This document shows positions 1 to 64,000 of a stretch of 64,000 nt of DNA, piece after piece (position 1 is the stretch's first letter; each line of letters starts with the position of its first letter). The stretch comes from Aliivibrio sifiae. GTDB lineage: Bacteria; Pseudomonadota; Gammaproteobacteria; Enterobacterales; Vibrionaceae. The stretch covers positions 2,428,495-2,492,494 of the forward strand of contig NZ_MSCP01000001.1 in the NCBI RefSeq assembly GCF_002954715.1, written 5' to 3'. A program made the translations under genes and the position numbers. The notes below the pieces were generated by a model. That model saw nothing but the letters and a program-made list of their open reading frames with translations, did no database searches and was not told the origin of the DNA.

Positions 1-1
1 A

Positions 2-78
<77 letters not shown>

Positions 79-137
79 TCCGGATGCATTGTTTAAGACA
101 ATGAGACTATAACCATCTTACTCTTCAAGAGAGAAAA

Positions 138-213
138 TGGAGCGACACACGAGGCTCGAACTCGTGACCTCAACCTTGGCAAGGTTGCGCTCTACCAGCT
201 GAGCTAGTGTCGC
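138..213 (-). tRNA. tRNA-Gly (GCC), copy 1
   Basis: The minus strand gives a 76-nt cloverleaf from GCGACAC to an encoded CCA. The anticodon loop TTGCCAA gives anticodon GCC, reading GGC and GGT glycine codons. It is cotranscribed in all likelihood with the initiator tRNA genes on either side. Confidence 0.96.
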
Positions 214-245
214 ATGATCAACGCATAAAGCATTCAATCTAAATA

Positions 246-322
<77 letters not shown>

Positions 323-400
323 TCCGGATGCATTGTTTAAGACAATGAGACTTTACACCAATTTCAATTTTCGAGAAGTACCTAAATACTAAAGAGAAAT

Positions 401-476
401 TGGAGCGACACACGAGGCTCGAACTCGTGACCTCAACCTTGGCAAGGTTGCGCTCTACCAGCTGAGCTAGTGTCGC
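401..476 (-). tRNA. tRNA-Gly (GCC), copy 2
   Basis: A 76-nt minus-strand cloverleaf identical to that at 138-213, with anticodon GCC and encoded CCA. It is the first gene of the tRNA cluster, about 45 nt downstream of the putative -10 box at 523-528. Confidence 0.96.
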
Positions 477-522
477 ATACTGATAATCTGATAAGGAGTA
501 GCTCCTCGTTCAGAGGCTGCGA

Positions 523-550
523 ATTATACGAGTAAAACGTGATGATGCAA
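523..550 (-). promoter_or_regulatory. Promoter of the tRNA cluster, stringent type
   Basis: On the minus strand a -35 box TTGCAT (545-550) is followed after 16 bp by a perfect -10 box TATAAT (523-528). The discriminator after the -10 is GC-rich (TCGCAGCC), as in promoters of stable RNA genes that are repressed by ppGpp and DksA. Regulation is inferred from that composition. Confidence 0.8.
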
Positions 551-619
551 GCGGATTTTGAAAAAAAACTAAAAAATCTTTAAAACCCGCCTGTTTCGCT
601 CAACAAACCATCAAAAAGA

Positions 620-1165
620 TCAAATAGTGAAAATATGTTGGCGGTAATACTTCAATTCAGCAATTGATTCACGAATATCATCTAGTGCTAGATGCGTGCC
701 TGTTTTTTCAAAGCCATCAAGTACTTCTGGTTTCCAACGACGAGTAAGCTCTTTAATTGTACTTACATCAACATAACGGTAATGGAAATATTCTTCTAAC
801 TTTGGCATGTGCTTATAAAGAAAACGGCGATCTTGGCCAATGCTATTACCACAAATTGGTGAAACCCCTTTTGGTACCCACTTTTCAAGAAACGCAATTG
901 TCTCTTCAATCGCAGACGCTTCATCATGTTCGCTTGCATTTACTCTAGCTACCAAACCACTATTAGTGTGAGTATTGGTACACCAATCATCCATCTTAGC
1001 CAACTCATCTTCTGATTGATGAATAGCAATAACAGGCCCTTCTGCTAAAATATTTAGCTGAGCATCAGTTACAATGGATGCGATTTCGATGATTTTATGA
1101 GTTTCAGGATCTAAACCTGTCATCTCCAAATCAACCCAAATCAGGTTTTGATCATTAATTGCCAT
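620..1165 (-). CDS. orn: Oligoribonuclease
   Basis: Oligoribonuclease is a 3'-5' exonuclease that degrades short RNA oligonucleotides, including the pGpG made from cyclic di-GMP, to mononucleotides. The 181-residue protein matches the usual family length and shows the DEDDh exonuclease signature: D-x-E in the N-terminal [10 protein letters not shown], the Exo II aspartate in GQDRRF, and the C-terminal HLALDD region with the catalytic His/Asp. The gene is divergent from rsgA, with about 98 bp between the starts, an arrangement also found in E. coli. Its 3' end faces the tRNA promoter and I see no clear terminator after it. Confidence 0.96.
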
Positions 1166-1263
1166 AGAGAGTTGCCTATTTTGTAACTAAAAAGGGTATG
1201 ATACTCGGGCCGATTTATCTTTCAACATAAAACTGAAAGCCAACCTACAAGTGAAATCATTTC

Positions 1264-2319
1264 GTGGCAAAGAAAAAAAAGCTAACCAAAGGCCAAGTAC
1301 GCCGAGTACGCTCTAATCAAAGTAAGCGTATAGAAAAAATTAAAACCACTGTTGAGTGGGATGAATCTTCATTAGAAGCAGCTAAAGAAGGTCTAGTGAT
1401 CACTCGCTTTGGCCAACACGCAGATATTGAAGATCCAGACACCAAAGAGATACACCGTTGTAATTTACGTCGAGGTATCGAAAGCTTAGTGTCTGGCGAT
1501 CGCGTTATTTGGCGTCCAGGTACAGAAGTACTTGCTGGTATTTCAGGTGTTGTTGAAGCGGTTAAGCCACGAACTTCAATGCTGACTCGCCCTGATTATT
1601 ACGACGGCATCAAACCAGTTGCAGCGAATGTTGACCAAATGGTTATTGTCTCTTCTATTCTTCCTGAGCTATCACTAAATATTATTGACCGCTACCTTAT
1701 CGCCTCTGAGACGTTGCATATAAAACCATTAATCGTATTAAACAAAGTCGACTTACTGTCTGATAAAGAATTTATCGATGTAAGACAGATTTTAAGTTTA
1801 TATGAAGATATTGGTTATAAAGTAAAATTCGTCAGTAAAGAGTCGGGCTATGGTATCGAAGAATTAGAAGCTGAACTAAAAGATCATATTAACATCTTCG
1901 TTGGTCAATCTGGCGTTGGTAAATCAAGTTTAGTAAATGCATTAATGCCAGAACTTGAAATTATGGAAGGTGCAGTCTCTGAAAATTCAGGTCTTGGCCA
2001 ACATACCACAACCGCGGCTCGTTTATATCACTTCCCTCACGGTGGCGATCTTATTGACTCCCCAGGAGTGCGTGAATTTGGTTTATGGCACTTAGAAAAA
2101 GAAGAAGTTACCGAATCGTTCATCGAATTTAAAGACTTCTTAGGTGGCTGTAAATTTAGAGACTGTAAGCATAAAGATGATCCGGGCTGTATTCTTCAGG
2201 AAGCCGTTAAAGATGGCAAGATTGCTAAGTTACGTTTTGATAGCTATCACCGAATCATTGAAAGCATGTCTGAGAATAAGGCGAACCGTCAATTCTCTCG
2301 CGGCAAAAAAGCCGATTAA
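1264..2319 (+). CDS. rsgA: Small ribosomal subunit biogenesis GTPase RsgA
   Basis: RsgA is a circularly permuted GTPase that helps late 30S maturation. The order of motifs shows the permutation: an N-terminal OB-fold region (about 40-110), then G4 (LNKVDLL), then the P-loop G1 (GQSGVGKSS) and G3 (DSPG). A C-terminal zinc site is visible as [10 protein letters not shown] followed by DDPGC. Translation starts at GTG and the extreme N-terminus is lysine rich ([15 protein letters not shown]), typical for ribosome association. Length is 351 residues, close to the family norm. It lies upstream of psd, 58 bp away, in the same orientation. Confidence 0.95.
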
Positions 2320-2377
2320 TAAACAAAGTAAAGATGTGGTAATATCCATCTTAATTGATAACTAGTAGGCAAATAAC

Positions 2378-3241
2378 GTGTCAGATAATTTAAAAATAGG
2401 GTTACAGTATTTAACCCCAAAACACGCACTTACTCGTTTAGCTGGCAAATTAGCCTCAGCAAAAATGGGTTGGTTAACCACAGCGGTAATTAAATGGTTC
2501 ATTAAACAGTATAAAGTTGATATGAACGAAGCTAAGAATCCAGATCCTGAAGCATACACTACGTTCAATAACTTCTTTGTTCGTGAATTAAAAGACGGTG
2601 CTCGCCCAATCAATGAAGATGAAGGTGTCATTTCTCATCCTGCAGATGCTTGTGTAAGCCAATTTGGCCCGATTACTGACGGTCAATTAGTTCAAGCAAA
2701 GGGGCATGTATATTCTGCTCAAGAATTGCTTGGTGGCGATGAAGAACTTGCTGAAGAATTTATGGGTGGCGAATTCGCAACTCTGTATTTATCACCACGA
2801 GATTACCATCGTGTTCACATGCCATGTGATGCGACATTACGTAAAATGATCTATGTTCCTGGCGACCTTTTCTCTGTAAATCCATTAACAGCAGAAAACG
2901 TACCAAACCTATTCGCTCGTAATGAACGTGTTGTTTGTATTTTTGATACTGAGTTTGGTCCTATGGCTCAAGTTCTTGTTGGTGCAACCATCGTTGGTAG
3001 TATTGAAACTACATGGGCAGATACGGTTACTCCACCAACAGGTCCTGCGGTTAAGACGTGGCATTACCCACTTTCTGGCGATGATATGATTTGCTTTAAG
3101 AAAGGGGAAGAAATGGGGCGTTTCAAGCTAGGCTCGACAGTTATTAACCTATTTGCTCCTAATTCAATTAAGTTTGATGCATCAATGGAAAATGGTGTTC
3201 CAACTCGTATGGGTACTCCATTTGCGCATATTGCAAAATAA
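2378..3241 (+). CDS. psd: Phosphatidylserine decarboxylase proenzyme
   Basis: This membrane-associated enzyme makes phosphatidylethanolamine from phosphatidylserine. The 287-residue proenzyme has the self-cleavage motif LGST near residue 253, where the serine becomes the pyruvoyl cofactor of the small alpha chain. The other catalytic features are present: the aspartate in [10 protein letters not shown] and the histidine in [11 protein letters not shown]. Translation starts at GTG. The gene follows rsgA, as in E. coli, and is closed by a strong terminator at 3264-3295. Confidence 0.96.
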
Positions 3242-3263
3242 ATAATTTACTTAAAATAAAACC

Positions 3264-3295
3264 AAAATAGCGAACCTTGTGTTCGCTATTTTTTT
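3264..3295 (+). terminator. Rho-independent terminator after psd
   Basis: Stem AATAGCGAAC / GTTCGCTATT with a 5-nt loop followed by a run of T. It lies 24 bp after the psd stop codon. Confidence 0.9.
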
Positions 3296-3339
3296 AAGTT
3301 CAGATAATCTGAAACTAACGAATCAAAATAATCAATGGA

Positions 3340-4233
3340 ATGATAATGGGATATGAATGGTTAGCACTTGGTGCTGCGTGCTTATGGGCACTATCAAGCA
3401 TGATTTCAGTTGCACCAGCTCGTCATCTTGGCGCATTTGCTTATAGCCGATGGCGGATGGGCTGCGTAACGATTATGTTATCTAGCCTTGCTTGGTTTAC
3501 GGGTGGCTGGTCTTCTATTGAATATTCCCATTTATTTCCAATGATGCTGTCGGGTTTAATTGGTATTTTTATTGGTGATACCGCTTTATTTGCTTGTTTT
3601 AATCGAATGGGCCCTCGACAAGCGGGTTTGCTTTTTTCTTGCCATGCTCTGTTCTCTGCTGTACTTGGTTATTGGTTATTTAATGAAACTTTGCAAGGAT
3701 GGGAGCTTATAGGGGCAATCTCTGTTTTTTCTGGTGTTTCTATTGCTATTTTCTTTGGAAAAAAAACTGATAATCAGCACACGTGGGAAGAAGTTAAAGG
3801 GAATATTTGGATTGCGATAGCACTGGGCTTACTCGCCGCATTTTGCCAAGCGCTTGGTGGTGTAATTGCAAAACCAGTAATGTTAACCAGCGCTGACCCT
3901 ATCGCAGCCTCAGCGATTAGAATGGCTTCTGCTTTTGGCGCTCATAGCCTATTAAGAATAACTAATCTACCTATCTCACGCCCTATCACTCCAATTAACT
4001 TACGCATATTAGGTATTGTTGCCTTAAATGGATTTCTTGCGATGACCGTCGGCATGACTCTAATCTTATATGCTCTACAAAAAGGAAATGTGGGTATGGT
4101 CGCCCTACTCTCTTCGACGACACCAATCATGATCTTACCTTTACTGTGGCTATATACAAAAAAAGCACCGAACCGCTTTGCTTGGTTAGGTGCTTTTTTA
4201 GCTGTAATTGGTACAGGGTTAATCGTTAGCTAG
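3340..4233 (+). CDS. DMT-family (EamA) inner-membrane transporter
   Basis: A 297-residue, highly hydrophobic protein with about ten predicted membrane segments arranged as two EamA repeats, the layout of drug/metabolite transporters. The second repeat begins near residue 150 after a short polar linker (KKTDNQHTWEEV). The substrate cannot be told from sequence. Two in-frame ATG codons (3340 and 3346) are possible starts; a GGAA lies close before the second. The last codons overlap a strong inverted repeat (4158-4199) that looks like the terminator of the convergent epmA gene, so full-length mRNA must read through it. Confidence 0.8.
   Translation: MIMGYEWLALGAACLWALSSMISVAPARHLGAFAYSRWRMGCVTIMLSSLAWFTGGWSSIEYSHLFPMMLSGLIGIFIGDTALFACFNRMGPRQAGLLFSCHALFSAVLGYWLFNETLQGWELIGAISVFSGVSIAIFFGKKTDNQHTWEEVKGNIWIAIALGLLAAFCQALGGVIAKPVMLTSADPIAASAIRMASAFGAHSLLRITNLPISRPITPINLRILGIVALNGFLAMTVGMTLILYALQKGNVGMVALLSSTTPIMILPLLWLYTKKAPNRFAWLGAFLAVIGTGLIVS
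4158..4199. terminator. Bidirectional terminator inside the 3' end of the DMT gene
   Basis: GCACC is paired with GGTGC, with further pairing of GAACC with GGTT across a small bulge. The stem is flanked by seven A on the left and six T on the right, so it can act in both directions. It probably ends epmA transcripts, which stop 50 bp away, but it lies wholly within the coding frame of the plus-strand transporter. Confidence 0.7.
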
Positions 4234-4247
4234 TTTTATTTAAAGAA

Positions 4248-5222
4248 TTAAGCTCTATCAAAAGGAAAAGCCATCACTTGATCGATGTGCTTTTCTCCCA
4301 TTGCTAACATGATCAAGCGATCGATACCTAACGCAACACCAGCACAATCGGGAAATCCAGCTTCTAATGCAGCAATCAAATGATAATCAATAGGCTGCTC
4401 AATTAAGCCCATAGATTTACGCTTTGCATTATCTTCTTCAAAACGAACAAGTTGTTCCTTGGCATTATCAAGTTCATGAAAACCATTCGCTAATTCGATT
4501 CCTTTAAAGTACACCTCAAAACGCTCAGCCACTCGCGGATCCGTCGGATTAATCTTAGCAAGAGCCGCTTGAGACGCAGGAAAATCATAAACAAAAGCAG
4601 GAACGTCTAAACCAATCTTCTCCTCTACGCCCATACTGAATAACAATTGCAGTAATGTATCTCTGTCTTCTTCAATATCAGCAATATCTGACAAACCTAA
4701 CGGCCCCGCAACTGCTCGAAGAGCATCCATTGGAGCTTCTAACGGACAAACACCAAGCACTTGAATAAAGGCTTGTTGATACGTCATTCGTTCTGCGTTA
4801 TCACATTTTAAAACAAGTTTTAGCAACTCGTTCATTTCATCCATTAACTGGTGATGATCAAATGTAGGACGGTACCACTCTAACATCGTAAATTCGGGAT
4901 TATGAAAACGTCCAGCTTCTTCATTACGGAAGGCTTTATTAATTTGGTAAATCGCACCACTGCCAGCTGCCAACAAGCGTTTCATATGAAACTCAGGACT
5001 GGTCATAAAATACAAATGTGCGCCATCCGCATAGCCTGGCCCAACAAAGTCCGTTTGAAAGGTATGAAGATGAACATCAGTAACTGTTGCGTGACTCATT
5101 GCTGGAGTGTCCACTTCCATCACTTTACGTTCTGAAAAAAATAGACGAATGTTACTTAAAATATCAGCGCGCTGCTGTAATTGTTCAATTGATGCACTAG
5201 GCATCCAGTTTTGACTAGTCAT
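4248..5222 (-). CDS. epmA: EF-P--(R)-beta-lysine ligase EpmA
   Basis: EpmA (GenX/PoxA/YjeA) is a lysyl-tRNA synthetase paralogue that lacks the anticodon-binding domain and attaches (R)-beta-lysine to Lys34 of elongation factor P. The 324-residue protein shows class II synthetase motifs: motif 2 ([19 protein letters not shown]) and motif 3 (GVALGIDRL) at the C-terminus. Length equals the family norm if the second ATG is used; the frame can start four codons earlier at 5234, and neither start has a strong ribosome-binding site. Its partner epmB and target efp lie 4-5 kb downstream in this window, on the other side of frdABCD. Confidence 0.93.
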
Positions 5223-5629
5223 AATTTTACACATTAGAAAAACTTATCCAAAATGATACCCGATTCCCAATTTTAAGGTTACCTATTTTTTAACTTTATA
5301 AATACCCTTAATCATCAAAGGGATACAGGTTCGATAAGAACCATTATCACTTACAAAGCAACAACTTAACTACAATTTAACGCCAAAATTAACAGCTGTA
5401 ACTAGTTGACGGAGATCACATTATTAGCAACAAACCACCCCATTAGTGGTACTTGCACTACAAAACTTTATCCATATCAATTTTTATTACAAAAGCTCAC
5501 ATAGAATAGACATCAGAATTTTTAAGTTTTATTTGCTCTTTATTTGTCACACGAGCAGGCTAGATTCTCATAATTAATCATATTTGAATGGTTAATTTAA
5601 TTTTTTATCTTTTATCCCGGAGAATAACT
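5223..5629. other. Intergenic region upstream of frdABCD
   Basis: About 400 bp between the divergent epmA and frdA genes. It is AT-rich and holds the promoter region of the fumarate reductase operon, with one FNR-like site at 5406-5419. I find no convincing -35/-10 pair at the expected distance and no additional gene. The last 15 bp carry the frdA ribosome-binding site. Confidence 0.6.
5406..5419. promoter_or_regulatory. FNR-like operator upstream of frdA
   Basis: TTGAC-GGAG-ATCAC matches the FNR consensus TTGAT-N4-ATCAA at 8 of 10 positions. The right half (TCACA) also resembles a CRP half-site. Activation of frd genes by FNR under anaerobiosis is established in E. coli; its use here is inferred from the match and position about 220 bp before the start codon. 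Confidence 0.5.
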
Positions 5630-7450
5630 GTGAAAACTATAACCACAGATATCGCAGTGATCGGCGCGGGCGGTGCAGGTCTACGTACTGCCATTGCAGC
5701 AGCAGAAGCAAACCCAGAGCTAGAAATCGCTCTAATCTCAAAAGTTTACCCTATGCGTTCGCACACTGTTGCCGCAGAAGGTGGGTCAGCAGCCGTGACC
5801 AAGGAAGAAGATACACTAGACAATCACTTCAACGATACTGTTGGTGGTGGTGATTGGCTGTGTGAACAGGATGTTGTTGAATACTTTGTAAAAAATGCAT
5901 ACCGCGAGATGACTCAATTAGAACAATGGGGTTGTCCTTGGAGCCGTAAAGAAAATGGTGAAGTTAACGTTCGTCGTTTCGGTGGTATGAAAGTTGAACG
6001 TACGTGGTTTGCGGCCGATAAAACGGGCTTCCACATGCTTCACACTCTATTCCAAACTTCAATGAAGTACCCTCAAATCAATCGTTATGATGAGTACTTT
6101 GTTGTAGACCTTCTTGTTGAAGAAGGCCAAGTTCAAGGTCTAATTGCTATTCATATGGCAGAAGGCGAACTTATCTGTATTAAAGCAAAATCTGTTGTAT
6201 TAGCAACAGGCGGTGCTGGTCGTGTTTACCACTGTAATACCAACGGCGGTATCGTTACTGGTGATGGTATGGCTATGGCTTTCCGTCATGGTGTTCCTCT
6301 ACGTGATATGGAATTTGTTCAATATCACCCAACAGGTTTACCAGGTACTGGCATCTTGATGACTGAAGGTTGTCGTGGTGAAGGCGGTATCATCGTTAAT
6401 AAAAACGGTTACCGTTACCTACAAGATTACGGCATGGGTCCAGAGACTCCTGTTGGCGAGCCTAAAAACAAATATATGGAACTGGGTCCACGTGACAAAG
6501 TTTCTCAAGCATTTTGGCACGAACAACAAAAAGGCAATACAATTAAACACCCTCTAGGTGATGTTGTGCATTTGGATCTTCGTCACCTAGGTGAAGAGTA
6601 CCTAAATGAGCGTCTACCGTTTATCTGTGAACTATCAAAAGCATACGTTAACGTTGATCCAGCGAAAGAGCCTATTCCAATTCGTCCTACTGTTCACTAC
6701 ACCATGGGCGGTATTGAAACGGACAAGAACAACGAAACAAACATCAAAGGCCTATTCGCTGTTGGTGAATGTTCTTCTGTTGGTCTTCACGGTGCAAACC
6801 GTCTAGGTTCAAACTCTCTTGCTGAGTTAGTGGTATTTGGTCGTCTAGCTGGTGAGAAAGCCGCTGAACGCGCTGCTGAGTTCACAGCTTGGAACGATGC
6901 TTCTATCCAAACGCAAATCGAAGCGGTTAAAGCTCGTATTGATGCTTTATTAGCACAAGAAGGCGATGAAAACTGGGCTGATATCCGTACTGAAATGGGT
7001 CACTCAATGGAAGCTGGTTGTGGTATCTATCGTAAAGAGCACGAAATGCAAGATACGATTGACACATTGGCTAAACTGAAGCAACGCTACAAAAAAATTA
7101 GCATCAAAGACAAAGGAAAAGTATTCAATACTGACCTTTTATACGCAATCGAAGTTGGTTACGGTCTTGAAGTTGCTGAAACAATGGCTCACTCTGCAAT
7201 TCTGCGTAAAGAGTCTCGTGGTGCACACCAACGTTTAGATGAAGGTTGTACAGAGCGTGATGATGTGAACTTCTTAAAACATTCATTAGCGTATTACAAT
7301 GAAGATGCTGCACCAACAATTAAGTACAGCGGCGTAACAATCACGAAATCTCAACCAAAAGCTCGCCTATATGGTGAAGCAGCAGAAAAAGCAGCAGCAG
7401 AAGAAGCGGCCGCAGAAAAAGCAGCGAAAAACGCAGAGGAGCAAGCATAA
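5630..7450 (+). CDS. frdA: Fumarate reductase flavoprotein subunit
   Basis: FrdA is the catalytic subunit of the quinol:fumarate reductase that uses fumarate as terminal electron acceptor. An FAD-binding GAGGAG motif lies at residues 12-17, the histidine that binds FAD covalently is in SHTVAAEGG (His45), and active-site regions HPTGL, RGEGG and HYTMGG are intact. I chose the GTG at 5630 because GGAG lies 7 nt before it and the resulting 606 residues match the family; a longer frame from 5588 lacks a ribosome-binding site. The last 25 residues are a low-complexity Ala/Glu/Lys tail. The stop overlaps the frdB ATG. Confidence 0.97.
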
Positions 7451-8193
7451 TGACAGCTGGCAAAAGAGTCCAAAAAGTAAGCATTCTGCGTTACAACCCG
7501 ATGACTGATGCTGAACCACATCTACAAACATTTGATGTACCTTGTGATGATACAACATCTGTATTAGACGCATTAGGTTACATCAAAGATAACCTAGATA
7601 AAGACCTTTCTTACCGTTGGTCTTGTCGTATGGCGATCTGTGGTTCTTGTGGCATGATGGTAAACAACGTACCTAAGCTTGCATGTAAAGCGTTCTTACG
7701 TGATTATCCAAATGGCTTAACGATTGAACCACTGGCTAACTTCCCAATCGAAAAAGATTTAATTGTTGATATGACGCCATTCATTGAGCGCTTAGAAGCA
7801 ATTAAACCTTATATTCTTGGTAATGACCGTACTCCTGAGCAAGGTCCTAACAACCAAACTCCTGAGCAAATGGCGAAATACAAACAATTCGCTGGTTGTA
7901 TCAACTGTGGTCTATGTTACGCAGCGTGTCCTCAATTCGGTCTAAACCCTGAATTTATCGGTCCAGCAGCGCTAACATTAGCACACCGTTATAATCTTGA
8001 TAGCCGTGATAATGGTTCTGCTGAACGTATGAAACTTATCAATGGTGACAATGGCGCGTGGGGCTGTACTTTTGTTGGCTACTGTTCTGAAGTATGTCCA
8101 AAACACGTTGATCCTGCTGCGGCAGTAAACCAAGGCAAGATCGCATCGTCTCAAGACTTTGTTATCGCAATGCTTAAACCTCAGGAGGCATAA
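7450..8193 (+). CDS. frdB: Fumarate reductase iron-sulfur subunit
   Basis: FrdB passes electrons from menaquinol to FrdA through three iron-sulfur clusters. The ligands are visible in order: the [2Fe-2S] site [10 protein letters not shown] plus a later Cys, the [4Fe-4S] motif [12 protein letters not shown], and the [3Fe-4S] motif [12 protein letters not shown]. The 247-residue length fits the family. Its ATG overlaps the frdA stop codon (ATAATG), implying translational coupling, and frdC starts 3 nt after its stop. Confidence 0.97.
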
Positions 8194-8195
8194 GG

Positions 8196-8579
8196 ATGAG
8201 CAACCGTAAACCTTACGTTCGCGAAATGACACGTACTTGGTGGAAAGATCACCCTTTCTACCGCTTCTACATGGTTCGTGAAGCAACCATTCTACCGTTA
8301 ATTTTCTTTACTATCTGTCTACTTGTAGGTTTAGGTAGTTTAGTTAAAGGTCCACTTGCTTGGGCTTCTTGGTTAGATTTCATGGCAAACCCTATTGTAG
8401 TCGCTTTGAACATTGTTGCTTTAGCGGGTAGCTTATTCCATGCTCAAACTTTCTTTAGCATGATGCCGCAAGTAATGCCAATTCGTATCAGTGGTAAAAC
8501 ACTGGATAAGAAAGTGGTTGTACTTGCACAGTGGGCTGCAGTTGCAGCAATTACATTACTTGTACTGGTTATCGTTTAA
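8196..8579 (+). CDS. frdC: Fumarate reductase membrane anchor subunit C
   Basis: A 127-residue protein with three predicted membrane helices that, together with FrdD, anchors FrdAB to the cytoplasmic membrane and forms the menaquinol site. The N-terminus ([14 protein letters not shown]) and the central glutamate in MVREATILP are typical of FrdC. The gene follows frdB by two bases, with AGGAGG just before the ATG. Confidence 0.95.
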
Positions 8580-8590
8580 GGAGAGTTATT

Positions 8591-8953
8591 GTGGTAAATC
8601 GTAATCCAAAGCGTTCTGACGAACCAGTATGGTGGGGCTTATTCGGTGCTGGTGGCACTTGGTTTGCAATGCTGACACCAGTAACAATTCTTGTTCTTGG
8701 TATTTTAGTTCCACTGGGTGTTATTGGTGCTGAATCAATGAACTACCTACGTGTTGCTGGTTTTGTAACTAGTATCATTGGTGCTCTATTTGTAATTGGT
8801 TCAATCTCAATGCCAATGTGGCACGCAATGCACCGTCTACATCACGGTATGCACGATCTTAAATTCCACACAGGAACGGCTGGTAAAATTGCGTGTTACG
8901 CAATTGCTGCACTGGCAACTGTTCTTTCTGTTGTGTTTATCTTTATGATCTAA
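8591..8953 (+). CDS. frdD: Fumarate reductase membrane anchor subunit D
   Basis: The second hydrophobic anchor of fumarate reductase, 120 residues with three predicted membrane helices and the typical N-terminal [20 protein letters not shown] region. The start is the GTG at 8591, with GGAG 7 nt upstream; the frame is open further upstream only because it overlaps frdC. The conserved [14 protein letters not shown] motif is present near residue 80. The operon is closed by a terminator at 8973-9001. Confidence 0.95.
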
Positions 8954-8972
8954 TCTGAATTCAGATTAATAA

Positions 8973-9001
8973 AAAAAGGTTGGCTGATGCCAACCTTTTT
9001 T
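8973..9001 (+). terminator. Rho-independent terminator of frdABCD
   Basis: Stem AAGGTTGGC / GCCAACCTT with a TGAT loop, followed by six T. It lies 20 bp after the frdD stop codon. Confidence 0.93.
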
Positions 9002-9117
9002 GTTTCTGCCATATAATGCCAACCATAGTAAATAACTGATCACTCTAACTGGTTAAAATGCTCGATAACTGCGTTGAAATTGTTAATTGTAGAATAACTA
9101 ATAAAATAATAAGCAAT

Positions 9118-9143
9118 AAAAAAGGCCACCGAAGCGACCTTTT
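9118..9143 (-). terminator. Rho-independent terminator of efp
   Basis: On the minus strand the stem AAGGTCGC / GTGGCCTT closes a stable TTCG tetraloop and is followed by six T. It lies about 35 bp after the efp stop codon. Confidence 0.85.
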
Positions 9144-9175
9144 CTCTGACGTGTAAATATCAATAATAATTGATA

Positions 9176-9742
9176 TTATTTAACACGACCTACGTATTCA
9201 CCCGTGCGAGTATCTACTTTTACTACTTCACCGATAGCGATGAACAGTGGAACACGAACAACAGCGCCTGTTGCTAATGTAGCTGGTTTACCACCAGTAC
9301 CTTGAGTATCACCTTTCAGACCTGGATCTGTTTCGGTTACTTCGATCTCAACAAAGTTTGGCGGTGTCACTGTAATTGGATTATCATTCCAAAGAGTCAG
9401 TGTACAAGTGTCGTTTTCAACTAACCATTTAGCAGCGTCACCCACTGATTTAACATCAGCAGCGATTTGCTCAAAGCTTACGCTGTTCATGAAATGGTAG
9501 AATTCGCCATCGCTGTATAGGTAGTCAAGCTCTACATCTACTACATCAGCAAGCTCAAAGCTTTCACCTGATTTAAATGTTTTTTCTAGTGTCTTACCAG
9601 AAAGCAGTTTACGAAGTTTTACACGGTTGAATGCTTGGCCTTTACCAGGTTTCACATATTCGTTATCGATAATTGAGCATGGCTCATTATCTAACATAAA
9701 TTTCAAACCGCCTTTGAATTCATTGGTACTTACTGACGCCAT
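9176..9742 (-). CDS. efp: Elongation factor P
   Basis: EF-P binds between the P and E sites of the ribosome and relieves stalling at consecutive prolines. The 188-residue protein carries Lys34 in PGKGQAF, the residue modified with beta-lysine by EpmA and EpmB, both encoded in this window. The three beta-barrel domains and the C-terminal signature (GEYVGRVK) are conserved. Only 32 bp separate its ATG from that of the divergent epmB, so the two promoters must overlap each other or the 5' coding ends. Confidence 0.97.
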
Positions 9743-9774
9743 GATTTCCTCTTAACATCGTTGAGTTATAAATA

Positions 9775-10797
9775 ATGTCACACATAATAACCCGAAATGA
9801 CGCTCCTGTTGAGCAAAACTGGCTCAAAGAGATCTCAAATGCGATCTCAGATCCTCATCAACTGCTTTCAACTCTAGGAATTGATAGCTCACCTTGGGAG
9901 AAAGGATTAGAAGCGAAAAGGTTATTTGCGTTACGTGTGCCGACAAGTTTTGTCGATCGAATGGAGTTTGGCAACCCTTTTGATCCTTTATTACGCCAAG
10001 TATTGCCTTTAGATCAAGAATTCGAAGTACATGACGGATATTCAACCGATCCTCTTGATGAGCAAGACAATGAACAACCTGGACTTCTGCATAAATACAA
10101 AAACCGTGTTTTGCTGATATTAAAAGGAGGTTGCGCAGTAAATTGTCGTTATTGCTTCCGCCGCCACTTCCCTTATCAAGACAACAAAGGCAATAAATCG
10201 ATATGGAAAAAATCCATAGATTATATTGCCGAACACCCAGAATTAAATGAAGTGATACTTTCTGGAGGTGATCCGTTGATGGCAAAAGACCATGAGTTAG
10301 AGTGGTTAATCGCTCAGTTAGAAAGCATCCCTCATATTAAGCGTCTTCGTATTCATAGCCGTTTACCTGTCGTCATACCTAACCGAATTACAGAGAAATT
10401 ATGTTCGTTGTTTTCTGAAACTTCACTTCAAATAATTTTAGTTACGCACATCAATCATGCTAATGAAATCAGTTCTGAGCTAATTGAAAAAATGACTCAA
10501 TTAAAGCACGCTAACGTAACCTTATTAAACCAAGGTGTTTTACTTAAAGGTGTGAATGATACAGCAGAAGCTTTAACTGATTTAAGTGAAGCATTATTTG
10601 ATGCCGGTATTTTACCTTATTACCTTCATGTATTAGATAAGGTTCAGGGAGCTGCTCACTTCTTTATTTCTGATAAAGAAGCAAAACGATTGATGGGAGA
10701 ATTAATCGAAAATGTATCAGGCTATCTTGTACCAACATTAGCAAGAGAAATCGGTGGTCGTAAAAGTAAAACACCACTCGACTTATATTTAGAATAA
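9775..10797 (+). CDS. epmB: EF-P beta-lysylation protein EpmB (lysine 2,3-aminomutase)
   Basis: EpmB (YjeK) is a radical-SAM, PLP-dependent enzyme that converts L-lysine to (R)-beta-lysine for EF-P modification. The CxxxCxxC cluster motif is seen as CAVNCRYC near residue 120, and a GGDP motif follows near residue 160. The lysine-containing GGRKSKTPL near the C-terminus is typical of the aminomutase family. The 340-residue length is normal. It is divergent from efp with a 32-bp gap. Confidence 0.95.
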   Translation: MSHIITRNDAPVEQNWLKEISNAISDPHQLLSTLGIDSSPWEKGLEAKRLFALRVPTSFVDRMEFGNPFDPLLRQVLPLDQEFEVHDGYSTDPLDEQDNEQPGLLHKYKNRVLLILKGGCAVNCRYCFRRHFPYQDNKGNKSIWKKSIDYIAEHPELNEVILSGGDPLMAKDHELEWLIAQLESIPHIKRLRIHSRLPVVIPNRITEKLCSLFSETSLQIILVTHINHANEISSELIEKMTQLKHANVTLLNQGVLLKGVNDTAEALTDLSEALFDAGILPYYLHVLDKVQGAAHFFISDKEAKRLMGELIENVSGYLVPTLAREIGGRKSKTPLDLYLE

Positions 10798-10846
10798 AGC
10801 AAGCATTAAGAATAATACATTAAGATAGTCCCTAAATTTCAGGCAT

Positions 10847-10877
10847 AAAAAAACCGAAGCCTAAAACTTCGGTTTTT
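10847..10877. terminator. Bidirectional terminator between epmB and pfkA
   Basis: AACCGAAG / CTTCGGTT stem with a loop of about 7 nt, preceded by an A run and followed by a T run. It can serve both epmB (plus) and pfkA (minus). Confidence 0.9.
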
Positions 10878-10904
10878 CTTTTATAGCTTCAAGATATTCT
10901 TAGA

Positions 10905-11867
10905 TTAGAATAACTCTTCCGCTACTTTATAAAGATCTAGCTTCTCAGGACGACGCATATTTTCAATCGCATCGATAATATCATGATGAACAAGCTGCTC
11001 ATTCTGAATACCAACACAACGACCACCATGACCATCAATTAGAAGCTTAACGCCATAGTTACCCATACGAGACGCTAAGATACGGTCGAATGCACCAGGC
11101 TGACCGCCACGTTGAATATGACCAAGAACCGTAGCACGAGTCTCACGACCAGTATCAGCTTCAATTTCTTTTGCTAATGCATTTACATCAGTCATTAATT
11201 CAGTGATAGCAATAATTGCGTGTTTTTTACCTTTCGCAATGCCGTCTTGAATATTTTGAATTAGTGCTTCTTTGTTTAAGCCAGTCTCTGGAGTAATCAC
11301 ATACTCACAACCGCCCGCAATTGCAGCCATTAATGTTAGATCGCCACAGTGACGGCCCATAACTTCTACAATAGAGATACGTTGGTGAGAAGACGATGTA
11401 TCACGTAAACGGTCAATGGCATCAATAACAGTGTTTAATGCCGTTAAGTAACCGATAGTGTAATCTGTACCTGCGATATCATTATCGATAGTACCAGGAA
11501 GACCGATACATGGGTAACCCATTTCAGTTAGCTTCTTAGCACCCATGTAAGAACCATCACCACCGATAACGATTAACGCATCAATGTCATGTTTCTTAAG
11601 GTTTGCAATCGCTTTTTCACGAACAGCTACTTCTTTAAATTCAGGAAAACGTGCTGAACCTAAGAATGTACCGCCGCGGTTGATCATATCAGATACGCTA
11701 TGGCGCTCTAATTTCTCGATACGATCTTCAACAAGACCTAAGTAGCCATCATGAATACCAAATACTTCTAGGCCTTCCGTTAATGCTGTACGAACAACAC
11801 CACGAACTGCCGCATTCATACCCGGCGCATCGCCACCACTTGTTAAAACACCAATCTTCTTGACCAT
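10905..11867 (-). CDS. pfkA: ATP-dependent 6-phosphofructokinase
   Basis: The committed glycolytic enzyme that phosphorylates fructose 6-phosphate. The 320-residue protein shows the ATP-binding [13 protein letters not shown] near the N-terminus, GGDGSY near residue 103, and the catalytic TIDNDI motif around residues 125-130. Length and motifs match the bacterial PfkA type, an allosteric tetramer. It is followed downstream by the shared terminator at 10847-10877, and lies next to fieF as in E. coli. Confidence 0.97.
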
Positions 11868-12084
11868 GGTTACCCTCTAATATGGTTGGGAATTTCAATT
11901 TCAATTTCTAATACAGCAAGCAGACTCCCTAATCTGCTCACCATTAATAATCTGTAATTTTTTTTCTTATGTAAGAGTATTACCATTTTACTGAAAAAGT
12001 TCGTTGATTCACATCAGAATCAATCACGACTATTTCATTTTTCTGTTACGAAAAAACAATAATTGCTAATAATACTACTAATTC

Positions 12085-12990
12085 TTACTGGAACTGAATT
12101 TGCTCTCTGTCTGAGTCTAGCACAACTGAAAGCGGGTCTTGATGAATAATAATATCAGAATGTGGGAAAACTATTAAAAGTTCATCTTCTACTTTGTCAG
12201 CAATTCGATGCGCTTCAACCAATGGCATTTGATCTGGAAGCTCTAAATGCAGCTGAATAAATCGAGTCGGTCCTGCAAGGCGGGTTCTTAAATCATGAAT
12301 TCCTTTTACTCCGTCAACACGACAGCATGCTTCTCTAATCTGCTCTAATTCTTCTTTTGGTAGTTGTCTATCTAATAGTAATTGAATTGCTTCATATGCC
12401 ATCTTAAAGGCACTAATTAAAATATAAACACCAATAATAAGAGCAAAAATAGCATCTGCTTCGTGCCATCCATACCAGCTTAGTGCTAAAGCTAGCATGA
12501 TTGCGGCATTCATAAATAAATCGGTTTTATAATGCAATGAGTCCGCTGCAATTGCTTGGCTGCCCGTTTGCTTTACTACCCATTGTTGCACCATCACAAG
12601 GCCAAAGGTTAAAACAATCGCAAAACCACTCACATAAACTCCGAGTTCAGGAGCGATAACATCTTGAGGACGGAAAAAACGTTCTACACCATTCAATAAT
12701 AAGAAACAAGCAGAGCCAGAGATAAACATCGCTTGAGCTAATGCCGCTAATGATTCAGCCTTACCATGACCAAAGCTGTGTTCTTCATCAGCCGGTTGCA
12801 ATGCATAACGAACCACTAAAAGATTGGTAATAGACGCCCCCATATCAAGCAGAGAATCCACCAAAGATGCTAAAAGACTCACCGAGCCTGTTACCCACCA
12901 AGTCCCTAATTTGAATAACATTAATATCGTCGCAACAATGGTTGCAAGCCATGCCGCCATTGTGACTAAAGAAGCGTATCGTTGGGTCAT
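12085..12990 (-). CDS. fieF: Cation-efflux pump FieF (CDF family)
   Basis: A cation diffusion facilitator that exports Fe2+ and Zn2+ by proton antiport. The 301-residue protein has six predicted helices, the metal site DxxxD in helix II ([11 protein letters not shown]), the site HxxxD in helix V ([10 protein letters not shown]) and the conserved [11 protein letters not shown] loop. The cytoplasmic C-terminal domain with HDLRTR and HIIHQDP-like motifs is intact. Between it and pfkA lie about 217 bp in which I see no gene or clear site. Confidence 0.93.
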
Positions 12991-13088
12991 CTTTTTTCCA
13001 TTACCTAAAAAATCAACCCTTAGTATAAAGCCTTAATTCAATAATCGTTATTCCAATTGTTAATATCTCTTCAACAAAATTATAATAT

Positions 13089-13122
13089 AAAAAAACGAGC
13101 CTCTATTTCCATAAAGGCTCGT
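13089..13122 (-). terminator. Rho-independent terminator of cpxP
   Basis: On the minus strand AACGAGCCT pairs with AGGCTCGTT around an 11-nt loop and is followed by seven T. Together with about 25 nt after the stop codon it forms a compact 3' UTR of cpxP. Confidence 0.85.
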
Positions 13123-13148
13123 TCTTATCTATTTCTGATTAAATCTAA

Positions 13149-13643
13149 TTATTTAGCACAATCTGCGATGTATTTATCTTGGTTTGCTTTAAATTCTGTT
13201 TTTTGCTCTGGTGTTAAAATATTCATCATCTCATGACGTTTCTTCATCATTTCTACACGACGATCAATTTGACGCTCTGACATTTTTTCAGCTAATGAAC
13301 GCACTGCTTGCTCATCAAAATTATCCGCTAACATCAAATCTTGCATTGCTTGATGATCCGCTTTCATTTCAGCCGTTGGTTGACGTTTGTGACCTTTTTT
13401 AGCTTTGTGTTCAGCTTTACGTGCATCACGCATTGCATCAAATTGGTCTTCTTGTGCATCAGTTAGGTCTAAATCTTTGAACGCTTTCTTATTAGCTTTC
13501 ATCATGCACTTACTTCCGTGCATACCTTCACCGCCTTTCATTCCACCTTCATGATGGCTACCACCCGCTGCGAATGCAGAAGCAGAAGCGAAAGAAAGAG
13601 GAAGTACTACTGCGCCTAAAATCATTTTTTTCATCATATTCAT
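13149..13643 (-). CDS. cpxP: Periplasmic Cpx regulator CpxP (Spy/CpxP family)
   Basis: A periplasmic adaptor that binds the CpxA sensor domain and dampens the Cpx response, and also escorts misfolded proteins. The 164-residue protein has a signal peptide ending at ASAFA, a His/Gly/Met-rich stretch after it, and the two LTxxQ-type motifs that define the family (DLTDAQEDQFD and LTPEQKTEF). GGAG lies 9 nt before the ATG. It is divergent from cpxRA, and the shared intergenic region holds CpxR boxes at 13755-13769. Confidence 0.88.
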   Translation of the reverse strand: MNMMKKMILGAVVLPLSFASASAFAAGGSHHEGGMKGGEGMHGSKCMMKANKKAFKDLDLTDAQEDQFDAMRDARKAEHKAKKGHKRQPTAEMKADHQAMQDLMLADNFDEQAVRSLAEKMSERQIDRRVEMMKKRHEMMNILTPEQKTEFKANQDKYIADCAK

Positions 13644-13733
13644 TGTGTCTATCTCCGTGGCAGAAAATTCAGTGTAATTAAATGCAGTTCACTTTCGTGC
13701 TGCTTGGTATGGACTAAGAATAGCGCAAGCAAA

Positions 13734-13769
13734 GTAAATGAGTGTCTTTTGAGCGTAAATCAACGTAAA
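13734..13769. promoter_or_regulatory. CpxR boxes between cpxP and cpxR
   Basis: GTAAA-TCAAC-GTAAA at 13755-13769 is a perfect match to the CpxR consensus GTAAA-N5-GTAAA. A further GTAAA half-site lies at 13734-13738, exactly 21 bp before the first box half, so all three sit on one face of the helix. The site explains autoregulation of cpxRA and activation of cpxP, as known in E. coli. Confidence 0.88.
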
Positions 13770-13845
13770 GAGTATTTTGAAGGTTGGTATTCACCTGTTT
13801 ATTTGGCGATACTATATCCATAAGGTATTACGCAGGTGAATAATA

Positions 13846-14532
13846 ATGGCAAAGATTTTATTAGTTGATGACGATGTGGAGCTAACCGCATTACTTAAAG
13901 ATATTTTAAGCTTAGAAGGCTATAACGTTGTTGAAGCCAACAATGGGATAGAAGGATTAGCCGCAATTAGTGATGATCTTGATCTTATCTTACTTGATAT
14001 TATGATGCCAAAAATGAATGGCATGGACATGCTACGTAAATTACGTGAGACCAATGAAACCCCCGTATTGATGCTAACAGCTAAAGGGGAAGAAATTGAT
14101 CGAGTAATTGGCTTAGAACTTGGCGCGGATGACTATTTACCAAAACCTTTTAGCGATAGAGAGCTGCTTGCTCGCATTCGTGCAATTTTACGTAGAACAC
14201 AAAGCAAAACTAAAGAAAACCACAATAGCAGCAGTATTAAATATCAAAACATTGAAATATTCATAGGTAAACAAGAAGCCTATCATAATGGTGATTTATT
14301 AGATTTAACAGGAACAGAATTTGGATTACTGTCTCAGTTTATTCAAAAGCCTGGAGAAATCATTTCAAAAGAAGACCTCAGCTTAGAAGTGCTTGGAAAA
14401 CGTCTTGCGCCTTTTGATCGTGCCATTGATATGCATGTATCTAATTTACGTAAAAAACTGCCACCACTGACAGAAGGTAAGCCTCGCATTAAAACACTAC
14501 GTGGTCGTGGCTATTTATTTGTAGAGGGATAA
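13846..14532 (+). CDS. cpxR: Response regulator CpxR
   Basis: The DNA-binding response regulator of the Cpx envelope-stress pathway. The receiver domain shows the acidic pocket DDD at 8-10, phospho-acceptor Asp51 in LLDIMMP and the conserved Lys in LPKPF. The C-terminal OmpR-type winged helix ends with RGRGYLFVEG. Length is 228 residues. AGGTG precedes the ATG. cpxA starts 3 nt after its stop, so the pair is one operon. Confidence 0.96.
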   Translation: MAKILLVDDDVELTALLKDILSLEGYNVVEANNGIEGLAAISDDLDLILLDIMMPKMNGMDMLRKLRETNETPVLMLTAKGEEIDRVIGLELGADDYLPKPFSDRELLARIRAILRRTQSKTKENHNSSSIKYQNIEIFIGKQEAYHNGDLLDLTGTEFGLLSQFIQKPGEIISKEDLSLEVLGKRLAPFDRAIDMHVSNLRKKLPPLTEGKPRIKTLRGRGYLFVEG

Positions 14533-14535
14533 CTC

Positions 14536-15927
14536 TTGTTTGCTAAGAAAATGAAATTTCCTTTAATCTCAAGTTTATATGGTCGTATCTTTGCCATTTT
14601 TTGGTTCACCTTATTACTCGTATTAATCGGGGTTGTTATTGGCCCTAATTTTGATCCACGTGCTCGCCACAATATTGCAACAGAGCATCTAACTAAGATG
14701 ACGCAAATTGCGGCTTATATTACTGGAAAATACTCAGAACGAGATGACCTCAAGGCCACGTTAAGAGTTATCAGTCATAAAGCACATAAACACGACGAAA
14801 ATCTAGACCTGTTTTTTACAACACCAACTGGTGAAATTTTAGATAAACCAAAAGAATTACGAGGCAGAAAAAAAGCATTACTTAATTTTTTGACCTTATC
14901 TGATGATCCAAAGCTACCACAACAAAAGCTCTATGGTAGAACGATGATGGCAGGTCCGTTTGATATTGTGATCGCTCATGAAACTGTTTATATGTATGTA
15001 GGAAGATATTGGAAAAAGCCTCCTCCCTTTATCCTTCGTATTTTAGATAAACCAATACAGCTTTTATTAGTGACCATGCTCGTTAGTACCCCATTTCTAT
15101 TATGGTTAGCTTGGGCATTAAGCCAACCGGCAAGGCGATTGCAAAAAGCGGCCGAACGGGTTGCCAGAGGTCAATTCGAAAAAGACGAAGCTTTAGAGAG
15201 AGGCCCTAAAGAATTCAGAAAAACAGGACAAAGCTTTAACCAAATGGTGGGCTCATTAAACACCATGATTTCAGGTCAACAGCGATTACTTTCTGACATT
15301 TCACATGAATTGCGTTCACCATTAACTCGCTTACGAATGGCCACCGCACTTGCTACCCGTAAACAAGGAGAAAGCGCTGAATTATCTCGTATTGATATGG
15401 AAGCAGACCGACTTGAACAGATGATTTCAGAGTTATTAGAGCTATCTCGTATTCAAGTGAACAGCCACCAAGAACGAGAGAAGACAGATGCTTATACGCT
15501 TTGGTTTGATATCTTAGAAGACGCTAAATTCGAAGCAGAGCACATGAACAAAACACTCTCATATGTTGGGTTAACAGAAACGCCTATTTTTGGAAATCCA
15601 AACCTACTAATGAGTGCGATAGAAAACGTAATAAGAAACGCGATAAAATATGGTAATGATGTCATCACGATTCATCTCGCCGTACACGATAATTCACTTG
15701 TTATTCATGTTGATGATAATGGTGAAGGTGTACCAGAAGATGAGTTGAATGATATTTTCAAACCTTTTTACCGAGTTTCAACTGCCAGAGACAGAAGCAG
15801 CGGTGGTACAGGCTTAGGTCTTGCCATTACTGAGAGTGCAATGCACCAACATAGCGGAACCATCATTGCAAGCAAAAGCCCTCTTGGTGGATTACGAATG
15901 ACGATTACTTTGCCTATCGAACAATAA
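14536..15927 (+). CDS. cpxA: Sensor histidine kinase CpxA
   Basis: The inner-membrane kinase/phosphatase that senses envelope folding stress. The 463-residue protein has two membrane segments (about 15-37 and 170-190) around a periplasmic sensor domain, then HAMP, HisKA with the H-box SDISHELRSPLTR, and HATPase with N box (NVIRNAIKYG) and G box (GGTGLGLAI). I use the TTG at 14536 because GAGGGA lies 7 nt upstream; the next ATG at 14551 lacks such a site. A 13-bp perfect stem follows the gene. Confidence 0.94.
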   Translation: MFAKKMKFPLISSLYGRIFAIFWFTLLLVLIGVVIGPNFDPRARHNIATEHLTKMTQIAAYITGKYSERDDLKATLRVISHKAHKHDENLDLFFTTPTGEILDKPKELRGRKKALLNFLTLSDDPKLPQQKLYGRTMMAGPFDIVIAHETVYMYVGRYWKKPPPFILRILDKPIQLLLVTMLVSTPFLLWLAWALSQPARRLQKAAERVARGQFEKDEALERGPKEFRKTGQSFNQMVGSLNTMISGQQRLLSDISHELRSPLTRLRMATALATRKQGESAELSRIDMEADRLEQMISELLELSRIQVNSHQEREKTDAYTLWFDILEDAKFEAEHMNKTLSYVGLTETPIFGNPNLLMSAIENVIRNAIKYGNDVITIHLAVHDNSLVIHVDDNGEGVPEDELNDIFKPFYRVSTARDRSSGGTGLGLAITESAMHQHSGTIIASKSPLGGLRMTITLPIEQ

Positions 15928-15936
15928 CAACCTCAG

Positions 15937-15970
15937 ACAACATGGCTTATCTCAAAGTAAGCCATGTTGT
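15937..15970 (+). terminator. Stem-loop after cpxA
   Basis: ACAACATGGCTTA pairs perfectly with TAAGCCATGTTGT around an 8-nt loop, starting 10 bp after the cpxA stop. There is no T run after it, so it may stabilise the 3' end or need Rho rather than be a classical terminator. Confidence 0.55.
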
Positions 15971-16044
15971 TACGAGTACGCTCTACCCCGATACCAATCA
16001 ATTAGATATACTGCGTTTAATTTCCGTTTATTCAAGAGTTCATT

Positions 16045-16524
16045 ATGTTTGAGATTGCGCTGTACGAACCTGAAATCGCCCCAAATACAGGTAATATTAT
16101 TCGACTGTCTGCTAACTGTGGTGCAAACCTGCATTTAATTGAACCATTGGGATTTGATTTAGAAGAAAAGAAACTTCGCCGAGCAGGGTTAGATTATCAT
16201 GACTTGGCTCATGTAAAGCGCCATAAAGATTACGCTGCTTTTCTTGAGTATTTAGAAAATGAAAGCGAAGGCGAACACCGTATTTTTGCTTGTACCACCA
16301 AAACCACCGGGCACCACACAACACCAAGCTACCAGAAAGGCGACGTATTATTGTTTGGCCCAGAAACGCGTGGCCTACCTGCTGATTTAATCAATGCTCT
16401 ACCTATGGAGCAACGCGTTCGTATTCCAATGATGCCAGACAGCCGCAGTTTAAACCTATCAAACTCTGTTGCTATCATCGTATTTGAAGCATGGCGTCAA
16501 ATGGGGTTTGAAGGCGGGTTATAA
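16045..16524 (+). CDS. trmL: tRNA (cytidine(34)-2'-O)-methyltransferase TrmL
   Basis: A SPOUT-family enzyme that 2'-O-methylates the wobble base of two tRNA-Leu isoacceptors. The 159-residue protein shows the family motifs [14 protein letters not shown] at the N-terminus, the knot region FGPETRGLP and the SAM-binding [18 protein letters not shown]. Length matches E. coli TrmL. It converges on cysE, with a shared terminator at 16549-16578. Confidence 0.95.
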
Positions 16525-16548
16525 ATTCAATTTTTTATTCTCGCATAC

Positions 16549-16578
16549 AAAAATAGCCACTATTTAGTGGCTATTTTT
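16549..16578. terminator. Bidirectional terminator between trmL and cysE
   Basis: AAAATAGCCAC / GTGGCTATTTT stem with a six-base loop, symmetrical A and T runs on the two sides. Confidence 0.92.
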
Positions 16579-16601
16579 ATACATATCAAGGATAGAGTTT
16601 A

Positions 16602-17429
16602 TTAAATTCCATCACCCGAAATAAACGTCTGAGATTTACCATTGAACTGCTGGTCCATATCGAAAGACGGTTTTTCAGAACTAGGACGTCCAACAATTTT
16701 AGCCGGAACCCCAGCTACCGTTGTATGAGGAGGAACGGCCTGAAGTACTACAGAACACGAACCAATCTTAGCCCCGACACCAACTTCAATATTACCTAAA
16801 ATCTTAGCTCCAGCCCCAATCATCACGCCTTCACGGATCTTAGGATGACGGTCACCACACTCTTTACCTGTACCACCTAAGGTTACATCTTGGAGAATAG
16901 AAACATCATTTTCTACCACAGCCGTTTCACCAATAACGATACCGGTAGCATGGTCAAACATGATCCCTTTACCTATCGTTGCTGCAGGGTGAACATCCAC
17001 CTGACAAGCGACTGATATTTCATTCTGCAGATAGGTAGCTAAAGCAACACGCCCTTGCTTCCAAAGCCAGTTGGATACTCGGTAGCCTTGCAATGCATGA
17101 TACCCTTTTAAATACAGTAAAGGCATTGAGTACATAGAGACGGCAGGATCTCGTGTTACCGTCGCACAAATATCGCAAGCCGCGGCATCAGTAAGAGAAG
17201 GGTCAGAGGCAAATGCTTCTTCAACCACCTCTCGTACCGCCATTGCTGGCATCGATGCTGTCGCTAATTTATTAGCAAGAATATAACTTAATGCCGCAGC
17301 AAGGTTTTCATGTTTAATAATGGTGGCATGATAAAAGCTTGCAAGCATGGGTTCTTGTTCTGATTGCTCACGCGCTTCTCGAACAATACATTCCCATACT
17401 TGATGTTTTTTACATTCTTTCATTTTCAT
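16602..17429 (-). CDS. cysE: Serine O-acetyltransferase
   Basis: CysE acetylates serine with acetyl-CoA, the first step of cysteine synthesis. The 275-residue protein has the N-terminal helical SATase domain (about 20-125) and a left-handed beta-helix with the catalytic HATGIVIGETAVV and QDVTLGGTGKECGDRHPKI regions. The C-terminal tail that docks into CysK is present and ends in Ile. It is the last gene of the minus-strand operon secB-gpsA-cysE, 12 nt after gpsA. Confidence 0.96.
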   Translation of the reverse strand: MKMKECKKHQVWECIVREAREQSEQEPMLASFYHATIIKHENLAAALSYILANKLATASMPAMAVREVVEEAFASDPSLTDAAACDICATVTRDPAVSMYSMPLLYLKGYHALQGYRVSNWLWKQGRVALATYLQNEISVACQVDVHPAATIGKGIMFDHATGIVIGETAVVENDVSILQDVTLGGTGKECGDRHPKIREGVMIGAGAKILGNIEVGVGAKIGSCSVVLQAVPPHTTVAGVPAKIVGRPSSEKPSFDMDQQFNGKSQTFISGDGI

Positions 17430-17441
17430 ACCATCCTTGAA

Positions 17442-18464
17442 TTATGATTCTGATTTCTTATCTCGTGCTAGTAAATCCTGCGCAGCAACTCTTGCATCTT
17501 TTCCTTGATACAATACTTGATAAATTTGCTCAACTATAGGCATTTCTACGCCCATACGTTCTGCAAGTAAAAACACTTCTTTAGTATTTCTATAACCTTC
17601 AACGACTTGACCAATTTCAGCTTGAGCACTTTCTACATCACCACCTTGACCTAAAGCCAAACCAAAGCGACGGTTACGAGATTGGTTATCGGTACACGTT
17701 AATACTAGGTCACCTAAACCAGCCATACCCATAAAGGTTTCCGCTTCGGCACCCAATGCAACACCTAAGCGGGTCATTTCAGCCAAACCACGAGTGATCA
17801 ATGCCGTACGAGCATTAGCTCCAAAACCAATGCCATCAGACATACCAGCGCCGATAGCAATCACATTTTTCACAGCACCGCCTAGTTGCATACCAGTGAA
17901 ATCGTTATTCGCATACACTCGGAACGTTTTTGAACAGTGAATCTTCTCTTGAAGATCTTTAACAAATTGCTGATCAGGTGACGCGACAGCAATCGCTGTT
18001 GGCATACCAGAAGCAAGTTCTTTAGCAAAAGTAGGTCCAGAGAGTACAGCCAGAGAATGAGATTCCCCCAATGCTTCTACTGCCACTTCTTTTAATAAAC
18101 GACCTGTTTCAGGCTCTAGCCCTTTTGTCGCCCAACATACTCGTGAATCTTCACGTAGGAATGGTTTTACATTCCCTAATACCAAACCAAACACATGGCT
18201 TGGAACAACAACAAGTAAATCACGGCTCGCTTGAACTGATTTCTCAAGATCCGTCGACATAATCAATGATGGTGGAAAGGCAACACCAGGTAGAAACTCT
18301 TCATTTGCACGATCCGCTTCAAGGCGAGCCATATGTGCTTCTTCGTGGCCCCATAAAATCACTTTTGCACCGTTACGAGCAAGAGATATAGCAAGAGAAG
18401 TTCCGTATGAACCAGCACCAAGTACGGTCATTGAAATATCAGAGTAATCAGTTTGTGTTGTCAT
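17442..18464 (-). CDS. gpsA: Glycerol-3-phosphate dehydrogenase [NAD(P)+]
   Basis: GpsA reduces dihydroxyacetone phosphate to sn-glycerol 3-phosphate for phospholipid synthesis. The N-terminal Rossmann motif [12 protein letters not shown], the catalytic lysine region [13 protein letters not shown] and the [13 protein letters not shown] motif are intact. I chose the start giving [10 protein letters not shown] (340 residues), which has GGATGG a few bases upstream; the frame remains open six codons further. It sits between secB and cysE as in E. coli. Confidence 0.95.
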
Positions 18465-18512
18465 TGTGACCATCCAAAACAAGTATCAAAAGATACAGTA
18501 GTAATAAAAACA

Positions 18513-18583
18513 AAATGCACTTGTTATCAAAATATAGAAGCTATACAAAAATATAGAACCATATTAGATAAAAAAGTGCATTT
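18513..18583. repeat. Long-loop inverted repeat between secB and gpsA
   Basis: AAATGCACTT (18513-18522) and AAGTGCATTT (18574-18583) are perfect 10-bp inverted arms with 51 bp between them. Inside, AAAATATAGAA is present twice as a direct repeat. A short stem GTATC-AAAA-GATAC follows at 18483-18496 next to the gpsA start. Function unknown; on the secB transcript it could fold into an mRNA structure between the two cistrons. Confidence 0.55.
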
Positions 18584-18639
18584 ATTCTCTACAAATTAAT
18601 CAATAGCGCAATGCCATCAATTCTTCATATCCAAAAGAA

Positions 18640-19110
18640 TTACGCTTGAGCTGGTGCTTCTGCGTTTTCTTGAGCTTGGTTTTGTAGGTAATTCATGAAC
18701 AATGCGTCAAAGTTAACTGGCGCAAGGTTAAGTTGTGGGAACGTACCTTTAACAACTAAGCTAGAGATTGTTTCACGAGCGTATGGGAAAAGAATGTTCG
18801 GGCAGAACGCACCTAGGCAATGTGCTAGTTGAGCTTCTTCCATTTGGCCAGCAGTAAAGATACCGCCTTGTTGAACTTCACATAGGAATGCATTTTCTTC
18901 TTCGTTCTTAACGGTAACCGTTAGACGTAGAACTACTTCATAAACACCTTCACCTAGTTCACGGCTTTGAGTATCAAGATCCAGTTTAACATCTGGATTC
19001 CACTCTTTTTGGAACATAGTTGGTGAGTTAGGCGCTTCAAAAGATACGTCTTTTAGGAAGATACGTTGAATTGCAAAGTTTTGTTGTTCTTGTTGTGCTG
19101 CTTCAGCCAT
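18640..19110 (-). CDS. secB: Protein-export chaperone SecB
   Basis: The tetrameric cytosolic chaperone that keeps precursor proteins unfolded and delivers them to SecA. The 156-residue protein shows the conserved [11 protein letters not shown]-like segment ([12 protein letters not shown]), the [13 protein letters not shown] strand and the [17 protein letters not shown] helix. It has a Gln/Glu-rich N-terminus. It heads the secB-gpsA-cysE cluster on the minus strand. Confidence 0.97.
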
Positions 19111-19140
19111 GGGAAAAGTCCTTTATATTTAAATATGTAT

Positions 19141-19208
19141 GAATGCAGAATAACGATGTGATATTACTCTGCATTCGTGATATCTAAAAAATGAGCCAGA
19201 TATCACAT
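19141..19208. repeat. Two adjoining hairpins between the rhodanese gene and secB
   Basis: GAATGCAGA / TCTGCATTC (19141-19149 with 19168-19176) and GTGATATCT / AGATATCAC (19177-19185 with 19198-19206) are two perfect 9-bp stems directly abutting. In addition ATGTGATAT in the first loop (19156-19164) is a perfect complement of ATATCACAT (19200-19208), so an alternative pairing exists that breaks both stems. Confidence 0.65.
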
Positions 19209-19240
19209 CAAAATGAATCAATTGCTTAGGAAATGGGCAA

Positions 19241-19693
19241 TTACTTTTTGTTTTTTACCGACTTCGCTTTTACTAACGGTAGGTTAGCTTCATTCCAAGA
19301 GATCAAACCGTTCTTAAGAAGTTTAACTTGCTCAAAACCAGCTTTATGCAAATCATTTGCTGCCGCTTGAGCTGTTTGACCTGTTTTACATACAACAATA
19401 ATTGGGGTAGTTTTTGAGTTTTCAAGACCAGATAAGTTACCTGCTTTGATGTCACTTGGTAAAATGTGACGAGCATCCGTAATATGACCTGATTTATATT
19501 CATCTTTAGAGCGAACATCTACAACAATCGCATCTTCGCGGTTCATCAGCATCGTTGCTTGTGCTGAATCTATTTCTTGGTAGCCAGATGTTTTTTGTTT
19601 TACTACGTTTTGAATTAACGCAACAATAATACCAACCCAAACAACGGCTAAAATCATGTTGTTGGTTACAAAATCGATGATTGACGTTTCCAT
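19241..19693 (-). CDS. yibN: Membrane-anchored rhodanese-like protein (YibN type)
   Basis: A 150-residue protein with one N-terminal membrane helix (about 10-28) followed by a single rhodanese domain. The active-site cysteine is present in VVCKTGQTA, so sulfurtransferase activity is possible. The family is known from E. coli next to secB, where its role remains poorly defined. I use the inner ATG (METSIIDF) because it gives the family length and a plausible purine-rich site; the frame continues upstream to 19750 with no membrane or domain content. It lies upstream of secB in the same direction. Confidence 0.82.
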   Translation of the reverse strand: METSIIDFVTNNMILAVVWVGIIVALIQNVVKQKTSGYQEIDSAQATMLMNREDAIVVDVRSKDEYKSGHITDARHILPSDIKAGNLSGLENSKTTPIIVVCKTGQTAQAAANDLHKAGFEQVKLLKNGLISWNEANLPLVKAKSVKNKK

Positions 19694-19915
19694 ATTCTTT
19701 ATCTCTGATTTTTTGGATAACCACATGTCATTAGACAGTTCAGTTACCATAGGCGCTAAAATTAAGGCGAAAGTATACCCTAGGGTTTCTTTTGAAACTA
19801 GCGAGGATAAAAAAACAGCCGAATACAGCTAAAATGCTGTGATATTGGTTTTACAATTGAGACCAAACACAAACTCTGTCTAGTCAGGACCCACTCTATC
19901 TGAAATAATGCTGCG

Positions 19916-21061
19916 ATGAACATATCCCTTTCAAATACGTTTTTTTCTTTTCGTAAAATCTGTACGACGGCGTTAGTGTGCCTGACATTTAGCTTTCCTC
20001 TAACCTCTCATGCTAATGACGCAGAATTAAAGGGAATGAAACAAGAAATATCTCGCCAAAACTCACTATTAAGTAAACAGAAAAAAGAACTCTCTAGTCT
20101 GCAAACTAGTTTGAAAAAACATGAGTTGTCCATTGCGAACGCGTCTCAAAAAACGCGCAACGCAGAGCGAGAACTAAATTCATTAAAAGTATCGATCGCT
20201 GGGTTAAAGCAACAGCAATCCGAGCTAACCCAACAACAAGTAGGTCAGATTGAAATTCTGAAAGACTTGTTAGTTAACTACTACCTCACGAGCCGAAACA
20301 ATCAACTGTCTAACGTTTTGAGCGGTGATGATGTTAATAAAATCGATCGTATGACTCAATACGCTCAACGTTTATCAGAAGCCAGGGTAGGTGCTATCTC
20401 TCAATTAGAGTTCACCACAATGCAACTGAAAGAGAAAGAAGCGTCTTTACTTGAGCAACAGCAACGACAAAGTGACCTGCTTGCCCAGTACACTAAAGAA
20501 AAGCAGACACTACAAACATCTCAAAATAAACGTAAGAAAACCGTCTCAAGTATTAAAAATCGTATTTCAAGTGAAAGTGGTTATTTAAACGAGCTACAAC
20601 AAAATGAAAAACGCTTAAAAGTTGCTATTGCAAAAGCCAAAGCAAAAAACAACGTCCCTATGGATGGAATTGCGCGTCAAAAAGGTCGTCTACCTTGGCC
20701 AATCGATAATCCTAAAACATTGCATAGTTTTGGCACTAAACAAACCGGTCAATTAACATGGAAAGGCATGGTATTCGCCAGCCAATACGGAGCACCAGTT
20801 AAAGCCGTTGATTCAGGCAAGGTCGTTTTTGCTGATTGGCTACGTGGTTATGGATTAATGATCCTTATTGACCATGGTAAGGGCGATATGACCTTATATG
20901 GCTACAATCAAAGTTTAATGAAAAAAGAAGGCGATAAAGTACGTGCAGGTGAAACCATTGCAGTGGTTGGTGACAGTGGTGGTCAAGACAGACCTTCTCT
21001 GTACTTTGAAATCCGTCGCAACAGTAAAGCGCAGAACCCCCGTTCTTGGTTAAAGCGTTAA
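19916..21061 (+). CDS. envC: Murein hydrolase activator EnvC
   Basis: EnvC is a periplasmic activator of the amidases AmiA and AmiB at the division septum. The 381-residue protein has an N-terminal signal sequence ending near SHA, a long coiled coil rich in Gln, Lys and Leu (about 40-245), and a C-terminal LytM/peptidase M23 domain. The LytM domain is degenerate: the usual metal-binding H-x-H near the end reads LYFEI instead of LHFEI, as expected for an activator without its own hydrolase activity. It is divergent from the rhodanese gene. Confidence 0.92.
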   Translation: MNISLSNTFFSFRKICTTALVCLTFSFPLTSHANDAELKGMKQEISRQNSLLSKQKKELSSLQTSLKKHELSIANASQKTRNAERELNSLKVSIAGLKQQQSELTQQQVGQIEILKDLLVNYYLTSRNNQLSNVLSGDDVNKIDRMTQYAQRLSEARVGAISQLEFTTMQLKEKEASLLEQQQRQSDLLAQYTKEKQTLQTSQNKRKKTVSSIKNRISSESGYLNELQQNEKRLKVAIAKAKAKNNVPMDGIARQKGRLPWPIDNPKTLHSFGTKQTGQLTWKGMVFASQYGAPVKAVDSGKVVFADWLRGYGLMILIDHGKGDMTLYGYNQSLMKKEGDKVRAGETIAVVGDSGGQDRPSLYFEIRRNSKAQNPRSWLKR

Positions 21062-21094
21062 TCATTACTTAATTAATCAGTAATTCAGATATTA

Positions 21095-21147
21095 AAAAAG
21101 CCGCGTTATCTCTATTTAGTAACAGGAGGATAACGTGGCTTTTTTTA
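21095..21147. terminator. Bidirectional terminator between envC and fxsA
   Basis: GCCGCGTTATC pairs with GATAACGTGGC (one G-T pair) around an 18-nt loop, with six A before and seven T after the stem. Confidence 0.85.
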
Positions 21148-21169
21148 TTCAATTCATATAGCGAATAAA

Positions 21170-21703
21170 TTATTTTAAGGTTTTGTTTGGATCATCTTCT
21201 TTACGTTGAAATTCACCTTCAAATACATCACCTTGCTGATCATTCTGATTTGCTTGATCAAATGGGTTACCTTGATTAAACGGACCATTTTGATCAAAAC
21301 CACCACCGAAACCTGCATGAAAGCCACCTTGGGATGCTCCTATGCCATTCACTTTTACTCGGCTCATTAATTGTTTTGCTAAGTAGGCTCTTGGTGCAGG
21401 TAATAAAACCAACATACCTAGCGCATCGGTCATAAAGCCAGGAACAAGTAATAGTACACCAGCAACCGCAAGCATCATGCCTTCTACGATTTGTTGCGCT
21501 GGTAATTCACCTTGCTGTAATTTTGATTGTACCGACATCAAGGTTTGGATCCCTTGGCTTCTAACTAATGATGCTCCAACAAAAGCGGTGATAAGCACCA
21601 AACCAAGTGTCGGCCACATACCTAACATGCCCCCAACTTGCACAAACAGTGCAATTTCAATAATGGGAACAAAAATAAACATCAGTAATAAAATAGGAAA
21701 CAC
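21170..21703 (-). CDS. fxsA: FxsA family inner-membrane protein
   Basis: FxsA is a small membrane protein whose overproduction suppresses F exclusion of phage T7; its normal role is unclear. The 177-residue product has the characteristic N-terminal two-helix region (IFVPIIEIALFVQVG), the GLVLITAFVGASLVR segment and a third hydrophobic stretch, then a Gly/Asn/Gln-rich tail (FGGGFDQNGPF) that is hydrophilic. Translation starts at GTG, with GAGGT 5 nt upstream. In E. coli the gene neighbours aspA, and the same holds here. Confidence 0.85.
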   Translation of the reverse strand: MFPILLLMFIFVPIIEIALFVQVGGMLGMWPTLGLVLITAFVGASLVRSQGIQTLMSVQSKLQQGELPAQQIVEGMMLAVAGVLLLVPGFMTDALGMLVLLPAPRAYLAKQLMSRVKVNGIGASQGGFHAGFGGGFDQNGPFNQGNPFDQANQNDQQGDVFEGEFQRKEDDPNKTLK

Positions 21704-21970
21704 AACACACCTCGATTGGATTTAATACGATCTTTCACTTTATATATCTTATTTAGTGTAGCAGGCATTAACCGCAAACCACTTTTTCTCTCTCTATTAT
21801 GATAGATGCGGCACATCCCCTCGATTTTCAAGAAAGAACTCTGTAAAAGAGTGTAAACAGCCATCAAATTCATTAACTCAAGTAGCAGTTATATAACCTA
21901 TAAAGTAAAGATATTAACAACTAGTGAGAGCATTATCTCAATTTGAAATATTTTGCAAAAACTAGACTTA

Positions 21971-21994
21971 AAAAGTGATCAAGTTAACACTTTT
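21971..21994. promoter_or_regulatory. CRP-like dyad upstream of aspA
   Basis: AAAAGTG and CACTTTT are perfect 7-bp arms separated by 10 bp, the spacing of a CRP operator, although the core (AGTGA-N6-TAACA) matches only in part. CRP and FNR control of aspA is known in E. coli; here it is inferred from the dyad. Confidence 0.4.
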
Positions 21995-22010
21995 ACCACT
22001 AAAGAGGTGT

Positions 22011-22085
22011 ATGATGACGTTAAAACAAGGCATCAGGTACGATATTGATCACCCTCTGACGAACGGACTCTACTCGCAGATATGA
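22011..22085 (+). CDS. Possible leader peptide upstream of aspA
   Basis: A 24-codon frame (MMTLKQGIRYDIDHP..., ending SQI) preceded by AGAGGTG at a normal distance from its second ATG (22014). It ends 50 bp before aspA. Its stop codon lies in one of the TGATCAC copies, and AAGTGATCA before it (21973-21981) is a perfect complement of TGATCACTT after it (22083-22091). I do not recognise the peptide; whether it is translated is unknown. Confidence 0.3.
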   Translation: MMTLKQGIRYDIDHPLTNGLYSQI

Positions 22086-22135
22086 TCACTTGGACAGAAT
22101 CCAATAATTAAAATATAGAACCTTAAAGGCTTACT

Positions 22136-23584
22136 ATGACTCAGATGCTTGATTTAGAAAAAACGAATACTGCAACTCGTATTGAAGAAGATTTGCTAGG
22201 TGAACGTCACGTTCCTTCTGAAGCTTACTACGGTATTCATACCCTTCGCGCTATGGAAAACTTCAACATTTCAAATGTAACTATTTCTGATGTTCCTGAG
22301 TTTGTTCGTGGCATGATCTACACTAAAAAAGCAGCCGCTTTAGCTAACAAAGAATTAGGTGCTATCCCTTCACAAGTTGGTGAGTACATCATCAAAGCAT
22401 GTGATTTAATTCTTGAAACTGGCAAGTGCATGGATCAATTCCCATCAGATGTTTTCCAAGGCGGTGCTGGTACTTCAGTTAACATGAATGCTAACGAAGT
22501 TATTGCTAACGTTGCTCTTGAACTTATGGGTAAAGAGAAAGGCGAATACGACATCATTAACCCTAATGATCACGTAAACCGTTCTCAATCAACTAACTGT
22601 GCATACCCAACAGGCTTCCGTATTGCTGTATACAACAGCATGATGAAACTGATCGAAGCGATTGAATACCTAAAAGGTGCATTCGATCTTAAAGATCAAG
22701 AATTCCGTAACGTTTTGAAAATGGGTCGTACTCAGCTTCAAGACGCTGTTCCAATGACTGTTGGTCAAGAGTTCCACGCTTGGGGTGTTCTACTTCAAGA
22801 AGAAGTGAAAAACCTTAACTACACAGCGCAACTTCTTTTAGAAGTAAACATCGGCGCGACAGCAATCGGTACTGGCTTAAACGCTGCGACTGGTTACCAA
22901 GAAGCAGCGGTTCGTCATCTAGCTGAAGTAACAGGCCTAGAGTGTGTTGCTGCTGAAGACTTAATCGAAGCAACGTCTGACTGTGGTGCTTACGTTATGA
23001 TCCACGGTGCGCTAAAACGTACTGCGGTTAAAATGTCTAAAATTTGTAATGACTTACGTCTTCTTTCTTCTGGTCCTCGTGCTGGTCTTAATGAATTGAA
23101 CTTACCTGAGCTTCAAGCTGGTTCTTCAATCATGCCTGCTAAAGTGAACCCAGTAATCCCTGAAGTTGTAAACCAAGTTTGCTTCAAAGTAATCGGTAAC
23201 GATACTACAGTGACTTTCGCTGCTGAAGCAGGTCAACTGCAATTAAACGTAATGGAACCAGTAATTGGTCAAGCTCTTTTCGAATCTATCGAAATCTTGA
23301 AAAATGCATGTGTGAACTTACGTGACAAATGTATCGACGGTATCACGGTAAACAAAGAAGTATGTGAAGCTCACGTATTTAACTCTATCGGTATCGTTAC
23401 TTACCTAAACCCATTCATTGGCCACCACGAAGGTGACATTGTTGGTAAGATTTGTGCTGAAACAGGCAAAAACGTTCGTGATGTAGTTCTTGAGCGTGGT
23501 CTTCTAACTGAAGAGCAATTAGATGACATCTTCTCTGTAGAAAATCTAATGCACCCGCAATACAAAGCAAAACGTTACGATTAA
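22136..23584 (+). CDS. aspA: Aspartate ammonia-lyase
   Basis: Aspartase converts aspartate to fumarate and ammonia, supplying the electron acceptor for the fumarate reductase encoded at 5.6-9 kb. The 482-residue protein shows the fumarase/aspartase signature [11 protein letters not shown] with the catalytic serine, plus the substrate-binding [13 protein letters not shown] and [12 protein letters not shown] segments. The first ATG has AAAGG upstream; an ATG three codons in is the alternative. A terminator follows, then dcuA, the C4-dicarboxylate carrier, as in the E. coli aspA-dcuA operon. Confidence 0.97.
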
Positions 23585-23601
23585 TCCGTAACACCTCAAA
23601 T

Positions 23602-23630
23602 AGCGAGCTCACTGAAGCTCGCTTTTTTTT
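23602..23630 (+). terminator. Terminator after aspA
   Basis: AGCGAGCT / AGCTCGCT stem with a six-base loop and eight T. It would attenuate read-through from aspA into dcuA. Confidence 0.92.
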
Positions 23631-23758
23631 ATACTAAAAAATTTACTGACAAACAGGTCAAGTAATCATTCATACTTTTATTGATTTGCTGTATATAGCT
23701 ATGCAATAAAAATCTGAATAATTATTTTAAATTTAAACTTAAACATTGGAGTTATATT

Positions 23759-25060
23759 ATGATTGCTGTACAGCTTCTTGTCGTACTGCTGTTCATCTAT
23801 TTAGGTGCACGTATCGGCGGTATTGGTATTGGTTTTGCGGGTGGTGCGGGCGTTCTTGTCCTTACCATGATCTTAGGTTTAGACGCGGGCTCTATCCCTA
23901 TCGATGTTATTTTAATCATCATGTCTGTAATCACGGCTATTGCTGCAATGCAAGTGGCTGGCGGTATGGATTGGTTGGTTGACCTAGCAGAAAAATTCTT
24001 ACGTAAAAACCCAAAACGTATTACTTTCTACGCACCTATCGTGACTTATTTCATGACGATGCTAGCAGGTACAGGTCACACTGCATTCTCTACACTTCCT
24101 GTTATTGCAGAAGTTGCTAAAGAACAAGGTGTTCGTCCTTCTCGCCCACTTTCTATCGCTGTTGTTGCTTCTCAGATTGCAATTACTGCGTCTCCAATCT
24201 CTGCGGCAGTTGTTTTCTTCTCTGGTATCCTTGAGCCTCTAGGTGTGGATTACTTAACACTATTAGCAGTATGTATTCCATCAACATTCCTAGCATGCAT
24301 GGTTGGTGCGTTCGTTGCTAACTTCCTAGGCTGTGAACTGAAAGACGATGTGGTTTATCAAGAACGTCTTGCAAAAGGCCTAATTAAGATGAACGGCGCT
24401 GGTAAACGTGAAATTTTACCAACAGCAAAAGCATCTGTTTATATCTTCTGTGTTGCTATCGTCGCTGTTGTTGCTTATGCAACGATGATCAGTGGCAGTG
24501 TTGGCCTGATTGAACATCCAACAATTGGCCGTAACGAAGCTATCATGGCGCTAATGCTAACAGCGGCAGCGGCTATCGTTACTTTCACTAAAATTGATGC
24601 ATCTAAAATTGCTAACGCAGCAACATTCAAATCAGGTATGAGTGCTTGTGTGTGTGTTCTTGGTGTTGCATGGCTTGGCGATACTTTCGTTTCTTCTCAT
24701 ATTGGTGAAATCAAAGAGTTCTCAGCTGAGATCCTTGCACAATACCCGTGGATGCTAGCGATTGTTTTATTCTTTGCTTCTATGCTTCTTTACTCTCAAG
24801 GCGCAACAACAACAGCATTAATGCCTGCAGCATTAGCAATTGGTGTTGCACCAATTACTGCGGTTGCTTCTTTTGCGGCAGTGAGTGCATTGTTCGTACT
24901 TCCTACTTACCCTACGCTTCTGGCGGCGGTTGAGATGGATGATACTGGCTCAACACGAATTGGTAATCTTGTATTTAACCACCCATTCTTCATTCCGGGT
25001 GTTGCAACGATTTCGACTTCTGTTGCACTAGGCTTTGTATTTGGCGGTATTATTCTTTAA
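23759..25060 (+). CDS. dcuA: Anaerobic C4-dicarboxylate transporter DcuA
   Basis: DcuA exchanges aspartate, fumarate, malate and succinate across the inner membrane. The 433-residue hydrophobic protein has ten or more predicted helices and the conserved regions RIGGIGIGFAGGAGVL, AGTGHTAFSTLPVIAEVA and LPTYPTLLAAVEMDDTGSTRIG. GGAG lies 7 nt before the ATG. It follows aspA by 174 bp, with a terminator between them, so it may have its own promoter. A strong terminator lies downstream. Confidence 0.94.
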   Translation: MIAVQLLVVLLFIYLGARIGGIGIGFAGGAGVLVLTMILGLDAGSIPIDVILIIMSVITAIAAMQVAGGMDWLVDLAEKFLRKNPKRITFYAPIVTYFMTMLAGTGHTAFSTLPVIAEVAKEQGVRPSRPLSIAVVASQIAITASPISAAVVFFSGILEPLGVDYLTLLAVCIPSTFLACMVGAFVANFLGCELKDDVVYQERLAKGLIKMNGAGKREILPTAKASVYIFCVAIVAVVAYATMISGSVGLIEHPTIGRNEAIMALMLTAAAAIVTFTKIDASKIANAATFKSGMSACVCVLGVAWLGDTFVSSHIGEIKEFSAEILAQYPWMLAIVLFFASMLLYSQGATTTALMPAALAIGVAPITAVASFAAVSALFVLPTYPTLLAAVEMDDTGSTRIGNLVFNHPFFIPGVATISTSVALGFVFGGIIL

Positions 25061-25084
25061 TTAAGAAAATGCACATATACCACC

Positions 25085-25116
25085 AAAAATGGCAGCTAAT
25101 TTAGCTGCCATTTTTT
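25085..25116. terminator. Bidirectional terminator between dcuA and the usp gene
   Basis: AAAATGGCAGCTAA and its mirror TTAGCTGCCATTTT form a long stem with symmetrical A and T runs. Confidence 0.92.
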
Positions 25117-25128
25117 ATGTCTTTTAAG

Positions 25129-25554
25129 TTATGACGTAATCGGTACAACCAATATATCAATAGGAGAGTGATGAATGAGAGGTCGAGAATACGAAATAAT
25201 TTTACTCAAAAAATCATGGTGATGACCACAAATCAATAGGTCAATTTCATTATCTTTAACCGCTGCCTCAACTTTATGACTAAGATCTCCAGTTCCTACC
25301 CAAAAGCTCTCAATCGGAAAATCAGTATACTGCTGAAAATCAGCCAGCCATTTATTTGAAGGCTCATTAAGCGGTTTACGTTCAGGCTCTGCTTGTATAT
25401 CGACAAGCTCTGGATAAATCTCTCCATGAGTCCCATCAATATGAATATAAGACACTTTTGCACCGACTAAACCAGCCATAGAAACCGCTCTATCAATCAG
25501 AACATGACTCTCTTTTGACAGATCCAATGCCACAAGGATATGTTTGTATTTCAT
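25129..25554 (-). CDS. Universal stress protein, UspA type
   Basis: A 141-residue single-domain Usp protein. It resembles E. coli UspA in the N-terminal YKHILVALDLS strand and the C-terminal ICGHHHDFLSKIISYSRPL region, and like UspA it lacks the G-x2-G-x9-G(S/T) ATP-binding motif of the nucleotide-binding Usp subgroup. UspA-type proteins are made in growth arrest and protect by an unclear mechanism. The chosen ATG has GAGG 8 nt upstream; a longer frame from 25590 adds 12 residues without support. It is divergent from dsbD. Confidence 0.85.
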   Translation of the reverse strand: MKYKHILVALDLSKESHVLIDRAVSMAGLVGAKVSYIHIDGTHGEIYPELVDIQAEPERKPLNEPSNKWLADFQQYTDFPIESFWVGTGDLSHKVEAAVKDNEIDLLICGHHHDFLSKIISYSRPLIHHSPIDILVVPITS

Positions 25555-25767
25555 CACAACGCCCTCTTCGTCTATTAATAGAATAAGCATAGTTTTAGTC
25601 AGGTAAAAATAGTGTCGTAGAGATCTCGAAACCGCAACAAATCAAAAATAATTACCTAAGTGTCAAAAGAGAAATGAGCAGATCATTAATGTAATTGATA
25701 CTATACTTGTCGAACTCTTGACCATTTCGATAGTCATACCCGTATCTATTTTTATAAAGACTTCCAC

Positions 25768-27618
25768 ATGACGAATTTACTCCGATTTCGAGCTGCCCTT
25801 TTATCATTCTTCATTCTGTTTATCTCTTTCGCTCCACAAGCTTTGGCTGCGTTTGATTTAACTAAATTACAAAACCAACAAGATTCTTCTTTTGTAACGG
25901 TAAATGAAGCGTTTCCTTTTAATTTTATGCAACAAGGGGATCGAGTTTATTTAGATTGGCAAGTAAAGCCTGATTACTATTTATATCAACAACGTATCTC
26001 AGTCTCCTCTAATGGGGCTGAAATTACGGATTTAGTTATGGAAGAAGGCACACCTCATAACGATGAATTTTTTGGTAATGTGAATATCTACACAAAGCCA
26101 CTGACCATTACGGTGCCATTAATTTCTGTTAGTGATAATGCAGAATTAACCGTTCGTTACCAAGGTTGTGCAAAAGCAGGGTTCTGTTATCCACCAGAGA
26201 TCCGTAAAATTCCATTATCAGCATTAACTGCATCAAGTTCATATCAAGATGAAACGGCAAATACACATGTTGTAGCTAAAAGTGATAGTGCACCCGTTAG
26301 CATAGAAAAGAACACATCATTAGATCCTGAACCAAAAGTCATATCTCAAACGCAGCAACAAGAGCTGGCTGATAATCTAGGTGACGCTTGGTGGACACCG
26401 TTCTTATTCTTAGCACTTGGTATTGGTCTTGCGTTTACACCTTGTGTATTACCTATGTACCCTATTCTTACGGGTATTGTTTTAGGTGGCGGAAAGCTCT
26501 CTCACGGTAAGGCTTTCAAGCTTTCTTTTGTTTACGTTCAAGGCATGGCATTAACCTATACCTTACTTGGGTTAGTGGTTGCTTCGGCAGGTATGCAATT
26601 TCAGGCAGCATTACAACATCCTTATGTGTTAATTGGCTTGAGCATCATGTTTGTGCTGCTCGCTCTGTCGATGTTCGGTGCTTACACCATTCAATTACCA
26701 AGTAACCTACAAACCAAACTTAATGACATCAGTAACCAGCAAAAAGGCGGAAACTTAGGTGGTGTGTTTGCCATGGGTGCTATCTCAGGTTTAGTCTGCT
26801 CACCATGTACGACTGCACCATTATCAGGAGCACTGCTTTACGTAGCAAAAAGTGGGGATTTACTTACTGGTGCCGTTGCTCTGTATGCTTTGGCTATTGG
26901 CATGGGTATTCCATTAATTCTAGCGGCAGTATTTGGTAATAAATTACTACCAAAAGCAGGCGTATGGATGACGCATGTGAAGACGCTGTTTGGCTTTATT
27001 CTTCTGGCTGTTCCTGTTTTCTTACTAGAGCGAATTCTTCCTCATAACATCACACCATTTATTTGGTCTGCTCTTGGAATTGCAGCATTTGGTTGGTTAT
27101 ATCATGTCAAAGCGACCATGCCTCAATCATGGAAAACAAGCATTGCTGGCATTATCGCTATTTTAGGTATTGTCGGTTCTGCAATCCCTGTTATTGATGC
27201 AATTTCAGGTAAGACGAATACCGAAGTAAGAACGACAACTCAAGCTGTAACATTTAAAAAGATAAGTACGATTGAAGACTTAAACCGAGAATTGGAAGCC
27301 GCAAAAACACAAGGCAAACCAGTGATGCTCGACTTCTATGCAGACTGGTGTGTAGCGTGTAAAGAATTTGAAAAGTACACCTTTCATAATAAAAAAGTTG
27401 AACCACTTTTAGGTGAGTTTATTTTGCTGCAAGCTGACGTAACAAAAAACAGCCCAGAAGATATCGAACTGCTTAAGCAACTGAAAGTCCTTGGCTTACC
27501 CACTATCGATTTTTGGAATGCGAACGGTGAATACTTATCAGCATCGCGCCTAACTGGATTTATGAAAGCAGATCCATTTACTCAGCATTTAAAGCAAAGT
27601 GTGAGCTTGGTTAAATAA
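25768..27618 (+). CDS. dsbD: Thiol:disulfide interchange protein DsbD
   Basis: DsbD carries electrons from cytosolic thioredoxin across the membrane to periplasmic DsbC, DsbG and CcmG. The 616-residue protein has a signal peptide (cleaved after ALAA), the N-terminal alpha domain with the redox pair in [11 protein letters not shown], a membrane beta domain with eight helices and Cys in FTPCVLPM and [10 protein letters not shown], and a C-terminal thioredoxin-like gamma domain with CVAC at about residues 528-531. All three cysteine pairs are intact. The upstream ribosome-binding site is weak. Confidence 0.95.
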
Positions 27619-27666
27619 TATGGTCCTTTATTGACCAAAATCATTAGCATTAGCATCGCACTTATT

Positions 27667-27692
27667 TTACAATGCGAATTAACGCAATTAAG
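27667..27692. promoter_or_regulatory. Dyad upstream of nagB, possible NagC-type operator
   Basis: AATGCG-AATTAA-CGCAATT is a partial inverted repeat about 40 bp before nagB. ROK-family NagC operators have similar AT-rich dyads with GCG/CGC cores, so this is a candidate, but the match is loose. Confidence 0.3.
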
Positions 27693-27724
27693 CAAACTAT
27701 TACATTAATTTTTTGAGGTATATG

Positions 27725-28525
27725 ATGAGACTTATTCCATTAAACCAAGCAGAACAAGTAGGCGCATGGTCAGCACAGCACATTGTTAACCGCATCAATG
27801 AGTTTAACCCAACAGCAGATCGTCCATTCGTTCTTGGTCTTCCAACTGGTGGTACTCCTCTTAATACTTACAAAAAGCTAATCGAACTGCATAAAGCTGG
27901 CGAAGTGAGCTTTAAGAATGTAGTAACATTCAACATGGATGAGTACATTGGCCTTGATGCTAACCACCCAGAATCTTACCGTACTTTCATGTTTGAAAAC
28001 TTCTTCAACCATGTAGATATTCAAGAAGAAAACATTAACCTTCTAAACGGTAATACTGATAACCACGAAGAAGAATGCCAACGTTACGAAGACAAAATTA
28101 AGTCTTACGGTCGCATTAACTTATTCATGGGTGGAGTGGGTAACGATGGTCACATCGCATTCAACGAGCCAGCGTCTTCTTTAGCATCTCGTACTCGTAT
28201 CAAAACATTGACTGAAGACACTCGCATTGCTAACTCTCGTTTCTTTGATGGCGACATCAACCAAGTACCTAAGTACGCATTAACTATCGGCGTAGGTACT
28301 CTGCTTGATTCAGCTGAAATTATGATCCTAATTACAGGTCACAACAAAGCACTTGCTCTACAAGCTGCTGTTGAAGGTTCTGTAAACCACATGTGGACAG
28401 TATCAGCACTTCAACTTCACCCTAAATCAGTAATCGTTTGTGATGAACCTTCACAGCAAGAACTGAAAGTGAAAACAGTAAAATACTTTAAAGAACTAGA
28501 AGCTGAAAATATCACTCACGTATAA
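27725..28525 (+). CDS. nagB: Glucosamine-6-phosphate deaminase
   Basis: NagB converts glucosamine 6-phosphate to fructose 6-phosphate and ammonia, the reverse direction to GlmS, which is also in this window. The 266-residue protein matches E. coli NagB in length and shows the [10 protein letters not shown] phosphate loop, the catalytic NMDEYIGL and the [16 protein letters not shown] region. I start at the ATG at 27725, giving the MRLIPL N-terminus and a GAGG 6 nt upstream. It stands alone, not followed by nagA. Confidence 0.96.
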
Positions 28526-28548
28526 TTTTCTACTTTAATTAAAATATC

Positions 28549-28577
28549 AAAAGGAGAACGTTAGGTTCTCCTTTTTT
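28549..28577 (+). terminator. Terminator of nagB
   Basis: AAGGAGAAC / GTTCTCCTT stem with a five-base loop followed by six T. Confidence 0.92.
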
Positions 28578-28853
28578 ATTAATCGCATTAATCACATCAC
28601 CTAAAACATTTCGTCTGTCTTATCTCCCCACGACCTACCTTTTAATAGAATTTTCTTTTTTATTACAAACCAATCTTATTATTTAGGGCACATCAAACAT
28701 GATCCCCTCACCCTTTAGTAGTAATTATATCTGTAATAAAATTCCATTTTAAAGCGTTGACTATCAAGCGATTTAATTCGAATCGTGAAAGAAATAACAA
28801 AGTGAGATCTAGATCTGATTGGGATTTTATTATTTAAATATAAATTCAACATA

Positions 28854-28869
28854 AGTGATAAAGATCACC
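28854..28869. promoter_or_regulatory. CRP site upstream of the mannitol operon
   Basis: AGTGA-TAAAGA-TCACC has perfect GTGA/TCAC arms with the 6-bp spacer of CRP operators. It lies about 300 bp before mtlA and about 120 bp before the candidate -10 at 28973. CRP activation of mannitol genes is established in enterics and inferred here. Confidence 0.65.
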
Positions 28870-29004
28870 TTTTTGGTATTAACTAAATATCAAAAAGTAT
28901 GATATTGCGCATTTAATTATTATTGACAATTTCAAATTACAATATTTGTTGTAAATTTTCATATCAATAACGTTATATAGATCTACTTTATTTGAATTAG
29001 TTGC

Positions 29005-29147
29005 TGAGGTTTTGTGGAGAGAGTCACGAATTTCCCGTTATCGGTTCTATTAAAAAATCTATGGTAAATTACATCTGTACTTAGAAATTAACCAATGGCT
29101 TTGGCGAGCCATTTTTAAAAAATTTAATAAAACCTCAAACGGGGAAT
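29005..29147 (+). promoter_or_regulatory. Structured leader of mtlA with competing pairings
   Basis: Three structures are visible in the RNA before the mtlA ATG (29153). TGAGGTTTT (29005-29013) is a perfect complement of AAAACCTCA (29129-29137). ATTTCCCGTT (29030-29039) can pair with AACGGGGAAT (29138-29147), which contains the ribosome-binding site, with one G-U pair. Between them AATGGCT / AGCCATT followed by five T (29094-29116) looks like a weak terminator. The two long-range pairings cross and cannot both form without a pseudoknot. Confidence 0.55.
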
Positions 29148-29152
29148 CACTT

Positions 29153-31105
29153 ATGATATCACCAGATGCAAAGATCAAGATACAAAATTTTGGTCGTTTT
29201 TTATCAAATATGGTAATGCCTAATATCGGTGCGTTTATCGCATGGGGCTTTATCACGGCTTTATTTATCCCAACAGGTTGGATCCCTAACGAAGCGTTAG
29301 CGAAACTTGTTGGGCCAATGATTACTTATTTGCTTCCACTACTTATCGGTTATACCGGTGGTAAATTAGTCGGTGGCGAACGTGGTGCTATCGTTGGTGC
29401 TATCACTACTATGGGTGTGATTGTTGGTACTGATATTCCCATGTTCATGGGGGCTATGATGGTTGGTCCTATGGGTGGACTAGCGATTAAGATTTTCGAT
29501 AAAAAAGTCGATGGAAAAATCAAAAGCGGCTTTGAAATGCTAGTAAACAACTTCTCTGCTGGCATTATTGGTATGCTGTGTGCAATTGTTGCTTTCTACT
29601 TTATCGGCCCTTTTGTAAAAGTACTGTCTGCAGGTCTTGCTGGAGGGGTAAATTTCTTAGTAGAAGCAGGCCTTCTTCCACTGACTTCTATTTTTGTTGA
29701 ACCAGCAAAAATTCTATTCTTAAATAACGCGATTAATCACGGTATCTTCTCTCCTCTTGGTATCCAACAAGCAAACGATGTTGGTCAATCTATTTTCTTC
29801 TTAATTGAAGCAAATCCAGGCCCAGGCTTAGGTATTCTTCTTGCTTACATGTTCTTTGGTAAAGGATCCGCAAAACAGACCGCTGGTGGCGCATCTATCA
29901 TTCATTTCTTTGGTGGTATTCACGAAATTTATTTCCCATATATTTTAATGAATCCACGTTTAATCCTTGCAGCTATCGCTGGTGGTATGACTGGTGTATT
30001 CGTTCTAACTTTATTTAACGCAGGTATGGTCGCTCCTGCATCTCCTGGCTCTATCTTTGCCATTTTGTTATTAACACCGAAAGCATCAGCTGTTGGCGTT
30101 ATCTGTTCAATCTTATCTGCAACTGCCGTTTCATTTACTGTTGCAGCAATCCTAATGAAAACTCAAGCGACATCAGATGAAGACGACGGTACTTCATTAG
30201 ATGATGCAACATCAAAAATGCGTGACATGAAATCTGGTTCAAAAGGCAGTCCTGCTGGAGTTACCGCAGAAAAAAGCAATTCAACTAAATTAACTAATAT
30301 CCAAAAAATCATCGTAGCGTGCGACGCCGGTATGGGTTCAAGTGCCATGGGTGCAGGGCTTCTTCGTAAAAAAATCCAAGCTGCTGGCCTAAATATTAGC
30401 GTAACAAACTGTGCTATCAATAACTTACCTACGGATGTCGATATTGTGATTACTCATAAAGATTTAACGGACCGTGCACGTAAGCACGCAAAAAATGCAG
30501 AGCATATTTCATTAACAAACTTCTTAGATAGTCATATCTATAACGATTTAATCGCACGTATCATGGCATCAACTTACCCAGAAGCCGCGAACGATGATGA
30601 AATACCACAAATCTCTCCAGTGGCTGCGAATGATGAATTTTTTGCCCCGCAAAATGCACAACCATTTAAAATAGAAGCAAAGAACATCCATCTTGGATTA
30701 ACGTTTAAAACTAAAGAAGAAGCGATTCAATACGCAGGTGAACAACTTGTGTCTCTTGGATACGCAGAACCAGAATATGTAGCGGCGATGTTTGACCGTG
30801 AAAAACTAGTACCAACCTACCTTGGTGAGTCTATTGCCGTACCACATGGAACAATAGAAGCCAAAGACCGTGTAATCAAAACAGGCATAGTCATCTGTCA
30901 GTATCCATCAGGTGTTCAATTCACTGAAGACGAAGATGATGTAGCTAAATTGGTTATAGGTATCGCAGCTAAAAATGACGAGCACATACAAGTAATTACA
31001 TCAATTACCAATGCGCTTGATGAACCTGGTGCCATTGAAAAACTAACATCCACTAACAGCGTTAGTGAAATCTTAGAAATTCTTTCAGGCGAACAAGCAG
31101 CATAA
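29153..31105 (+). CDS. mtlA: Mannitol-specific PTS permease, EIICBA
   Basis: MtlA imports and phosphorylates mannitol to mannitol 1-phosphate. The 650-residue protein has all three domains in order: EIIC with the [13 protein letters not shown] substrate-site motif, EIIB with the phospho-cysteine in [12 protein letters not shown], and EIIA with the phospho-histidine in [15 protein letters not shown] linker rich in Ser, Asp and Lys joins EIIC to EIIB, and an acidic linker joins EIIB to EIIA. It is the first gene of mtlA-mtlD-mtlR, with CGGGGAA 5 nt before the ATG. Confidence 0.97.
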
Positions 31106-31184
31106 CGATCACATAGAAAACATAGGTCAACTTTCCCCCTATAGGGTTGATCTATCTCCTAATATCAAATTGAAGGTAATTATT

Positions 31185-32333
31185 ATGAAAGCAGTACATT
31201 TTGGCGCAGGCAACATCGGTCGTGGTTTTATTGGTAAAGTTCTTTCTGACTCAAACGTCGCCGTTACATTCGCAGATGTTGATGCTCCGTTGGTAGATCA
31301 ACTTTCACATGACCAATCATACAAGGTAAAAGTAGTTGGCTCTGAGTGCCAAATAGAGACAGTTACACACGTTACAGCCGTTAACTCTACCAGTGATGAC
31401 GTTATTGAACGCATTGTAAAAACGGATTTAGTAACCACAGCAGTCGGTCCTAACGTGTTGGATATTATCGCAAAAACCATCGCAAAAGGTTTAGCAAGAC
31501 GTTTCGATGCAAACAATGAATCACCCTTAAATATCATCGCTTGTGAAAATATGGTTCGTGGTACAACTCATCTTAAAAATGAAGTGTATTCACACCTTGA
31601 TGAGTCTTATCATACTCGCTGTAATGAGTTGGTTGGTTTTGTAGATTCAGCAGTAGACCGTATTGTTCCACCCTCTGAATCAGCTAATGATGACTTATTA
31701 GAGGTAACTGTTGAAAGCTTTAGCGAATGGATTGTTGATGAACAACAGTTCAAAGGTGGCGCTCCTGAAATTGCTGGAATGGAAAAAACAAACAACCTCA
31801 TGGCATTTGTTGAACGTAAACTTTTCACACTGAACACTGGTCACTGTATTACTGCTTACCTTGGTTCATTAAAAGGACATGAAACAGTACGAGACGCAAT
31901 TCAAGACCCTGAAATCAGAGCTGAAGTAAAAACGGCTATGGAAGAAAGTGGAGAAGTATTAATCCGTCGCTATGGTTTTGATAAAGAATTGCACGCAGCT
32001 TATATCGAAAAAATTCTAGGCCGCTTTGCTAATCCATATTTACGAGATGAGATTGATCGCGTTGCACGCCAACCAATTCGCAAATTAGGTAAAAATGATC
32101 GCTTAATCAAACCCTTATTAGGTACAATAGAATACGGCACTGAGAACAAAACGCTATTAAAAGGTATTGCCGCCGCGTTTAAATACGTAAATAACACTGA
32201 TCCACAAGCTGTAGAACTACAAACTCGTTTATGTGAATCAGGTTTAAAAGCAACACTTGCGTATTACACAGGATTAACTGAAAACAGTTCAGAAGCGAAA
32301 AAGATTGAAGCGATCTTTAATACATTAAATTAA
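31185..32333 (+). CDS. mtlD: Mannitol-1-phosphate 5-dehydrogenase
   Basis: MtlD oxidises mannitol 1-phosphate to fructose 6-phosphate with NAD+. The 382-residue protein equals the E. coli length and shows the N-terminal NAD motif [13 protein letters not shown] and the catalytic lysine region KLFTLNTGH. The ATG at 31185 has AAGG about 7 nt upstream; a TTG five codons earlier is less likely. It follows mtlA by 79 bp and is followed by a hairpin that overlaps the mtlR start. Confidence 0.97.
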
Positions 32334-32345
32334 TAAAAAACAATT

Positions 32346-32372
32346 AGAGAGGTGTAATGCCTCTCTCTTTTT
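32346..32372 (+). terminator. Terminator hairpin at the mtlD-mtlR junction
   Basis: AGAGAGG (32346-32352) pairs with CCTCTCT (32360-32366) around a 7-nt loop and is followed by CTTTTT. The AGAGG of the left arm is also the best ribosome-binding site for mtlR, and the mtlR ATG (32357) lies in the loop. Confidence 0.75.
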
Positions 32373-32914
32373 ATGGCTATTTTATGACAGAAGTAATAAA
32401 TGAATCTAACATCATTGAACGACTAGACGATGCACCTTCTGTGCGTGGTTTTTTCATCATTGCTGTCGATATTCTTAATGAATCTATCGACGGCTTAATT
32501 CAGCGCATTTTTCGTAAAGATGATTTTGCAGTTCAATCTGTTATTGGCCCATTACTTCAAGATTCCGGTCCATTAGGCGATTTAAGCGTAAGACTTAAAC
32601 TCCTATTTGGTTTAGGTGTATTACCAAATAATACTTATCATGATATTGAAGGACTAATACAACTACGTAATAAATTGAACTTAGAAATGAATGAACTTCA
32701 ATTTACCGATCCGCAGGTTATCACACCAATTAATGCACTCAATCTTGTAAAAAGAATGGGAATGATTCAATTAGAAATCACTCCTCTTAATGACGATACT
32801 GATTTGGCTTTTTATCAAATGCAAATTGATAGACAAAAGCAAATGATCCGTTCTGGACTTTCACTTGCTATTGTTGATATTTGCTCTGAATTACAAAAAG
32901 AAAGTCCATTTTAA
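32357..32914 (+). CDS. mtlR: Mannitol operon repressor MtlR
   Basis: MtlR represses the mannitol operon; the family has an all-helical fold and no recognisable DNA-binding motif. The 185-residue protein shows the family core RGFFIIAVDILNESIDGLI, FRKDDFAV and GPLGDLSVRLKLLFGLGVL. Two starts are possible. The ATG at 32357 has AGAGG four bases upstream but lies in the loop of a terminator-like hairpin; the ATG at 32384 lacks such a site. Expression is therefore probably kept low relative to mtlAD. Confidence 0.9.
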   Translation: MPLSFYGYFMTEVINESNIIERLDDAPSVRGFFIIAVDILNESIDGLIQRIFRKDDFAVQSVIGPLLQDSGPLGDLSVRLKLLFGLGVLPNNTYHDIEGLIQLRNKLNLEMNELQFTDPQVITPINALNLVKRMGMIQLEITPLNDDTDLAFYQMQIDRQKQMIRSGLSLAIVDICSELQKESPF

Positions 32915-32926
32915 CGACTTTCTTTT
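32896..32926. terminator. Bidirectional terminator over the mtlR and arsJ stop codons
   Basis: AAAAGAAAGTC (32896-32906) and GACTTTCTTTT (32916-32926) form a perfect 11-bp stem with a 9-nt loop. The loop holds the mtlR stop and the right arm reaches the arsJ stop, so the two convergent genes share one terminator encoded largely in their last codons. Confidence 0.75.
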
Positions 32927-34136
32927 ACTCACTTTCTGCTTTAGGTAACTTTACCGATATCAACGTAGTTAGCACCAAGAAACTAAACGATACCCACAAA
33001 CACGCCGAAAATCCGGCTAATTGAAATACCAATCCAGATAAAACAGTACCTACTAAACGTCCCATTGCATTAGCCATATAGTAAAAACCAACATCCATAG
33101 AGACGCCATCGCCTTTGGCATAGCTGACAATTAGGTACGAATGCAGTGAAGAATTAATCGCAAATACTGCACCAAAAATAAGTAAACCAATCACAATCGT
33201 ATATTCAGCTTGCCATTCAATCTGAACCAGATAAGCGATAATCCCTGTCACGACAGTAAGTAATCCTACCCACCATAAAGCAGACCTACCATCAGGTGTT
33301 CGACCTTGTGCTTTTCCCGTGATTTTAGGAGCAAAGCCTTGCACAAATCCATATGCGATAACCCATAACGCTAAGAAACCACCGACAAGAGAATGATCCC
33401 AACCAAAGACACTGCCTAAGTAAATTGGTAACGCGACAACAAACCACACATCTCTCGCACCAAATAAGAATAATCGTGCGGCTGATAAGGTATTAATCTC
33501 CTTAGATTTAGAAAATAGCTGAGTAAATTTAGGCTTTGATTTTGCTTTTCCCATGTCACCATCAAGCAAGAAAACACTGCCGATAAAAACAACGAAAAGA
33601 ACACTCGCCATCGCTATAACAGCCAATTGAAATCCGATGGTTGTTAAGAGTAAGCCACCAAGAAAGAACCCTGCGCCTTTGAGTGCATTTTTAGACCCAG
33701 TAAGAATCGCTATCCACTTATAGAGCGCCCCTTCTTGATCGCTCGGAACTAAGGTTTTAATTGCACTTTTAGCGCTCATTTTATTGAGGTCTTTTGCAAC
33801 TCCAGATAATGCTTGTGCAGCCATAACCCACGGAATCGTTAACCAAACACTCGGTAATGCCAACATTAACAACGCAAATACCTGCATTATTAAGCCAACA
33901 TTCATGGTTTTATTTAACCCTAACCGAGCGCCTAACCACCCCCCCAATAAATTAGTCACCACACCAAAGAATTCATAAAACAAAAAGAGAGACGCAATGG
34001 CTAAAGTACTGTATCCCAAATCATGAAAATAGAGCACCACCAACATACGCAACGCGCCATCAGTAATGGTGAAGTTCCAATAATTAAATGTCACAATCAT
34101 GTACTGACGTACACTATGGCTTAATTGAGAGAGCAT
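32925..34136 (-). CDS. arsJ: Organoarsenical efflux MFS transporter ArsJ
   Basis: ArsJ belongs to the major facilitator superfamily and, in Pseudomonas aeruginosa, exports 1-arseno-3-phosphoglycerate, the unstable product made by GAPDH from arsenate. The 403-residue protein has about twelve predicted helices with features that fit ArsJ (LSGVAKDLNKMSAKSAIK after helix 4; FGARDVWFVVALP). The decisive evidence is context: a dedicated GAPDH and an ArsR regulator stand upstream in the same operon. A 7-bp hairpin (34166-34172 with 34188-34194) lies in the 72-bp gap before the gene. Confidence 0.88.
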   Translation of the reverse strand: MLSQLSHSVRQYMIVTFNYWNFTITDGALRMLVVLYFHDLGYSTLAIASLFLFYEFFGVVTNLLGGWLGARLGLNKTMNVGLIMQVFALLMLALPSVWLTIPWVMAAQALSGVAKDLNKMSAKSAIKTLVPSDQEGALYKWIAILTGSKNALKGAGFFLGGLLLTTIGFQLAVIAMASVLFVVFIGSVFLLDGDMGKAKSKPKFTQLFSKSKEINTLSAARLFLFGARDVWFVVALPIYLGSVFGWDHSLVGGFLALWVIAYGFVQGFAPKITGKAQGRTPDGRSALWWVGLLTVVTGIIAYLVQIEWQAEYTIVIGLLIFGAVFAINSSLHSYLIVSYAKGDGVSMDVGFYYMANAMGRLVGTVLSGLVFQLAGFSACLWVSFSFLVLTTLISVKLPKAESE

Positions 34137-34208
34137 AAAATAGAGAACCTAAATGAGATTAAGCCATCTCAGAAGTATAATATTCTCCTGAGATAACCTT
34201 AACGCTGA

Positions 34209-34706
34209 TTATTTGTAAGCAATAGAATTTATATATTCTATTTGCACTGGCTTAGTAAAAGCACCTGGACGTAACGCTTGGACTTGTTGTTTAATTACAT
34301 CTAAATCCCAACCTAAATCCAACAGTAAATGTCCTGCAAGTAAACCTGTACGACCTGAACCGCCCATGCAATGCATTGCTACTTTGCCATTATTTTCTAA
34401 CACTTGTTGTAATTCAGGCGTCGCTGCTTTCCATTCTGCTGCAAATTTATCATCAGGTGCACAATCGTCTTCAATTGGAAGGTAAAACCATTTCATTCCT
34501 AGACGCTGTACTTCTTCACCAAGAGAACCAACGCCTTTTTCTGTTAGCTCATCTTGACTTAATGCAGTGACAATCGCAGCTACACCTTGTGCTTTTAGTT
34601 GCGTTAAAGATTCAATTAACTCAACGCCTTTTGTGCCAGGACAAGGCGTCAAAATCAATGCGCCATAAGTGTCAGTAACGGGTAACTCCCAAGTAGGATG
34701 TGTCAT
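34209..34706 (-). CDS. CDKN3-like dual-specificity phosphatase in the arsJ operon
   Basis: A 165-residue soluble protein with the protein-tyrosine-phosphatase signature HCxxGxxR, seen as HCMGGSGRTG near residue 112. A candidate general-acid aspartate lies in the loop YLPIEDDCAPDD. It resembles bacterial relatives of cyclin-dependent kinase inhibitor 3. GAGGAA precedes the ATG and it follows the GAPDH gene by 17 bp, so it is part of the operon. Its role in arsenic handling is not established to my knowledge. Low-molecular-weight PTP folds gave rise to one class of arsenate reductases, so action on arsenate or an arseno-ester is conceivable but unproven. Confidence 0.8.
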   Translation of the reverse strand: MTHPTWELPVTDTYGALILTPCPGTKGVELIESLTQLKAQGVAAIVTALSQDELTEKGVGSLGEEVQRLGMKWFYLPIEDDCAPDDKFAAEWKAATPELQQVLENNGKVAMHCMGGSGRTGLLAGHLLLDLGWDLDVIKQQVQALRPGAFTKPVQIEYINSIAYK

Positions 34707-34723
34707 TTCAGATTCCTCAATGC

Positions 34724-35725
34724 TTAAGCCAAACCAACATTTCTAACTAATTCCGCAGTACGAGTGGCGTAACCCATTTCATTGTCATACCACGCATAAA
34801 TCTTCACCATACGTTTACCAACAAGCATAGTAGACAAAGCATCGACAATCGTTGAACGTTGGTCTCCTTTATAATCAATAGAGACAAGAGGGCGCTCTTC
34901 GTAACCTAAAATACCTTTTAGATCACCATAAGCCGCATCCTTTAATAACTGATTTACTTCTTCAACAGTCGTATCTCTTTTCACTTCAAAGATAATGTCA
35001 GTCAGTGATGCGTTCGCTAAAGGAACTCGTACCGCATGACCGTCGATTTTATTTTTAAGCTCAGGGAAAATCTCAACAATCGCTTTTGCAGAACCTGTTG
35101 TAGTAGGGATTAGGCTCATTCCACACGCTCGCGCACGGCGAAGATCTTTATGAGGTGCATCTAAAATGGTTTGTGTATTGGTCAAATCATGAATGGTAGT
35201 AAATGCCGCGTTTTCGATACCCAACTCACTATTGATAACTTTAACAATTGGAGCAAGGCAGTTTGTAGTGCAAGATGCCGCAGTGACGATTTGATGAACA
35301 GCAGGATCAAAAATATCGTCGTTCACACCAACCACAATATTCGCGACACCGTCTTCTTTTACCGGAGCAGAAACAACAACACGTTTAACGCCCTGCGCTA
35401 AATATTTATCTAAAAATGAACGTGTGCGATGCACGCCCGTAGCTTCAATAACGACATCACAACCGGACCAATCGACAGCATCAATGTCTTTTTCTTGAGT
35501 GGTTATTAGCTTTTGGTCACCGATGATCATAGTGCTTCCATCGGTGGTCACTGCATGGTTCCAACGTCCTTGAATTGAATCAAATTCAAGTAAATGCGCT
35601 AAAGTATGTGCATCTCCCGCGACGTCATTTATTTGCACAAATTCCAATTCTGGCCAATCGTATGCCGCTCTTAATGCCAAACGTCCAATACGACCAAATC
35701 CGTTAATCCCTACTTTAATTGTCAT
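34724..35725 (-). CDS. ArsJ-associated glyceraldehyde-3-phosphate dehydrogenase
   Basis: A GAPDH paralogue that in arsJ operons uses arsenate in place of phosphate to form 1-arseno-3-phosphoglycerate for export by ArsJ. The 333-residue protein has the NAD motif [12 protein letters not shown], the catalytic cysteine in [11 protein letters not shown] and the active-site histidine in [10 protein letters not shown]. After the histidine, DLTNTQ departs from the usual SYTNDQ or SYTGDQ of glycolytic GAPDH. The chosen ATG has AGGGG 8 nt upstream. It starts 20 bp after arsR. Confidence 0.92.
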
Positions 35726-35745
35726 CGTTTTTCCCCTAAATGAAA

Positions 35746-36075
35746 TTAGCAACACGTTTTTATGGCGTTTAATTTATCTGTGTCTTTTTGATATTGAGCT
35801 TGTAAACAATTTGATTGCTTCAAACCTTCAATAATTTTGTTTAACCAACCTGGTAGTTCAGTACTCACTTGGTAATACACCCACTGTCCTTCACGAGTAT
35901 CAATCAATACACCTGACTGGCGTAGCTGCGCTAAATGCCGAGAGATCTTTGGCTGACTTTCACCTAATGCTTCCGTCAACTGGTTTACACATAAACGACC
36001 TTCGCGCGCGATAAGTAGTAAACAACGGATCCGTGTTTCATCAGAAAGCAGTTTGAAAAATTGATGAGGTAACAT
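35746..36075 (-). CDS. arsR: ArsR-family arsenic-responsive repressor
   Basis: A 109-residue winged-helix repressor heading the arsenic operon. The recognition helix region is [18 protein letters not shown]. It lacks the classic ELCVCDL metal site of plasmid ArsR; cysteines are at about 18, 29 and 90 and as a final CC pair, so its As(III) site is probably of a different type. The inner ATG is chosen because AAGG lies 6 nt before it and the longer frame runs back into the promoter. A dyad and promoter lie immediately upstream. Confidence 0.9.
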
Positions 36076-36087
36076 AATGAACCTTAA

Positions 36088-36111
36088 ATATGGATATGTG
36101 CATTTCCATAT
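36088..36111. promoter_or_regulatory. Probable ArsR operator
   Basis: ATATGGA (36088-36094) and TCCATAT (36105-36111) form a perfect 7-bp inverted repeat with a 10-bp centre. It lies just downstream of the arsR -10 box, where binding would block transcription. Confidence 0.65.
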
Positions 36112-36139
36112 ATCATATGCACTATAATACAAAAATCAA
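36112..36139 (-). promoter_or_regulatory. Promoter of the arsenic operon
   Basis: On the minus strand TTGATT (36134-36139), a 16-bp spacer and TATGAT (36112-36117) form a good sigma-70 promoter. The start point would fall within the dyad at 36088-36111. Confidence 0.65.
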
Positions 36140-36276
36140 TAGAAAAAATAGCGATTCAGCAATCACTTTTCTAAACTAAAAGATAAATAGTGTGGTTTTA
36201 AACTTAATGCAATGAAATTAACATTTAATAATGATAGTTTTATAACTATACAAAATTTAAATAATAGCCGCTTTAC

Positions 36277-37299
36277 ATGGATGTGCGTATGACAGCTTTC
36301 TTTACTTCTCGTTTTAATTCACAAGACAGCATAATTGACCTATCAAAATGGCAAGAGCTTGCAGATTTAATTGTTGATATTTTTGGCGCAGATTGTGGCG
36401 CTATTATTGAGTTTACAGGTCATTCTTTTCATACTCTTGTAAGCAGTAATAATGAAACAAGCTTTCTTCACCAAGGCTCTCAATGGTCCTGTGACAATAA
36501 AAGTTTTTGCCGTACGATTGTTGAAACAGGCAAAGAACTATATGTTCCTAATGCATTAAAGAGTAAATATTGGATTAACGCACCAGCCGTTAAAGATGGC
36601 CCAGTAAGATCATATTGTGGGGTTCCCGTCTTTCACCCTAACGGTTCTATTTATGGCACTGTCTGTGCGATAGATACAAAAAATACCGATTATGAAAATG
36701 CATTAATTAAACTATTACTCCACCTTTCAAAACTAATCACTGCTGACTTAAAAATGGCAGAAGAAGCTGAGCAGCATAAACAAATGGCTCTTACTGATTC
36801 AATGACTGAATTACTTAATCGTCGAGGATTAGGAATTTTAGGTAAACAAAAACGAAAAGACGCGAAACGATACCAAGACAGTATCGGTATTCTTTATCTT
36901 GATATTGATAATCTAAAGCAGGTAAATGATAACTTTGGTCACTCAACTGGAGATCAATGCATTCAAATTTTAGCTAATATTCTAAAAAATGAAGTCAGAG
37001 AATCAGATCTTATCGCTCGTACTGGTGGTGATGAATTTATTGTCTTAACGTTATTAAATAAAGAACAAGAAACCGAGCTAAGCGCCCTTTCATTACGTAT
37101 TCGTCAACATTACCAAGAGAAAACACAATATCAGTCAGGCTTGAATATCAGTAATATCAGTATTGGTCAGCATCTTGAACCTCATAACTCAACAACCACG
37201 CTAAAAGACATGTTTATGAATGCTGATGCCTCTATGTATAAAGAAAAGGAACAGAAAAAAAGCATCACTGATGCAAACAAAAACGGCAGCCTTATTTAA
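36277..37299 (+). CDS. GAF-GGDEF diguanylate cyclase
   Basis: A 340-residue soluble signalling protein with an N-terminal GAF domain (about 20-155) and a C-terminal GGDEF domain (about 170-330). The active-site motif is intact (RTGGDEF) and the inhibitory I-site RESD lies five residues before it, so it should make cyclic di-GMP and be product-inhibited. The GAF domain contains several cysteines (DCGA, SCDN, SFCR, SYCG, TVCA), which could be redox or ligand sensitive. It is divergent from the arsenic operon, but there is no proof of a functional link. Confidence 0.88.
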   Translation: MDVRMTAFFTSRFNSQDSIIDLSKWQELADLIVDIFGADCGAIIEFTGHSFHTLVSSNNETSFLHQGSQWSCDNKSFCRTIVETGKELYVPNALKSKYWINAPAVKDGPVRSYCGVPVFHPNGSIYGTVCAIDTKNTDYENALIKLLLHLSKLITADLKMAEEAEQHKQMALTDSMTELLNRRGLGILGKQKRKDAKRYQDSIGILYLDIDNLKQVNDNFGHSTGDQCIQILANILKNEVRESDLIARTGGDEFIVLTLLNKEQETELSALSLRIRQHYQEKTQYQSGLNISNISIGQHLEPHNSTTTLKDMFMNADASMYKEKEQKKSITDANKNGSLI

Positions 37300-37313
37300 G
37301 GCTGCCGTTTTTT
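37279..37313. terminator. Bidirectional terminator between the GGDEF gene and glmS
   Basis: AAACGGCAGCC / GGCTGCCGTTT stem flanked by A and T runs. The stop codon of the GGDEF gene lies in its loop. Confidence 0.93.
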
Positions 37314-37334
37314 ATTTCAATCTTATAAGTAAAC

Positions 37335-39167
37335 TTACTCTACCGTTACCGCCTTCGCTAAGTTACGAGGCTGATCGACATCCGTTCCTTTAATTAAAGC
37401 AACATGATAAGACAATAATTGCATCGGAACCGTGTAATAAATAGGTGCAGTAATATCACTTACATGAGGCATAGTAATTATCTTCATGTTCTCATCCGCT
37501 TCAAAGCCTGCTTGTTCATCGGCAAACACATAAAGTAATCCACCACGGGCACGAACTTCTTCCACATTAGATTTTAATTTTTCTAATAAGTCATTAGTAG
37601 GAGCAACCACGACAACTGGCATTTCTGCATCAATAAGCGCTAATGGACCATGCTTTAGCTCACCAGCCGCATACGCTTCAGCATGAATGTATGAGATTTC
37701 TTTTAGCTTCAAAGACGCTTCAACGGCAATTGGATAAAACTCACCACGACCTAAAAATAGCGTGTGTTGCTTATCAGCAAAATCAGGCGCTAAAGCTTCA
37801 ATCTCTTTATCAAACGCCAATGCTTTTTCAATTTGTGCAGGCAGAGCATGTAGAGCTTCAACTATCTCTTTTTCTTTCTCTTTTGAGATACGATTTTGTT
37901 GTTTACCTAGAGCTGTCACTAACATCAATAATGCAGCAAGTTGTGTGGTGAAAGCTTTCGTTGATGCCACACCTATCTCTGTTCCTGCACGAGTCATGAA
38001 GGCAAAATCAGACTCACGAACCAATGATGAACCCGCTACGTTACATACCGTCATTGCCCCCATGTAACCACGCTCTTTTGCAAGACGAAGGGCAGCTAAG
38101 GTATCAGCCGTTTCCCCTGATTGAGACAAAGTAATTAATAAGCTATTTGGGCGAGTAACAAATTTACGGTAACGGAACTCAGAAGCAATTTCGACATCAC
38201 AACTCACACCTGCCAATGATTCGAACCAATAGCGAGCCGTCATACCTGCATTATAAGAGGTCCCACACGCAATGATTTGCACGTGTTCAACTTTATTTAA
38301 AATCTCAACGGCATTAACACCAATACTCTCAGTAACAACAGAGTCGTGAGTAATACGCCCTTCCATTGTATTGATTAACGCTTTAGGCTGTTCAAACACT
38401 TCTTTCTGCATGAAGTGACGGTATTGACCTTTATCACCCGCATCATGCTCAGCGTTTGATTCAGTCACTTCACGTTCAACTTGCTCACCATTTGCATCAA
38501 AGACAACGACATCACGACGTGTAATTTCAGCAACATCGCCTTCTTCAAGATACATAAAACGACGAGTAACATTTAATAATGCCAATTGATCAGACGCTAA
38601 AAAGTTTTCACCTACACCACGACCAATAACAATTGGGCTACCAGAACGAGCGACAACCAAACGGTCAGGATCACGTCGGTCCATTGCTACCGTTCCATAC
38701 GCACCATCAAGTTGAATCGCTGTTTTTTGTACCGCTTCAATAAGTGAATTCGACGAGCGCAGCTCCCACTCAACAAGATGTGCAATCACTTCTGTATCGG
38801 TTTGAGAGACAAACACATAACCACGCTCTTGCAATAAAGAGCGCAAAACTTCATGGTTTTCGATAATGCCATTGTGAACAATCGTAATATCACCGGAAAC
38901 ATGAGGGTGAGCATTAATTTCAGAAGGTTCGCCATGAGTAGCCCAGCGGGTATGAGCGATACCTGTACCGCCAACGACATGGGATTCTTCAACTGCACTC
39001 GCTAATTCTTTTACTTTACCCAAACGACGTAAACGTGTGTAGTTACTATCGGCATCAACAACCGCAACGCCTGCTGAATCATAGCCGCGATATTCTAAAC
39101 GACGTAATCCTTCCACTAAAATTTCAGCTACATCTCTTTGTGCAACTGCACCAACGATTCCACACAT
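37335..39167 (-). CDS. glmS: Glutamine--fructose-6-phosphate aminotransferase
   Basis: GlmS makes glucosamine 6-phosphate for cell-wall and LPS synthesis. The 610-residue protein has the N-terminal Ntn glutaminase domain with catalytic Cys directly after Met (MCGIVGAV), and two SIS domains with [14 protein letters not shown] and [10 protein letters not shown]-type segments ([11 protein letters not shown]). The C-terminus ends [15 protein letters not shown] as in E. coli. GGAG lies 8 nt before the ATG. It follows a DeoR-type regulator by 125 bp, a region with a CCGCTGA/TCAGCGG hairpin (39238-39265) and an AACGG-N3-CCGTT dyad near 39212-39224. Confidence 0.97.
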
Positions 39168-39292
39168 GGCAATACTCCAATTATTCTAATCTTAAATTCT
39201 TATCGTTTAAGAAACGGTTTCCGTTCCTTGGTAATAACCGCTGATTGGCAGCAAAATATCAGCGGTATAAGGGCTTATTAACCCTAATTAAA

Positions 39293-40057
39293 TCACTGAG
39301 CTCTAATAACTCTTACACTATGTGATTCAATTTTTTGTTGGTGTTCTTGGCTTAAATCGTTATTGGTAATCAACACGTCAATGCTGTCCCATGGCAATTC
39401 CACATTAGGAATTTTTCGGCCAATTTTTTCTGATTCAACCATTAAAATAACTTCACGGGCGACTTCAGACATCACTCGACTTAACCCGACTAATTCATTA
39501 AAGGTGGTTGTTCCGCGTTCTAAATCAATACCATCAGCACCAATGAACAACTGATCAAAATCATAGGATCGTAATACAGATTCTGCCACTTGACCTTGGA
39601 ATGAGTCCGAATGGCTGTCCCACGTACCCCCTGTCATTAATAACGTAGGTTCGTTCTCAATTTCTTGCAACGCATTGGCTACAGGTAGCGAGTTTGTCAT
39701 TACCACCAATCCATTTCTCTTTGAGAGTTGATTAATCAGTGCCGCAGTTGTACTCCCGCTATCAATAATGATCCTGTTATGATCTTTAATGAGTTCAACG
39801 GCTGAAATTGCCAAAGACAACTTTCGATTCGAAACTTCTTCACAAGTATCTTCTTGGATAATATTCGAAGGCATTAATACCGCTCCGCCATACTTACGCA
39901 TTAGCAAACCATTCTTCTCTAACTCAGTTAGATCTTTACGAATAGTCACTTCTGAGATATCAAAAAGCTCAGAAAGCTCTTCAACAGTAACTTCTCCCTT
40001 CTCTATTAATAAAGACAGGATCATATGACGGCGTTGTTTTGTGTTTCTCTTCGACAT
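39293..40057 (-). CDS. DeoR/GlpR-family regulator upstream of glmS
   Basis: A 254-residue DeoR-type repressor with an N-terminal winged helix (VTVEELSELFDISEVTIRKDLTELEKNGLL) and a C-terminal sugar-phosphate binding domain with the family motifs IIDSGSTT and FIGADGID. DeoR proteins usually respond to a phosphorylated sugar. Its position directly upstream of glmS, in the same direction, suggests amino-sugar phosphate control of glmS, but the ligand is not evident from sequence. Confidence 0.85.
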   Translation of the reverse strand: MSKRNTKQRRHMILSLLIEKGEVTVEELSELFDISEVTIRKDLTELEKNGLLMRKYGGAVLMPSNIIQEDTCEEVSNRKLSLAISAVELIKDHNRIIIDSGSTTAALINQLSKRNGLVVMTNSLPVANALQEIENEPTLLMTGGTWDSHSDSFQGQVAESVLRSYDFDQLFIGADGIDLERGTTTFNELVGLSRVMSEVAREVILMVESEKIGRKIPNVELPWDSIDVLITNNDLSQEHQQKIESHSVRVIRAQ

Positions 40058-40146
40058 AAAAAACTCATTAAGTTTCGATTTGAAAGAAGTTTAGTTTCGT
40101 TTTAGTTGATTGTCTAGAGCTAGAAATTAATTCGTTTTAAATATTA

Positions 40147-40160
40147 AGATCTCGAGATCT
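40147..40160. promoter_or_regulatory. Perfect palindrome between the DeoR gene and crbR
   Basis: AGATCTCGAGATCT is a perfect 14-bp palindrome and overlaps a second dyad TAAGATC / GATCTTA (40145-40151 with 40161-40167). It lies in the divergent region 90 bp upstream of the DeoR-type gene and could be its operator or that of another regulator. A related palindrome lies at 28805-28816. Confidence 0.4.
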
Positions 40161-40205
40161 GATCTTATTTAATGAAAACGAGAAATGAGTTAGAGATACA
40201 GCGCA

Positions 40206-40215
40206 GACTTTAGCG
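40206..40215 (-). promoter_or_regulatory. Candidate CrbR motif upstream of crbR
   Basis: On the minus strand this reads CGCTAAAGTC, sharing CTAAAGTC with the sites before the symporter operon, the nucleotidyltransferase gene and acs. It lies about 70 bp before the crbR start and could mediate autoregulation. This copy is the weakest of the four. Confidence 0.4.
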
Positions 40216-40283
40216 TCTAAAAATTGCTCAAAAGACGGTTAGATGTTAATTTTATTAAATAACTTATGAGGAATATTGTAGCC

Positions 40284-40913
40284 ATGGACGATAACTACAC
40301 CATTATTATTGCGGATGATCATCCCTTATTTCGCAATGCACTTTTTCAATCAATTCACATGGCTATCAGCGGTGCGAACCTACTCGAAGCCGATTCTCTT
40401 AGTGCGTTACTTAACGTACTAGAAAAAGAGCCCGATCCTGATTTACTGCTTTTAGATTTAAAAATGCCTGGCAGTAATGGAATGTCTGGGTTAATACAAC
40501 TTCGTTCTCAGTACCCTGATTTACCTATTGTTGTTGTCTCTGCCAGTGAAGAACCTAGTATTATCTCTCAAGTTAAGAGTCATGGTGCTTTTGGTTTCAT
40601 TCCTAAATCAAGTGACATGCGTTCACTAATATCAGCACTAAATCAAATTTTATCTGGCGATTCCTATTTTCCAGAAGGCTCAATTAAGAACTCAGCGGCC
40701 TGTGATGATTTAGCGACTAAAATTACGAGCCTTACTCCGCAGCAATATAAAGTTCTCGGAATGCTTTCTGATGGATTGCTAAACAAACAAATCGCTTATG
40801 ACTTAGAAGTATCTGAAGCAACAATAAAAGCACACATGACTGCCATTTTTAGAAAGTTAGGGGTAAAAAACAGAACTCAAGCAGTTATTTTATTGCAACA
40901 GACTGAAAGTTAA
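40284..40913 (+). CDS. crbR: LuxR-type response regulator CrbR
   Basis: A 209-residue NarL/FixJ-type regulator: receiver domain with DD at 11-12 and phospho-acceptor Asp58 in LLLDLKMPG, and a C-terminal LuxR helix-turn-helix (LTPQQYKVLGML ... SEATIKAHMTAIFRKL). It fits CrbR, the partner of CrbS, which activates acs in Vibrio cholerae and Pseudomonas (there also called ErdR). Assignment rests on domain type and location in the acs/crbS cluster. I use the ATG at 40284; GAGGA lies upstream at a rather long distance, and the ATG at 40266 has no such site. Confidence 0.8.
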   Translation: MDDNYTIIIADDHPLFRNALFQSIHMAISGANLLEADSLSALLNVLEKEPDPDLLLLDLKMPGSNGMSGLIQLRSQYPDLPIVVVSASEEPSIISQVKSHGAFGFIPKSSDMRSLISALNQILSGDSYFPEGSIKNSAACDDLATKITSLTPQQYKVLGMLSDGLLNKQIAYDLEVSEATIKAHMTAIFRKLGVKNRTQAVILLQQTES

Positions 40914-40998
40914 CCTTGATATAACACACTAGCCTATAAGTTAAGGTATATTACCCGTTCATTTTATCCCTCTGTTTAACCTAACTCTGGGAGAGTTC

Positions 40999-41622
40999 AT
41001 GATAAGCATCCTCGTTACTCAATTCGTTGTTCTTTGGGCTGTTATCGATCCTATTGGTTCTGTACCTGTCTATCTTTCACAAACTCAACACCTATCTGCT
41101 AAGCAACGTAAAGTTGTTGCTTTGAAGGCCGTTGCTATTGCGACCGCCGTACTATTATTCTTTCTTGTCATTGGGCAATTATTGCTAGAAGCAATGCAAA
41201 TCCCATTACCAGCCTTTCAAGTAGCTGGTGGCTTGGTCTTGTTGATCTTCGCTTTAACTATGATTTTTGGCGAAAGCAAACCAGAGCAAGAGCAGAAATT
41301 AAGTGAAGATATTAGCCACTCTGACCTTGCAGATTTAGCCGTTTACCCTTTAGCTATCCCATCAATTGCGTCACCAGGTGCAATGATGGCAATTGTGATG
41401 TTAACTGATAATTCTAGGTATTCTTTTTTAGATCAATCAATTACCGCAGCTGTCATGATTGTTGTTCTCGTGATTACTCTATGTTTACTTCTTGGTGCAA
41501 CCTTCATTCATAAAATAATAGGAAATGTGGGGGCCGCAATAATTAGTCGTGTTATGGGGTTAATTCTGGCGGCAGTTGCGGTTAATAACTTATTACTTGG
41601 CATCAAAGATTTCTATTTTTAA
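40999..41622 (+). CDS. MarC-family membrane protein
   Basis: A 207-residue protein with six predicted membrane helices and the MarC family signatures (VVLWAVIDPIGSVPVYLS at the N-terminus and the AIPSIASPGAMM motif in the middle). Despite the name, MarC proteins are not shown to cause multiple antibiotic resistance and their function is unsettled. GGGAGAG precedes the ATG. It follows crbR by 85 bp and is closed by a terminator at 41705-41730. Confidence 0.85.
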   Translation: MISILVTQFVVLWAVIDPIGSVPVYLSQTQHLSAKQRKVVALKAVAIATAVLLFFLVIGQLLLEAMQIPLPAFQVAGGLVLLIFALTMIFGESKPEQEQKLSEDISHSDLADLAVYPLAIPSIASPGAMMAIVMLTDNSRYSFLDQSITAAVMIVVLVITLCLLLGATFIHKIIGNVGAAIISRVMGLILAAVAVNNLLLGIKDFYF

Positions 41623-41704
41623 GCATATATCTAAGGTAAATACTTTAGACCTTGGTATCAATTAACATAACGCTAACACAATAAAATCGATACATACCTC
41701 ACAT

Positions 41705-41730
41705 AAAACGCTCATATTTCGAGCGTTTTT
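41705..41730 (+). terminator. Terminator after the marC-family gene
   Basis: AAAACGCTC / GAGCGTTTT stem with a 7-nt loop followed by five T. Confidence 0.88.
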
Positions 41731-41742
41731 CTTTATCTGCTC

Positions 41743-41752
41743 GACTAAAGTT
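41743..41752 (+). promoter_or_regulatory. Candidate CrbR motif before the symporter operon
   Basis: GACTAAAGTT differs by one base from the copies before the nucleotidyltransferase gene and acs. It lies 74 bp before the DUF4212 start codon, just after the marC terminator. A shorter CTAAAGT in the opposite direction lies at 41642-41648. Confidence 0.55.
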
Positions 41753-41825
41753 GCACTGTTTTCTTCCTTTCTCACTGCTAACCTCTTTTTGGTTACATAT
41801 TATTAACATTAAAAAGGAGCCAGCT

Positions 41826-42092
41826 ATGGCGTTCGAAACAAAAGAACAAGCACAAGCCTATTGGAAGGAAAATCTAGGAATAATGGGTGGACTACTCTTC
41901 GTCTGGTTTGCTGTCTCATTTGGTGCAGGCATTTTATTTGTCGATGTTCTGGATACGATTCAAATTGGGGGCTTTAAATTAGGCTTCTGGTTTGCACAAC
42001 AAGGTTCAATTTATACCTTTGTTGCCCTGATCTTTATCTATGTGATTCGCATGAATGCACTAGATAAAAAATACAACGTACAAGAAGACTAG
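41826..42092 (+). CDS. DUF4212 small subunit of a Na+/solute symporter
   Basis: An 88-residue protein with two predicted membrane helices, matching the DUF4212 family, whose members are always encoded next to a large SSS-type symporter and are thought to be its small subunit. The family-typical FWFAQQGSIYTFVALIFIY segment forms the second helix. AGGAG lies 6 nt before the chosen ATG; the frame is open further upstream but without support. It precedes the symporter gene by 10 bp. Confidence 0.87.
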   Translation: MAFETKEQAQAYWKENLGIMGGLLFVWFAVSFGAGILFVDVLDTIQIGGFKLGFWFAQQGSIYTFVALIFIYVIRMNALDKKYNVQED

Positions 42093-42102
42093 AGGAATTA
42101 GC

Positions 42103-43806
42103 ATGGATATCCAAACTTGGACGTTTATATTAGTAGGTATCACTTTTACCCTTTATATCGGGATAGCAATATGGGCTCGCGCGGGATCAACCAGTGAGTT
42201 CTATGTTGCTGGTGGTGGGGTTCACCCTGTCGCCAATGGTATGGCAACCGCCGCAGACTGGATGTCGGCCGCATCATTTATTTCCATGGCAGGTATCATT
42301 TCTTTTGTTGGTTATGATGGTGCTGTTTATCTAATGGGTTGGACTGGCGGCTATGTTCTTTTAGCCTTATGTCTTGCTCCTTATTTACGTAAATTTGGTA
42401 AGTTTACTGTGCCAGATTTCATCGGTGAGCGTTACTATTCAAAAACAGCACGTATGGTTGCAGTGTTCTGTGCCATCTTTGTTTCTTTCACTTACGTGGC
42501 AGGGCAAATGCGTGGTGTCGGCGTAGTATTCTCTCGATTCCTTGAGGTTGATATTAACCTCGGTATCATCATTGGTATGTGTATCGTATTTTTCTATGCG
42601 GTATTAGGTGGCATGAAAGGCATCACTTATACGCAGGTCGCTCAATTCTGTGTCCTCATTTTCGCCTTCCTTGTTCCTGCCGTTTTCACTTCAATCATGA
42701 TGACAGGTAACGTATTCCCTCAAGTTGGTATGGGCTCAACCATTACTGGCTCTGAAGTTTACTTGCTGGATAAATTAGATGGGTTAACAACAGAACTTGG
42801 CTTCACACCTTATACTGACGGATCTAAGAGTATGGTTGATGTGTTTTTCATCTGTGCAGCTCTTATGGTTGGTACTGCTGGCCTGCCTCATGTAATCATT
42901 CGTTTTTTCACAGTTCCTCGCGTTAAAGATGCACGTATTTCTGCGGGCTGGGCATTACTGTTTATTTCATTCTTATACACCACAGCACCTGCGGTTGCCG
43001 CATTTGCTCGTGTGAATATGATTGAAACTATCAATGGTCCAGATAGCCTAGGGGTTGCTGCTGCTGATGCACCTAGCTGGTATAAAAACTGGGAAAGCAC
43101 CGGTCTTGTTGGTTGGGAAGATAAAAATGGCGATGGCAAGATGTTCTACTCTGGTGATGACCGAAATGAAATGGACATCAACCGAGATATCATCGTATTA
43201 GCCTCTCCTGAATTAGCAAGTTTACCAAACTGGGTTGTTGCACTATTAGCTGCCGGTGGTTTAGCCGCTGCACTATCAACGGCTGCCGGTCTATTACTGG
43301 TTATTTCTACCTCAATTTCTCACGATTTATTGAAGAAAGGGATAAAACCTAACATGACAGATAAACAAGAGTTACTCGCCGCCCGAGTAGCAGCAGCTGT
43401 CGCCATTGTTGGTGCTGGTTATCTAGGAATAAATCCACCGGGCTTTGTTGCACAGGTTGTCGCCTTCGCCTTCGGGTTAGCCGCTGCATCCTTCTTCCCT
43501 GCCATCATCTTAGGTATTTTCTATAAGAAGATGAATAAAGAAGGGGCAATTGCGGGCATGGTTTCAGGTGTGGTATTCACTACGGCTTATATTGTTTACT
43601 TCAAATTCATTAACCCAACAGCAAGCACCCCTGATAACTGGTGGTTTGGTATTAGTCCTGAAGGGATTGGTACGCTAGGTATGTGTGTGAACTTCATTGT
43701 TTCAATTGCAGTAAATAAAGTAACCGCTGAAGTACCTCAAGATGTGCAAGATATGGTTGAATCAATCCGTTACCCTAAAGGTGCGGGTGAAGCTCACGAC
43801 CACTAA
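42103..43806 (+). CDS. Na+/solute symporter large subunit (SSS family, acetate-permease-like)
   Basis: A 567-residue sodium:solute symporter with about thirteen predicted helices. The N-terminal FYVAGGGVHPVANGMATAADWMSAASFI and the RFFTVPRVKDAR region are typical of the ActP-like branch paired with DUF4212. An insertion of about 60 polar residues (near WEDKNGDGKMFYSGDDRNEMD) separates two helices and resembles a calcium-binding loop. Acetate or another short carboxylate is the likely substrate because acs, crbR and crbS surround it, but this is inference. Confidence 0.87.
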   Translation: MDIQTWTFILVGITFTLYIGIAIWARAGSTSEFYVAGGGVHPVANGMATAADWMSAASFISMAGIISFVGYDGAVYLMGWTGGYVLLALCLAPYLRKFGKFTVPDFIGERYYSKTARMVAVFCAIFVSFTYVAGQMRGVGVVFSRFLEVDINLGIIIGMCIVFFYAVLGGMKGITYTQVAQFCVLIFAFLVPAVFTSIMMTGNVFPQVGMGSTITGSEVYLLDKLDGLTTELGFTPYTDGSKSMVDVFFICAALMVGTAGLPHVIIRFFTVPRVKDARISAGWALLFISFLYTTAPAVAAFARVNMIETINGPDSLGVAAADAPSWYKNWESTGLVGWEDKNGDGKMFYSGDDRNEMDINRDIIVLASPELASLPNWVVALLAAGGLAAALSTAAGLLLVISTSISHDLLKKGIKPNMTDKQELLAARVAAAVAIVGAGYLGINPPGFVAQVVAFAFGLAAASFFPAIILGIFYKKMNKEGAIAGMVSGVVFTTAYIVYFKFINPTASTPDNWWFGISPEGIGTLGMCVNFIVSIAVNKVTAEVPQDVQDMVESIRYPKGAGEAHDH

Positions 43807-43855
43807 ACTAAGATATGAATAACAATAAATAACGTCAGAAATAACAGCTAAAATT

Positions 43856-43888
43856 AAAAGGAGTTAGTCATTACTAACTCCTTTTTTT
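43856..43888. terminator. Bidirectional terminator between the symporter and crbS
   Basis: AAGGAGTTAGT / ACTAACTCCTT stem with a CATT loop and runs of A and T on either side. Confidence 0.93.
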
Positions 43889-43905
43889 ATATTATTTATC
43901 AATAC

Positions 43906-46900
43906 CTAAGAGCTAACATGGCGATTCAACACGGCTCTTAACTTTAATGGTTTTACAGGTTTAGCAATAAATCCAAAGCCATTGCTTTTAATGCTTTCTA
44001 ATAAGTCATCGGTTTTATCTGCACTGATCATTACCCCTTCAAAACGATTCCCTAAACGCAGGCGACATTGTTGTAATACTTCTAATCCCGTCCTATCATT
44101 ATCCAATCGATAATCAGAGAAAATAACATCAGGACTCCAATCATTTTCCAAGCAATGTAAACTACTAAACAAATCAGTGGCGGTTTTCACCTCACAGCCC
44201 CAACGTTGTAATAAAGATTCCATTCCTATCAGAATATCTGGTTCATTATCCACACATAACACGCGTAGCGAACTTAATGGTAATTCTGGCTTTTGTGCTA
44301 CCGTAGGCATTTCCCTTTTTAACTCAACGCCATGATCTAATGTGACAGAAAATACCGAACCTTTATTTACCCACGAACGCAACGAGATAGTATGTCCAAG
44401 TACATGAGATATCCCACGAGCAATCGCCAATCCCAAGCCTAAACCTTGATCGGCCCGGCTCTGATCAACTCGAGTAAATTCATCAAAGATAGCTTGCTGT
44501 TTTTCTTCGGGAATGCCTATACCACTATCCCATACATCGAGACGAATTTTTCCCTCAACTCTTCTTGCCCCCAATACGACTTTTCCTTGAGGATTATATC
44601 GAAAGGCATTGGTTAGGAAGTTTTGCAGTACTCGACGTAATAATTTTGGATCAGATTCCACCACTAAATTAGAATGTATAACGTTAAAATCTATTCCTTG
44701 TTGCTTGGCTAATGCACCAAACTCCGCTTCTAAATTTGACAACATTGAGTTGAGTGAAAAACCATATACGTTTGTTTCTAACTTACCCGCTTCTAAACGA
44801 GAGATATCCAGTAAATCACCTATTAACTCTTCTGCCGCCCCTAATGCACTTTCAATATGCCCTGATATTTTCTTTGTCTCACCATCTTTAGCGACTTCGC
44901 TTAATGAAGAAGCAAACAAGCGTGCCGCATTCAGTGGTTGCATTAAATCATGACTCACCGCTGCCAGTAATCGTGTTTTTGAATGCGAGGCTTTCTCTGC
45001 ACTTTGGGTTGCGCCAACCAGGCGTTGATTTAATTTTTCTAATTCTCTGGTTCGCTCATGAACCCTAGACTCTAAAGTCTCATTAGTTTCTTTTAATGCT
45101 TTTTCTGCCTGTCTAAAAACGGTGATATCGCTAAAACTCATCACAAACCCGCCATTTGGCATCGGATTACCTTGTACCTCAATAACCTGACCATCCGCTC
45201 TTATCCGTGAAGATACATGACGCGTTCCTCGCTCTAAATGCTCTACTCGTCGTTGAACGTGTATTTCAGGATCACCCGGACCACATAAACCTTGCTCTGC
45301 ATTGTGGCGGATAACATCTGCAATTGGTCGCCCTACTTGAATCAGTCCAGAAGGAAAGGTAAATAATTCTAAATAACGCTGATTCCATGCCACTAGCTTC
45401 ATTTGCTTATCCACCACGGCAATCCCTTGACTGATATGCTCAATGGCACCTTGCAATAAACCACGGCTAAAGTCATACAACTCAGAGGCTTCATCTACAA
45501 TCGTTGCTACCTCCTCAAGCTGCATATTTCTTCCCTGTAATGCCGAGGTTAATACCAACCGAGAAGAAGACGCACCAAAGACTCCAGCGAGTACACGCTC
45601 TGTATGCCTAATTAATTGAGAACTCGCTTGTTGTTGTGGAAGTAACTCTTCACTCTGTTGCTCTGCGAACTGACGAAATGCTTTTCGTGCTCTTTTCCGC
45701 CCAACAAATCGAGAAGCCAGCATTTCAAGCTCACCAACCGTAACCCGAGTTTGATATACGCTGACATCTTCACTCTCAGGCAAAGGTGCTCCAACAAAGG
45801 CGGCGGCTTGTAAGCGCTCACTCAGTGAAGCTCTAGTAACAAAAGAAACCACAATAAATAAGACAGCATTCAAGCCTAAACTCATCATCATTCCCCAATC
45901 AGAAGCTTTTACTTCTAATTGCTGTAGCCATTCCGGCGGAGTAATTATCCATAGTAAAACGTTATTTTCAGCACTTCCTGCCAACATTTGAGTTTGGCTC
46001 ATTAAGGTAATTAACCAAACCATAAAACCTATCGCTAATCCGGCATAGACCCCTTTTTTATTGCCTTGTCGCCAATACAAGCCACCAATTAATGCAGGAG
46101 CAAATTGAGCGATAGCCGCAAATGCCAATAAACCAATTACCGATAAAGATTCTATCGAATCAAGAGCCTGATAAAACCCCCAAGCCCCAACTAATAACAA
46201 AACTATCAACAAGCGTCGAATGGTCACTAATAAATTAGAAAAATGACCAAACGTTCGAGCCGTTGTTTTTACTCGACGCAATAACAAAGGCAGAACAAGA
46301 TCATTCGAGACCATGATAGCAAGTGCAATAGTAGAAACGATCACCATACCACTTGCTGCGGAGGTGCCTCCGACAAACGCTAATAGCGCCATGTGATCTG
46401 CACCAATAGAAAGCGGAACGCTAATGATAAAACCATCACTAGCAATATCACCAGAAAGCAGAGCTTGCCCTGCCCAAGAGATAGGAAGAACAAACAACCC
46501 CATCAATAATAAATAGAGAGGAAATACCCACCGTGCTGTACGTAGATCTTGAGCTCGTTCATTTTCAACTACGATAGTATGAAACTGCCTCGGCAAACAA
46601 ATGATAGCCGCCATTGTTAACAAAGTATGAAACAATAACGTAATTAGATTTGGTGACTGATACGTCTCTTTTGCAACCGAAATAAGATCAATACTTGGCT
46701 CTGAATAAGCCAAATAAACAATGAACCCACCAACAGAAAGAAAAGCAATAAGTTTAACGATAGATTCAAACGCGACAGCCATCATTAAGCCTCGATGATG
46801 CTCTGTGGTATCAATATGTCGAGTTCCAAAAAGAATAGTAAAAATAGCAAGTGCCCCACCAACAAACCAAGAGATATGACCATCTTGATACCCTAAATCT

Positions 46901-47349
46901 TGAGCTAAATTAGGAGCAACAAGATCTAATCCCATTGTTATTCCCCTCAATTGCAACGCAATATAAGGAAGGATACCAATCACTGCGATGATAGTAATCA
47001 CACCAGCAAGACCTTGAGATTTACCGTAACGAGCCGCAATAAAATCGGCAATAGAAGTGATATGCTCACGCTTTGCAATTAAGATAATTCTGGCTAAAAA
47101 ACGCCATGCGAAGACAAAAACAAAAATAGGAGCAAGGTAGATAGGAAGGAAAGCCCACGGGTTATTAGTGGCTTGGCCCACGGTGCCATAAAAGGTCCAT
47201 GAGGTACAATAAACGGCAATAGAAAGACTGTAAATCCATGAGCGATAACGAGCTAACCACCCTTTTTGACGATCACCATACCAGGCAATTAAAAACAATA
47301 ATCCTAAATAGGCCAACGAAACTGGCACTACAATCCATCCTTGTGTCAT
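43906..47349 (-). CDS. crbS: Transporter-linked hybrid histidine kinase CrbS
   Basis: A 1147-residue fusion of an SSS-family transporter and a hybrid kinase. Residues 1-530 hold about thirteen membrane helices (including FIAARYGKSQGLAGV and AFVGGTSAASGMV). A cytosolic linker and a PAS domain (about 640-760) follow, then a coiled coil, HisKA with phospho-His in AAVSHDLMQPL near residue 800, HATPase (DSGIGIPEE, GLGLGLAIARG) and a C-terminal receiver domain with SDYRL near 1078. CrbS with CrbR controls acs and acetate use in Vibrio and Pseudomonas. AAGGA lies 7 nt before the ATG used; a GTG precedes it directly. Confidence 0.9.
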   Translation of the reverse strand: MTQGWIVVPVSLAYLGLLFLIAWYGDRQKGWLARYRSWIYSLSIAVYCTSWTFYGTVGQATNNPWAFLPIYLAPIFVFVFAWRFLARIILIAKREHITSIADFIAARYGKSQGLAGVITIIAVIGILPYIALQLRGITMGLDLVAPNLAQDLGYQDGHISWFVGGALAIFTILFGTRHIDTTEHHRGLMMAVAFESIVKLIAFLSVGGFIVYLAYSEPSIDLISVAKETYQSPNLITLLFHTLLTMAAIICLPRQFHTIVVENERAQDLRTARWVFPLYLLLMGLFVLPISWAGQALLSGDIASDGFIISVPLSIGADHMALLAFVGGTSAASGMVIVSTIALAIMVSNDLVLPLLLRRVKTTARTFGHFSNLLVTIRRLLIVLLLVGAWGFYQALDSIESLSVIGLLAFAAIAQFAPALIGGLYWRQGNKKGVYAGLAIGFMVWLITLMSQTQMLAGSAENNVLLWIITPPEWLQQLEVKASDWGMMMSLGLNAVLFIVVSFVTRASLSERLQAAAFVGAPLPESEDVSVYQTRVTVGELEMLASRFVGRKRARKAFRQFAEQQSEELLPQQQASSQLIRHTERVLAGVFGASSSRLVLTSALQGRNMQLEEVATIVDEASELYDFSRGLLQGAIEHISQGIAVVDKQMKLVAWNQRYLELFTFPSGLIQVGRPIADVIRHNAEQGLCGPGDPEIHVQRRVEHLERGTRHVSSRIRADGQVIEVQGNPMPNGGFVMSFSDITVFRQAEKALKETNETLESRVHERTRELEKLNQRLVGATQSAEKASHSKTRLLAAVSHDLMQPLNAARLFASSLSEVAKDGETKKISGHIESALGAAEELIGDLLDISRLEAGKLETNVYGFSLNSMLSNLEAEFGALAKQQGIDFNVIHSNLVVESDPKLLRRVLQNFLTNAFRYNPQGKVVLGARRVEGKIRLDVWDSGIGIPEEKQQAIFDEFTRVDQSRADQGLGLGLAIARGISHVLGHTISLRSWVNKGSVFSVTLDHGVELKREMPTVAQKPELPLSSLRVLCVDNEPDILIGMESLLQRWGCEVKTATDLFSSLHCLENDWSPDVIFSDYRLDNDRTGLEVLQQCRLRLGNRFEGVMISADKTDDLLESIKSNGFGFIAKPVKPLKLRAVLNRHVSS

Positions 47350-47383
47350 CACTCATCCTTGGTGATACCACTCTAGTGCCATA

Positions 47384-47433
47384 AAAAAACGCTAGAAGGG
47401 TACAAATACTCTGTAGCACCATTCTAGCGTTTT
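47384..47433 (-). terminator. Terminator of the HcaT-like MFS gene, upstream of crbS
   Basis: On the minus strand AACGCTAGAA pairs with TTCTAGCGTT around a 24-nt loop and is followed by seven T. It ends only about 30 bp before the crbS start, so a crbS promoter must overlap it or lie upstream of it. Confidence 0.8.
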
Positions 47434-47477
47434 ATTACTGCTTCGTTTTTATACAAGCCGACAAATGTGATTAGGGC

Positions 47478-48623
47478 CTATTTATCTTTTACTTTGTCTA
47501 ATTTAATCATCAGAGCAAAAATACCCATTGCCGCCATTATCCAGAAAATATTTGCGCCCCACGCTTCATAACCCCAACCACTTAATGTCGTCATTAAGGC
47601 GATAAACGCACCAAGAGGAATTGCATTATATAACGCTTGCAGTGGTATCATTTTGTTTTGAGGGAATTTTTGAATGTATTGGATCGCCGCTAAATGCGCC
47701 ATAGCAAAAGTCACACCATGCAATGCTTGAACAAGTACCAAGGCAAATAAATCAGTCGTAGCTGCCGTTAGGCCCCAACGAACCATTACCCCTACCGCCG
47801 CCACTTTAAATAACGTTGATATTTTCCATCCTGCAAATAATTGTTTACTGAAAGCAAATATCATTACTTCTGCTACCACACCCAGGCTCCATAAGTAACC
47901 GATAGTACTCTCTTGATACCCTGATTCTTTCCAATAAATAGAGCTAAAACTATAATACGCAGCATGACTACCTTGGATTAATGACACTAAAATAATAAAT
48001 TTTAAGACCGGCGTTTCACTCAACAGTGAAAGTAATTTTGGTCGTGTTTGATCTTCTTCAGCAACCGACACAGGCATTGGATTAGGATTACGCATGACTA
48101 AGAATAGTGCAGCTAATATCCCTGCAATCGCAGTATAAACGATCATATCAGTACCAAAACCTGATACTAGATAACCAACAACCGTAGATCCCGCAATAAA
48201 ACTCACAGAGCCCCATAAGCGCGTTCGACCATAATCCAATAAATTATTTTTTGCATAGTAATTTGTCATCGCATCTGACAAAGGAACGGCTGGCCCGCAT
48301 GACAAATTAAATAATACGGTGACAAATGCCATCCACCAGAAATTACCGCCATTAATTAAAAACAAACCAAGCGCAACTAAGGAGGCGAGCGTCAATACTC
48401 GTAATGCAGGGATCAAATATTCCACTTTATGCAAACGAGGAGTTATCACTAAATTCGCAACACAACGCGTCGCAAATCCTAAACCAATTAAGACACCGAT
48501 ATCTCCAGCTGATACCCCTTGGTCTTCAAACCACAACGCCCAAAAAGGTAAATACACGCCGTAGGCAAAAAAGAATCCACCAAAATATTGAGAGATCCAA
48601 GCAAAGGGAGATACGCGAAACAT
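47478..48623 (-). CDS. MFS transporter, HcaT/phenylpropionate-permease family
   Basis: A 381-residue major facilitator with about twelve predicted helices. It follows the pattern of E. coli HcaT (GIFLPFW at the N-terminus, LDYGRTRLWGSVSF after helix 4, QGSHAAYYSFSSIYW and GYLWSLGVVAEV in the second half). HcaT is a putative 3-phenylpropionate carrier; the substrate here is unproven, and no aromatic catabolic genes are nearby. The inner ATG is chosen by homology and a GGA 7 nt upstream; the frame stays open 30 codons further. Confidence 0.82.
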   Translation of the reverse strand: MFRVSPFAWISQYFGGFFFAYGVYLPFWALWFEDQGVSAGDIGVLIGLGFATRCVANLVITPRLHKVEYLIPALRVLTLASLVALGLFLINGGNFWWMAFVTVLFNLSCGPAVPLSDAMTNYYAKNNLLDYGRTRLWGSVSFIAGSTVVGYLVSGFGTDMIVYTAIAGILAALFLVMRNPNPMPVSVAEEDQTRPKLLSLLSETPVLKFIILVSLIQGSHAAYYSFSSIYWKESGYQESTIGYLWSLGVVAEVMIFAFSKQLFAGWKISTLFKVAAVGVMVRWGLTAATTDLFALVLVQALHGVTFAMAHLAAIQYIQKFPQNKMIPLQALYNAIPLGAFIALMTTLSGWGYEAWGANIFWIMAAMGIFALMIKLDKVKDK

Positions 48624-48765
48624 GATAATGTCCAAAAGGAAATAAAAAGAGGTGAGCATTATGGCATCGTATTGATTTATAAAAAGGGAAAACAAGACAG
48701 ATGAAAACTGCACCTTTTAAAATGTGACTTCGACTTCAATTTTTAATCAATTAATAAGAGACCTA

Positions 48766-48775
48766 GACTAAAGTC
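48766..48775 (+). promoter_or_regulatory. Candidate CrbR motif before the nucleotidyltransferase gene
   Basis: GACTAAAGTC, a GACT-N2-AGTC near-palindrome identical to the copy before acs. It lies 63 bp before the start codon at 48838. TATAGT at 48796-48801 could serve as a -10 box downstream of it. Confidence 0.55.
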
Positions 48776-48837
48776 GTCTTCATTACTTAGTGATTTATAG
48801 TGAAAATAAGATCACTAACCTAGGAAAGGATGGAGCT

Positions 48838-50670
48838 ATGCCAAGTGAACTCAATGTCTCAATTGCTCCATTTAATACACTAACGACCCTAGAAAAAGAG
48901 CAACTAACTCGTCATGTCGATATAGCCTATTTCCGAGCTGGGGATACATTACTGCATGAAGGACAAGCGTCTGATAATGTCTTCATCATTATAAAAGGCG
49001 TTGTTGAAGAGCGTTCAAATAGCAATGGAGAGATCTATGCACATTATACCCATGATGATCTTTTTGATATCCGATCTCAATTTGAAGGCTCCGCCAAACA
49101 CTCCTATCACGCAATCGAAGATACATTATGTCATCTTCTTCCTAGCTCTGTTTTTCTCTCTTTATATGAAAATAATCATGCTTTTTCTGCCTATTTCAAT
49201 AACAGCTTAGCCAAACGAAAAGCATTAATTACACAAGCACACCAACAACAAAACCTCGCCGAATTTATACTCACTAAAGTAGATAATGATACGATTCAAG
49301 AGTGCCTCGTTGTCGATGGAAATACATCATTAAAACATGTCACGCATTTACTCAAAGAACATAATGCAGACGCTTTATTTGTAGAATTGAATCAATACGA
49401 CAAACGACATCAAGCAACCAGCAACCACTTACCTTTTGGCATTATTACTCGTACCGACTTATTGCACGCCTTAATGCTTGATGGGCTTACTCCTAATCAC
49501 CCCTCGGGACCAATAGCAACTTACCCTATTGTTCATATCAATAAAGGGGACTATCTCTTTAATGCCATGACATTAATGACTCGCCATCGAGTAAAACGCG
49601 TTGCTGTTCTCGAAAATAATCAACTCATTGGCATGTTAGATATGACTCAGGTCTTGAGTCTTTTTTCTACTCACTCTCATGTTCTTACATTACGGATCGC
49701 CAGAGCACAAAGTATTGAAGAGCTTGCGATAGCCGCCAATAGCCAAACACACCTAATTGAAACCTTAATTAATAACGGTATTCGCACTCGATTTATTATG
49801 GAATTAATTTCAACCGTTAATGAACAAATTATTGAAAAAGCATTTAGTTTGGTTGTGCCTAAAAGCTTACATAATCATTGCTGCTTCATAGTCATGGGAT
49901 CCGAAGGTAGAGGTGAGCAGGTTCTAAAAACCGATCAAGACAATGCCTTAATCATTAAAGATAACGTTGACTGGCCTGATATTCATACTCTGATGAAAAA
50001 GTTAACTCAAACGCTACAACAGTTAGGTTACCCATTATGTAAAGGAAACATAATGGTAAGTAATCCTCATTGGGTAAAAACAGAGGGAGAATGGCTACGT
50101 TATATTGAAAAAATATGCACCGAACATAATGGCAATAATATGATGAATTTAGCTATATTTTCTGACTCTCAAGCGATTGCTGGTAATCATGAGTTACTTT
50201 CTCCCTTAAAAAAATGCATCGCTAACAAGCTCAAAGATAACGATCTCATCCTCAGTATTTTTACTCGTCCGGCTCTTCAATTTACTGTCCCATTAACCTT
50301 GTTTGGCAATATAAAAAATAAAAAAGAAGGCATTGATATCAAGCAAGGCGGTATTTTTCCAATTGTTCACGGGATCCGAGCATTGTCATTAGAGCAAGGG
50401 ATAGATAAAACCAACACTTTCCAACGTATTGACGAGTTACGCCTACGAAAAATACTAGAACCATCTACCGCAGATAATTTAAGTGAGGCATTAAAATTAT
50501 TTTTCAAATGGCGCTTACGCCATCAATTACAAGAGAAAACAACTCAACTCACGAATCATATTCACATAGAGCGACTTGATAGAACTGAACGGGATTTATT
50601 GCGCCACAGTCTACACATAGTTAAAAAATTCAAAGAATGGCTTGGTTATCATTATCAGATCAGGGATTAA
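48838..50670 (+). CDS. cNMP-binding/CBS/nucleotidyltransferase (DUF294) protein
   Basis: A 610-residue cytosolic protein with four parts: an N-terminal cyclic-nucleotide-binding-like domain (about 15-130), a CBS pair (about 145-285), a DUF294 nucleotidyltransferase domain and a DUF294 C-terminal helical domain. The nucleotidyltransferase motif GSEGRGEQVLKTDQDNAL (near residue 360) is of the GlnD type and has both metal-binding aspartates. The target is unknown. AAGGA lies 7 nt before the ATG at 48838. An exonuclease gene starts 5 bp after its stop, and the pair precedes acs, a conserved arrangement in gammaproteobacteria with CrbS/CrbR. Confidence 0.88.
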   Translation: MPSELNVSIAPFNTLTTLEKEQLTRHVDIAYFRAGDTLLHEGQASDNVFIIIKGVVEERSNSNGEIYAHYTHDDLFDIRSQFEGSAKHSYHAIEDTLCHLLPSSVFLSLYENNHAFSAYFNNSLAKRKALITQAHQQQNLAEFILTKVDNDTIQECLVVDGNTSLKHVTHLLKEHNADALFVELNQYDKRHQATSNHLPFGIITRTDLLHALMLDGLTPNHPSGPIATYPIVHINKGDYLFNAMTLMTRHRVKRVAVLENNQLIGMLDMTQVLSLFSTHSHVLTLRIARAQSIEELAIAANSQTHLIETLINNGIRTRFIMELISTVNEQIIEKAFSLVVPKSLHNHCCFIVMGSEGRGEQVLKTDQDNALIIKDNVDWPDIHTLMKKLTQTLQQLGYPLCKGNIMVSNPHWVKTEGEWLRYIEKICTEHNGNNMMNLAIFSDSQAIAGNHELLSPLKKCIANKLKDNDLILSIFTRPALQFTVPLTLFGNIKNKKEGIDIKQGGIFPIVHGIRALSLEQGIDKTNTFQRIDELRLRKILEPSTADNLSEALKLFFKWRLRHQLQEKTTQLTNHIHIERLDRTERDLLRHSLHIVKKFKEWLGYHYQIRD

Positions 50671-50675
50671 TAATA

Positions 50676-51317
50676 ATGAATCGACTGCAACGTCACTGGT
50701 GGCACTATAAATTACGAATTCACCCACACCGTGAGTTATTTACTCAATATTCTGGAGATGAATTAGTTTCGATTGATTGCGAAACCACGAGTCTGGATCC
50801 GAGTCATGCCGAATTGGTCTCAATTGCCGCCATCAAAATAAAAAATAATAAAGTAATCACAAGCCAGAGCATACATTTAAAATTAAGGCCTCCACAGAAC
50901 CTTACTTCTGATTCAATAAAAATACATCAACTAAGGCACCAAGATTTAACTCATGGGATATCAGAAAAAGAGGCCCTTGAGCAACTCATTCAATTTATTG
51001 GACGCCGCCCAATTGTTGGGTACCACATTCATTATGATAAGAAGATTTTAGATCGCGTCAGTCTACGCCACTTCAGACACCCCCTACCAAACTCACTCAT
51101 TGAAGTGAGCCACCTTTATCATCATAAATTAGAAAGATTATTACCTAATGCATATTACGATTTAAGCATTGAAGCTATTTCTCGACATTTAGACCTGCCA
51201 CAGGCCGAACGCCATGATGCTCTTGAAGATGCCATTGCCGCTGCTCTTATTTATGTGCGCTTAACTTATGGAGATTTCCCTGAACTACCTAAAATAAGAA
51301 ATGCCCATAGTTACTGA
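50676..51317 (+). CDS. DnaQ-like 3'-5' exonuclease
   Basis: A 213-residue DEDDh exonuclease. The catalytic residues are visible: D-x-E in SIDCETTSLDP, the Exo II aspartate in HIHYDKKIL, and His/Asp in RHDALEDA. It resembles the epsilon subunit of DNA polymerase III but the true substrate is unknown. GGG lies about 8 nt before the ATG. It forms an operon with the DUF294 protein, suggesting that the two act on the same process, perhaps adding and removing nucleotides. Confidence 0.87.
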   Translation: MNRLQRHWWHYKLRIHPHRELFTQYSGDELVSIDCETTSLDPSHAELVSIAAIKIKNNKVITSQSIHLKLRPPQNLTSDSIKIHQLRHQDLTHGISEKEALEQLIQFIGRRPIVGYHIHYDKKILDRVSLRHFRHPLPNSLIEVSHLYHHKLERLLPNAYYDLSIEAISRHLDLPQAERHDALEDAIAAALIYVRLTYGDFPELPKIRNAHSY

Positions 51318-51376
51318 TCTGTCTCTCAAAAACCAACTCTTATCTGTTCAAAAATTCAGTAAACCCTTCTTTCTCT

Positions 51377-51386
51377 GACTAAAGTC
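51377..51386 (+). promoter_or_regulatory. Candidate CrbR motif upstream of acs
   Basis: GACTAAAGTC, identical to the copy at 48766-48775. It lies 136 bp before the acs start codon in a 204-bp intergenic region. CrbR is known to activate acs in Vibrio and Pseudomonas, so a binding site is expected here. Confidence 0.6.
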
Positions 51387-51521
51387 TAATTGTTGAAAAC
51401 GCATTTCTAGCAGAAAGTAATATCAACCCTACTAATAAAAAAGCAGAGCCAATGAAGGCGCTGCCATAAATCCAGCGACATACTAATCTGGATATTTGCT
51501 GTATTCACAAGGAGAACCAAC

Positions 51522-53471
51522 ATGAGTGACATTCACGTATACCCAGTCAATCAAGACATCGCAAAACATGCACATGCTGATGAAGATAAATACCGTGAAA
51601 TGTACCAGCAATCCGTTATTAACCCTGAGGGGTTTTGGCGTGAGCATGGACAAATAGTCGATTGGATGACTCCTTACACTAAAGTAAAAAATACCTCTTT
51701 TGATACTGGTCACGTAGACATTAAATGGTTTGAAGATGGCGAGTTAAATGTCTCAGCAAACTGTATTGATCGCCACCTTGCTACTCGTGGTGACGACGTT
51801 GCGATCATCTGGGAGGGCGATGATCCTCAAGATGATGCCTCAATTACATTCAACGAGCTTCACGAACAAGTATGTAAATTCTCAAACGCACTAAAAAGCC
51901 AAGGGGTACGTAAAGGTGATGTGGTCTGTATTTATATGCCAATGGTCGCTGAAGCTGCTGTAGCTATGCTTGCTTGTACTCGTATTGGTGCAGTTCACAC
52001 GGTTGTTTTTGGTGGTTTCTCTCCAGAAGCACTAGCGGGTCGCATTGTCGATTCAGATGCAAAAGTAGTGATCACCGCTGACGAAGGCGTTCGTGGTGGG
52101 CGTACCGTCCCTCTAAAGAAAAACGTCGATGATGCATTAAATAATCCTGAAGTAACCACCATTGAAAAAGTGGTTGTATTCCAACGTACAGGTAATGATG
52201 TAGATTGGAATGAAGGACGCGATGTATGGTGGCATGAAGCGACCGCTGTTGCTTCTGCACATTGTGCACCTGAAGCAATGAATGCTGAAGATCCTCTTTT
52301 CATTCTTTACACCTCCGGCTCAACAGGTAAACCTAAAGGCGTATTACACACCACTGGCGGCTACCTTGTTTATGCAGCAATGACCTTTAAATATATTTTT
52401 GATTACCAAGAAGGCGAAGTGTTTTGGTGTACTGCCGATGTAGGTTGGATAACAGGTCATACTTATCTAATTTATGGGCCGCTGGCCAATGGAGCAAAAA
52501 CCATTTTATTTGAAGGTGTGCCAAATTACCCAAGCACAAGCCGCATGAGCGAAGTGGTGGATAAGCATAATGTAAATATTCTTTATACTGCACCAACGGC
52601 TATCCGAGCATTAATGGCTCAAGGCAATGATGCTATTGAAGGAACATCAAGAACATCATTACGAGTCATGGGTTCTGTTGGTGAGCCAATTAACCCTGAA
52701 GCATGGGAATGGTATTACAACACCATTGGTGATGCCCGTTGCCCTATCGTTGATACGTGGTGGCAAACGGAAACGGGCGGGATTTTAATCTCTCCACTTC
52801 CTGGGGCAACCGCATTGAAACCAGGTTCTGCAACTCGCCCTTTCTTTGGTGTTCAACCAGCTTTGGTTGATAACATGGGCAACCTTATTGAAGGCGCTGC
52901 CGATGGAAACTTAGTTATTACTGATTCTTGGCCGGGACAAATGCGTACCATTTATGGTGACCACGAACGTTTTGAACAAACCTATTTCTCAACCTTTAAA
53001 GGCATGTATTTCACGAGTGATGGCGCTAGACGTGATGAAGATGGTTATTATTGGATTACTGGACGTGTCGATGATGTATTAAATGTATCAGGTCACCGCA
53101 TGGGTACGGCTGAAGTAGAATCTGCTCTTGTTGCTTTTGATAAAATTGCCGAAGCGGCCATTGTCGGTGTTCCACACGATATTAAAGGCCAAGCTATTTA
53201 CGCATACATAACATTAAACTCAGGTGAATACCCAAGTGCTGAATTACATAAAGAAGTAAAAGATTGGGTAAGAAAAGAAATTGGTCCTATCGCTACACCG
53301 GATTTCTTGCATTGGACTGATTCACTACCCAAAACACGTTCAGGTAAAATTATGCGTCGTATTCTTCGAAAAATCGCAACAGGCGACACCTCTAATTTAG
53401 GTGATACTTCTACACTTGCAGACCCTAGTGTGGTCGATAAACTCATTGAAGAGCAAAGAAAAATTGCTTAG
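51522..53471 (+). CDS. acs: Acetyl-CoA synthetase
   Basis: Acs activates acetate to acetyl-CoA through acetyl-AMP and is the high-affinity route of acetate assimilation, the second phase of the acetate switch. The 649-residue protein has the P-loop [11 protein letters not shown] near residue 265, the adenylation motif WWQTETGG, and the regulatory lysine Lys609 in [11 protein letters not shown], which in other bacteria is acetylated to inactivate the enzyme. AAGGAG lies 8 nt before the ATG. It is probably controlled by CrbS/CrbR. Confidence 0.97.
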
Positions 53472-53899
53472 ATAAAATAAGAATCTAACCTCCCCAAAGC
53501 CGCTATTAATCATAATAGTGGTTTTTTTATTGTGACTCTTAGCTCAAATTGACAGATCTTTTCCTAACAACCTTCTTTGAAGCTAATAAACAAAATAAAA
53601 AACTGTATAGTTGTTCTACAAGTTGAAAGTATTTGTTAACTAACGGATAAAATCACTGAACTTAATAGTCCTCTACTATTCTAATTATCATATATGAGCC
53701 AAAAAATGTTTTATTCACGACACCAAGAATGAAACTTAGAGCTGATAAGACCAGTATTTTGCTGCGATTTGCTGTGATATTGTCTATAATTGCTTTTTAT
53801 GAGCATTCGCAAGACAAAAATTGCAAAAGCTCATCGAATCTAATATAAAAGATGTGCTTTTTTTACTTTAACCGTAAAAACAAGGAATTTAGCATCACA
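53472..53899. other. Intergenic region between acs and aroQ
   Basis: About 430 bp. It begins with the acs terminator (53497-53527). A -10 box TATAAT lies at 53785-53790, with only weak -35 options (TTGCTG at 53759, 20 bp away). A hairpin ATGAGC / GCTCAT with inner GCAA / TTGC pairs lies at 53799-53834, in the presumed aroQ leader. The remainder (53530-53750) shows nothing I can name. Confidence 0.55.
53497..53527 (+). terminator. Terminator of acs
   Basis: CCGCTATT / AATAGTGG stem (one G-T pair) with a six-base loop, followed by seven T. Confidence 0.85.
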
Positions 53900-54349
53900 A
53901 TGTCTACTCAATCGCGAATTTTAGTTCTCAATGGTCCGAACCTTAATTTATTAGGTCTTCGAGAACCGGCACATTATGGCAGTCAAAATTTAGAACAGAT
54001 TGTTAACGCTCTAACCATTCAAGCTAATACGTTGGATGTTGAACTCGAGCATTTACAATCAAATCGTGAATATGAGTTGATTGAAGCTATTCATAATGCT
54101 TATCAACGTATTGATTTCATTATTATCAACCCAGCCGCGCTTACTCATACGAGTGTCGCTTTGCGTGATGCATTGCTTGGGGTTGATATTCCTTTTATTG
54201 AAGTGCACTTATCTAATGTCTATGCACGCGAACCTTTCCGCCACCATTCTTATCTTTCAGATAAAGCGGTCGGTGTGATTTGTGGATTAGGTGCCGATGG
54301 CTACGAATTTGCTTTGAATGCTGCGATAAAACGCCTGCGTTCAAATTAA
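53900..54349 (+). CDS. aroQ: Type II 3-dehydroquinate dehydratase
   Basis: AroQ dehydrates 3-dehydroquinate in the shikimate pathway; it is unrelated to the AroD enzyme of E. coli. The 149-residue protein has the N-terminal [19 protein letters not shown] with the catalytic Arg and Tyr, then NPAALTHTS, the catalytic histidine in EVHLSN and the REPFRHHS motif. The inner ATG is chosen from family length; AAGGA lies about 13 nt upstream, rather far. It is followed by accB by 30 bp, as in many gammaproteobacteria. Confidence 0.94.
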
Positions 54350-54379
54350 TCACTGAATATAAACAGAAGAGATTACACA

Positions 54380-54844
54380 ATGGATATCCGCAAAATTAAA
54401 AAACTGATCGAACTAGTTGAAGAATCTGGTATTGCAGAACTTGAGATTTCTGAAGGTGAAGAATCTGTACGTATCAGCCGTGCGGTAGCACCTATGGCTC
54501 AACTTGCACCAATGCAAGCAGTTGCAGCTCCTGCACCAGTTGCGGCTCCAACAGCAGCACCTGTTGCAACAGCGGCGGCTCCAGTAGCTGCAGCTCCTGC
54601 TGAAGTAGCTGGTCATAAAGTTTGCTCTCCAATGGTTGGTACTTTCTACGGCGCTTCAAGCCCTGATGCAAAACCATTTGTTAAAGTTGGTCAACAAGTT
54701 ACTGCTGGCGATACTCTATGTATCATCGAAGCAATGAAAATGATGAACCAAATCGAAGCAGATAAATCAGGCGTAGTTACCGCGATTCTAGTTGAAGACG
54801 GCAACCCGGTTGAGTTTGATCAACCTCTTGTTATCATCGAATAA
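54380..54844 (+). CDS. accB: Biotin carboxyl carrier protein of acetyl-CoA carboxylase
   Basis: AccB carries the carboxylated biotin in the first step of fatty-acid synthesis. The 154-residue protein has a short N-terminal dimerisation helix, an Ala/Pro-rich linker (about 32-77) and a C-terminal biotinyl domain with the biotinylated Lys120 in EAMKMMNQ and the thumb loop before it ([12 protein letters not shown]). It is cotranscribed with accC, 11 bp downstream. Confidence 0.97.
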
Positions 54845-54855
54845 TAGAGGCCTCT

Positions 54856-56199
54856 ATGTTAGATAAATTAGTTATCGCAAACCGTGGTGAAATTGCACTG
54901 CGTATCTTGCGAGCATGTAAAGAACTTGGTATTAAAACGGTTGCTGTTCACTCTACGGCCGACCGTGATTTAAAACACGTTCTTCTTGCTGATGAAACGA
55001 TTTGTATTGGTCCTGCTCGTGGTATCGACAGCTACCTAAATATTCCTCGTATTATCAGTGCGGCAGAAGTAACAGGAGCTGTAGCTGTTCACCCTGGTTA
55101 TGGCTTCCTTTCTGAAAATGCAGATTTCGCAGAACAAGTTGAACGTTCTGGTTTTATCTTTGTTGGTCCAAAAGCGGAAACTATTCGCATGATGGGTGAC
55201 AAAGTATCAGCAATCACTTCTATGAAAAAAGCGGGCGTACCTTGTGTACCTGGTTCTGACGGTCCGTTAGATGATGATGCAGCTAAAAATAAAGCTCACG
55301 CAAAACGTATCGGTTTCCCTGTAATCATCAAAGCCTCTGGTGGCGGCGGTGGTCGTGGTATGCGTGTTGTTCGTGCCGAAAAAGATCTTGTTGAAGCAAT
55401 CGCAATGACTCGCGCAGAAGCAAAAGCATGTTTCAATAACGATATGGTTTACATGGAAAAATTCCTTGAAAACCCTCGTCATATTGAAGTTCAAGTTCTT
55501 GCTGATGGCCAAGGTAATGCAATTCATCTTGGTGAGCGTGACTGTTCTATGCAACGTCGCCACCAAAAAGTAGTTGAGGAAGCTCCGGCTCCTGGCATCA
55601 CTGAAGAGATGCGTAAATACATCGGTGACCGTTGTACTCGTGCGTGTATCGAAATTGGTTATCGTGGCGCTGGTACGTTTGAATTCCTATACGAAAATGG
55701 TGAATTCTACTTCATTGAAATGAACACTCGTATCCAAGTTGAGCATACGATTACTGAAATGGTAACGGGCATCGACCTAGTAAAAGAGCAACTTCGTATT
55801 GCGGCTGGCCAACCATTATCTTATACACAAGATGATATTAAGCTACGTGGCCATTCTATTGAATGCCGTATTAATGCTGAAGATTCTGTTAAATTCCTAC
55901 CGTCTCCAGGTAAGATAACGCGCTTCCATGCTCCTGGTGGTATGGGCGTTCGTTGGGAATCTCACATCTATACTGGCTACACAGTGCCACCACATTACGA
56001 TTCAATGATCGGTAAGCTAATTACTTACGGTGAAAATCGTGATGTTGCTATTGCTCGTATGAAGAACGCATTAAGTGAAATGATTGTTGAAGGTATTAAC
56101 GTAAATACTTCTCTTCAATTATCAATCATGAACGATGAAAACTTCCAACACGGCGGTGCTAATATTCATTACCTAGAGAAAAAATTAGGTCTTCAATAA
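54856..56199 (+). CDS. accC: Biotin carboxylase subunit of acetyl-CoA carboxylase
   Basis: AccC carboxylates biotin on AccB with ATP and bicarbonate. The 447-residue ATP-grasp enzyme shows the N-terminal [13 protein letters not shown], the glycine-rich [11 protein letters not shown] loop, the metal-binding [11 protein letters not shown] and the C-terminal domain with [17 protein letters not shown] lies before the ATG. The operon ends with a strong terminator at 56236-56269. Confidence 0.98.
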
Positions 56200-56235
56200 G
56201 ACGCCAATTTGATTCTTTAAGTTAAAGAAATAAAT

Positions 56236-56269
56236 AAAGGCCGTGAGTGATTACACTCACGGCCTTTTT
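56236..56269 (+). terminator. Terminator of accBC
   Basis: AAAGGCCGTGAGTG / CACTCACGGCCTTT stem with an ATTA loop and five T, a very stable hairpin 36 bp after accC. Confidence 0.95.
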
Positions 56270-56315
56270 CTATGGTAAAATTCGCCGATATTTTCAACTA
56301 AATAAAGTGATCCCC

Positions 56316-57200
56316 ATGCCTTGGATTCAAGTAAAACTAAACGCTACTTCTGAAAATGCTGAACAAATCAGTGATATGCTAATGGAAGAGACAGGTGCTC
56401 TTTCAGTCACATTTTTAGATGCAAAAGATGTCCCTATCTTCGAACCTCTTCCTGGAGAGACTCGTTTATGGGGCGAGACAGATATTGTTGCTCTTTATGA
56501 TGCAGAAACCGACATGGATTTAGTGATTACACAGTTGAAAGCAAGTAACGTTCTAGACGATAACTTTGCTTACAAAGTTGAGCAACTAGAAGACAAAGAT
56601 TGGGAACGTGAATGGATGGATAACTTCCACCCAATGAAGTTTGGTGAGCGTTTATGGATCTGCCCAAGCTGGCTTGAAATCCCAGAACCTGACGCTGTTA
56701 ACGTAATGCTTGACCCGGGTTTAGCATTCGGTACTGGTACCCATGCCACAACAGCACTTTGTCTTGAATGGTTAGAAAGCATCGATCTTAAAGGTAAAAC
56801 GGTTATCGATTTTGGTTGTGGTTCTGGCATTTTGGCGATCGCCGCGATCAAACTAGGTGCTGCAAAAGTCGTAGGGATCGACATTGATCCTCAAGCGATC
56901 ACGGCATCAAAAGACAATGCAACTCGTAATGGCGTCGCTGATCAACTTGAGTTATTCCTGCCTCAAGACCAACCTGAAAACCTTGTAGCTGACGTTGTAG
57001 TTGCTAATATTCTTGCTGCTCCTTTACGTGAGCTTTCAAGTATTATCACCGCTCACGTGAAGCCAAAAGGCGTCTTAGCAATGTCTGGTGTACTTGATAC
57101 TCAAGCGCTTGATGTCGCTTCATACTACTCTGAGAACTTCACTCTTGATGCAATTGCTGAGCAACAAGAATGGTGTAGAATCTCAGGAATTAAGAAGTAA
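56316..57200 (+). CDS. prmA: Ribosomal protein L11 methyltransferase
   Basis: PrmA trimethylates ribosomal protein L11. The 294-residue protein has the small N-terminal substrate-recognition domain ([19 protein letters not shown]) and a class I SAM methyltransferase domain with [12 protein letters not shown], motif [14 protein letters not shown] and NILAAPL. I use the inner ATG because it gives the family N-terminus and length; the longer frame runs back into the accC terminator. It is followed by a stem-loop and then the dusB-fis promoter. Confidence 0.95.
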
Positions 57201-57237
57201 TGTCCTCTCAGACCTACTCTTCCTAGAAAAAACTTCA

Positions 57238-57263
57238 ATGCCTCAATACTAAATTTGAGGCAT
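57238..57263 (+). terminator. Stem-loop after prmA
   Basis: ATGCCTCAA / TTGAGGCAT, a perfect 9-bp stem with an 8-nt loop, 38 bp after the prmA stop. No T run follows, so termination here is uncertain. Confidence 0.45.
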
Positions 57264-57331
57264 AAAACCGTCTAATTGACTGAAATATAAACAAATTGAA
57301 CAAACAATTTGTAAATGCTCAAAATTTGGTC

Positions 57332-57360
57332 TTTTCAGGCGAGCAAAAAATGCGTAAAAT
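57332..57360 (+). promoter_or_regulatory. Promoter of the dusB-fis operon
   Basis: TTTTCA (57332-57337), a 17-bp spacer and TAAAAT (57355-57360), followed by the very GC-rich discriminator GCGCGCCC. This is the hallmark of the growth-rate and ppGpp-controlled fis promoter of enterics. An AT-rich UP-element-like tract and an inverted repeat ACAAATTG / CAATTTGT (57291-57298 with 57305-57312) lie upstream. Confidence 0.75.
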
Positions 57361-57395
57361 GCGCGCCCTTGCTGACACAAACGTGTGTGGATGTT

Positions 57396-58364
57396 TTGCA
57401 GATAGGTAAATATACATTAAACAACAATCTTATCGTTGCTCCTATGGCTGGTGTAACCGATAGGCCTTTTCGTGAGTTGTGTATGCGTTACGGCGCAGGC
57501 ATGGCCGTGAGCGAAATGATGTCTTCTAATCCAAAACTGTGGAAAACATCTAAGTCCCAAAATCGCATGGTACATGAAGGTGAATCTGGTATTCGCTCAG
57601 TACAAATTGCAGGGGCAGATCCAAAGTTAATGGCGGAAGCAGCGCAACACTGTGTTGAAACTGGTGCGCAAATCATCGATATCAATATGGGATGCCCTGC
57701 TAAAAAAGTGAATAAGAAGCTTGCGGGTTCAGCGCTTCTACAACGACCAGATCTGATCGAAGAGATCTTACTGGCTGTTGTGAATGCGGTTGATGTTCCT
57801 GTCACTCTGAAAACTCGTACAGGCTGGGATCCAGACAATAGAAACTGTGTTCAGGTTGCAAAAATGGCAGAACAGTGTGGCATTCAGGCTTTAGCGCTCC
57901 ATGGGCGAACCAGAGCTTGTATGTACAAAGGTGATGCTGAGTACGACAACATTAAAGCGGTAAAAGAAGCGATTTCTATTCCGGTTATAGCGAACGGTGA
58001 TATCGACTCGCCGGAGAAGGCTCGCTTTGTGCTTGATTACACAGGCGCAGACGCTTTAATGATCGGCCGTCCTGCACAAGGTAGGCCATGGATTTTTCAA
58101 GAAATCCAACATTATTTAGAAACGGGCGAACTCATGCCACCTCTTCCTATTGAAGAAGTGAAGGCTACTTTACTTGGCCATGTTCATGCACTTCATCTAT
58201 TTTATGGTGAGTTTTTAGGCCCTCGCATTGCTCGTAAGCATGTGGGTTGGTACTTAAAAGAGCATGAGCAAGCAAATGAGTTCCGCCGCAGCTTTAACGC
58301 GATAGAGGACGCTTCACAGCAACTCCATCAGCTTGAAAGCTATTTCGACCACGTTGCATCATAA
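57396..58364 (+). CDS. dusB: tRNA-dihydrouridine synthase B
   Basis: DusB reduces specific uridines in the D-loop of tRNA with FMN and NADPH. The 322-residue protein has [13 protein letters not shown], the catalytic cysteine in NMGCPAKKV, and HGRTRACMY and [10 protein letters not shown] motifs. The start must be at or after 57370, since a stringent-type promoter lies at 57332-57360; the TTG at 57396 gives the family N-terminus ([15 protein letters not shown]) and length. It is cotranscribed with fis, 22 bp downstream, as in most gammaproteobacteria. Confidence 0.93.
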
Positions 58365-58386
58365 TAACAGAAGAGCTAAACAGAAT

Positions 58387-58683
58387 ATGTTCGATCAATC
58401 TATGACTTCAGAAGCATTAACAGTTACAACAGTTACAGCACAAGACCAAATTACTCAGAAACCACTACGTGACTCTGTTAAGGCTTCGCTGAAAAACTAC
58501 TTAGGCCAATTAAACGGCCAAGAAGTTAACGACTTATATGAATTAGTATTAGCTGAAGTAGAGCAACCTCTACTAGACATGATCATGCAGCATACTCGCG
58601 GCAACCAAACGAAAGCAGCAAACATGATGGGTATCAACCGTGGTACGCTTCGCAAGAAACTTAAAAAATACGGCATGAACTAA
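58387..58683 (+). CDS. fis: DNA-binding protein Fis
   Basis: Fis is a growth-phase-controlled nucleoid protein that bends DNA and activates stable RNA promoters. The 98-residue protein is almost identical to E. coli Fis in the second half ([19 protein letters not shown] and the helix-turn-helix [27 protein letters not shown]), including the exact C-terminus. The start gives the standard MFDQ N-terminus. A strong terminator follows at 58704-58737. Confidence 0.98.
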
Positions 58684-58703
58684 TCAAGCCTTATTGAAAA
58701 TTC

Positions 58704-58737
58704 AAAGCAGTGTTAAGTAATTAACACTGCTTTTTTT
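58704..58737 (+). terminator. Terminator of dusB-fis
   Basis: AAAGCAGTGTTAA / TTAACACTGCTTT stem with a GTAA tetraloop and seven T. Confidence 0.95.
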
Positions 58738-58767
58738 ATATCTATAATATAGTTGATTAATTGACAT

Positions 58768-58805
58768 AAAAAAGCCGATACCACATTTCTGTAGTATCGG
58801 CTTTT
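58768..58805 (-). terminator. Terminator of the small coiled-coil gene
   Basis: AGCCGATAC / GTATCGGCT stem with a 12-nt loop; on the minus strand six T follow. It lies just after the stop of the gene at 58820-59128. Confidence 0.85.
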
Positions 58806-58819
58806 CAATCTATTACCTA

Positions 58820-59128
58820 CTATGGCGGCCAAGCTCGTTTCTTACCACCACCAGCGCCAGCACCTGAGCGAATAAGCTCGACTGCTTTTGCTGTTTTCTC
58901 TTCAATTCCTTTCAAACGCTCATCAAGTTCACTTAAATCAGCTGAGGCTCCTGCTGTACTCGCTCCTTGAGCACCTCCGCTATCAATCATTTTAGCGATC
59001 TTAGCGTTCTGAGCTTCAATACGCTTAATGCGAGCATCAAGCTCCATTACTGCTTTCCCTTGCTCACTGATTTTTCTATCTATAACTTTCAGAGCGGAAA
59101 GCAATTTCATTACGTATTGTTTTTCCAT
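58820..59128 (-). CDS. Small predicted coiled-coil protein
   Basis: A 102-residue protein I do not recognise. Residues 1-48 are predicted to be a charged coiled coil (VIDRKISEQGKAVMELDARI); a Gly/Ala/Ser-rich hinge (GGAQGASTAGASA) leads to a second short helix (LSELDERLKGIEEKTAKAVELI), then a Gly-rich stretch and a basic KKRAWPP end. There is no signal peptide or membrane segment. It has its own terminator, and AGGTGAGAG precedes the ATG. Real coding is supported by the purposeful composition and signals, function is unknown. Confidence 0.7.
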   Translation of the reverse strand: MEKQYVMKLLSALKVIDRKISEQGKAVMELDARIKRIEAQNAKIAKMIDSGGAQGASTAGASADLSELDERLKGIEEKTAKAVELIRSGAGAGGGKKRAWPP

Positions 59129-59218
59129 TAATTGGCTCTCACCTAATTTTTGCTCGTATTCTTATACATTAACTATCGACCATTTTATCAACATCTTTAA
59201 TAAACAGTCATAATAAAT

Positions 59219-59644
59219 TTACGCTTTTTTCTCTTCTAAATCAGCCAGTGCCGAAAGAATTGAACAATGTGAGGCATCATCATCGATATGACCACAGCAC
59301 GCATCATTAATGCTTTTCAATGCAGTGCGTATATCCGTTAGTTGTGCAATCTTCTCATCTATAATCGTTAACTTCGTTTGTGTGATCGATTTAACTTCAG
59401 CACAACTGTGTTTAGTAGCCTCTAGACGAATAGCAAGTAACTCTTTAATCTCATCAAGAGTTAGACCTAATTGCTTTGCTTTTAAGATAAAACGGATTTG
59501 CGCTAGATTTTCTTCATTATAAAGACGATAGCCGCTACTACTTCTTCCTGACGGAATGAGTAATCCATTTTTTTCATAAAAACGTAATGTATCACTGGTT
59601 ACATTACAGTGTTTTGCCAATTCACCAATTAAATACATTTTCAT
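59219..59644 (-). CDS. zntR: MerR-family zinc-responsive regulator, ZntR type
   Basis: A 141-residue MerR-family activator. The N-terminal winged helix (YLIGELAKHCNVTSDTLRFYEKNGLL) is followed by the dimerisation helix and the ZntR-type metal site: the cysteine in KHSCAEVKS, DACCG and the C-terminal SHCSIL. These cysteines match Zn(II)/Cd(II) sensors such as E. coli ZntR. Its usual target zntA is not in this window. The ATG giving MKMYLIGEL is chosen by homology; GAGGG lies about 11 nt upstream. Confidence 0.82.
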   Translation of the reverse strand: MKMYLIGELAKHCNVTSDTLRFYEKNGLLIPSGRSSSGYRLYNEENLAQIRFILKAKQLGLTLDEIKELLAIRLEATKHSCAEVKSITQTKLTIIDEKIAQLTDIRTALKSINDACCGHIDDDASHCSILSALADLEEKKA

Positions 59645-59714
59645 TAACTCTAATCCCTCTTTGTCAGCGCCTATTTTCATTCTTTTTTAACAAAAAGGGC
59701 ATCTTTTTTTGAGA

Positions 59715-59730
59715 ATGCAATCGATTGCGG
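59715..59730. promoter_or_regulatory. PurR box upstream of purH
   Basis: The 16-bp near-palindrome ATGCAATCGATTGCGG matches the PurR operator consensus (ACGCAAACGTTTGCGT) at 12 of 16 positions, including the full GCAA / TTGC arms and central CG. TAGAAT at 59754-59759 could be the -10 box downstream. PurR control of purHD is established in E. coli. Confidence 0.8.
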
Positions 59731-59823
59731 AAGCTTTTTTGTTTAACTTTAGTTAGAATATGCGCCATTACGTTGATGTGATGTTTCGCGCTTAACTCTT
59801 TATTAGGGTATTTCCCAAAACTG

Positions 59824-59885
59824 GCCAATTGCTGTTTGTTGTCTTTATCATTAAGAATGACAAACAGAACAAGTTCATTTTTGGC
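59824..59885 (+). promoter_or_regulatory. Structured leader of purH
   Basis: CTGTTTGT (59832-59839) pairs perfectly with ACAAACAG (59860-59867), and outside it GCCAA (59824-59828) can pair with TTGGC (59881-59885), making a nested hairpin in the leader that ends about 40 nt before the purH ATG. No known riboswitch class is recognised. Confidence 0.5.
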
Positions 59886-59922
59886 AAAAATCCTAACTTA
59901 ATTCTAAAGGAAGAAAGTAGCA

Positions 59923-61515
59923 ATGAATAACCCACGTCCGATCCGTCGCGCGCTAATTAGCGTATCTGATAAAACTGGTATTGTAGAATTTGCTCAAGCA
60001 CTGACTGAACGTGGTGTTGATATTTTATCTACTGGCGGCACAGCTCGCCTGCTAGCAGAAAAAAATATTCCTGTAACAGAAGTATCTGATTACACAGGCT
60101 TCCCTGAAATGATGGATGGCCGCGTTAAAACTCTTCATCCTAAAGTTCATGGTGGTGTTCTTGGTCGTCGCGGTCAAGATGATGACATCATGGCTCAACA
60201 TGGTATCAACCCAATCGATATTGTTGTTGTTAACCTTTATCCATTCGCTGAAACCGTAGCAAAAAAAGGCTGTACGTTAGCTGATGCTGTTGAGAACATC
60301 GATATCGGTGGTCCAACAATGGTTCGCTCTGCGGCTAAAAACCACAAAGACGTCGCTATTGTCGTTAATGCTCACGATTACGATCGCGTAATTTCTGAAA
60401 TGGACTCTAACGAAAAATCACTGACTCAAGCAACTCGCTTTGATTTAGCAATTGCTGCATTTGAGCACACAGCTTCTTACGATGGCATGATCGCAAACTA
60501 CTTCGGCACTATGGTTCCTAGCTACGGTAAGAATAAGGAAGGCGATAACGAATCTAAATTCCCTCGTACCTTCAACCAACAGTTCGAGAAAAAACAAGAC
60601 ATGCGCTACGGTGAGAACAGTCATCAAGCTGCTGCATTCTATGTTGAAGCTAATCCTGAAGAAGCGTCAGTATCAACTGCTCGTCAAATTCAAGGTAAAG
60701 CGCTTTCTTACAACAACATTGCAGATACAGATGCCGCTCTAGAGTGTGTGAAAGAATTCGACGAACCTGCATGTGTTATCGTTAAACACGCAAACCCATG
60801 TGGTGTTGCCCTAGGTGAAAATGTTCTTGAAGCTTATGACCGCGCTTTCAAAACAGATCCAACATCTGCATTTGGCGGTATCATCGCATTTAACCGCGAA
60901 CTAGATGCAGCAACAGCAACTGCAATTACTGAGCGTCAATTCGTTGAAGTTATCATTGCTCCTTCTGTTTCTGCTGAAGCAATTGAAATTGTTGCAGCTA
61001 AGAAAAATCTTCGCCTACTTGAATGTGGTGAGTGGACAACTAAAACAACTGGCTTTGACGTGAAACGCGTTAACGGCGGTTTACTAGTTCAAGATCGCGA
61101 TCAAGGCATGGTATCGGAAGATGAGCTTAAAGTGGTTTCTAAGCGCCAACCAACTGCTGAAGAACTAAAAGATGCATTGTTCTGCTGGAAAGTAGCAAAA
61201 TACGTTAAATCTAACGCGATTGTTTACTCTAAAGGTGACATGACTATCGGTGTCGGCGCAGGCCAAATGAGCCGCGTTTACTCTGCAAAAATCGCTGGCA
61301 TTAAAGCCGCTGACGAAGGTCTTGTGGTTGAAGGCTGTGCAATGGCATCTGATGCGTTCTTCCCATTCCGTGATGGTATTGATGCTGCTGCTGAAGCAGG
61401 CATTAAATGTGTTATCCAACCGGGTGGTTCTATGCGTGATGACGAAGTTATTGCTGCTGCCGATGAACATGGCATGGCGATGATCTTTACTGGCATGCGT
61501 CACTTCCGCCACTAG
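59923..61515 (+). CDS. purH: Bifunctional AICAR transformylase/IMP cyclohydrolase
   Basis: PurH carries out the last two steps of IMP synthesis. The 530-residue protein has the N-terminal cyclohydrolase (MGS-like) domain ([15 protein letters not shown] ... STGGTARLL) and the C-terminal transformylase domain with the catalytic [11 protein letters not shown] and the end motif [17 protein letters not shown] precedes the ATG. A PurR box lies about 200 bp upstream. purD follows in the same direction but 327 bp away, farther than in E. coli. Confidence 0.97.
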
Positions 61516-61842
61516 TTCTCTTGTCATCATTGGGGCGGTAACTGCGTTGACTACGCTCGCTTACCCTAATCACATAGCGAGCTATGCTCATAGGGATAAG
61601 CTCGCTTGTCGCCTTGTTAGCGCTCCCACTGATTTAAAGAGACCTCGAATAGTTGAATCGCGTAAGCACCAACTACTTTGAGCAAAACTTATTATTTTGT
61701 TTTTTTAAATATTCCGATATTTGAAATACGTAGAGCAAATCAGTGACTTTAGTTCAAGGAAAACACGCGGAGCTTATGACCATAAGTGAGCATGTTTGAC
61801 ACAGAAATAAAGGCTCTGAAGCAGCTATAAGGATTTTAAAAC
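61516..61842. other. Intergenic region between purH and purD with a structured element
   Basis: About 330 bp. Its first part (about 61532-61642) is GC-richer than its surroundings and folds into a long hairpin: CATAGC-GA-GCTATG at the tip and GCTTACCCTA / TAGGGATAAGC (one bulge) below. It looks like a dispersed Vibrionaceae intergenic repeat. The rest is AT-rich; I see no clear promoter or PurR box for purD. AAGGA precedes the purD ATG. Confidence 0.6.
61532..61642. repeat. Hairpin-forming intergenic element, repeat-like
   Basis: The segment contains GGCGGTAACTGCGTTGACTA, the two-tier hairpin at 61559-61601 and TTGTCGCCTTGTTAGCGC. GGCG and CGCC ends can also pair. From memory, similar sequences occur between genes in other Vibrio and relatives, but only one full copy is in this window; AACTGCGTTGA also occurs near 9066 in another intergenic region. 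Confidence 0.45.
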
Positions 61843-63135
61843 ATGAATGTATTGATTATTGGTGCCGGCGGTCGTGAGCACGCACTAGGTTGGAAAGCAG
61901 CACAAAACCCAAACGTTGAAACGGTATTTATCGCTCCAGGTAATGCAGGTACAGCGCTTGAACCAAAATTAGAAAACGTGGCGATTGATGTTGAAGACAT
62001 TACTGCTCTTGTTGCGTTTGCTAAAGAAAAAGAAATTGAACTGACTATTGTTGGTCCTGAAGGTCCATTAGTAATTGGTGTGGTTGATGCGTTCCGTGAA
62101 GCGGGATTACCTATTTTTGGCCCAACAAAAGCAGCAGCACAACTGGAAGGTTCTAAAGCGTTTACTAAAGACTTCTTAGCTCGCCATGATATCCCAACAG
62201 GTTACTACGCTAACTTCACTGAAATTGAGCCCGCATTAGCTTATGTCCGTGAACAAGGTGCACCGATTGTCGTTAAAGCCGATGGCCTTGCTGCGGGTAA
62301 AGGCGTTATTGTTGCAATGACACTTGAAGAAGCTGAAGATGCGATCAAAGACATGCTTTCTGGTAACGTTTTTGGTGATGCTGGTAGCCGTGTCGTTATC
62401 GAAGAATTTCTGGAAGGCGAAGAAGCAAGCTTTATCGTTATGGTTGATGGCGCAAGCGTTCTACCAATGGCGACTAGCCAAGATCATAAGCGTGTAGGCG
62501 ATAAAGATACTGGCCCTAACACGGGTGGAATGGGTGCATATTCTCCAGCGCCTGTTGTAACTCCTGAAATTCATAATCGTATTCTAGAAGAAGTTATCTA
62601 CCCTACAGTTCGCGGTATGGATGCTGAAGGCGCACCTTATACTGGCTTCCTATATGCAGGTTTGATGATTGATGCTGATGGCACTCCAAAAGTAATCGAA
62701 TATAACTGTCGCTTTGGTGACCCAGAAACACAGCCGATTATGATGCGCATGGAATCAGATCTTGTTGAATTATGCTTAATGGCTATCGACGAAAAATTAG
62801 ATGAAGCAGAATCTAAGTGGGATCCACGAGCTTCTATCGGTGTTGTTCTCGCAGCCGGCGGTTACCCTGGCGATTATGCAAAAGGTGATGTAATTGCATT
62901 ACCAACAGCGGAAGTAGAAGGTCAAAAGATTTTCCATGCAGGAACAACAAACAACGCTACTGGAGAAGTAATAACTAACGGTGGACGTGTACTTTGTGCT
63001 ACTGCACTCGGTAATACCGTCTCTGAAGCCCAAGAGCGTGCGTATGAGCTAACTAAACAAGTTAGCTGGAATGGAATGTTTCATCGTAACGACATCGGTT
63101 ACCGTGCCATTGCTCGTGAATTAGAAAGTAAATAA
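61843..63135 (+). CDS. purD: Phosphoribosylamine--glycine ligase
   Basis: PurD joins glycine to phosphoribosylamine, the second step of purine synthesis. The 430-residue ATP-grasp protein shows the N-terminal IIGAGGREHALGWKA, the ADGLAAGKGVIVA loop and the TGGMGAYSPAPV and EYNCRFGDPETQ motifs. The N-, A-, B- and C-domains are complete. It probably shares the purH promoter, although a structured 327-bp spacer separates the two. A bidirectional terminator follows. Confidence 0.97.
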   Translation: MNVLIIGAGGREHALGWKAAQNPNVETVFIAPGNAGTALEPKLENVAIDVEDITALVAFAKEKEIELTIVGPEGPLVIGVVDAFREAGLPIFGPTKAAAQLEGSKAFTKDFLARHDIPTGYYANFTEIEPALAYVREQGAPIVVKADGLAAGKGVIVAMTLEEAEDAIKDMLSGNVFGDAGSRVVIEEFLEGEEASFIVMVDGASVLPMATSQDHKRVGDKDTGPNTGGMGAYSPAPVVTPEIHNRILEEVIYPTVRGMDAEGAPYTGFLYAGLMIDADGTPKVIEYNCRFGDPETQPIMMRMESDLVELCLMAIDEKLDEAESKWDPRASIGVVLAAGGYPGDYAKGDVIALPTAEVEGQKIFHAGTTNNATGEVITNGGRVLCATALGNTVSEAQERAYELTKQVSWNGMFHRNDIGYRAIARELESK

Positions 63136-63157
63136 GCATTACTTTTCTACAAATAGC

Positions 63158-63186
63158 AAAAAGGCGCTGATGATAGCGCCTTTTTT
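63158..63186. terminator. Bidirectional terminator between purD and the DUF1481 gene
   Basis: AAAAAGGCGCT / AGCGCCTTTTTT stem with a GATGAT loop; A and T runs on both sides. Confidence 0.93.
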
Positions 63187-63211
63187 ATTGTTTAATAATC
63201 TACAACTGGTA

Positions 63212-63916
63212 TTAATCTTCAATAAGATTTGGACGCTCTACACACTTATAGCTGTCATCAGTTAGTAGCAATAACTCTGACATCTTCAACACTTTTTTAT
63301 CTCGGTCAACTTCTTCACCTAAAAACGAAATAAAACTATCTAAACCAGATAATCTTGCCACCACAAAGTTAGGTAAAATTTGATTAAACTCTAATTGGTC
63401 GTACTGTTTACCATCACAAGAATAAAATGTTTCACCATCCCACTCGCCTTGATACAAAGAAACATTCTCTTTATCTAGACCTTCCACTTTTGTAATTAAA
63501 TACTTAGATTGGTCTTGGAATTGAGCTAATTGATTTGGCATTAATGGAAAGATACGTCCATCTTTACGATAACGTTGATACACAGCCTCACCATTACCAT
63601 TATAACGAACGTGCATCATGTAAGGGATCTGCCCATCAGAGCTATCCAACATTTCACCTTCCCTAACGGCTTCAACTAATACATTTTTTTCCCAGCGATA
63701 GGTGGTTTTATACCAACCATAATCACCCATAGTAACGTAATCAGAGGCGTTGAGAGGTTGTTGTAATCGACGAGTGTACCAATAGTAACTAGTAGCATCA
63801 CCTTGGATTTGACCACCAGTAAAGGTAACTGATTTAATGCGTTGCTCACCTGATGGATTTGATGAACAGCCAAAAAGAAAAACGGAAAGAAGTAAGGTAG
63901 ATAGAATGCGCTTCAT
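63212..63916 (-). CDS. DUF1481 family lipoprotein
   Basis: A 234-residue lipoprotein with signal peptide and lipobox LFGC (Cys17), matching the DUF1481 family (E. coli YjaH), which lies next to hupA in many gammaproteobacteria. The function is unknown. The mature part is rich in Trp and Tyr near the N-terminus (DATSYYWYTRR, GDYGWYKTTYRWEKN). The ATG follows directly on the T run of the hupA terminator hairpin and has no ribosome-binding site. Confidence 0.85.
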   Translation of the reverse strand: MKRILSTLLLSVFLFGCSSNPSGEQRIKSVTFTGGQIQGDATSYYWYTRRLQQPLNASDYVTMGDYGWYKTTYRWEKNVLVEAVREGEMLDSSDGQIPYMMHVRYNGNGEAVYQRYRKDGRIFPLMPNQLAQFQDQSKYLITKVEGLDKENVSLYQGEWDGETFYSCDGKQYDQLEFNQILPNFVVARLSGLDSFISFLGEEVDRDKKVLKMSELLLLTDDSYKCVERPNLIED

Positions 63917-63946
63917 AAAAATGCCGAGTTAAGGGTTAACTCGGCA
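63917..63946 (-). terminator. Terminator of hupA
   Basis: On the minus strand TGCCGAGTTAA pairs perfectly with TTAACTCGGCA around a CCC loop and is followed by five T. Its T run abuts the ATG of the DUF1481 gene. Confidence 0.93.
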
Positions 63947-63947
63947 A

Positions 63948-63975
63948 AGTATAGCTTAGTTCACTGATTCTTTCA
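63948..63975 (-). promoter_or_regulatory. Possible promoter for the DUF1481 gene in the hupA 3' end
   Basis: On the minus strand CTGAAA, a 17-bp spacer and TATACT (63948-63953) could form a promoter. Transcripts would start inside the terminator hairpin, too late to refold it, and carry a leader of about 25 nt. Confidence 0.35.
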
Positions 63976-64000
63976 GTGCTTTACCTGCAACAAATGCTGG
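63956..64000 (-). CDS. hupA: DNA-binding protein HU-alpha, 3' end (partial)
   Basis: The last 14 codons and the stop of a minus-strand gene that continues beyond the window. The visible residues PAFVAGKALKESVN match the C-terminus of HU-alpha. The neighbourhood (DUF1481, purD, purH) agrees with the hupA locus of related bacteria. Confidence 0.9.
   Translation of the reverse strand, partial: PAFVAGKALKESVN

Follow-up and report, generated by a model that had tools for sequence, protein, structure and literature searches.

ACTU-type CrbR boxes are conserved in acetate-switch promoters of Vibrionaceae, with two small-protein genes as likely further targets

The motif described for the response regulator CrbR is ACTU, an imperfect inverted repeat of the form KAC-N4-GTM (Sepulveda and Lupas 2017, PMC5715377). 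In the acs promoter of P. fluorescens the site occupies -52 to -36 relative to the mapped transcription start, immediately before the promoter; four ACTU mutations abolish activity there, and in E. coli the expression of CrbR activates the acs promoter only when the motif is intact (PMC5715377). ACTU was found in 91 of 112 promoters, and in Table 3 of the same paper the acs, actP and pflu5625 (DUF294-type) genes of V. fischeri MJ11 are scored as positive, whereas scpC (pflu0110), a target of ErdR in Pseudomonas, is scored as not found in the Vibrio species of that table (PMC5715377). The MxtR/ErdR pair of Pseudomonas is the orthologous two-component system (PMC8402216, PMC9927547, PMC9927353). 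P. putida ErdR (CrbR) gives gel shifts at the actP-I, PP_0354 and scpC promoters; at acsA-I neither a site nor a shift was found (PMC8402216). In P. aeruginosa, 13 of 15 promoters were bound by ErdR, and most tested targets are elevated in the erdR mutant, which suggests repression, so that control may be positive at some promoters and negative at others (PMC9927353). The CrbS/R proteins of V. cholerae and others form the same two-component system with the same main target, acs, and AinS is a further regulator of acs in V. fischeri; a term search of the main text of that study returned no binding site, palindrome, consensus or autoregulation (Jacob 2017, PMC5436829).

The window analysed here, a stretch of 64,000 nucleotides from Aliivibrio sifiae, carries crbS and crbR in one block with acetate-use targets. 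On the forward strand lie crbR (40284..40913, with an alternative start at 40266), a response regulator with a LuxR-type DNA-binding domain (Pfam Response_reg, GerE); the actP operon, made up of a DUF4212 gene and an SSF symporter gene (41826..43806; Pfam DUF4212, SSF); a cNMP-CBS-DUF294 gene followed by an exonuclease gene (48838..51317; Pfam); and acs, encoding acetyl-CoA synthetase (51522..53471; Pfam ACAS_N, AMP-binding, AMP-binding_C). The hybrid histidine kinase gene crbS (43906..47352; Pfam PAS_7, HisKA, HATPase_c, Response_reg) is read from the reverse strand, and the Pfam scan also placed an MFS gene divergent from the DUF294/exonuclease operon. A match to CrbS is present in 145 of 150 Vibrionaceae genomes; a contig search with CrbS returned nine Aliivibrio loci and one distant match.

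An earlier note on this DNA had singled out a near-palindrome shared by four operons of the window as a candidate CrbR operator. All four strings were recovered at the positions first claimed: GACTAAAGTC at 48766-48775 (before DUF294/exonuclease) and at 51377-51386 (before acs), GACTAAAGTT at 41743-41752 (before the DUF4212/symporter operon), and, before crbR at 40206-40215, GACTTTAGCG on the forward strand, which is CGCTAAAGTC on the reverse. Each is intergenic and lies 50 to 145 bp upstream of a start codon. The statistical test of the bare string for which the note had called was run, and no excess was seen in window or genome. With at most one mismatch the 10-mer gives 5 matches in the window against 3.55 expected, and 28 of 100 shuffles reach 5; in its own genome it has 10 exact matches against 19 for the reversed pattern, seven of the ten inside ORFs and set aside. 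Such counts, not above expectation, are in agreement with chance as the origin of the shared strings, the 10-mer being short and A+T-rich. Counting was thus dropped as evidence for the motif, and as it was uninformative, conservation in place was taken as the test. The note also named GACTTTAGTT, which lies at 61745, ahead of the ORF at 61843 (purD in the note); this string is without the GTC half and was set aside.

Conservation was scored in 60 hand-picked genomes of the 145 CrbS-positive Vibrionaceae, plus the window, with CrbS-negative genomes left out; the block around crbS was fetched per genome, orthologues were located and the 350 bp upstream of each start were examined, and the denominators below are the promoters found per gene. 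In this test, which the note had named, the three sites outside the crbR promoter are conserved in orthologous promoters. The acs site TCTGACTAAAGTCTAA (51374..51389, forward strand), with TTG directly after it, has its core CTAAAGTCTAATTG in 59/60 promoters; the site of the DUF294/exonuclease operon, CTAGACTAAAGTCGTC (48763..48778, forward strand), which is also ∼50 bp ahead of the MFS gene that diverges from this operon, has GAC[TC]AAAGTC in 56/57; and the proximal site of the DUF4212/actP operon, CTCGACTAAAGTTGCA (41740..41755, forward strand), which carries one mismatch in its right half, has GAC[TC]AAAGTT in 54/54. These exact cores, picked after the sequences had been seen, occur in 0 to 0.1% of shuffles and in 0 or 1 promoters for each of eight other genes tested. 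The strict dyad KACYWWRGTM is found in 57/57 DUF294 regions and in only 14/60 acs regions (the window acs among them) and 12/54 DUF4212 regions, because the left half is weak at acs and the DUF4212 site ends in GTT; a full GAC half is present in just 12 of the 60 acs promoters, the left half being weak in most Vibrio. A matrix derived from four P. fluorescens sites passes its 99% null at 1/60 acs, 15/54 DUF4212 and 45/57 DUF294 promoters; it is too strict for acs and misses much of DUF4212, and the exact cores were therefore counted instead.

A second, distal ACTU-like site before DUF4212, TTAGACCTTGGTATCA (41645..41660, forward strand), had been missed by the note. Its core TTA[GT]AC[CT]TT is present in 52/54 promoters, in the G form in 48/54 (0.4% in shuffles for the G form); its matrix score of 13.8 is higher than that of the proximal site, and stretches in which no marC was located have it too (e.g. 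locus L065).

The conserved boxes also stand at a constant distance from a predicted promoter element. With the first base of the 16-mer site taken as position 1, an xAxxxT hexamer begins at position 40 in 59/59 acs, 54/54 DUF4212 and 35/56 DUF294 promoters, the other 21/56 DUF294 promoters having it at 39, and no such hexamer begins at positions 34-39 in the 59 acs and 54 DUF4212 promoters. Further downstream the pattern recurs in part (at 41 in 8/59 and at 45 in 19/59 acs promoters). In the window the predicted -10-like hexamer of acs is GAAAGT (51413..51418, forward strand), at the spacing fixed in 59/59 promoters, with transcription predicted to start near 51425, and the DUF4212 promoter reads TGC-TAACCT at 41776-41784. 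If the hexamer is the -10 element, the centre of the site would fall near -43, a geometry close to that of P. fluorescens acs, where the start is mapped (PMC5715377) rather than predicted as here. Such constant spacing is compatible with an activator in contact with RNA polymerase at the -35 region. With the core at fixed spacing in 169 of the 171 promoters of three genes and the motif already published, the chance reading is refuted for acs, DUF294 and DUF4212, and we regard it as having next to no probability.

Comparison of the three boxes with ACTU shows the same repeat, the same targets (acs, actP and pflu5625, the DUF294 gene being equated with PFLU5625/pp_0354 by description, not by alignment) and the same position just upstream of the promoter (PMC5715377). 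By sequence, the boxes before acs, DUF294 and DUF4212/actP are further instances of the published CrbR motif and not a new one. Two departures may be mentioned: the left half of the Vibrio acs site is mostly TCC, unlike the published motif, and neither the distal DUF4212 site nor the two small-protein genes described below were found in the consulted portions of PMC5715377.

The string before crbR does not belong to this set. As proposed by the note, GACTTTAGCG (40206..40215, forward strand) would be a fourth copy of the shared operator, through which crbR would be autoregulated. An element with a GAC half is indeed conserved there: 25/53 crbR promoters have AGACTTT(T)A[AG][CT]G, with TTG at a constant spacing after it. 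In all 25, GAC is kept and the partner half is never GTC; the length of the element varies by one base, several other genera have a different conserved block in its place, and the KACYWWRGTM dyad is found in 0/53 crbR upstream regions. With no strict dyad, a partner that is never GTC and a variable length, the string before crbR does not qualify as ACTU; it is part of a conserved element of another kind. Other traces of half-sites are more favourable to autoregulation. Loose GAC-N4-GTC occurs in 8/53 crbR promoters at scattered places (4.6% expected per promoter), four of the eight being GACAAAAGTC near -100; an inverted AAAAGT/GACTTT pair ∼11 bp apart is seen in 13/53 (0.1% in shuffles); and the four-site matrix exceeds its 99% null in 4/53. 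The inverted pair is absent from the Aliivibrio crbR promoters, in which the AAAAGT partner was not found. We consider autoregulation through the string at 40206 improbable; autoregulation through differently placed half-sites is possible outside Aliivibrio. The question raised by the note is thereby settled in two parts: its candidate operator stands at acs, DUF294 and DUF4212, where it is the known CrbR operator, and falls at crbR, where a different motif is found.

Taken together, these observations support a scheme in which CrbS would phosphorylate the CrbR dimer when the cell turns to acetate, the dimer would occupy GAC-N4-GTC immediately ahead of a weak -35 region, and bound CrbR would switch on the genes for acetate uptake and activation; two further genes of this genome are probably under CrbR control too, a 53-aa gene convergent with satP and the gene for a 43-aa hydrophobic protein. 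For Aliivibrio we infer CrbR binding and the direction of control; CrbR dependence, the effects of motif mutations and gel shifts come from the Pseudomonas literature (PMC5715377, PMC8402216). The joint reading, that the three boxes are the CrbR operator, that CrbR activates through them, that the crbR element is different and that the two small-protein genes are probable targets, is one we hold to be very probably correct. Its new part, the two small-protein genes, we infer from sequence alone; neither small ORF is named as a CrbR or ErdR target in the titles and abstract openings returned by searches of the open-licence PMC literature. For the Vibrionaceae, the operator can now be viewed together with a fixed promoter geometry and with a natural test, the decay of sites where CrbR has been lost.

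CrbS has no match in five of the 150 genomes, which contain at best distant NarL relatives of CrbR (≤32% identical). In three of these CrbR-lacking genomes acs homologues are found, 48-52% identical and two of them interrupted, and none has the motif. Together with the small-protein loci below, the lack of sites without CrbR would point to CrbR rather than another factor as the protein that uses them, the genomes being few and non-independent.

The first small-protein gene lies beside satP. The site TTAGACTTTGGTCGTA (G000:C1:1361204-1361219) has its centre 78 bp upstream of a 53-codon ORF. This ORF is convergent with satP, the gene of an acetate uptake transporter (NF038013), and shares its upstream intergenic region with htpX, from which it diverges. 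A genome scan with the symmetric 16-mer gave five sites (10 strand matches against 28 for the reversed control) and, being below its control, serves as a lead and not as a test; two of the five (L182, L185) are inside ORFs and were rejected. The symmetric site L181 is also one of the five in the genome. The 53-codon ORF has a match in 146 of 150 Vibrionaceae (small ORFs, here and below, were counted at E <= 0.01, at which some absences may be misses), and its 53-57 aa protein has no Pfam or NCBIfam family above cut-off. Upstream regions were examined in 50 of the 146 ORF-positive genomes (one of two matches in G001). The site precedes the gene in 46/46 CrbS-positive genomes examined, with TTG directly after it in 43, and is intact in 0/4 CrbR-lacking genomes: none is found in G001, G004 and G021, and G002 retains a remnant in which the GTC half is changed and the matrix score is still 12.0. 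Of the 28 loci (among 30) that fit the anchoring pattern, 22 have the -10-like hexamer at position 40 and 7 have it at 39, and it is also seen at 34 in 10/28 and at 35 in 8/28.

Outside the family, 32 loci of the 53-aa gene were examined (for f10-g22 in five of the seven genomes with a match, for f2 in six of eleven). The site is present at 12/12 loci of f25, 2/2 of f11 and 4/4 of f13, where its left half is weak; a weak site is seen in f10-g59 (2/2) and g65 (1/1), and the site is missing in f10-g22 (0/5 loci) and f2 (0/6 loci). As a CrbR match (E <= 1e-30) was obtained in 20 of the 21 outside genomes tested, including 3/3 of f10-g22 and 4/5 of f2, the missing sites in these two groups argue against a universal link of the 53-aa gene to CrbR. 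Within the Vibrionaceae the conserved site suggests that the gene is likely a CrbR target. The predicted fold of the protein has three helices (pTM 0.45); comparison of the model with the PDB gave no match at E <= 0.001 and no hint of function.

The second small-protein gene is preceded by TTAGACTAAAGTCTAA at G000:C1:2346016-2346031, which of the CrbR-type palindromes detected in the genome has the highest symmetry. It holds the only intergenic exact 10-mer outside the window (of ten), and its centre lies 107 bp upstream of a 43-codon ORF that has a GAGG ribosome site. The ORF has a match in 104/150 Vibrionaceae; the protein, 42-43 aa and hydrophobic, is probably a single-pass membrane protein and matches no Pfam family, nor any NCBIfam family at E <= 0.01 (best E 0.31). 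Upstream regions were examined in 70 of the 104 ORF-positive genomes, A. sifiae included. The KACYWWRGTM dyad is found within 400 bp upstream of the ORF at 55/70 loci (1.9% in shuffles), one of the 55 (L157) scoring low on the matrix and perhaps due to chance, and a perfect 16-mer is found at 42/70; the 15 loci at which the dyad is missing include the six most diverged homologues. Searched across all 150 genomes, TTAGACTWWAGTCTAA has 59 occurrences in 57 genomes, 54 of the 59 within 500 bp of the 43-aa ORF, against matches in 3 genomes for its reversed control. These results suggest that the 43-aa gene is likely a CrbR target.

Site and ORF are between about 50 and 340 bp apart, and Aliivibrio and Vibrio differ in the likely -10 element, whose spacing is unlike that of the other ACTU promoters. 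Owing to this variable -10, activation at the 43-aa gene is not claimed. The deviant spacing, along with the presence of several NarL-type relatives in these genomes, is also what would be expected if some of the sites, most likely this one, were used by another NarL/LuxR-type regulator and not by CrbR. The palindrome nevertheless fits the published ACTU consensus, and neither the 43-aa ORF (none detected in 5/5) nor a perfect palindrome was found in the five CrbR-lacking genomes, a weak point as 93/150 genomes lack the perfect palindrome. Use of some of the sites by another regulator is in our estimation unlikely, and CrbR is preferred at this gene as well.

It is reasonably probable that the 53-57 aa and 42-43 aa proteins are two core CrbR targets in the Vibrionaceae. 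Since small proteins elsewhere adjust transporters or enzymes, these two could by analogy tune acetate uptake (SatP, ActP) or the transporter-like sensor CrbS itself. Through these two overlooked genes the output of the acetate switch becomes directly testable. Homologues of the 43-aa protein extend beyond the Vibrionaceae, where 13 loci were collected; the site is found at 0/7 loci in f25, is nearly complete at 2/2 in f10-g59 and is present at 4/4 in f13.

Upstream of the DUF4212 gene, a second site resembling ACTU, the published inverted-repeat motif (KAC-N4-GTM) of the response regulator CrbR, lies at window positions 41645–41660, ∼95 bp upstream of the proximal site that the earlier note had singled out, and is retained in 52 of 54 genomes. 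At the crbS-block position (loci L060–L108), the actP/DUF4212 pair itself occurs in two versions, the ActP of which, outside Aliivibrio, is ∼88–93% identical to that of the window in one version and ∼63–65% in the other. The presence of two such identity classes at one place suggests, from sequence comparison, that one of two actP/DUF4212 copies may have been replaced or lost. An inverted pair, AAAAGT/GACTTT, with a separation of ∼11 bp, is observed in 13 of 53 crbR promoters (exemplified by the upstream regions in L061–L069, L078 and L082–L084).

Elsewhere in the genome, a conserved ORF of 53–57 aa (L183:1587–1748, corresponding to G000:C1:1361290–1361448 plus stop; plus strand) is preceded by an ACTU site and is flanked by satP (convergent) and htpX (divergent). 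A hydrophobic ORF of 42–43 aa (L005:1267–1398, corresponding to G000:C1:2345788–2345916; minus strand), with the palindrome TTAGACTAAAGTCTAA upstream, is conserved in 104 of the 150 Vibrionaceae genomes. Finally, an intergenic copy of TAATACTTTGGTATTA (L181:1501–1516, corresponding to G000:C1:730584–730599) is flanked by a DUF3360 gene on one side and a gene for an ABC transporter ATPase on the other.
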